Assembly (NCBI GenBank): GCA_003171065.1
Contig: PMXQ01000049.1
Location: forward strand, 1-32,426
Length of the DNA: 32,426 nt
Origin: Chloroflexota bacterium
Lineage (GTDB): Bacteria; Chloroflexota; Limnocylindria; Limnocylindrales; CSP1-4
Direction: 5' to 3'
The stretch's first letter is position 1. Each line of letters opens with the position of its first letter. The translations under genes and the position numbers were made by a program. The notes beneath the pieces were generated by a model. The model was not told the DNA's origin, did no database searches, and saw nothing but the letters and a program-made list of their open reading frames with translations. This document shows positions 1 through 32,426 of this stretch, piece after piece.

Positions 1-803
1 CGCGCAGGTTGCGCGTCGAGGCGTGCGACGCGGAGCCAGGTAGGGCTGCGGAACCCGGTGGGCTCGGTGACCTGATCCCGACTAGCCTCGACGGCGCAGA
101 CTCAGGCCGCGCGAGGTCGCGGTCCCCCCGTCCTGTGGCCCGCCGGGAGGTCCCGCCCAAGTTGTCGTGCGGCCTGGACGACGCCGTACTCGGGAAGAGT
201 CAGGGGTAGCACCCGGTCATGGCGATGATGCCGACGAGGCCTCTCGCGATGATAGCTCCGACGGATAGCGAGCGATTGCCTTCGCGGGTCATATGTCTCC
301 GACGCTTACGTAGGCATCCCGGGGAGCGTGGGCAACCAGGTCCACCGCCGGGAGACGCTCCAGCCACTGGCTACCTGTTCAATCACGTGACCGTTGCAGT
401 GTCTACTGTAGTGGCCGAGCCCCACTGTAGGCGAGGGGCCCGATGGTACCCTTCCCGAGTCGGACCGTGTGGCGTAACTTCAGGTGAGCTCCAGTTGTAT
501 AGCAACTTCATAAAGGTTATTCTCCGCTCGGGCGGGCGGCAGCTCGGCCTGGCGGCTGGCCGTGGTCGCGACGCGGGAACGTCGTCGTCGGAGCCCTCCC
601 CTCCGAGCGTGACCAGCGAGGTTGAGCAGGTGGCGACAACGGCTATTCCTCCCGAGGGCGTAACGACCGGCGCACATCGGGGTTTGGACATGCTGGGGCC
701 GGTTACCGCTGAGTCGCCCGAGCCCGCCAGCCCACGAGCTGCAAGCGCGCCACGCCGGAGAGCGGCGATCCCGCTGCGGCAGACCACGGAGGAAACCAAC
801 CGG

Positions 804-1583
804 ATGGGATTGCTCGAAGGCAAGAAGGCGCTGGTGTTCGGCGTCGCGAACGACCACTCGATCGCCTGGGGAATCGCGCGGGCGCTCCACGACCACGGAG
901 CGAAGGTCGGGTTCAGCTCGATGCCCTCGCTGATCAAGCGGCGCGTCCGCCCTCTGGCGAACTCGATCGGTTCGACCTTCGTCGAGCCCTGCGACGTCCG
1001 TGACGACGACGAGATCCGGCGCGTATTCGAGCGCTGGAAGGCCAGGCAGGGCAATCTCGACATCCTCGTCCATGCCGTCGCCTACGCCGAGAAGGAAGAC
1101 CTGGCCGGCCACTTTGCCGACACCAGCCGCGACGGCTTCCACACCGCTTTCGACATCAGCGTCTATTCGTTGATCGCCATGGCCCGCGAGGCCCGCGCGT
1201 GCATGGCCCCAGGCTCCTCGATCATGACGCTCACCTACTACGGCGCCGAGAAGGTCGTGCCCCACTACAACGTCATGGGCGTTGCCAAAGCGGCGCTCGA
1301 AGCCTCCATGCGGTATCTCGCCGCCGACCTCGGGCCCAGCGGAATCCGCATCAACGCCATCAGCGCCGGGCCCGTGCGGACCCTCTCCGCCCACGGTATC
1401 GCCGGCTTCAAGTTGATGTACGGCGCCTTCGCGGAGGTCGCTCCGCTCCGCTCGCACATCACCATCGAGGACGTGGCCGGGACTGCCGTCTATCTGGCGA
1501 GCCCCCTGTCCGGCCAGACGACGGGCGAGGTCATCTACGTCGATGGCGGCTTCAACATCCTGGGTCTGCCCGTAGCCGAATAG
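804..1583 (+). CDS. fabI: Enoyl-[acyl-carrier-protein] reductase (FabI-type SDR); start trimmed to ATG 804 inside the 219..1583 ORF
   Basis: MGLLEGKKALVFGVANDHSIAWGIARALHDHGAKVGFS... with FabI-like VANDHSIAWGIA cofactor motif, Y/K active-site region (YYGAEKVVPHYNVMGVAKAALEA), RINAISAGPVRTLSA, and VYVDGG-like C-terminus (VIYVDGGFNI). Confidence 0.93.
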   Translation: MGLLEGKKALVFGVANDHSIAWGIARALHDHGAKVGFSSMPSLIKRRVRPLANSIGSTFVEPCDVRDDDEIRRVFERWKARQGNLDILVHAVAYAEKEDLAGHFADTSRDGFHTAFDISVYSLIAMAREARACMAPGSSIMTLTYYGAEKVVPHYNVMGVAKAALEASMRYLAADLGPSGIRINAISAGPVRTLSAHGIAGFKLMYGAFAEVAPLRSHITIEDVAGTAVYLASPLSGQTTGEVIYVDGGFNILGLPVAE

Positions 1584-1617
1584 GGGGAGGCCGGCTCGGG
1601 AGACGCAGCCTCGGCCC
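1584..1617 (+). terminator. Possible hairpin terminator between convergent fabI and ABC permease
   Basis: GGGGAGGCCGGCTCGGGAGACGCAGCCTCGGCCCC shows imperfect dyad symmetry just after the fabI stop; no T-tract. Confidence 0.25.
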
Positions 1618-1651
1618 CAGCGGGCGCAGGCTCACGTCCGGGCCCTTCCGG

Positions 1652-2434
1652 TCAGTCGGTCGAGCCCGACAGCTCGAAGTGCATCAGGCGCCAGGTCGCG
1701 AGCGCGAGCGCGACCACGATGAGGATGGCCGACAGGGTCAGGGCGGTGGTCGGCGAGAGTCGGGCGGCCTGCTGATGAAGCTGGTAGAAGCTATCGGCCA
1801 CGCCGAGGGCGTACTGCCGCACGGACAGGTTGGCGATACCGGGCAGGAGCGACGAAAGGGCGCCCTCCCAGACCAGTGAGTAGCCGATGCCGAGCACAAG
1901 CGCCCGGCGCGTGAACAGGCTCAGGGTCAGGAACAGGAGGACGTAACACAGCGAGCCCACAACCATCGCCCCGACATATGCCTCAGTTGCGGAGACGCCG
2001 GCGGAGCCCGCCGGCACGACCTCGATCGCACCCGCAACCAGGACGGAGGCGACCGTAAGGACGAGCGAGAGCGCCACGGCCGCGAAGGCCTTGGCCGCAA
2101 CTATCACCCACCGCGAAATCGGCTTGGCGAGCAGGTAGAGGATCGTGCCCTCGTCGTTCTCGGCGCCAAACGCGCCCGTCCCGAAGAGGACCGTCGCCAG
2201 CGGCAGGACGATCGTCATCGACACCAGATCGAAGACACGGTCCGTGAAGCGGCTGACGTCCACCTCCCCAAAGGCGCGGAAGATCAGGGCGAGGAGCGGC
2301 GGCAGCGCGGCGAGAAGGACGAGGAGCAGCGTGCGCCGCCGCCCCAGCTGCTGGCGGAAGGTGAGCCGCACGATCTCCGGGAAGGCGGTCAAGGATCCGG
2401 TCATCGAAGATCCGGTCATCGGGGTCCCGCTCAT
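1652..2434 (-). CDS. ABC-2 type exporter permease
   Basis: Multi-TM hydrophobic protein (LLLVLLAALPPLLALIF..., GTGAFGAENDEGTILYLLAKPISRW typical of ABC-2 permeases); 4-nt overlap with upstream ATPase. Confidence 0.85.
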   Translation of the reverse strand: MSGTPMTGSSMTGSLTAFPEIVRLTFRQQLGRRRTLLLVLLAALPPLLALIFRAFGEVDVSRFTDRVFDLVSMTIVLPLATVLFGTGAFGAENDEGTILYLLAKPISRWVIVAAKAFAAVALSLVLTVASVLVAGAIEVVPAGSAGVSATEAYVGAMVVGSLCYVLLFLTLSLFTRRALVLGIGYSLVWEGALSSLLPGIANLSVRQYALGVADSFYQLHQQAARLSPTTALTLSAILIVVALALATWRLMHFELSGSTD

Positions 2435-3384
2435 CGGCGCACCAGATAGTCGAACACGCTCTCCAGCGACTCATCGGCTGGCACGACCTCCGTCAGGCGC
2501 ACCCCGGCAGTCCGGCCGGCGGTGGCAATGATCCTGCGGAAGGCGGAGAGATGGGCGGTCTGCACCGACAGGGCGTTCTCCTTCAGCTCCACGGCGAAGA
2601 CGGCCGGATCGGCCATCAGAGTCGTGGCCAGCCTGCGATCGTCGCTCGAGCGGATCGTGATCGTATGAGGCCGATCGGTCATCAGGGCCCGGATGGCGCG
2701 GAAGTCGCCCGACGCGGCGAGCCGGCCGGCGACCAGGACCAGGATCTCGGTCCCGATCCTCTCGACTTCTTCCAGGATGTGCGACGAGAACAGGATCGTC
2801 CGGCCCGCTCCGGCCATCTCGACGAGCAGGTCCATCATCGACAGGCGCTGGCGAGGATCCATGCCGTTGAACGGCTCGTCCAGGAGCAGAACCTGGGGAT
2901 CGTGAACCAGCGCGCCGGCAACCTTGACTCGCTGGCGCATGCCCTTGGAGTAGGTGCCGATGGCGCGGTCGGCGGCGTCTTCCAGACCGACCCGAGCAAT
3001 CGAGGCGCGAGCCGCGGAATCCGCGTTCCGCATGCCCTGCAGGCGGGCGTTGAAACGCACGTACTCGTAGCCAGTGAGAAACGCGTAGACCGACTCCCGC
3101 TCCGGCACGAGCCCGATCTGGCGGTACACGGACGGATCGCGATGGGGGCTCCGGCCCAGGACGTGGACCGTGCCGGCGGACGGCGCCAGGAAGCCGGCGA
3201 GCATGTGGAGCAGCGTGGTCTTCCCTGCCCCGTTGGGGCCGAGGAGGCCGGTGACTCCCGCGCCGAGACTGAAGCTCACGTCGTTCACCGCAACGACGTT
3301 CCCGTACCAGCGCGCGGCGTTGGCCAGCTCGATCGCCGGAGCCGCGACAGCCTGATCGCCAGCTGGAAGCGTCTGCGCCGTCAT
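2431..3384 (-). CDS. ABC transporter ATP-binding protein
   Basis: Walker A GPNGAGKTT, signature YSKGMRQRV, Walker B VLLLDEPFNGMDP, H-loop SSHIL. Confidence 0.95.
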   Translation of the reverse strand: MTAQTLPAGDQAVAAPAIELANAARWYGNVVAVNDVSFSLGAGVTGLLGPNGAGKTTLLHMLAGFLAPSAGTVHVLGRSPHRDPSVYRQIGLVPERESVYAFLTGYEYVRFNARLQGMRNADSAARASIARVGLEDAADRAIGTYSKGMRQRVKVAGALVHDPQVLLLDEPFNGMDPRQRLSMMDLLVEMAGAGRTILFSSHILEEVERIGTEILVLVAGRLAASGDFRAIRALMTDRPHTITIRSSDDRRLATTLMADPAVFAVELKENALSVQTAHLSAFRRIIATAGRTAGVRLTEVVPADESLESVFDYLVRR

Positions 3385-4304
3385 GCCGCCATCCTCCGAT
3401 AGCGGAAGAGCAAGATGGCCGAGAACACGGCCACGCTCGCAATGCAGGCGACGACATATGTGTCCGCCCCGAGCGTCGCTGGATAGTCGGCGCCCAGTGC
3501 CTTGCCAAAGAACCAGTCCGTGGCTCCGGAAAGCGAGGTGATCGGCGTCAGGAGCACCAGCTTGTCGGCCGAGGTCCAGCCGCCCTGCTGGGCGACCGCG
3601 TAGATGATGGCCGGCACCGCTTCCATGAGCAAGAAGTAGGCGATCAGCCCGATGGCCGAGTAGGCCCGCCGCGGCGAGTAGGACGAAAGCGCCAGCGAGA
3701 TGGAGGCCATGCTCGCCGCTATCAGGATGTCGGCCGGGATGGCCGGCAGCGCTTTCGGCAGTTCGACGCCGATGGCGCTGATCGTGTCCGGCTTCATCAG
3801 CACGTCGCCGACGAAGAGGGCAATCATCGGTACGATCAGGGCCAGAAAGAGCGCCGTCGCGAGCGAGGCGAGCCTGGCGAGCGCGTAGTCGGCGCGACCC
3901 ATCGCCCGCGTGAAGTAGAGGGACAGGACCTGGTATCGCTGGTCGCGGCAGACGACCTCGGGGGCCTGGGCCACGCAGAAGAGGATCAGCAGGAATCCGA
4001 ACTGCGTGAAGTAGCTGTCGTACGCGAACAGCTGGACCTGCTGGCCGCTGCTGATCTCATTCGCAAGCGTGGAAGAGAAAGCAAGCTGCAGGAAGGCGAA
4101 GAAGGAATACAGGCCGGCCAGGATGAACGGCGCCGCCTTGGCGCTCATCGGTCGGCCGAAGCCCCAGACGCCTCGCAGGCTCTCGACGTAGAGGGACCAG
4201 GCCGCATACCAGCGGCCGTGCCGCTTGCCCGCGTAGTGGCGGTAGCCCAGGTCGAAGATGCTGCCCGAGGGCGAGCTGGCAGACAGGCGGTTGCCGGCGC
4301 TCAC
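3381..4304 (-). CDS. ABC-2 type exporter permease (GTG start at 4304 overlapping upstream TGA)
   Basis: VSAGNRLSASSPSGSIFDLGYRHYAGKRHGRWYAAWSLYVESLRGVWGFGRP...; multiple TM segments; the listed 3381..4469 ORF begins in an out-of-frame extension. GTGA start/stop overlap. Confidence 0.85.
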   Translation of the reverse strand: MSAGNRLSASSPSGSIFDLGYRHYAGKRHGRWYAAWSLYVESLRGVWGFGRPMSAKAAPFILAGLYSFFAFLQLAFSSTLANEISSGQQVQLFAYDSYFTQFGFLLILFCVAQAPEVVCRDQRYQVLSLYFTRAMGRADYALARLASLATALFLALIVPMIALFVGDVLMKPDTISAIGVELPKALPAIPADILIAASMASISLALSSYSPRRAYSAIGLIAYFLLMEAVPAIIYAVAQQGGWTSADKLVLLTPITSLSGATDWFFGKALGADYPATLGADTYVVACIASVAVFSAILLFRYRRMAA

Positions 4305-5233
4305 TGGACGCCTCCAGCGACCGGCTCCGGCTCTTGCTCGGGCTCGCGGAAGATGTCCTCGAGCCGGCGGCGCTCCTGCTGGACCCGGACCAGGGGCAGC
4401 CCAAGATCGGCAACGGTGTCGCGAACCGCGTCGTAGAGGGCTTCGCTTTCCAGGACCAGGAGAACGCACTGCTCTTCCTGCCTGGCCTTGAAGCCACGGC
4501 TGGTCAGGGCCGCCGTCAGCCGGTCCGCACCTTCTTCCACCTCGACCGCCACGACCGGCGTCCGCTGGGTGAACGTCGAGATCGGGGCGGCCTTCAGGAG
4601 ATGACCGGCGTCGATCGCGAGCAGGAACGTGCAGACCTGCTCGATCTCGCCCAGCAGATGCGATGCCACGATGACCGAGATCCCGAAGTCCGTGCCCGTC
4701 CGCTTGATCAAGTCGAGCATCTCGTCGCGGCCGGTGGGGTCCAGACCATTGGTCGGCTCGTCCAGGAGCAGCAGCGTTGGATCATGGGCGAGAGCCTGGG
4801 CCAGCTTGACCCGCTGCTTCATTCCCGTGGAGTAGCCGCCGATCTGGCGGTAGCGCTCTTCGTAGAGGCCAACGTGCCGCAGCACCTCGGCCGTTCGTTC
4901 GCGGGCGGCGGTTCGCGGCAGGCCGGAGATCCGGGCCATGTGGGTGACGAACTCGGTCGCGCCGACATCGGGCGGGAGGCAGTCGTGCTCTGGCATATAG
5001 CCGACGACCTTGCGGATCTCGCGGGTGTCGGAAACGACGTCGAGCCCAAGGACGGAGGCACGGCCGCTCGACGGCGGGACCAGGCCGAGCAGGATCTTGA
5101 TCAGCGTGCTCTTGCCGGCGCCATTGGCCCCGACCAGGCCGATGATCCCGGGTTCCACCTGGAGGTCCAGCCGGTCAAGAGCCTTGACCGCCCCGTAGTC
5201 CTTGGTGAGACTCGCAGTCTCGATCAGAGCCAT
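4301..5233 (-). CDS. ABC transporter ATP-binding protein (start MALIETASLTKDYG)
   Basis: Walker A GANGAGKST, signature YSTGMKQRV, Walker B LLLLDEPTNGLDP, H-loop ASHLL. Confidence 0.95.
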   Translation of the reverse strand: MALIETASLTKDYGAVKALDRLDLQVEPGIIGLVGANGAGKSTLIKILLGLVPPSSGRASVLGLDVVSDTREIRKVVGYMPEHDCLPPDVGATEFVTHMARISGLPRTAARERTAEVLRHVGLYEERYRQIGGYSTGMKQRVKLAQALAHDPTLLLLDEPTNGLDPTGRDEMLDLIKRTGTDFGISVIVASHLLGEIEQVCTFLLAIDAGHLLKAAPISTFTQRTPVVAVEVEEGADRLTAALTSRGFKARQEEQCVLLVLESEALYDAVRDTVADLGLPLVRVQQERRRLEDIFREPEQEPEPVAGGVQ

Positions 5234-5251
5234 AGATACTCTGTTCCCCCA

Positions 5252-6283
5252 ATGGAGTCGAGCGCCCATGATAACCATGCGACGATCCCTCCGTCTCGGT
5301 CGGAGGCCGCCGCGGGTCTATCGAGTCGTCCGAATCTCCAGACTCCGCATCAGGCCATTTGGATCGTTCAAGCCGGGGGCCGGCACGCCGACACCTTTCT
5401 CGTGGAAGTACTGACCAGCACCACTCTCGACCGGGCGCGCCAGATCGTCCAGCACGCGCACGCGATCAGCCCGTCCGCCAGCCTGCTTCGACTGGAGCAG
5501 CAGCTGCGGCAGGGCGATTCGAACGCTCGCCAGCTGGCCAGGCTGATCGACGGCTCGCCTGCCCTGGCGGCCCGCGTGCTGCGCATGGCCAACTCGGCCT
5601 TCTACGCCCCCGCCGAACCCGTGACCACTCTCTCGCGGGCGGTGGCGCTGCTCGGCGACACGGTTCTGCGGCAGCTGGTCCTGACCTCACTCATCGTTTC
5701 GCGCCGGGCCGGCAACCGCAGCCCGCGCGAGGCTCTCGCCGCGGCCCGACTCACGGGCGACGCTGTTCGCAGCGCCGTCGTGGGCAAGATCCTGGCCCAG
5801 ATGTCCCGGGCCGCTGATCCGGACACGGCATTCGCGGCCGGTCTGCTCCACGACCTCGGCCACGTCTATCTGCTCGACGACGTCGGCGAGCGGTACGCGA
5901 GCTACCTGCTCGACCCGCACGCCCACGACGCCCGCAACGCGGCAGGCCAGCTGGAGATGGAGATCGAGCTTGCCGGCACGACCCACCAGGATGTCGGCGC
6001 GGTCTTCGCCTACGAATGGAACCTCCCGCCGGTCATCGCCCGGGTCCTGTGGGACCACCACGTACCCAGCCCCGGGTCGTTGGGCGCCCTCGTGGCCGCG
6101 GCCGACGTACTGGTGCGCGAGATCAGCTACCCGGCGGTCGTGGACGCGGCCGACCGGCAAATGGAAGGCGACGCGGCCCTGGGCGCGCTCGGCATCAGCC
6201 GCGAGCGCTGGGACGAGCGGGCAGCCACCGTGCGCGACCAGTTCCAGGAACTGCTCTCCATCTTCGACGTCCAGGCCGTCTGA
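5252..6283 (+). CDS. HDOD-domain signalling protein (start uncertain: ATG 5252 or GTG 5402)
   Basis: LLRLEQQLRQGDSNARQLARLIDGSPALAARVLRMANSAFYAPAEPVTTLSRAVALLGDTVLRQLVLTS ... AFAAGLLHDLGHVYLL: HDOD architecture. The 306 codons before 5252 in the ORF track lie antisense to the ABC ATPase and were excluded. Confidence 0.85.
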   Translation: MESSAHDNHATIPPSRSEAAAGLSSRPNLQTPHQAIWIVQAGGRHADTFLVEVLTSTTLDRARQIVQHAHAISPSASLLRLEQQLRQGDSNARQLARLIDGSPALAARVLRMANSAFYAPAEPVTTLSRAVALLGDTVLRQLVLTSLIVSRRAGNRSPREALAAARLTGDAVRSAVVGKILAQMSRAADPDTAFAAGLLHDLGHVYLLDDVGERYASYLLDPHAHDARNAAGQLEMEIELAGTTHQDVGAVFAYEWNLPPVIARVLWDHHVPSPGSLGALVAAADVLVREISYPAVVDAADRQMEGDAALGALGISRERWDERAATVRDQFQELLSIFDVQAV

Positions 6284-6312
6284 CCACCTCGGGTGTTCGA
6301 GGCCGGGCTCGA

Positions 6313-6455
6313 TGGCGGCCCGGTGGCGACCCGATGGCGACCCGGCCCGGCTCGCGGTGGCCCTTGGCGACCCGGTAGCGGCCCTTGGCGACCCGGCCCG
6401 GCGCGTGGTCGCCCTTGACGACCCGGCCCGGTGGCGACTGGCCGGTGGCGGCCAG
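6313..6455. repeat. Degenerate GC-rich tandem repeat (core GGCGACCCGGCCCGG)
   Basis: About 5-6 imperfect copies of GGCGACCCGG/GACGACCCGG within 140 nt in the convergent intergenic region. Confidence 0.6.
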
Positions 6456-6708
6456 GAATTGCGCTCAACTCATGGGGAGAGTGCTATGCGATGCAGCCGC
6501 CATTGCGAGGCGACCCGTGGGTATTCCGGCGTGCAGATTCGCCCGTCGATCGGTCGGCCGGCAACCGAAAACGGCTACTCGGCGCCACCGAAGAGAGGCC
6601 GCGGGCGAACGTGGCACCGCTCTGCTCCACCCGGTACTCACTCCAAGCGTATTTGGGAATCAGGCGAGCAACGCCCCCGGGCGAGCAGCGCCGCGCTCCG
6701 ACCGGAAC

Positions 6709-7875
6709 TCAGCGGCTCTGCCCGACCCGCTTGTCGTACCAACGGACGATCAGCCAGTAGCAGATCAGGATCGCCACCGCGACGGCCGCCGCTCCCTGGA
6801 AGGGCGGGTAGTTGACGACGTCTTTGGCCGTGTCCACGAACGTGCCCGTGGGCGGCGGCTTCTGGGTGGCCAGCGCACCAGGCGTGCCGGCCGCTGGGGA
6901 CGGCGACTGCCGGCCGCCGTTGCCCAGGTAGAGGGAGGAGCCAGCCGGAACCGCCGCCAGGGCGACCGGGTCGCGCTCCGTGCCCAACTCGAGGGTCCGC
7001 TGCAGCCTGCCCATCGCGTCGAAGACCTCGACCGTGCCCGACTCGGCGACGTGCAGGAAGGCCCCCTCGTCGCTGGCCGCCATCGCCACGACGCCACCGC
7101 GGGCCGTGGCCCACTTGGTCGCCTTCGTCGGGCTGACCGACCACAGGTCGGAGCCGATGGACACGATGGCGGTCGATGCGAGGGCCGCCACGGCCGTGGG
7201 CGTAGCGGAGAGCGGGACGGTCCAGGTTGTGGTGAGCGTCGTGAGATCGACTCGAAGAAGGGCGTTCGGGTTGGCCGTAGCCACCAGGACGCCGCCGTTC
7301 TGGCGATCGATCGCCAGGGCCTGGATACCACCGGCCACGGTCGTCTTTCTGGCGGTGGAGGTGGCCGGATCCACGACGTCGAGCCAGGTCTCGCCGGCGT
7401 CTGCGACGGCCACTCGCGGATCGCGCCGATCGCCCGCAAGCAAGTTCCCGGGGCCGGGGAGCTCCGCGCTCTCGACCACGCTGTTGTCGTGGACGGTGAT
7501 GAAGGCCAGGGTTCGCCGGAGGGGCATTGCGCCGACGAGGATCTCGCCGGCCGGGAAGGCCAGCGCGGTCACCGGGCCGGGCGTCGAGATGGCGTCGCCG
7601 ATGGTCAGTGTCTCGATGTCGATCGGTGTGATGTGGGCGCCGCCGCTGCCGACGTACAGCGTCCTGCCGTCGGGAGTGAAGGCCAGCGATTGCGGCGACG
7701 GCAGCACGCTGGTCGTGCTGACGATGGTTGAAGTGGAGACGCGGACCTCCAGCACGCCGGCCGGACTGGCGACATACAGATCGCCTACTCCGTTGGCCAG
7801 CGCCGGGCCTGCCAGCCCCGCCAGAAGCAGCGGAGCCAGGGCGCCACTCGTTCCGATTGCCTTTGCGATCTTCAC
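6709..7875 (-). CDS. Secreted beta-propeller (YVTN/WD40-like) protein with N-terminal signal peptide and C-terminal transmembrane anchor
   Basis: Signal peptide MKIAKAIGTSGALAPLLLAGLAGPALA; propeller-like repeats (SLAFTPDGRTLYVGSGG, ALAIDRQNGGVLVATANPNALLRVDLTT, VVAMAASDEGAFLHVAESGTVEVFDAMG); C-terminal TM GAAAVAVAILICYWLIVRWYDKR. Confidence 0.75.
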   Translation of the reverse strand: MKIAKAIGTSGALAPLLLAGLAGPALANGVGDLYVASPAGVLEVRVSTSTIVSTTSVLPSPQSLAFTPDGRTLYVGSGGAHITPIDIETLTIGDAISTPGPVTALAFPAGEILVGAMPLRRTLAFITVHDNSVVESAELPGPGNLLAGDRRDPRVAVADAGETWLDVVDPATSTARKTTVAGGIQALAIDRQNGGVLVATANPNALLRVDLTTLTTTWTVPLSATPTAVAALASTAIVSIGSDLWSVSPTKATKWATARGGVVAMAASDEGAFLHVAESGTVEVFDAMGRLQRTLELGTERDPVALAAVPAGSSLYLGNGGRQSPSPAAGTPGALATQKPPPTGTFVDTAKDVVNYPPFQGAAAVAVAILICYWLIVRWYDKRVGQSR

Positions 7876-7938
7876 GCGCGCATCCCCGAGTTATGCAGGT
7901 GCACTGGTAGGTATCGGTGCGAAGTGTCCGAACAGAAG

Positions 7939-7970
7939 TGGCCGGGCGGGCTGCAAGGCCAGCCCGGCCA
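7939..7970 (-). terminator. Strong stem-loop downstream of flgE (terminator or attenuator candidate)
   Basis: Minus strand TGGCCGGGCTG-GCCTTG-CAGCCC(GCCC)GGCCA: 11-bp stem with a 4-nt bulge; no U-tract. Confidence 0.35.
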
Positions 7971-8018
7971 ATCCCTGTCGCAAACTCAGCCCACGTGAAC
8001 GGGCTATCGAAGAGGCTG

Positions 8019-9266
8019 CTACTGCTTAAGGTTCACGAGTTCCTGAAGCATCTGGTCGGAGGTGGTGATAACGCGGCTGTTGGCCTGGAAGCCACGCTCG
8101 GCCGTGATCATCCCCGTGAACTCGGTGGCCAGGTCGACGTTCGACATCTCGAGCGCTCCCGTCGCGACACTGCCTCGGCCGCCCGATCCGGCGATGCCGA
8201 TGTTGGCGGCACCGGACGCAGACGTCGAGGCGAAGTTGTTCTGACCGGATCGCAGGAGACCGGCCGGGTTGAGGAAATCCGCGAGGGCGATCTGGCCCAG
8301 GACCTGGGTCTGGCCGTTCGAGTAGACACCGGAGATCTCACCGGCGTTGCCGACGGAGAAGGTGGTCAGCGTGCCCGACGGGAAGCCGTCGGTCTGACCG
8401 GTAGGCTGGCTCGTGCCGCTGAACTGGGTCATCTGATCGAAGCTGATGGCCGGAGTGCTCGCCTTGGCGCCGTCCGGGAAGGTGAAGCTCAGCGAACCGG
8501 TCGAGCTTGTCTCGACGCCCGACGTGGAGAAGTTCAAGGTGCCCTGGTTCACGGGTGGCGGGCCCGCCACCGGGCTGATCGTGATACCCGTGTCGGCAGC
8601 ATCCTTGGTGGCCGCCCAGCTCCACGTGTTGGCCGCCGTCTGGGTGAAGGTGACCTTGACCGAGTGGGCGATGCCCAGGCTGTCGTAGACCGTCATCGTC
8701 GTCGGGACGGCCGTGCCGGCGGACGCGCCGGCGTCCAGGTTGCCGCTGACAGTGACGGTCGAGGTCGCCAGAGCTGTAGTGCGCTGGCCGATCGGGATGA
8801 CGATGTTGGTGATCGGTTGGGTGATGTCGATCTTGCCGGCCGCGTCCGCCTGCCAGCCCTGGACCTTCATGCCGCTGGCAGGGTTCGCCAGCGAGCCGTC
8901 GAGGGCGATGTTGAAGGAGCCGTCGCGGGTGTAGTAGGTGCCCGAGCCATCCGATTCGACGAAGAAGCCGTCGCCCTGGATCGCCATGTCGGTCGCAACT
9001 CCAGTGGTCTGCAGGTTGCCCTGCGTCTGCAGGACGTCGATGCCGGCGACTGTCATGCCGAGTCCGATCTGAGCGGGGTCGATGCTGCCCAGGCCGCCCT
9101 GAGGAGCGGTTGCGCCGTGGATGGTCTGGGACATGATGTCCTGGAAGTCGACGCGACCGGACTTGTAGCCGACCGTGTTGACGTTGGCGATGTTGTTGCC
9201 GATGACGTCCATCATGGTCTGGTTGCCGTGCAGACCCGAGATCGCCGCGAACATTGAACGAAGCAC
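8019..9266 (-). CDS. flgE: Flagellar hook protein FlgE (GTG start 9266, preceded by AGGAGG)
   Basis: VLRSMFAAISGLHGNQTMMDVIGNNIANVNTVGYKSGRVDFQDIMSQT at N-terminus; MAIQGDGFFV; C-terminal NVDLATEFTGMITAERGFQANSRVITTSDQMLQELVNLKQ. Confidence 0.97.
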   Translation of the reverse strand: MLRSMFAAISGLHGNQTMMDVIGNNIANVNTVGYKSGRVDFQDIMSQTIHGATAPQGGLGSIDPAQIGLGMTVAGIDVLQTQGNLQTTGVATDMAIQGDGFFVESDGSGTYYTRDGSFNIALDGSLANPASGMKVQGWQADAAGKIDITQPITNIVIPIGQRTTALATSTVTVSGNLDAGASAGTAVPTTMTVYDSLGIAHSVKVTFTQTAANTWSWAATKDAADTGITISPVAGPPPVNQGTLNFSTSGVETSSTGSLSFTFPDGAKASTPAISFDQMTQFSGTSQPTGQTDGFPSGTLTTFSVGNAGEISGVYSNGQTQVLGQIALADFLNPAGLLRSGQNNFASTSASGAANIGIAGSGGRGSVATGALEMSNVDLATEFTGMITAERGFQANSRVITTSDQMLQELVNLKQ

Positions 9267-9426
9267 GTGATGCCTCCTGGAAGCTGGCGTCCACGCTCCT
9301 TGCGCGACGCGACTTGGCGTCCGCGGCCAGGCCAGCTTCCTCAGAGAGGTCCGGCTTTCGACCTGGCACACGCGGCGGACGATTTTCGACTTTCCGACCC
9401 GAACTCTGGGGTCGGGCGAGAGACCG

Positions 9427-9855
9427 TCAGGCGATGACGACGCTGTCTATCTGGGTGAAGACGCGCTCCTTGCTTTCGTTCGGCTCCACGGCCGTGACGA
9501 CGGTGTGACTTGGTACGTGGACGACGTAGGCGTACTGGTCGAGCATCACCAGTGACTGGCGGCTACCCCGCTGGCTCAGGGTGTCCATGGCTTTCTGCAG
9601 TCGATCCAGCTGATCTCCCTGGAGGGGGATCTGGCGCTGTTCGACGCGCTTCATGGCGTGCTCCGAGAGCTGGAGCGAGTGATCATCCGCAGCGGCGGTC
9701 AGCGCATCTCGGAAGGACTGGCTGCCGTCCGACGGCGGCGCCTCCGAAGTGGGCTGTGCGATTGGGCTCGAGCTGGGGGTCTGGCTCGGGTCCCATACGA
9801 GACCTCCGCTCAGCGACGCCAGGTCGGGTCCGATGGGATCGATCGTTGCGATCAC
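9427..9855 (-). CDS. TIGR02530-like 'flagellar operon protein' (often between flgD and flgE)
   Basis: LSEHAMKRVEQRQIPLQGDQLDRLQKAMDTLSQRGSRQSLVMLDQYAYVVHVPSHTVVTAVEPNESKERVFTQIDSVVIA matches the recalled pattern of this family; position between flgD and flgE agrees. Confidence 0.85.
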   Translation of the reverse strand: MIATIDPIGPDLASLSGGLVWDPSQTPSSSPIAQPTSEAPPSDGSQSFRDALTAAADDHSLQLSEHAMKRVEQRQIPLQGDQLDRLQKAMDTLSQRGSRQSLVMLDQYAYVVHVPSHTVVTAVEPNESKERVFTQIDSVVIA

Positions 9856-9893
9856 CTCCTTTTGAGCTGTGGCCGGCTGCGCAGGCCCGCCCG

Positions 9894-10406
9894 CTAGGTT
9901 GCGGAGCTGGTGCTGGAGCTGGTAGTCGGACTGGTGGTGGAGCTGTCAGCGGTCACGACGGTGACGTTCGCGGGCGTGATGTACTGGCTTCCGACCTGGA
10001 GGACCAGCCCGGCGTCGGTGGACTGCGTCACCGAGCTGACGACGCCGTCGACCGGCTGGCCGTTGACGTCCACGCCCGTGACGTTCTTGCCGATGAGCGC
10101 GGACGACTCGGCGAGCTGCGTTCCTGACAGCGACTTGTCGAGATCCTGGAAGGTCTGGAGCATCGACATCTGCGACAGCTGGGTCAGCATCGTCGAGTCA
10201 TCCATGGGTTGAGTCGGATCCTGGTTCTGCAGCTGAGCCAGGAACATGTTCATGAAGTCATCCGTCGTCAGGCCATCCGTGCTGCCGTTGCCGCTGGTGT
10301 CGAGCGAGTCGACGCCGTTTGAGTCGGTCACGGTCCCGGAAGAATCGTTGGCTGTGGCGGCGGGCATGTACGAGTTCGAGAAGAGCTGGGTGGGATCGAT
10401 TGACAT
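9894..10406 (-). CDS. flgD: Flagellar hook capping/assembly protein FlgD
   Basis: MSIDPTQLFSNSY... TTDDFMNMFLAQLQNQDPTQPMDDSTMLTQLSQMSMLQTFQDLDKSL; internal start of the 9894..10769 ORF. Confidence 0.93.
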   Translation of the reverse strand: MSIDPTQLFSNSYMPAATANDSSGTVTDSNGVDSLDTSGNGSTDGLTTDDFMNMFLAQLQNQDPTQPMDDSTMLTQLSQMSMLQTFQDLDKSLSGTQLAESSALIGKNVTGVDVNGQPVDGVVSSVTQSTDAGLVLQVGSQYITPANVTVVTADSSTTSPTTSSSTSSAT

Positions 10407-10416
10407 GTCTGCTCCT

Positions 10417-13400
10417 TCAGGCTCGAATGTCAATTGACGAGCCGCTGGAGAGCGGCAGTCTCGGCCTGGGACGGCCTGCGCTCGTAGAGGTCGACTGATC
10501 GAAAGGCGAGGCGGCCGGCCGAGCCGAGCCGCGTGATCCATCGGACGGAGCGCCCATTCCGGCGCCGCTGCCGTTGCCCGAACCGGACCCGGAGCTGGCT
10601 CCGGCGGTAGTTCCCTGGCTGCCGTGACCGTTGCCCGGATTCGCGCCGGAACCGTTGCTCCAGCCACTGGCCATCCAGGCTTCAGTGTCAGAGCTGCCGC
10701 TTCGCCCGCTGGCGGTCCAGCCGCTGCCGGTTTCGCTGCGAACCGTGACGTTGACCCCCTCCAGGGCATCGCTGGTGGCGCGAACTCGCGCCGCAGCCGC
10801 CGTGAGCGCGTCGGCCGACGCGCGATCCTTGACGACCAGCTGGGCCTGCACGATCTCGCCCGCCCGGCCGGTCACGACGAGCCTCACATCGCCCAGGTTC
10901 GGGTCGCTGACTCGCGCCTCGACGGCCGGCCCGCCCGATGTCTGGTAGGTGTGAATGGTCTGGACGACCTGGCCCATGAGCTTGTCGGCGGCTGAGGCCA
11001 GGACGGTGGCCGGCTCGGACGCCGCGACCGAATCGGCTGCCCGGGCAGGGAGCGTAGCGTTGGAGACGCCCAGGGCGGACGCGGCCGAGGCCGCCGCGAC
11101 CGACTGGGCCATCGCCGACTGGGTCGTTGATGACGCCTGTGTCGCGGCCGATGCAGACGCTGCCGGGGCCGCGGGAGCGGCTGTGTGGCCGTCGTTGCCC
11201 TCGGTCGCCGCGGCACTCGCCGGAGCCCGATACGTCGAGCCGGACGTGTCGCCGGCGGTCCCCCGGCTCGAAGCCGTCGACGCGCCCACGGCGCGGACCG
11301 TTCCCGCTCCGCCGGCGCCCGGAATTGAGGCGCCACCGGGAAGACCTGCGAATCCGGAGCCGGAGGACTGCTTGCGCGCCGGAAGAGGAACCAGGCGCGC
11401 GGCATCTGCCGTTTGAGCCGGGGCGACGTCCGACGCGGCCGTTTCGTCGGAGGCCGCCGATGCCGCGCTCGCGGCTGCCGACGAGGCGGCCGCGACTTCA
11501 GCCGGCGTCGCGGCCGGAGCGGTCGCCTGGGCAGGAGCGACGATCGCCGGCCCCGCGACGGTGGCGGCTTCCGACGAGGAGGCGCCGACGCCGGAAGTCA
11601 GGTCGGTCGGCACCCGACGCGCCGGGGCGGTGGAGTCCGGGTCGAAGACGGCGGTCGGCGCGGCCGGCGAACTCCCCGAAGCCGAGACCTTCGGCCCGGT
11701 GGCCGTAACGGCCGTAGCGGAAGGCGTCGTGGCGGCCGGAGCGGCCGTGGCGGAAGGCGTCGTGGCGGCGGCAATCCGGGCCGCCGAGGCCGGTCGCGCC
11801 GCCTCAGCCCAGGCGAGGACCGGCGCCGCGGAGCCAGGCCGGGCGTCGCCTGCGGCGGCCGCGCCCTGAACCGGATCGCCGCGCATCGCGGCCGGTGCAA
11901 TGAAAGCAGTGGCGGCAGCCCGGCCGTCCTGGTTCGAGGCCGCCTCTCCGGTCTGCCCGACCTGTCCGCGCGGACGAGAGGCAGGCGCGTCGGCGCCGGC
12001 CAGCGCCGAAGACGTGGCAACAGTGGATGCAGCTGCCGCGCCGGCTTGCGAGACGCGCGGCGGAGCAGCCCCGGCCGCAACCGGATCGAGTGCGACGGCG
12101 GACGGCAGCGCTGACGAGATCGCCTGCCCAACCACAGAGCCGGTCGTGGAGCCGCCTGCGGGGACCGACGCGGCGGAAGCCGGGGCCGGCGGCGAGGCCG
12201 GCGAGGCCGCCGCGCCGCGAATTGGCGCGGGGCCGGTCTGCGTCGTGGCGGCGGAAGCCGTGGGGGAGGCCGCCGTGAGGAAGGCCGCCGTGGCGGCGGC
12301 CGCGGGAGCGGTCGGTAAGGTAGCCGCGGAGACTCCATCCGCCGGCTGCGCGGCAGCCGCCGAGGAGGCAGCCCGGGCGGCCAGCGGCGTCTCCGAGACG
12401 ATTTCCGGACCCTGCCCACGGCCGAAGGCGGGCAAGGCCTCAGAGACGATATGTTCCCATGGTTCGGCTGCCTCGCCTGCGGTTCCGGATGGTTTGGGGC
12501 CTGGCCGGCCGCCGGCCACGGGCTGGGCCGCTTCGGACGCCGCCGCCGCGCCGGCGGGTGCACCAGTCGACGCGGACGCGGCGACTTGCGACGTTATCTC
12601 GGGCGCGGTTGCAGACGAGGCCGCCGGGTCCGCCGCCACCGCCAGGGGCTGGCCGGACTGGCGGGCGGGCTGACCCTGGGCAGGCGCTGCTGTCGTGATG
12701 GGGCCGGTCACGACGCGGGCCGGCCGCGCGACCTGGCCGGACGCCTGCGCCGCCCCGATTGTCGCGGCGGCTGCCCCGACCGCGATCGACACCGGCGAGC
12801 CAGTCGATCCCCCGGACGTTGCGGTTGCGGCGGCCCGACCGGCCGTGGCAACGACCGTGGCGGCCGAAGCCTGGCTCACCGCTCCGATCGCGTCGACGGC
12901 GGCGGACTGACCGGCAGTCGAGGCTGCGGCGGTTCCGCTCGCAGAGCCACCCGCCTGGGCAGCCGGCTGAGGCGTGGCCGAAACCACGGCCATCTCGAGA
13001 GTCGCCGGATCGGCGCCCGCCGCGGCGGACGTGGCAGTTGATGCCGGGGCAGTCGATGTCGAGTTGCAGCCGCTCGAGGCGCGGACCAACCCGGTCTCCC
13101 CCGCCCGGGCTTTCGGGCTCCTGCCCAGGCCCCGGCGCTCGGTCGAGCCCGAAACCGGACCGGGAGTCGTCGCAGGTGTCCCGTCACTGTCCGGCCCATC
13201 GGCCTTGCTCACGCGCGTCCCCACTCGGGGTTGCCAGAGCGAGGGCTCGTCGTCGGCTTGTCCGGCCCCCGGCGCAGGTGCGGCAACCGTGGCGGGTCGG
13301 CCCGTGGCAGTCGGGCCGGACATGCTGGGGTCGGACCCGGAAGCCGGCTCACCTGGCGCGCTGGCGCGACTCGACGCCCTTGCCTCCTCGAAGACGTCGC

Positions 13401-13503
13401 CGAAGCTCTGCTCGTCGGACTGCGAGGATCCAGACACGATGGCGCCAGGGACGGGTCCAACCGTCGGGCCGAGGGCCACGCTGGGAGCGCCGAGACCGGA
13501 CAT
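10417..13503 (-). CDS. fliK: Flagellar hook-length control protein FliK, very large and Ala/Pro/Ser/Thr-rich
   Basis: Position in operon plus C-terminal domain VQTIHTYQTSGGPAVEARVSDPNLGDVRLVVTGRAGEIVQAQLVVKDRASADALTAAAARVRATSDALEGVNVTVRSE consistent with the Flg_hook domain; about 1028 aa. Confidence 0.82.
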   Translation of the reverse strand: MSGLGAPSVALGPTVGPVPGAIVSGSSQSDEQSFGDVFEEARASSRASAPGEPASGSDPSMSGPTATGRPATVAAPAPGAGQADDEPSLWQPRVGTRVSKADGPDSDGTPATTPGPVSGSTERRGLGRSPKARAGETGLVRASSGCNSTSTAPASTATSAAAGADPATLEMAVVSATPQPAAQAGGSASGTAAASTAGQSAAVDAIGAVSQASAATVVATAGRAAATATSGGSTGSPVSIAVGAAAATIGAAQASGQVARPARVVTGPITTAAPAQGQPARQSGQPLAVAADPAASSATAPEITSQVAASASTGAPAGAAAASEAAQPVAGGRPGPKPSGTAGEAAEPWEHIVSEALPAFGRGQGPEIVSETPLAARAASSAAAAQPADGVSAATLPTAPAAAATAAFLTAASPTASAATTQTGPAPIRGAAASPASPPAPASAASVPAGGSTTGSVVGQAISSALPSAVALDPVAAGAAPPRVSQAGAAAASTVATSSALAGADAPASRPRGQVGQTGEAASNQDGRAAATAFIAPAAMRGDPVQGAAAAGDARPGSAAPVLAWAEAARPASAARIAAATTPSATAAPAATTPSATAVTATGPKVSASGSSPAAPTAVFDPDSTAPARRVPTDLTSGVGASSSEAATVAGPAIVAPAQATAPAATPAEVAAASSAAASAASAASDETAASDVAPAQTADAARLVPLPARKQSSGSGFAGLPGGASIPGAGGAGTVRAVGASTASSRGTAGDTSGSTYRAPASAAATEGNDGHTAAPAAPAASASAATQASSTTQSAMAQSVAAASAASALGVSNATLPARAADSVAASEPATVLASAADKLMGQVVQTIHTYQTSGGPAVEARVSDPNLGDVRLVVTGRAGEIVQAQLVVKDRASADALTAAAARVRATSDALEGVNVTVRSETGSGWTASGRSGSSDTEAWMASGWSNGSGANPGNGHGSQGTTAGASSGSGSGNGSGAGMGAPSDGSRGSARPAASPFDQSTSTSAGRPRPRLPLSSGSSIDIRA

Positions 13504-13504
13504 C

Positions 13505-13975
13505 CTAATGCCCTCCAAGCACGTCGTAGAGCTGGTTGAACTTGTCAGTGAGGAGTTCCGAGACAGCCGAGTACTTGATCTGCGTTTCGGTCAGGGCCGT
13601 CATCTCCGTCTCGAGGTCCACCGTGTTGCCGTCGTTGCGCAGGTTCTCGTTGGCGGTCGAGTCGGTCGTTGAGGTCGTGGCCCCGGACGATGAGAAGCTC
13701 GATGGGATGGACGAGTACTGGCGTGAATCGTTCGTCAGCATGGCGACAGCGGCAGACGGCCCGGTCGAGGGATCGGCGGGACTGACGGTCGACGAGCCCG
13801 ACAATTCCATGGCCTGGACCTCCTGGCTCAGGGCCGTCTCGAAGTCGACCGTCTGGGCCTGATAGCCGGGCGTGTCGATGTTGGCCAGGTTGGAGGAGAT
13901 CGCCGATTGCCTGGCAGAGAGGCCGTCGAGAGCCTGCGAGAGGATCGAGGTGGTTGGGTCGACCAGACCGCTCAT
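13505..13975 (-). CDS. flgB: Flagellar basal-body rod protein FlgB
   Basis: SILSQALDGLSARQSAISSNLANIDTPGYQAQTVDFETALSQEV; C-terminal TVDLETEMTALTETQIKYSAVSELLTDKFNQLYDVL. Confidence 0.95.
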   Translation of the reverse strand: MSGLVDPTTSILSQALDGLSARQSAISSNLANIDTPGYQAQTVDFETALSQEVQAMELSGSSTVSPADPSTGPSAAVAMLTNDSRQYSSIPSSFSSSGATTSTTDSTANENLRNDGNTVDLETEMTALTETQIKYSAVSELLTDKFNQLYDVLGGH

Positions 13976-15207
13976 GACGCGGCCTCCTCATAGTGCGTCC
14001 ACTTGGCCAGGACGTGGGAGACGTAGCCCCTGGCCGATTCCGGCACGGTGCCAGCCCTCCAGACAGTTCCCGGGCCCTTGTTGTAGGCAGCCAGGGCCTT
14101 GTCGATCCGCCCGAATCGCTTGAGCTGCAGAGCCAGGTACTTCGCACCGCCGTCCAGGTTCTGCTGCGGATCGAAGACGTTCTTGACGCCCATGCCGCTC
14201 GCCGTGGCGGGCATCAGTTGCGTGAGCCCTTTCGCGCCGCAGCTGGACACCGACGTCGCATGGAAGCTCGATTCCTTGGATACCAGCGCCGCAAGAAGCA
14301 GCGGGTCGATGCCGTTGGCGACTGCGGCCGCCCGAATCTGGCTGGCGTACGGGATGTGCGAGGCGACGGCGTCAAAGCGGGCGAGAACGGTCTGGGTCGG
14401 CTCCCACGAGGTCGACCCGGTATCGGAGACCGAGGACGGGCTCGCCAGGGAGCTGGGCAGGGAGACCGCCGCCGGGCTCTTTGTGGAGACCGCGTCGGGC
14501 AGACGTCCGCTCTTGAGGTACGGCGTCGGATCGATTGCCTTGCCGCTCGGGTTGTACAGGGCGAAATGCAGATGGGGCCCCGTAGACTTGCCCGTGTCCC
14601 CTTCGGTTCCGATCTCCTGGCCGCGGCTGACCACGTCGCCGACTTTCACGTCGAGGTCCGGGTTCAAATGTCCGTACAGGGTCACGTAGCCGTCGTCATG
14701 CCGGATCTTCACGACCACCGCGCCGTCGGACTCGCGGCCGGCATAGGTCACCGTGCCGTTGGCCGCGGCGAGAATCGGCGTGCCCCTCTTCGACGCGAGG
14801 TCTATGCCCGAGTGGTAGTGCGCGTAGTGGACGCCATCGACGGTGGCGGGCGGTTCCATGGCCAGGCTCGTGGGCCCAAACGCCTGGGTCAGCCTGCCGC
14901 TCGGCATGGGGTTGCCGAACCCGATCTCGCTTTCATCCGTGACCCGGATGCCGGCGTAGACCGTGTTGGCGTAGGGGCCGGCGGCGGCCGCGACAGTGTC
15001 GCTGGAGACGGACGAGTCGGCTGAGACGGACTCCAGGACGCCGGCGAAGGGCGAGGTGTCGCTCAAGGCGTCGCCTGCCGAACCAACCAGCCCGCCTGCA
15101 CCAACGAGCCCCGCCGCATACGAGCTGGACTGCCAGGTCGGATCCACGCCTCGCATCAGCTCGTCGAGCTGGGCGATGCGCGCGACGAAGCCTCCGTAGC
15201 CGTACAT
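13972..15207 (-). CDS. Bifunctional peptidoglycan hydrolase: M23 endopeptidase plus SLT lytic transglycosylase
   Basis: M23/LytM: HYHSGIDLASKRGTPILAAANGTVTYAGRESDGAVVVKIRHDDGYVTLYGHL...GEIG-like...GPHLHFAL. SLT: ALVSKESSFHATSVSSCGAKGLTQLMPATASGMGVKNVFDPQQNLDGGAKYLALQLKRF...ALAAYNKGPGTV. Confidence 0.93.
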   Translation of the reverse strand: MYGYGGFVARIAQLDELMRGVDPTWQSSSYAAGLVGAGGLVGSAGDALSDTSPFAGVLESVSADSSVSSDTVAAAAGPYANTVYAGIRVTDESEIGFGNPMPSGRLTQAFGPTSLAMEPPATVDGVHYAHYHSGIDLASKRGTPILAAANGTVTYAGRESDGAVVVKIRHDDGYVTLYGHLNPDLDVKVGDVVSRGQEIGTEGDTGKSTGPHLHFALYNPSGKAIDPTPYLKSGRLPDAVSTKSPAAVSLPSSLASPSSVSDTGSTSWEPTQTVLARFDAVASHIPYASQIRAAAVANGIDPLLLAALVSKESSFHATSVSSCGAKGLTQLMPATASGMGVKNVFDPQQNLDGGAKYLALQLKRFGRIDKALAAYNKGPGTVWRAGTVPESARGYVSHVLAKWTHYEEAAS

Positions 15208-15659
15208 CAGCGGTTCCTCGCCGCGCGCGTGGCGTGCTGTGTGGAAGCGATCTCGGCCATGGCGAGGGTGTCGAGGCGATCCCGCGCGCGGCGTTCCTCA
15301 GCCATGAATCGGTCCCGCAGCCGCTCCACGACCTCGCGCTGGCGGGTGGCTTCGGCCAGGGCCCGGCGAGCCTCGAAGAGGGCGCTGGAGGCGCGACCCA
15401 GCCGCTCCTGGGCGGCGGCGATGGCGCGCTGGGCGGCAGCCACCGCCAGCACCGCGCTCTGCAACTGGCCCGCTTCGGCGCGACTGCGCTGCAGGTCGGA
15501 CAGCCAGCGCATGTCGTCGCCGGCGCGTCCCTGGGCCGCCTGGACGACGGCGACGGCACGCTGATGCGCGTCGACGGCGTGGCCCAGGTCGATGCGGGCC
15601 GATTCCTCGGCCATCTCGCGCAGCCGCAGGACGATGCCCAGGCGGAAGCGATTGCTCAT
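15207..15659 (-). CDS. fliJ: Flagellar export chaperone FliJ
   Basis: MSNRFRLGIVLRLREMAEESARIDLGHAV... coiled-coil, FliJ-like N-terminus (F+L..VL.LRE..E), directly after fliI. Confidence 0.82.
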   Translation of the reverse strand: MSNRFRLGIVLRLREMAEESARIDLGHAVDAHQRAVAVVQAAQGRAGDDMRWLSDLQRSRAEAGQLQSAVLAVAAAQRAIAAAQERLGRASSALFEARRALAEATRQREVVERLRDRFMAEERRARDRLDTLAMAEIASTQHATRAARNR

Positions 15660-17212
15660 CGCGGCGCCCCGCCGCGCAGGCTCGCCGGCATGGATCCGGA
15701 CCAGTTGGGCCCGGCGGCGCCCGTTCCGCCGGAGGCGGGCGGTTGGGCCGCCGGGGTGCTCGGCGTCTGGATCGGCCTCGCCGCGGCAAGGCCGGCGCCG
15801 GCCCCGAGCAGCGCGTGAGCCTCCAGCACGCCCGTGCTCTCCATCAATCTCCGGGCGGTCCCGATGTCGCTCTGCTCCTCGAGCTCCTGACACAGGAATG
15901 CCTCGAGGGTCGGGCGCAGGGCAATGGCCTCGTCGATCGCGGGGTTCGAGCCGTGGGCATAGGCTCCGACCTCGATTAGATCGCGGGCACCCTCGTATTC
16001 GGCCAGGGCCGCTCGGATCGCACCGGCGACGCGCATGTGCTCCTTGTCGACCACGGCCGGCATGGCCCGCGAGACAGACGCCAGGACGTCGACTGCCGGG
16101 TAGTGGTTGCGCTCGGCGAGGGCGCGCGACAGGACGATGTGGCCGTCGAGGATCGAGCGGACCGTGTCGGCGACCGGCTCGGTCATGTCGTCGCCCTCGA
16201 CCAGGACGGTGAAGAAGCCGGTGATCGTGCCGTACTCGGTGTTGCCGGCGCGCTCGAGAAGGCGGGGCAGGAACGAGAAGACCGAGGGCGGATAGCCGCG
16301 CAGGGCAGGCGGCTCCCCCGCCCCGAGGCCGATCTCGCGCTGAGCCATGGCCAGCCGCGTGACCGAGTCCATCATGAAGAGGACGTCCTTGCCCTCGTCC
16401 CGGAACGACTCGGCGATGGCAGTGGCAATCTCCGCCGCCTTGAGGCGGAGCAGGGCCGGCTGGTCGGACGTGGCCACGACGACGACCGACCGGGCCAGAC
16501 CCTCGGTGCCCAGCTGCTCGTCGATAAACTCCTGGACCTCGCGGCCTCGTTCGCCGATCAGGGCGATCACGTTGACGTTGGAGGAGGCGTGTCGGGCGAT
16601 CATCGCCAGGAGCGTGGACTTGCCCACACCGGAGCCGGCGAAGATGCCGAGCCGCTGGCCCTTGCCGGCGGAGAGAAGCCCGTCCAGCGAGCGGACACCG
16701 GTCGAGATCGGAGTCGAGATGCGGGCTCGTCCCAGCGGATGAGGGGCGGCGCCGGTCACGACACGATATTCGGCGCGGAGCGGACCCTGCGCGTCCAGCG
16801 GCCGTCCGAATCCGTCGAGCACGCGCCCCAGGACGGCCGGACCGATCGGGACGCGGAACTGCTGCTCGCGCAGCCGGACCGCCGACCCGGGTCGAACGCC
16901 CGACAGGTCGCCGAATGGGACGAGCGTTATCAGCCCGTCCTTGAACCCGACCACCTCGGCGCTGACCATGCCCTCGGGCTCCAGATCGATCCAGCAGATC
17001 GACCCGAGCTGGAGGATCAGGCCGGCGGCCTCGACAGTCGTGCCGATGACTCGAACGACCTCGCCCGTGGCCTGGAACCTGGAGGCGGCCTCCGCGGCCT
17101 CGATGAGATGGCGAAGCAGCGGCGTGACCGCTTCGCCGCCGCTATCCAGCAGCGTATGGCCGTGCCGGCTGCCCAGGAGAGTGCCGTTGCCGCCCCGGAG
17201 GGATCCCGTCAT
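15656..17212 (-). CDS. fliI: Flagellum-specific ATPase FliI
   Basis: Walker A GIFAGSGVGKSTLL, VVVATSDQPALLRLKAAEIATAIAESFRDEGKDVLFMMDSVTRLAMAQREIGLGAGEPPALRGYPPSVFSFLPRLLERAG. Start at ATG 17212. Confidence 0.97.
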   Translation of the reverse strand: MTGSLRGGNGTLLGSRHGHTLLDSGGEAVTPLLRHLIEAAEAASRFQATGEVVRVIGTTVEAAGLILQLGSICWIDLEPEGMVSAEVVGFKDGLITLVPFGDLSGVRPGSAVRLREQQFRVPIGPAVLGRVLDGFGRPLDAQGPLRAEYRVVTGAAPHPLGRARISTPISTGVRSLDGLLSAGKGQRLGIFAGSGVGKSTLLAMIARHASSNVNVIALIGERGREVQEFIDEQLGTEGLARSVVVVATSDQPALLRLKAAEIATAIAESFRDEGKDVLFMMDSVTRLAMAQREIGLGAGEPPALRGYPPSVFSFLPRLLERAGNTEYGTITGFFTVLVEGDDMTEPVADTVRSILDGHIVLSRALAERNHYPAVDVLASVSRAMPAVVDKEHMRVAGAIRAALAEYEGARDLIEVGAYAHGSNPAIDEAIALRPTLEAFLCQELEEQSDIGTARRLMESTGVLEAHALLGAGAGLAAARPIQTPSTPAAQPPASGGTGAAGPNWSGSMPASLRGGAPR

Positions 17213-17979
17213 GCGACCTCCTCCTCGACGGCGCTGCGGGACAGGTTGGGGATGGCCCGGTCGAGCGCGATGCCGATCTCCTCGAGCTGGGCCTCGAGGC
17301 CGGCCTCGACGAAGCCGTGCTCGTAGCGGAGGGTGCAGCCGCCGACCGGCAGCGTCGGGTCGCCCTCGAAGGTCCACTTCTTGCCCAGGTACGCCCGGCC
17401 GTGGAGCGCCTCCCAGGCCTGATGAACCGGCTCCACCGCGGCCGGGTTGAGAAGGACGTGGGCCTCGGGCGATCCGTTGATGGTGCTGACGGCGGCTTCG
17501 AGAGCGGCGCACAGCAGGCTCGGCTCCAGCCGGACCTCGTGCTGCACGACACGCTTCGCCACCGACAGGGCGAGCTCCGCTATGGCGTGGGCGATCTCCG
17601 ACGTCCGCTCCGGGGCGATGCTCGAGATCCGGTCGACCAGTGCGCCGGCCGCGTCGACGGAGGCGCGCAGCTCGGACTCGGCGCGGTTGATGCCGACCTG
17701 ATAGCCGCGCTCCTCGGCCGCGCGCTCGGCGCGGCGGATCTCCTCCGCGGCGGCCTGGGCTTCGGGGCTAACGGTGACGGGCGCGGCACCGGCTGTGACG
17801 ACCGCTACGCCGCCCTGCGACATGGATCTGCGAGCCGCGGCCTTGTTCGTGCCCCGCAACACACCCCGCCCTCCACCTGCCGCCGCGGTGGCAGGCGCCG
17901 AGGCGGGAGCCGCCGCCGACACGGCGGGCGCGCCGTCTTCGAAAGACTCTCGGATAAGTCGCCAGCTAGACGAAGGCAT
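17209..17979 (-). CDS. fliH: Flagellar assembly protein FliH
   Basis: Position between fliG and fliI; ARRSMSQGG..., EIAHAIAELALSVAKRVVQHEVRLEPSLLCAALEAAVSTINGSPEAHVLLNPAAVEPV typical of the FliH C-terminal region. Confidence 0.88.
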   Translation of the reverse strand: MPSSSWRLIRESFEDGAPAVSAAAPASAPATAAAGGGRGVLRGTNKAAARRSMSQGGVAVVTAGAAPVTVSPEAQAAAEEIRRAERAAEERGYQVGINRAESELRASVDAAGALVDRISSIAPERTSEIAHAIAELALSVAKRVVQHEVRLEPSLLCAALEAAVSTINGSPEAHVLLNPAAVEPVHQAWEALHGRAYLGKKWTFEGDPTLPVGGCTLRYEHGFVEAGLEAQLEEIGIALDRAIPNLSRSAVEEEVA

Positions 17980-18982
17980 CCTCGGTGCCTCCGCGGTTGA
18001 TGGCGATCTCGTCCGAGTCCTCGAGCTTCTTGACCGTGTCGATGATCCGCTGCTGCGCTTCCTCGACAGCCTTCATGCGGACCTGGCCGGCGAGGCTCAT
18101 TTCCTCGCGCAGCATGTCGGCCGCGCGCTGGGACATGTTGTTGAAGAACTTGAGACGCAGCTGCTCCGTCGCGGGCCGCAGAGCCAGCGCCATGTCCTTG
18201 GCGTCGAGCTCGCGGATAACGCGCTGCATGGCCCGATCGTCGAGGAGGACCATGTCGTCGAAGACGAACATGAAGCGGCGGACTTCATCGGCCAGCTGGG
18301 AATCCTGCTCAGAGAGGGCGGTCAGGATGAGGCGCTCGTTGGTTCGGCCGACCTGGTTGAGGACGTGGGCCAGCGGCCGCGTCCCGCCGACGGAAGTTAC
18401 GTCGGTGACGACGGACGAGAGCTTGCGGCGCAGGCCCTCCTCCACGATCTCGACGGCCTCAGGCGTGATCTGCTCCGTGAGCGCGATGCGCTTGGCGACC
18501 TCGACCTGGATCGGCGCCTCGAACTGGGTCAGGATGCCGGCAGCGGCCCGGGGGTCGATGTGGGCAAGTACGATGGCGATGGTCTGGGGGTGCTCGTCGG
18601 AGAGCAATCCGGCGGCCTGCAACGGATCGAGGTCCCGTATGAAGTCGAACGGAATGATCTGCTGAGCCTGGTGGACTCGCTCCAGCAGCTCGTGGGCCTT
18701 GCCCGACCCGAATGCCTGGCCAAAGAGCTCGACGGCGTAGTTCTCGCCACCGGGCAGGACGCCGGCGTGGGCGAACAGGCCGGCATAGGCCTCTTCGAGA
18801 ATGGCGTCGCGCGTCATCGAGTCGACAGCGGGCATTCGCATCAGCTCGAGGGCGACCCGATCGATGGCCTCAGGCGGCAGGCGGGCGAGCAGCTTGGCGG
18901 ACGCCTCGGTGCCGAGGGTGATCAACAGCGCGGCAGCCTTGCGCGGCCCGCTGAGGGCAATTGACGCTGCTTCCGGGCTCAT
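17966..18982 (-). CDS. fliG: Flagellar motor switch protein FliG
   Basis: LSGPRKAAALLITLGTEASAKLLARL...EHPQTIAIVLAHIDPRAAAGILTQF...FMFVFDDMVLLDDRAMQRVIRELDAKDMALALRPATEQLRLKFFNNMSQRAADMLREEM. Confidence 0.98.
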   Translation of the reverse strand: MSPEAASIALSGPRKAAALLITLGTEASAKLLARLPPEAIDRVALELMRMPAVDSMTRDAILEEAYAGLFAHAGVLPGGENYAVELFGQAFGSGKAHELLERVHQAQQIIPFDFIRDLDPLQAAGLLSDEHPQTIAIVLAHIDPRAAAGILTQFEAPIQVEVAKRIALTEQITPEAVEIVEEGLRRKLSSVVTDVTSVGGTRPLAHVLNQVGRTNERLILTALSEQDSQLADEVRRFMFVFDDMVLLDDRAMQRVIRELDAKDMALALRPATEQLRLKFFNNMSQRAADMLREEMSLAGQVRMKAVEEAQQRIIDTVKKLEDSDEIAINRGGTEDAFV

Positions 18983-20721
18983 CGACGGCGGTCCTCTTCA
19001 CGCAGCCAGCCGTGCATCAGGCCGACCAGGGCGTCCGGGCGCTCGTCGGCGACCATTCGAAGACGCTCTTGAATGCGAGCCTGCGGGGTGGCCCCCGGCA
19101 TCTCTGCCGGCGGAGCCTCGGGGGCGGCGATCGCCGGCGCGTTCGACCGCGCCGGGGCCGAGAGGTAGTTGTTGCTGCCGGCCTGGACCGGGCCGAGATC
19201 CATGACCGTCTCGTCGGCGCGCCGTCCGAGGGCGCGGGTGTTGATCCAGAAGAGGAGCAGCATGATGAGTGCGAAGACGGCTCCCAGGATCGTGCCGCTC
19301 ATGTCACCCACGGACTTCATCACGTCCGGCGCGGCGGCGGCGGAGGCGGAGCCGGCGCTGATCGCGGCGGAGGAAGGCAGCGCGGCGAAGGTGACGGAAT
19401 CGACCGCGACGACGTCGCCGCGGGTCGGGTCGGCGCCGATGGCAGCGGAGATGCTGGCCTGGAGCGTGTCGGTCTTGAGCGTGCCCAACGCCGACTGGTC
19501 GACCAGGACGGCGACCGAGAGACGCTTCACGACGCCGGGCTCGGTGACGACGTGCTGGACGGTCTGGGAAACGCTGTAGTTGATCGTGGTCTGCTGCTGG
19601 ATGTATCCGTTGTTCGAGGTCGTACCGGCGTCAGCCGAGGTGGCTGCCGCGGTGGGCGCCGCGGTGGCCCCGGCCGCGGTCGTGGGCGAGGCAGCCGGCG
19701 AGCTGGAAGCAGCGGCTGTCGGCACGGCCGTGGGAGCCGCCGTGGTGGTTGCCGAGGTGCCGGTGCAAACGCCCGGGTAGGAAGACAGGCCGGGTACATT
19801 GGAGTCGGAGCCGGGGATGCCACAGGCGCCCGCGGATGAACCCGCGCCATACTGCTCGTAGCTGTTGCTGATGCTCACCGGTGGGTTGCTGCCGGTCGGG
19901 GCGTAGGTCGTGATGTCCGCCTCGACCTTGTCCGTGTCGACGTCAGCGGAGACTGCAACGGCGGCGTGGCCCGGCCCCAGAGCGGCGTCGAGGAGAGCCT
20001 CTATCTTGGCCTGGGCCTGCTGCTCGACGAGGTCCTTGGCCTGCGCGGCGGCGGTGTCGGCCGAGTCGGCCGCTCCCGCCAGGACGTGGCCGTCGTCGTC
20101 GGTTACGACGACGTTGTCGGCGGACAGGCCGGCAATGGAGCCAGCGACGGTGTTCACGATGGCCTGAACGAGTCCACTCGAAGGCGCGCTGCCGTTGGTC
20201 ATAGTCAGAACCACGGAAGCGCTGGCCGGGGTGTCGTCGGAGGTGAGGACGCCCGTTTGAGCCATGACCACGGCGACGCGGGCGCTCGCGACGCCCTCCA
20301 TTCCCTGGATCGTCTGCGTCAGCTGGCCTTCGATTGCTCGCTGATAGGTGACCTGCTGGTCGAACTCCGATTCGCCGAACTGCTGATTGTTGAAGAGGTC
20401 AAAACCCTGGGTGTCGTTGGTGCCGGTGGTGACGCCCGCGGCCGCGGCCGCGATCTTCGCGTCCCCGAGATCATCGACGGGGACCAGGATCGTGGCGCCG
20501 GCGTCGGCGACCTCGTAGGCGATGTTCGCCCCACGGAGAGCACTCTCGATCGAGCCGGCGTCCGTGGCCGCCAGGTTGGTGAAAGCCGGCGTGTAGTCGG
20601 GCTTGCTGGCGAACATCACCAGGATGGCGATCGCCGCGACCGAACCGAGAACCGCGAAGATGATCCCGATCCGTTGAGTGATCGAGAGCTGCTTGAGGAT
20701 CGACTGGACCTGGTCGTTCAT
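18979..20721 (-). CDS. fliF: Flagellar MS-ring protein FliF
   Basis: MNDQVQSILKQLSITQRIGIIFAVLGSVAAIAILVMFASKPDYTPAFTNLAATDAGSIESALRGANIAYEV; YQRAIEGQLTQTIQGMEGVASARVAVVMAQ; C-terminal TM and cytoplasmic tail. Confidence 0.97.
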   Translation of the reverse strand: MNDQVQSILKQLSITQRIGIIFAVLGSVAAIAILVMFASKPDYTPAFTNLAATDAGSIESALRGANIAYEVADAGATILVPVDDLGDAKIAAAAAGVTTGTNDTQGFDLFNNQQFGESEFDQQVTYQRAIEGQLTQTIQGMEGVASARVAVVMAQTGVLTSDDTPASASVVLTMTNGSAPSSGLVQAIVNTVAGSIAGLSADNVVVTDDDGHVLAGAADSADTAAAQAKDLVEQQAQAKIEALLDAALGPGHAAVAVSADVDTDKVEADITTYAPTGSNPPVSISNSYEQYGAGSSAGACGIPGSDSNVPGLSSYPGVCTGTSATTTAAPTAVPTAAASSSPAASPTTAAGATAAPTAAATSADAGTTSNNGYIQQQTTINYSVSQTVQHVVTEPGVVKRLSVAVLVDQSALGTLKTDTLQASISAAIGADPTRGDVVAVDSVTFAALPSSAAISAGSASAAAAPDVMKSVGDMSGTILGAVFALIMLLLFWINTRALGRRADETVMDLGPVQAGSNNYLSAPARSNAPAIAAPEAPPAEMPGATPQARIQERLRMVADERPDALVGLMHGWLREEDRRR

Positions 20722-20734
20722 AGATCGGCCACCC

Positions 20735-21115
20735 TCAGACCTGCGTCCGCATGATGTCCTGGTAGGCCTCGATCAGCTTCGACTGGACGTCGGTTGCGGC
20801 CTTGAGGCTGATGGAGGCCTCCTCCATCTGGAGCATTACGGTGTGGAGATCCGCTGAGCCGCCCGAGGCGAAGTCGGCCACCGCCGCATCGGCCGAGGTC
20901 AGCTGCGTGTTCAGGCTGCCGAAGGCGTCGCTCAGCGAGTTGAGGAACGAGTCCCCCGGCGCCTGGGTTCCTGCGGCGGTGCCGTCGACCGTGTTGCTAC
21001 CGCCGATCGAGCTGGTGCCGGCGATGGAGCTCGTGCCGGAGAGCGACCCAATCGAGCTGGCGCCTGAACTGCCGGTGATGGCGGAGACGGCGGAGATTGG
21101 GGAGATGGCGTTCAT
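20735..21115 (-). CDS. fliE: Flagellar hook-basal body complex protein FliE
   Basis: DSFLNSLSDAFGSLNTQLTSADAAVADFASGGSADLHTVMLQMEEASISLKAATDVQSKLIEAYQDIMRTQV. Confidence 0.95.
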   Translation of the reverse strand: MNAISPISAVSAITGSSGASSIGSLSGTSSIAGTSSIGGSNTVDGTAAGTQAPGDSFLNSLSDAFGSLNTQLTSADAAVADFASGGSADLHTVMLQMEEASISLKAATDVQSKLIEAYQDIMRTQV

Positions 21116-21122
21116 CTCTCGC

Positions 21123-21539
21123 CTACGCCTTTCCGAGGTCGAGCGCGTCGAGGGCCTGCTGCTTGGCAGCCTGGGCCACCGTCGCGTCGACCTGGTACGA
21201 CCGAGCCGCGCCCATGATGTCGGTCATCTCGGACGAGACGTCGACGTTGGGGTACGTGACGAAGCCCTGGGTGTCCGCGTCCGGGTTGCCCGGGTCGTAG
21301 ACGCGAACGTCGGGCCGAGTCGGATTGAGGATGGCGATCGCCGAGACGCCCTGGGCCGCCGTCTCCGGGCCCATCTGCTGGGCCTGGAAGACCACCGCCT
21401 CGTCCTGATAGGGCTGCGTGGGGTCGGTCTGGCTGTGAGTGGACTGGGCGTTGGCCAGGTTGCTGGCGGCGACGTCCATGCGGAGCCGCTCGGCGGTGAG
21501 CCCGGAGGCGGCAATGCGGATGGTGTCGAAGACGCTCAT
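21123..21539 (-). CDS. flgC: Flagellar basal-body rod protein FlgC
   Basis: MSVFDTIRIAASGLTAERLRMDVAASNLANAQST...DEAVVFQ...GFVTYPNVDVSSEMTDIMGAARSYQVDATVAQAAKQQALDALDLGKA. Internal start of the 21123..21803 ORF. Confidence 0.95.
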   Translation of the reverse strand: MSVFDTIRIAASGLTAERLRMDVAASNLANAQSTHSQTDPTQPYQDEAVVFQAQQMGPETAAQGVSAIAILNPTRPDVRVYDPGNPDADTQGFVTYPNVDVSSEMTDIMGAARSYQVDATVAQAAKQQALDALDLGKA

Positions 21540-21645
21540 GAGGCTGTTTCCTCGGCTTCTCGGCTGGCCCAACCCGGGCATCTGCCCCGCTGGACCTTCG
21601 TCGGAACCGCCCGCATCTTCGGCTGGCCAGGACACCGCCGGTATC

Positions 21646-21665
21646 AGGGTCCGCCCTGGGACCCT
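21646..21665. promoter_or_regulatory. Perfect-arm inverted repeat AGGGTCC-GCCCTG-GGACCCT in the flgC/histidine-kinase divergent intergenic region
   Basis: 7-bp perfect arms separated by 6 nt, between divergent transcripts. Confidence 0.35.
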
Positions 21666-21920
21666 TCGACCATTGGTAATGCCGCCGAGCCGCTGGGCGG
21701 ACCTCCCCGATTGGACACTCCGACCGGGCCCCTCACACGGCCCGGTCGCCCTCGTGCAGTTGCCCGGCCCCGGTCGGACTGGCCCGACGGTGCCCCAACC
21801 CAAGCCCGGCTCCGCCGGTCACGCGGCTATCTGGAGGGTCAGGGCTCTGCGGGCGCCACGCCCGCTGGGGCCGCGGGCGCCATACCCCTGAGGCTGCGCC
21901 GGCCATACACTGACCACACG

Positions 21921-23375
21921 ATGGAAGAGCGGAACGTCACGCGCCACCTGGCCGGAGCAGAGCTCTGGGCACGGGTGGACGACGTCGGTCGATGGGACAA
22001 CGTCGTTGCCGATCTGCGCCCGGACCCGACCGTCGGGCCCTGGTCGCCATCCGCCGGCGCCGCCTTCGATGCCCCCTCGCCCGACCGTTCCCGATCGTAC
22101 TCGGCCGCGGCCTCCGCGGAGGTGGCCCTGGTTTCCGGCTGGGAGGACGGCGAACCATTCTGCGCCACGATTTGCTCGACGGACGTGGGCCTGCAATTCT
22201 GCCGGCGCTGCCCCGAGGAGCTGGCCGCGCGGGTCCTCGCCACCGGTCGCGCCAGTCACGGGGCATGCCGGGCCGGCGGGACGCTGCTCGGCTTCCCCGC
22301 GCCCCGTGGCTCGCGCACGACCGCGGCCATCCTGCGTGTCGGGCCTCCCAGCCCACGCGACGCGGCGGCGGTTTCGGATCGGACCAGGGTCTCGACGGGC
22401 GCTCTCCGGCGGGCCGCCCGGCAGGCGCCGCCCCCGAACGCCCGGGCGGCCCTGGCCGCGGCCCGAGTGCTGCGCGACCCCGGCCGCCTCTTCGAGTGGC
22501 AGATCCAGCAGCGCACCCGTGGTTCCGACCGGCGCCGGACCGCCACCGCGGCGCTGGCGCAGATGGTGGCCACGAGCGAGGAATTCTACGAGCTGTACCG
22601 GGAGTCCCTGCGCCAGCGCCGCGAACTCGAGCGGAACCAGCGCCGGCTCGACCGGCTCGCCCGCCAGACCCTGCAGGCCAGCGACCTCGAACGGGCCAGG
22701 ATCGCGCATCAGATCCACGACACGGCGGCCCAATCGATGGTCAGCGCCTTCCGATTCCTGGACGCGGCGCGGGCCTACGCTCAGAGCCACCCCGGCGACT
22801 CGGTCGACGAGTACCTGGAGTCGGCCTCCGATCGCCTGGTGACTGCAATCAAGGAGGTTCGGGCGGTGCTGGCCGATCTGATGCCGCCCGGCCTGGAGGA
22901 GCTGGGGCTCGCCCACGCCATCCGCAGCCGGATGAAAGCCCTGACGGCCGAGTCCGGCATCGAGATGTCGCTCGAGGGCGACCTGCCCCGGCTCGACGAC
23001 TGGGTGGAGCAGGCCCTTTACGGCATGACGACCGAGGCCCTGACGAACGCAGTTCGTCACTCCCACGCCACTACCGTCCGGGTCGCCCTGCTCGTCGCGC
23101 GGGACCGGGCCGTCCTGACTGTCCAGGACGACGGCCATGGCTTCGACCCCGCCGCGGCGGAGCGCCGGCGAGCCGGCGGGGGCCTCGGCCTGCTGGGCAT
23201 CACCCGGCAGTCGCGCTGGCTCGGTGGCGCAGCGTCGATTCGGAGCCTCATCGGCTCGGGTACGCTAGTCCGGATCTCGATTCCAATCGCTCGACACACC
23301 GGGTCTCGGGCGGGCTACGCTGCAGCAGGCAGCGACGCTGCCCAAACAGGACGGAACGGAGAAGGTAAGTCGTGA
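21921..23375 (+). CDS. Sensor histidine kinase (HisKA_3/HATPase_c) with Cys-rich PocR-like N-terminal domain
   Basis: DLERARIAHQIHDTAAQSMVSAFRFL (HisKA_3), MTTEALTNAVRHSHATTVRV, DDGHGFDP, GLGLLGI (HATPase). N-terminal FCATICSTDVGLQFCRRCPEELAARVLATGRASHGACRAGG. Confidence 0.9.
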   Translation: MEERNVTRHLAGAELWARVDDVGRWDNVVADLRPDPTVGPWSPSAGAAFDAPSPDRSRSYSAAASAEVALVSGWEDGEPFCATICSTDVGLQFCRRCPEELAARVLATGRASHGACRAGGTLLGFPAPRGSRTTAAILRVGPPSPRDAAAVSDRTRVSTGALRRAARQAPPPNARAALAAARVLRDPGRLFEWQIQQRTRGSDRRRTATAALAQMVATSEEFYELYRESLRQRRELERNQRRLDRLARQTLQASDLERARIAHQIHDTAAQSMVSAFRFLDAARAYAQSHPGDSVDEYLESASDRLVTAIKEVRAVLADLMPPGLEELGLAHAIRSRMKALTAESGIEMSLEGDLPRLDDWVEQALYGMTTEALTNAVRHSHATTVRVALLVARDRAVLTVQDDGHGFDPAAAERRRAGGGLGLLGITRQSRWLGGAASIRSLIGSGTLVRISIPIARHTGSRAGYAAAGSDAAQTGRNGEGKS

Positions 23376-24043
23376 ACGAGCGCGCACGCGTACTGCTCAT
23401 CGACGACCACGAGATGGCTCGCCGCGGCCTCCGCGCCATGCTCTCCGCGGCCGACTGGATCGATGTCGTCGGCGAGGGCGATTCATGCGAGGCCGGCTTG
23501 AAGCTCGCCGAAGAGCTCGAGCCCAACATGGTCCTGCTGGACATCCGCATGCCGGGCCTCGACGGCCTGGCCTGCCTGGAACGGCTCAAGGCCCGCCATC
23601 CGCGGATCGCCGTCGTGATCGTGACCCTGTACGACGATCGCCGCTATGTCCTGGAAGCGATCCGTCGCGGGGCCGCCGGATACCTCCTCAAGGACGCTAC
23701 CACGGCCGAGGTGATCCAGACTCTCCACAACGTCGCCAACGGTCAGCTTGCGGTCGAGCCGCAGCTCCTGCGAGAAGCCCTCGCGACCCGTGAGGAGACT
23801 CCTACCGCGGGGGATACCGCCCGCCAGCGGGCCGAGCAATACGCCCTTACTCCGCGCGAGCACGACGTCCTGCTCCTCGTCGCCGAGGGGCTGACCAACA
23901 AGGAGATCGGGGGCAAGCTCTCGATCACCGAGGATACGGTGAAGAAGCACGTCCAGAACATCATCTGGAAGCTGCGGGCGGCGGATCGGACCCAGGCGGC
24001 CATCATGGCCCTCAAGCTGGGTCTACTGGAAAACCCTACCTGA
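23372..24043 (+). CDS. NarL/FixJ-family response regulator (GTG start, GTGA overlap with kinase)
   Basis: VLLIDDHEMARRGLRAML...MVLLDIRMPGLDG...GYLLKDATTAEV; HTH LTPREHDVLLLVAEGLTNKEIGGKLSITEDTVKKHVQNIIWKL. Confidence 0.95.
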   Translation: MNERARVLLIDDHEMARRGLRAMLSAADWIDVVGEGDSCEAGLKLAEELEPNMVLLDIRMPGLDGLACLERLKARHPRIAVVIVTLYDDRRYVLEAIRRGAAGYLLKDATTAEVIQTLHNVANGQLAVEPQLLREALATREETPTAGDTARQRAEQYALTPREHDVLLLVAEGLTNKEIGGKLSITEDTVKKHVQNIIWKLRAADRTQAAIMALKLGLLENPT

Positions 24044-24160
24044 GGTCCCGCCGAAGCTCGACGTGTTGGCGCAAATCAACGGATTCACGCCTCTGATTGC
24101 TAGGGATCGCCCCTAAACGGTCAAGTCCGGGTGGCTGCGCCCGATCCCTACGTTACTCAG

Positions 24161-24463
24161 ATGGCAACCAACGACCTGCTCCCGACGGCACTCGTCGCCA
24201 CCGGCACCGCGCCGGCGGCGGTACCGCAGCTGGCCCCCGCTCAGGTGGCCCCGCAGCGTGACCGCTTCGCCAAACAGGCCGGTCCCGACGTGTCTTTCAA
24301 GGGTCCGGATGGGCTGACCGAGGCCTACGCCGTCTTCCAGATCGATCCTCAGAGCAAGCAGCTCCAGGTGACGGTGGTGGACAGCAAAGGCCAGGTGTTG
24401 CGCGTGATCCCGCCCCGGTCGGTCTCCCAGATGATGGAAACGATGGGCCGATACCGGCTCTAG
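24161..24463 (+). CDS. FlaG-like protein (start GTG 24131 or ATG 24161)
   Basis: AYAVFQIDPQSKQLQVTVVDSKGQVLRVIPPRSVSQMMETMGRY resembles FlaG 'f.vde..g...VkVvD..TgEVIRqIPpe'. Confidence 0.55.
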   Translation: MATNDLLPTALVATGTAPAAVPQLAPAQVAPQRDRFAKQAGPDVSFKGPDGLTEAYAVFQIDPQSKQLQVTVVDSKGQVLRVIPPRSVSQMMETMGRYRL

Positions 24464-24745
24464 GCCGGCGCGACTCAGCCGCCTTCCAGTTCCGACCCTC
24501 TACTTTCGTTCTGCCCGGCGCAGACCCCCGCCTCTCCGCGAGGGCGGCCGGAATACCACCAGATTCCCGGGAAGCGGTGACCTCGGCTGTTCGCACGGCC
24601 CGCCGGCGCCGGCGCCGCGTTCAAGTCGGAGCCTTTCCCGACCGATCCCCCGACGAGACCACAAGCGGTCCCGCCTGCCGCGGCGAGCGGCGCTGAGGAT
24701 GACGGTCGTGGTTCCCGCAACCCGGACCCAAGGAATCGGAACGCC

Positions 24746-25390
24746 GTGACGCTCACCCTGTCAGAGGCCGGTCAGAACGTCGTCGCGGGTACCTTCGGAC
24801 GCGCCATGAAGCGCGCCGGCGAGGCCCTCGGCTCCATGAGCGGCCAGGTCATCGAGGTCCAGACGCCCCAGCTGCAGCGCTGCACCGCGGCGGATGTCCT
24901 GACGATGGCAGGCGGTCCCGAGTCGATCGTCCTGGCCGTGTACGTCTGCATCCTCGGATCGCTGCAAGGCCACGCGCTGCTGCTCTTCTCCCCGTCCGAC
25001 GCCCACCGCCTGGCCCAGATCTTGCTCGCCGGCCTGCTCGGCCCCGGCGAGTTGCCGATGGAGTCGACCACGGATCCACTGAGCTACGACGAGCTCGAGC
25101 TGTCGGCCCTGCAAGAGGCCGGCAACGTCACCATCTCGGCCTTCCTGAACGAGATCGGAATGCATTTGCACGAGCCCGTCCAGCCCACTCCTCCGCAGAT
25201 CGTGATCGAGATGGCGGGGGCCGTCCTCGATGCAGTGCTGCTCGACCTCGTGAACGATGCCGACCAGGTCCTTGCCGCCAGGACGACGTTCAGCGAAGGC
25301 GGCCGGGCCATCGACGGGACTCTCTTCGTCCTGCCGCGCGCCGACAGCCTCCGGGTCCTCCTGGATGCTCTCGGAGCACTCGGGATATGA
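24746..25390 (+). CDS. cheC: Chemotaxis protein CheC (CheY-P phosphatase family)
   Basis: LSALQEAGNVTISAFLNEIGMHLHEPVQPTPPQIVIEMAGAVLDAVLLDLV; E-x2-N motif; immediately upstream of cheD with 4-nt overlap. Confidence 0.85.
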   Translation: MTLTLSEAGQNVVAGTFGRAMKRAGEALGSMSGQVIEVQTPQLQRCTAADVLTMAGGPESIVLAVYVCILGSLQGHALLLFSPSDAHRLAQILLAGLLGPGELPMESTTDPLSYDELELSALQEAGNVTISAFLNEIGMHLHEPVQPTPPQIVIEMAGAVLDAVLLDLVNDADQVLAARTTFSEGGRAIDGTLFVLPRADSLRVLLDALGALGI

Positions 25391-25872
25391 CTCTGGCAGA
25401 AAGCCCGAGCCTCCTTGTGGCCGGAATTGGCGAAATGGTCCTGAGCTCGAGCCCCCACGACCATCTGGTGGCCTACGGCCTCGGCTCGTGCATCGCCCTC
25501 GCCGTCTGGGATCCGCGAGCGAAGATCGGTGGGCTGGCCCACTTCATGCTGCCGAGCGGCCCGGCCAACAACGGCAGCCCGGTCAAATTCATCGACGCCG
25601 GCATCGACACCTTCCTGCATGCGCTCGAATCCAAGGGCGCCGTTCTGACCCGGAGCACGCTCAAGGCGGCAGGAGCGGCGGCGATGCTGACCGTGGGCAG
25701 CGGACTTGCCATTGGCAAGCGAAACGCCGAGGCGATGCAGGCTGCGCTGACCGAGCGGGGCCTGAACCTGACCGCCACCGCACTCGGAGGAAACACCGGT
25801 CGGACGGTTCAACTTGAGGTGGCAGACGGCCGATTCCTCATCAAGAGCCTGTCCTCCGTCACTGAGCTGTAG
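25387..25872 (+). CDS. cheD: Chemoreceptor glutamine deamidase CheD
   Basis: VAYGLGSCIALAVWDPRAKIGGLAHFMLPSG...KFIDAGIDTFLHALESKGA...VGSGLAIGKRNAEAM...ALGGNTGRTVQLEVADGRFLIKS. Confidence 0.95.
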   Translation: MTLAESPSLLVAGIGEMVLSSSPHDHLVAYGLGSCIALAVWDPRAKIGGLAHFMLPSGPANNGSPVKFIDAGIDTFLHALESKGAVLTRSTLKAAGAAAMLTVGSGLAIGKRNAEAMQAALTERGLNLTATALGGNTGRTVQLEVADGRFLIKSLSSVTEL

Positions 25873-25894
25873 CACGAGTAGTAGGAGCACCTCG

Positions 25895-26254
25895 ATGGCA
25901 AAGATCCTCGTCGTCGACGACGCGGCGTTCATGCGTCTGCGGGCGGCGAAGCTGCTCGTGGAGGCCGGCCACCAGGTGCTGGAAGCCGAGAACGGGCGGC
26001 TCGCCGTCGAGGTCTACCTGCGCGAGCGACCCGACTGCGTTCTCATGGATATCACCATGCCCGAAATGGATGGGCTCGAGGCGCTCGCCGAAATACGTTC
26101 GAAAGATCCCCACGCCAGGGTTGCGATGCTGACGGCCATGGGCCAGCAGGCGATCGTCATGGACGCGATCAAGCGTGGCGCCCGGGACTTCGTGGTGAAG
26201 CCGTTTGCGCCCGACCGTGTCCTCGCGGCCGTGAACAAGCTTCTGGCCGCCTAG
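25895..26254 (+). CDS. cheY: Chemotaxis response regulator CheY
   Basis: MAKILVVDDAAFMRLRAAKLLVEAGH...CVLMDITMPEMDGLEAL...VAMLTAMGQQAIVMDAIKRGARDFVVKPF; GGAG upstream. Confidence 0.93.
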   Translation: MAKILVVDDAAFMRLRAAKLLVEAGHQVLEAENGRLAVEVYLRERPDCVLMDITMPEMDGLEALAEIRSKDPHARVAMLTAMGQQAIVMDAIKRGARDFVVKPFAPDRVLAAVNKLLAA

Positions 26255-26339
26255 GGGCTGCGTCTCTCCCGGAGGTTCCGCGCAGCTCCGGCGCGGCGCC
26301 GTCTCGGGTCTGCCGGCCAGTGGAAATCGGGAGCTCTCG

Positions 26340-27584
26340 ATGGGCCAGATTCGCGTCCTGATCGTCGACGACTCGGCGTTCATGCGCCATGCCCTCGGCC
26401 GCCTGCTCGTCGAGGCGCCCGACATCGAGATCGTCGGGGCCGCCTCCAATGGCGAAGAGGGGCTGAGACTCGCCGGCGTGCTACGTCCCGACGTCATCAC
26501 GCTCGACGTGGAGATGCCTGTCCTGGACGGCCTGGGCATGCTCAAGCACCTCATGCTCGAGACGCCTACGCGAGTGGTCATGCTGTCCAGCCGGACGACG
26601 GAGGGTGCCCAAATAACCCTCGACGCGCTCGAATACGGCGCGATCGATTTCGTGTCCAAGCCATCCGGCTCGCTATCGATCGACATCGGCCGCGTCGGAG
26701 ACGATCTGGTCGCCAAGATCCGCGCCGCCGCCGGAATGTCCGAAGCCGCCTTCCTGCGCCACCGCCAGGTCGCGGCCATGAACCTGACCCTGATCCACAA
26801 CCGGGCTCACCTGAATGTGGCAGGCCAGTCGGCAGAGGTCTATATGCAGGGCCCTGGCGGCTCGAGGCTGCGGTCGCTGCCCGCCCTGCCGGTGCCGGCG
26901 CAGGGCAGGATGCCGGCCGGGCCCAGGATCGCCGCCCGCAGGCTGGTCGTGATCGCCTCTTCGACGGGCGGTCCGAGCGCGTTGCACGCCGTCGTCAAGG
27001 GACTCCCCGCCGATCTGGGAGCGGCCATCGCGATCGTCCAGCACATGCCCCCGGGGTTCACCGCATCACTCGCCGCGCGCCTCGAGTCGGCCGGCCTGCT
27101 GCCGTGCTCCGAGGCCGCCAGGGACGACATCCTTGCGGAAGATGAGATCCTCGTGGCGCCCGGCGATTTCCACCTGATCTGCAGCACGAGCGGTCACGTC
27201 CAGCTCGTCAGCCTTCCGCCGGTGAACGGCCTGCGCCCCGCCGCGGACGTCACGCTGCAGGCCGTGGCCCCAATCTGGCGCGAGCGACTGATGTGCGTCG
27301 TTCTGACCGGGATGGGCTGTGACGCCCGGGACGGAGCGCGTGCTGTGAAGCAGCACGGTGGCACCGTTATCTCCCAGGACGCCGCCACGGCGACGATCTA
27401 CGGCATGCCTGCGGCGGTCGCTGAGGCCGGCCTGTCCGACCAGATCCTGCCGCTGCACGAGATCGCCGAAGGCATCGCGGCCTGGTGCAGCTCAGATCGA
27501 AGACCGGACCGCGCTGTGGACCGCGCTGTGGACCCCGAACATGGGCCCGTTTCCGAGCCGGACCGACCCGCCCTCGCCTCGTGA
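26340..27584 (+). CDS. cheB: Protein-glutamate methylesterase CheB
   Basis: REC domain RVLIVDDSAFMRHALGRLL...VITLDVEMPVLDGL; esterase domain VVIASSTGGPSALHAVV, AIVQHMPPGFTASLAARL, VLTGMGCDARDGARAVKQHGG. Confidence 0.96.
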   Translation: MGQIRVLIVDDSAFMRHALGRLLVEAPDIEIVGAASNGEEGLRLAGVLRPDVITLDVEMPVLDGLGMLKHLMLETPTRVVMLSSRTTEGAQITLDALEYGAIDFVSKPSGSLSIDIGRVGDDLVAKIRAAAGMSEAAFLRHRQVAAMNLTLIHNRAHLNVAGQSAEVYMQGPGGSRLRSLPALPVPAQGRMPAGPRIAARRLVVIASSTGGPSALHAVVKGLPADLGAAIAIVQHMPPGFTASLAARLESAGLLPCSEAARDDILAEDEILVAPGDFHLICSTSGHVQLVSLPPVNGLRPAADVTLQAVAPIWRERLMCVVLTGMGCDARDGARAVKQHGGTVISQDAATATIYGMPAAVAEAGLSDQILPLHEIAEGIAAWCSSDRRPDRAVDRAVDPEHGPVSEPDRPALAS

Positions 27585-27697
27585 AGCGGCTCGCATGCGG
27601 GGGCCGACCTGCCTCACTATCGCCCACCCAAAACCGATACCTAATCGAGAGCTAGCAGCCGGATCGTGTCCGGCGGAACATGCAAGGAGATAGCGCC

Positions 27698-28183
27698 GTG
27701 GCCGACAAGCCAACGTCCGGCGGCAGTCGCTCTGGGGAGCTGCAGATCGTCGTCTGCGAGCTCGCAGACGAGCACTACGGCCTGGATATCGCCCGAGTCT
27801 TCGAGATCATCCGCCACCAGCCGATCACGCCCGTGCCGAGGGCTCCGGACTTCGTGAAGGGCGTCATCAACTTGCGCGGCAGGATCATCCCCGTGGTGGA
27901 TTTGCGCGGTCGCTTCGGAATGCCCGGGACCGACCCCACCAAGGAGACCCGCATCGTGGTCGCGGAAAGCAGCTCCACCCGCGTCGGCCTGATCGTCGAC
28001 AGCGTCTCGGAGGTGCTCCTCCTGCCGCTCGACGCCGTGGAGCCGACGCCCGAGGTCGCGGCGGGGGCGGACGCGGAGTACCTGCGCGGCATCGCCAAGC
28101 TGGGCGATCGCCTGGTGCTCCTGCTGGAGCTCGACGGCCTCTTCGGACGAGAGGAACAGAACGCCCTGGCCGGAGCCGCCTGA
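27698..28183 (+). CDS. cheW: Chemotaxis coupling protein CheW (GTG 27698 favoured; AAGGAG lies just upstream inside the 27680 ORF start)
   Basis: LQIVVCELADEHYGLDIARVFEIIRHQPITPVPRAPDFVKGVINLRGRIIPVVDLRGRFGM. Confidence 0.95.
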   Translation: MADKPTSGGSRSGELQIVVCELADEHYGLDIARVFEIIRHQPITPVPRAPDFVKGVINLRGRIIPVVDLRGRFGMPGTDPTKETRIVVAESSSTRVGLIVDSVSEVLLLPLDAVEPTPEVAAGADAEYLRGIAKLGDRLVLLLELDGLFGREEQNALAGAA

Positions 28184-28186
28184 GCC

Positions 28187-28651
28187 ATGAGAGTCCAGAT
28201 AGTCAACCGCTACGTTCAGGCGGCCCTCGACGTGATCGGCAAAGAGACCGGCATTGCGGCCAAGCGCGGCGGCCTTCTCCTGGAGGGCAACCCCTACACC
28301 ACCGAAGACGTGACCGCGGTGATTGGCATCAGCGGGTCGCTGACGGGCTCGCTGTACCTCTCCATGGCCGAGCCGACTGCGCTCAAGATCATCAGCGCGA
28401 TCATCGGCCAGGAAACGACCGAGCTCGACGAACTGGGCCAGAGCGGGATCGCCGAAATGGCGAACGTCATCGCCGGAACCGCGGGCATAGGGCTCGCCGA
28501 GGAAGGCGTCGAAACACAGATCAACCCGCCCCTGGTGCTGGTCGGCAGAGGGGCGCGCCTATCGACGGTCGAGATCCAGCGCCTGGTCGTGCCGCTCACC
28601 ACCGCTTACGGCGAGGTCAAGCTCCACGTTGCGCTGAGAGAGGCCGCCTGA
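28187..28651 (+). CDS. cheX: Chemotaxis phosphatase CheX
   Basis: GSLTGSLYLSMAEPTALKIISAIIGQE...SGIAEMANVIAGTAGIGLAEEG with E-x2-N motif. Confidence 0.88.
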   Translation: MRVQIVNRYVQAALDVIGKETGIAAKRGGLLLEGNPYTTEDVTAVIGISGSLTGSLYLSMAEPTALKIISAIIGQETTELDELGQSGIAEMANVIAGTAGIGLAEEGVETQINPPLVLVGRGARLSTVEIQRLVVPLTTAYGEVKLHVALREAA

Positions 28652-28652
28652 C

Positions 28653-31082
28653 ATGCCTCTGACCTTCGATCTGCAGCCCGGCGACGACCGTCTGTTCACG
28701 GACGAATCGCTCGAGCAGATCGAACGCATCGAGCAGGGCCTGCTCACTCTGGAGCACGGCCTCGATGGCGGGGTGGTCAACGAAGTCTTCCGGGCAGCCC
28801 ACACCCTCAAGGGCTCCGCCGCAACGATCGGTCATCGCCGCATGGCCGAGCTGACCCACGCGATGGAGGACCTCTTCGGCGCCTTCCGCAGCGGAACGCT
28901 GCACGAGGTCAAGCCCTTCGCCGACGTCCTGCTCTCTACGATCGACGTCCTGCGTTCCCTCGTGGCCGAGGTCCAGGAGGGCGAGATCCTCACCGACGCA
29001 CCCGAACCGCTGACCAGGCAGCTCCGCGAGCTGCTCTCCACGGCCACGGCCGCGGCGGCGGCCAGATCGTCGGCCAGGCCGGCGGCGGCTCGCGCACATC
29101 AGCCGGCGCCCGTTGCTCGCCCGCCGGTGCCGGCGCCCGGCCCGATGACTCCGCCACCGGCCTCACGAACGGCGCCGCCGGTTTCGGGACCGGCTCCGGC
29201 CCTGACTCCGGCGTCGGACGGCGAGCCCGCAGCAGGGCCCGATGAGAAGGCAGACCGAGGCGCCGCGCCCGCCAGCGCATCCGACGATGTCGAGGACGGC
29301 GTCACCAACGTCGCCATCGCGCCCCTGATCCAGCGGCTCCTCTACGACGCTCCCAGCGGCTTCGAGCCGCGCTCGCTCTTTGTCTGCCGGATCGACCCCA
29401 CGAGCGAGTGGCAGGCGGTCCGCCTCCTGCAGCTCGTGCTGGAGGTCGAGGAGGCCGGCGCCCTCGTCGAATCGGTGCCGGGCCGCGAGGAGATCGAGAG
29501 TGGCCTTGGCTCCTCGCTGCTGGCCATTCTCGTGCGGGGCCGGCCCAGCGAGCTCACGGAGCTGCGCGGCCGCCTGGCCGCGATCGACGAAGTCGTGAGC
29601 GTGGAGATGGTCGCGGCCCCGCTTACGTCCGGCCGGGACGACGCCCCGGACCTGGCTTCGAACGTGGAAGTGTACGGCCCCGGCGAAACCACATCTCCGA
29701 TGGGTGCCGACCGTGGCGACGACCGCAAGGAGGCGGGCCCGCCCACCGCGGAGCGCCGCCAGGCCGACCTCGGCGCGGAGGCCCGCGGGCTGCCGCCCGG
29801 CGAGCGGATGACCGTCGCCGGCGACCGCCTCAAGGCCGCCCAGCAGACGATCCGCATCGACGTGGCTCGCCTGGACGAGCTGATGAATCTCGTCGGCGAG
29901 CTGGTGGTCCACAAGACCCGCCTGCAGCGGAGCTCCCAGGAACTAGCCCTGCGCCTCGGCGACGACCCGCTTGCGCGCCAGGCCGACGAGGACAGCCAGC
30001 AGTTCGCCCGCATCGCCGGTCAGCTGCAGGACCAGGTCACCGGCCTGCGCATGCTGCCGATAGAGACCATCTTCAACCGCTTCCCGCGTGTCGTGCGCGA
30101 CATCGCCGCCAGGCTCGACAAGGAAGTGCAGCTCGTCATCGAGGGCAAGGAGACGGAGCTGGACCGGTCCGTGCTCGAGGAGGTGGGCGACCCGCTGGGC
30201 CACCTCGTCCGCAACGCCCTGGACCACGGCATCGAGTCGCCGGCCGAGCGCCGGGCCGCCGGCAAGCCGCTGCCTGGCACAGTCCGGCTGACGGCCCGTC
30301 ACGCCGATGGCAGGATCCTGATCACGGTCGAGGACGACGGCCGGGGCATGGACCCCGCGGCGCTGCGGCAAGCGGTGGTGGAGAAGGGCCTGATGACCCA
30401 CGAGGCGGCCGAGGCAACCGGCGACGCCGAAGTCCTGCGCGTCATCTTCCTGCCCGGCTTCTCGACCGCGAAGGTGGTCACCGAAGTCTCCGGCCGGGGC
30501 GTCGGCATGGATGTCGTCCGCAACAACATCGAGCGGCTCGGCGGCTGGGTCGACGTCTCGAGCACGGCTGGCGCTGGCACGAAGGTTTCGCTGTCGTTGC
30601 CGCTCACTCTGGCGATCCTCGGCGCCCTGCTCGTCAAGTCCGGCTCACGCGTCTGCGCGCTGCCGCTCACGGGCGTCGTGGAGACGCTCCGAGTGGAGCC
30701 GCGGTCGTTCGCCCGCGTTCGCGGCCACAACGTCCTGACGCTACGCAACCGCGTCATCCCGGTGGAGCAGCTCGACAGCGCCCTCGGCGACCCGCCCCGG
30801 CCGCTCGTCACGAACGAGCGCGGCTTCATCAACCTGGTCGTGGTGCGGTCCCGCGACACCGAGATGGCCCTCGCCGTCGACGCTTTCGTCGGCCAGCACG
30901 AGATCGTCCTCAAATCCCTGAACAAGCTCGCGGGCGAGCGCAAGGGTCTGGCCGGGGCGACCGTGATGGCGGACGGAGCGGTCGGGCTGGTCGTGGACAT
31001 CGCCGCCCTGCTGGAATACACGGCGACCGCGACGGCCCGGATGGCGGCCGCGGTCGCGCACTCGGACTCCAGGGTCGCCTGA
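28653..31082 (+). CDS. cheA: Chemotaxis histidine kinase CheA
   Basis: P1 FRAAHTLKGSAATIGHRRMAELTHAMEDLF; P3 LDELMNLVGELVVHKTRL; P4 HLVRNALDHGIESPAERRAAGKP, VEDDGRGMD, GRGVGMDVVRNNIERLGG; P5 CheW-like C-terminus. Confidence 0.97.
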   Translation: MPLTFDLQPGDDRLFTDESLEQIERIEQGLLTLEHGLDGGVVNEVFRAAHTLKGSAATIGHRRMAELTHAMEDLFGAFRSGTLHEVKPFADVLLSTIDVLRSLVAEVQEGEILTDAPEPLTRQLRELLSTATAAAAARSSARPAAARAHQPAPVARPPVPAPGPMTPPPASRTAPPVSGPAPALTPASDGEPAAGPDEKADRGAAPASASDDVEDGVTNVAIAPLIQRLLYDAPSGFEPRSLFVCRIDPTSEWQAVRLLQLVLEVEEAGALVESVPGREEIESGLGSSLLAILVRGRPSELTELRGRLAAIDEVVSVEMVAAPLTSGRDDAPDLASNVEVYGPGETTSPMGADRGDDRKEAGPPTAERRQADLGAEARGLPPGERMTVAGDRLKAAQQTIRIDVARLDELMNLVGELVVHKTRLQRSSQELALRLGDDPLARQADEDSQQFARIAGQLQDQVTGLRMLPIETIFNRFPRVVRDIAARLDKEVQLVIEGKETELDRSVLEEVGDPLGHLVRNALDHGIESPAERRAAGKPLPGTVRLTARHADGRILITVEDDGRGMDPAALRQAVVEKGLMTHEAAEATGDAEVLRVIFLPGFSTAKVVTEVSGRGVGMDVVRNNIERLGGWVDVSSTAGAGTKVSLSLPLTLAILGALLVKSGSRVCALPLTGVVETLRVEPRSFARVRGHNVLTLRNRVIPVEQLDSALGDPPRPLVTNERGFINLVVVRSRDTEMALAVDAFVGQHEIVLKSLNKLAGERKGLAGATVMADGAVGLVVDIAALLEYTATATARMAAAVAHSDSRVA

Positions 31083-31102
31083 GCGGTTCTTGGCTGTTCG
31101 CC

Positions 31103-31115
31103 GCGCCTTCGGCGC
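31103..31115 (+). terminator. Short GC hairpin after cheA (GCGCC-TTC-GGCGC)
   Basis: Perfect 5-bp stem, 3-nt loop, 20 nt past the cheA stop; no T-tract. Confidence 0.3.
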
Positions 31116-31168
31116 TGGGGGAGCTCACGCAGTTCCGTTGATCCGGCGGCGGGACACGGGCTCCGGTC

Positions 31169-31201
31169 GGCACAAACGCTCGCTTCGCTCACGATTGTGC
31201 C
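31169..31201. repeat. Inverted repeat GGCACAA-N19-TTGTGCC
   Basis: Perfect 7-bp arms flanking ACGCTCGCTTCGCTCACGA between cheA and the CRISPR array. Confidence 0.5.
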
Positions 31202-31281
31202 TCGGGCGCCTGCTGCTCCCGCCGCCTTCTACTTCGCGCCCCGCCAGGCCACTTCAGCATCGGCGTCGTAACGCGGCGCCT

Positions 31282-32426
31282 TCGCCGGCACAGGCCCGAC
31301 GCCGTCGCCGGCTGAAGCCTCACTCACCTCATCGATCGTTCCGTAGCCCGTGCCGTTGTTTCAATCCGCAGCCGACGCCGTCGCCGGCTGAAGCCGTCAC
31401 CCTCGGCGACTCCCGGCTAGACACGGCCGTTTCAATCCGCAGCCGACGCCGTCGCCGGCTGAAGCCCAGCCATCCTTTTGTCCGAGCAACGCTACGCGGC
31501 CCTCGTTTCAATCCGCAGCCGACGCCGTCGCCGGCTGAAGCATGCAGCTTCTCACCGGGCAGGCGACCGAGCGGACCGAGTTTCAATCCGCAGCCGACGC
31601 CGTCGCCGGCTGAAGCCTCTCACTCCGCCGTACCACGGGGCTCTCACAGCGAGTTTCAATCCGCAGCCGACGCCGTCGCCGGCTGAAGCCACCGTGAGCG
31701 TTGCGCCGCCCCACGTCACCTGATCGTTTCAATCCGCAGCCGACGCCGTCGCCGGCTGAAGCTCGAACACCGGCAGTACATAGGGCGTGCGGAACATGTT
31801 TCAATCCGCAGCCGACGCCGTCGCCGGCTGAAGCGTCTGTCCCGAGTTGCAGCCCGCCGGCCAGTTCGGGTTTCAATCCACAGCCGACGCCGTCGCCGGC
31901 TGAAGCGAGCGTCGCTACATCGTCGGGGCCGCGCGGTGTGAGTTTCAATCCGCAGCCGACGCCGTCGCCGGCTGAAGCCGAACACCGGCAGTACGTAGGG
32001 CGTGCGGAACATGTTTCAATCCGCAGCCGACGCCGTCGCCGGCTGAAGCCGACCAGCGTTCGACAATCTCCCAGTTGAGATCTCCCCAGTTTCAATCCGC
32101 AGCCGACGCCGTCGCCGGCTGAAGCTCTTGTGATTGGTCGTTGAGCCGTCTAGGACCGCCTGTTTCAATCCGCAGCCGACGCCGTCGCCGGCTGAAGCGC
32201 GTTCCGACCGCGCGATGTGCGCAGCAGCGACATGTTTCAATCCGCAGCCGACGCCGTCGCCGGCTGAAGCCTCCGCCATCTCGCGAGTAAGGCTCGGCAC
32301 GCGGGAGTTTCAATCCGCAGCCGACGCCGTCGCCGGCTGAAGGGGGCCGAGAGCCGCTTCCGGCACGAGTCGGTTCTTGTTTCAATCCGCAGCCGACGCC
32401 GTCGCCGGCTGAAGGCAGTCATACAT
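31282..32426 (-). CRISPR. CRISPR array: 16 repeats visible (leftmost degenerate), consensus on + strand GTTTCAATCCGCAGCCGACGCCGTCGCCGGCTGAAGC; inferred crRNA orientation is minus (GCTTCAGCCGGCGACGGCGTCGGCTGCGGATTGAAAC); truncated by the window end
   Basis: Repeat starts at 31358, 31429, 31505, 31580, 31653, 31726, 31798, 31870, 31942, 32013, 32089, 32162, 32234, 32307, 32379, plus degenerate copy ending 31318. Spacers about 34-39 nt. Repeat ends in ATTGAAAC when read on the minus strand. Confidence 0.98.

What the first reader, a model, noticed from the sequence alone, without database searches (positions are those of the whole stretch)
31763..32012. Two near-identical CRISPR spacers differing by one internal SNP and one terminal nucleotide
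Spacer 31763-31797 (TCGAACACCGGCAGTACATAGGGCGTGCGGAACAT) and spacer 31979-32012 (CGAACACCGGCAGTACGTAGGGCGTGCGGAACAT) are the same sequence except for A/G at one position and one extra nucleotide at one end. Read on the minus strand they are ATGTTCCGCACGCCCTAtGTACTGCCGGTGTTCGA and ATGTTCCGCACGCCCTAcGTACTGCCGGTGTTCG: identical at the 5' (repeat-handle) end, different length at the 3' end. In frame 1 the SNP is TAT/TAC, both Tyr (MFRTPYVLPVF). That pattern fits two independent acquisitions at the same PAM-anchored site from two alleles of one target coding gene, rather than a recombinational array duplication. Two other spacers lie between them.
Basis: partly seen in the sequence, partly recalled or inferred. 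Interest (0 to 1): 0.72.

Follow-up and report, generated by a model that had tools for sequence, protein, structure and literature searches.

The report
Twice-recorded viral site in CRISPR
This bacterium's immune memory holds two almost identical entries, most likely because it sampled the same spot of one virus gene on two occasions from two slightly different virus strains; a survey of related bacteria shows this is a fairly ordinary habit of this type of CRISPR system.

Summary
Observation confirmed. Spacers 31763-31797 (35 nt) and 31979-32012 (34 nt) differ by one internal base and one end base, with two unrelated spacers between them. They are the only related pair among 53 complete spacers of a type I-C array whose leader and cas genes (cas3-5-8c-7-4-1-2) lie on contig C119 of the same assembly. 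The array is read on the minus strand. The shared end is the crRNA 5' end (where type I-C systems have the PAM); the length difference is at the PAM-distal end.

Identical pairs (28) are mostly in runs (18), i.e. segmental duplications. Non-identical related pairs (38) are never in runs; 26 share the 5' end exactly, and 25 of those differ at the 3' end. The window pair falls in that class, so independent PAM-anchored acquisition from two alleles is the best explanation. Array-wide codon phase supports the reading frame MFRTPYVLPVF, which makes the SNP silent.

The phenomenon is not rare: 7 of 22 surveyed arrays have such a pair. No protospacer was found, and the viral-contig search did not complete, so virus and PAM remain unproven. 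Verdict: real, correctly read, ordinary.

The parts
31296..32426 (-). Trailer-side part of a type I-C CRISPR array: 15 full 37-nt repeats (31358-32415) plus a degenerate terminal repeat from about 31296; runs off the contig end; leader end is on contig C119 of the same genome
31763..31797 (-). Spacer A (older), 35 nt, crRNA sense ATGTTCCGCACGCCCTATGTACTGCCGGTGTTCGA
31979..32012 (-). Spacer B (newer, nearer the leader), 34 nt, crRNA sense ATGTTCCGCACGCCCTACGTACTGCCGGTGTTCG
31780..31780 (-). Differing base in A (spacer position 18; T on crRNA sense); third base of a Tyr codon in frame 1
31995..31995 (-). Differing base in B (spacer position 18; C on crRNA sense)
31835..31869 (-). Unrelated spacer between A and B, single copy in the array
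31870..31906 (-). Repeat with one substitution (CCACAG for CCGCAG), single copy, so a marker against duplication of this segment
31907..31941 (-). Unrelated spacer between A and B, single copy in the array

Best explanation
Spacers A and B are two independent acquisitions by a Cas4-containing type I-C adaptation module (Cas4-Cas1-Cas2) at the same PAM-anchored site of one foreign coding gene, taken at two times from two alleles of that gene. The PAM-side cut fixed the shared 5' end; the other end varied by one base. The allele difference is a silent third-position change. A was integrated first, then two unrelated spacers, then B. Shown here: the pair, the array orientation and order, the complete I-C gene set, the 5'-anchored class of pairs in related arrays, and array-wide codon phase. 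Inferred: PAM TTC, target a virus or other mobile element, silent change, and that spacer A's crRNA would still recognise allele B because position 18 is a base flipped out of the guide in Cascade.
For: Complete I-C cas operon beside the leader on C119. Pair shares the 5' end and differs in length at the 3' end. In 22 I-C arrays with 1023 spacers: 38 non-identical related pairs, 0 in runs, 26 with the same 5' end, 2 with the same 3' end; 28 identical pairs, 18 in runs. Of pairs with both ends the same, 28 of 29 are identical, so duplicated spacers rarely carry a substitution. Two random spacers of this array differ in length 83% of the time. GC is 0.77 at spacer positions 3, 6, 9... versus 0.57-0.59 at the other two phases, with 0 of 5000 random-phase draws as high; under that phase frame 1 is the open frame and the SNP is a third position. 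Published: in the type I-C system Cas4 cuts precisely at the PAM (PMC6519985); different length and SNPs were used as the signature of independent acquisition in Sulfolobus (PMC2946923).
Against: No protospacer found in phages, plasmids, own genome, 107 family genomes, 177 class genomes or an 85,462-species genome collection. So neither the PAM nor the two alleles are seen directly. TTC is only sixth of 64 triplets in explaining the codon phase. No reads to confirm the base.
Confidence: 0.85

Rival explanations
1. One spacer was copied within the array by recombination between repeats; the extra units were lost, and the copies then gained a substitution and a one-base length change.
For: Exact duplications in runs do occur in related I-C arrays (18 identical pairs in runs). 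A published Bifidobacterium study reports recurring spacers and cites earlier attribution to duplication (PMC12915315).
Against: Neither intervening spacer nor the marked repeat between them is duplicated. Only 3 substitutions are seen in the 15 full repeats (555 bases) of this contig's array and none in the 36 N-free repeats of C119. In related arrays, pairs with the same ends are identical in 28 of 29 cases, and length changes fall at the 3' end rather than at both ends.
Confidence: 0.08
2. Assembly or strain-mixture artefact: A and B are one spacer in different strains of a metagenome population, stitched into one contig.
For: The source looks like a draft binned assembly (151 contigs, 88% complete) and contig C119 has NN joins inside two repeats. 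Reads were not available.
Against: A strain bubble would give the same neighbours; A and B have four different neighbours, and there is no N in this stretch. The longest exact stretch shared by the two units is 54 nt, which a k-mer of 55 or more resolves. The same pattern occurs in complete single-contig genomes (G295, G323).
Confidence: 0.05
3. The pair is an escape-and-update record (a variant of the best explanation): the virus mutated to escape spacer A and the host then re-acquired the changed site as B.
For: B is nearer the leader, so newer; the change lies inside the target.
Against: The change is at position 18, outside the seed and at a multiple of six; these bases are flipped out in type I-E Cascade (6, 12, 18, 24, 30; PMC5965380) and every sixth base is flipped in class 1 complexes generally (PMC11127173), so it would hardly weaken spacer A. 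The exact register in I-C was not verified here. Across 14 such pairs, changes are not concentrated in positions 1-8 (9 of 34, expected 8.5) nor at multiples of six (7 of 34, p 0.48).
Confidence: 0.08

Closest known systems
Type I-C CRISPR-Cas (Cas4-Cas1-Cas2 adaptation, Cas5c-Cas8c-Cas7 Cascade)
   Same: Full gene order cas3-cas5-cas8c-cas7-cas4-cas1-cas2 next to the leader; repeat ending GGATTGAAAC; spacers mostly 34-39 nt.
   Different: Repeat is 37 nt; the published type I-C PAM (TTC) could not be verified because no protospacer was found.
Independent acquisition of overlapping spacers in Sulfolobus islandicus (Held et al. 2010, PMC2946923)
   Same: Same signature: near-match spacers in different array contexts with different length or SNPs, read as separate acquisitions.
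   Different: There most pairs were offset and came from different strains; here both sit in one array with an identical PAM-side end.
Recurring near-identical spacers in Bifidobacterium arrays (PMC12915315)
   Same: Spacers in one array differing by a few bases.
   Different: That paper, citing earlier work, mentions duplication rather than independent acquisition; here length, context and a survey favour acquisition.

Membership tests
[quoted passage not shown]
   TIGR01863, TIGR02589, TIGR01876 all above curated cut-offs
[quoted passage not shown]
   TIGR03640 459 bits over cut-off 385, TIGR01573, TIGR00372
[quoted passage not shown]
   cas3 core and HD domain models over cut-off
[quoted passage not shown]
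   No protospacer found; codon phase fits TTC but also other triplets (rank 6 of 64)
Independent PAM-anchored re-acquisition pair | Same 5' (PAM-side) end, variable 3' end | tested here: met
Independent PAM-anchored re-acquisition pair | Not part of a run of duplicated units | tested here: met
   only related pair among 53 spacers
Independent PAM-anchored re-acquisition pair | Two target alleles exist, each with the PAM | tested here: inconclusive
   No target found in the collections that answered; viral contigs gave no answer
Segmental array duplication | Identical units in runs with the same lengths | tested here: not met

The most novel reading that the evidence does not exclude
Because spacers of this array start in codon phase, the bases that Cascade does not read (every sixth) would all fall on third codon positions, so silent drift of the target often would not weaken an existing spacer; re-acquisition pairs such as A and B would then mark neutral viral lineages rather than escape.
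Probability: 0.15. Interest if true: 0.5.

Novelty: new member of a known kind. Interest (0 to 1): 0.27.

Why it matters
Near-identical spacers are sometimes put down to array duplication. The survey here gives a simple test from sequence alone: type I-C re-acquisitions keep the PAM-side end and vary at the other end, whereas duplications are exact and mostly come in runs. Such pairs then record two alleles of one target and the order in which they were met. The individual finding is ordinary; the sorting rule is the useful part.

Tried and rejected
Protospacer searches: blastn of each spacer and of pooled spacers against phages and plasmids gave only chance-level hits (E 3-4) or none; own genome with up to 3 mismatches found only the two spacers; 107 family genomes none; the degenerate code for MFRTPYVLPVF in genome contigs and for FRTPYVLPVF in 177 class genomes none beyond the array itself. 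The idea that changes between paired spacers concentrate at every sixth base looked tempting in the single-SNP pairs (positions 1, 6, 11, 18, 18) but fails over all 34 changes (7, p 0.48). Phase clustering of changes within pairs is only suggestive (p 0.08). Inferring the PAM from codon phase was not specific enough.

Full report
What was checked. The window is the whole of contig C9 of a draft genome of 3.02 Mb in 151 contigs. The array occupies about 31296-32426 and runs off the contig end. On the crRNA-sense strand they differ only at position 18 (T/C) and by one terminal A.

Orientation and system. The same repeat occurs on contig C119, which begins inside an array of 38 further complete spacers and ends it with leader-like sequence followed by cas2, cas1, cas4, cas7, cas8c, cas5 and cas3 on the minus strand. 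NCBIfam models place these in type I-C. The degenerate repeat at about 31296 marks the trailer end on C9. C9 is therefore the old end of the same array, or of a sister array with the same repeat; the join between C9 and C119 was not seen. Spacer A is older than spacer B, with two unrelated spacers acquired between them.

Is it a duplication? Among 53 complete spacers only this pair is related (33 of 34; next best 20 of 34). The repeat between the two intervening spacers carries a private substitution that is not copied elsewhere. A run duplication is therefore not seen.

Survey. Type I-C loci were located in relatives of the same phylum by the Csd1 model and their arrays were taken. With the own array this gave 22 arrays and 1023 spacers. 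At a score that shuffled spacers never reached, 28 identical and 38 non-identical pairs were found. Identical pairs lie mostly in runs (18 of 28). Non-identical pairs never do; 26 of 38 begin at exactly the same base on the crRNA 5' side and 25 of those end at different bases, while only 2 share the 3' end. Counts are of pairs, and one array (L023) supplies 34 of the 66, so they are not all independent. This is the pattern expected if Cas4 fixes the PAM-side cut and the other end is loose, which agrees with the published precise PAM-side cleavage in a type I-C system (PMC6519985). Seven of the 22 arrays hold at least one 5'-anchored non-identical pair, so the window pair is ordinary in kind.

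Reading frame. GC content at spacer positions 3, 6, 9 and so on is 0.77 against 0.57-0.59 at the other two phases over the own array with B left out, and none of 5000 random-phase draws reached it. Targets are thus mostly coding and in phase with the spacer start, as expected when the PAM triplet sits in codon phase. For A and B this points to frame 1 (MFRTPYVLPVF), where the change is TAT/TAC, both Tyr. The antisense frame with the same phase contains a stop. The phase fits TTC but does not single it out.

Effect of the change. Position 18 is outside the seed and is one of the bases flipped out of the guide in type I-E Cascade (PMC5965380); flipping of every sixth base is described for class 1 complexes generally (PMC11127173). 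By inference spacer A would still recognise allele B, so B is better read as a second record of a circulating lineage than as an answer to escape. Over 14 surveyed pairs, changes were not enriched at multiples of six or in positions 1-8, so no general claim is made.

What is missing. No target was found in any collection that answered, and viral contigs could not be searched. The name of the organism was not established. The two-allele claim therefore rests on spacer anatomy and on the comparative survey, not on observed protospacers.

Novelty. The signature of independent acquisition was described between Sulfolobus strains in 2010 (PMC2946923), and near-identical spacers within an array are reported in Bifidobacterium (PMC12915315). 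This is a clean new example, not a new kind.

Noticed in passing
window 31296-32426 and L009:1-2800: Spacers start in codon phase: GC 0.77 at positions 3n versus 0.57-0.59 at the other two phases; 7 of 53 spacers begin with ATG. Phase 3 is also the most GC-rich in the other ten arrays with at least 25 unique spacers, to varying degrees.
   Followed up: partly
L013:1501-1854 (relative G008): A related I-C-like repeat array appears to run through a hybrid repeat into an array with I-E-like repeats: two arrays fused at a repeat, or an assembly chimera.
   Followed up: no
L009:223-224 and L009:2193-2194 (C119): NN joins inside two repeats, so spacer order on C119 partly rests on scaffolding.
   Followed up: no
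window 32343 and 32415: Last base of the repeat is G instead of C in the last two repeats of C9, as in the related array of G008.
   Followed up: no
L009:1033-1076: One unusually long spacer (44 nt; all others 33-39).
   Followed up: no
L023 (G295), whole array: One array of 164 spacers holds 34 related spacer pairs, i.e. repeated sampling of the same sites with several alleles and overlapping offsets; a good model for this phenomenon.
   Followed up: partly
window 18979-20721 (-) and 26340-31082 (+): Flagellar fliF and chemotaxis genes cheB, cheW, cheX, cheA in the rest of the window.
   Followed up: no
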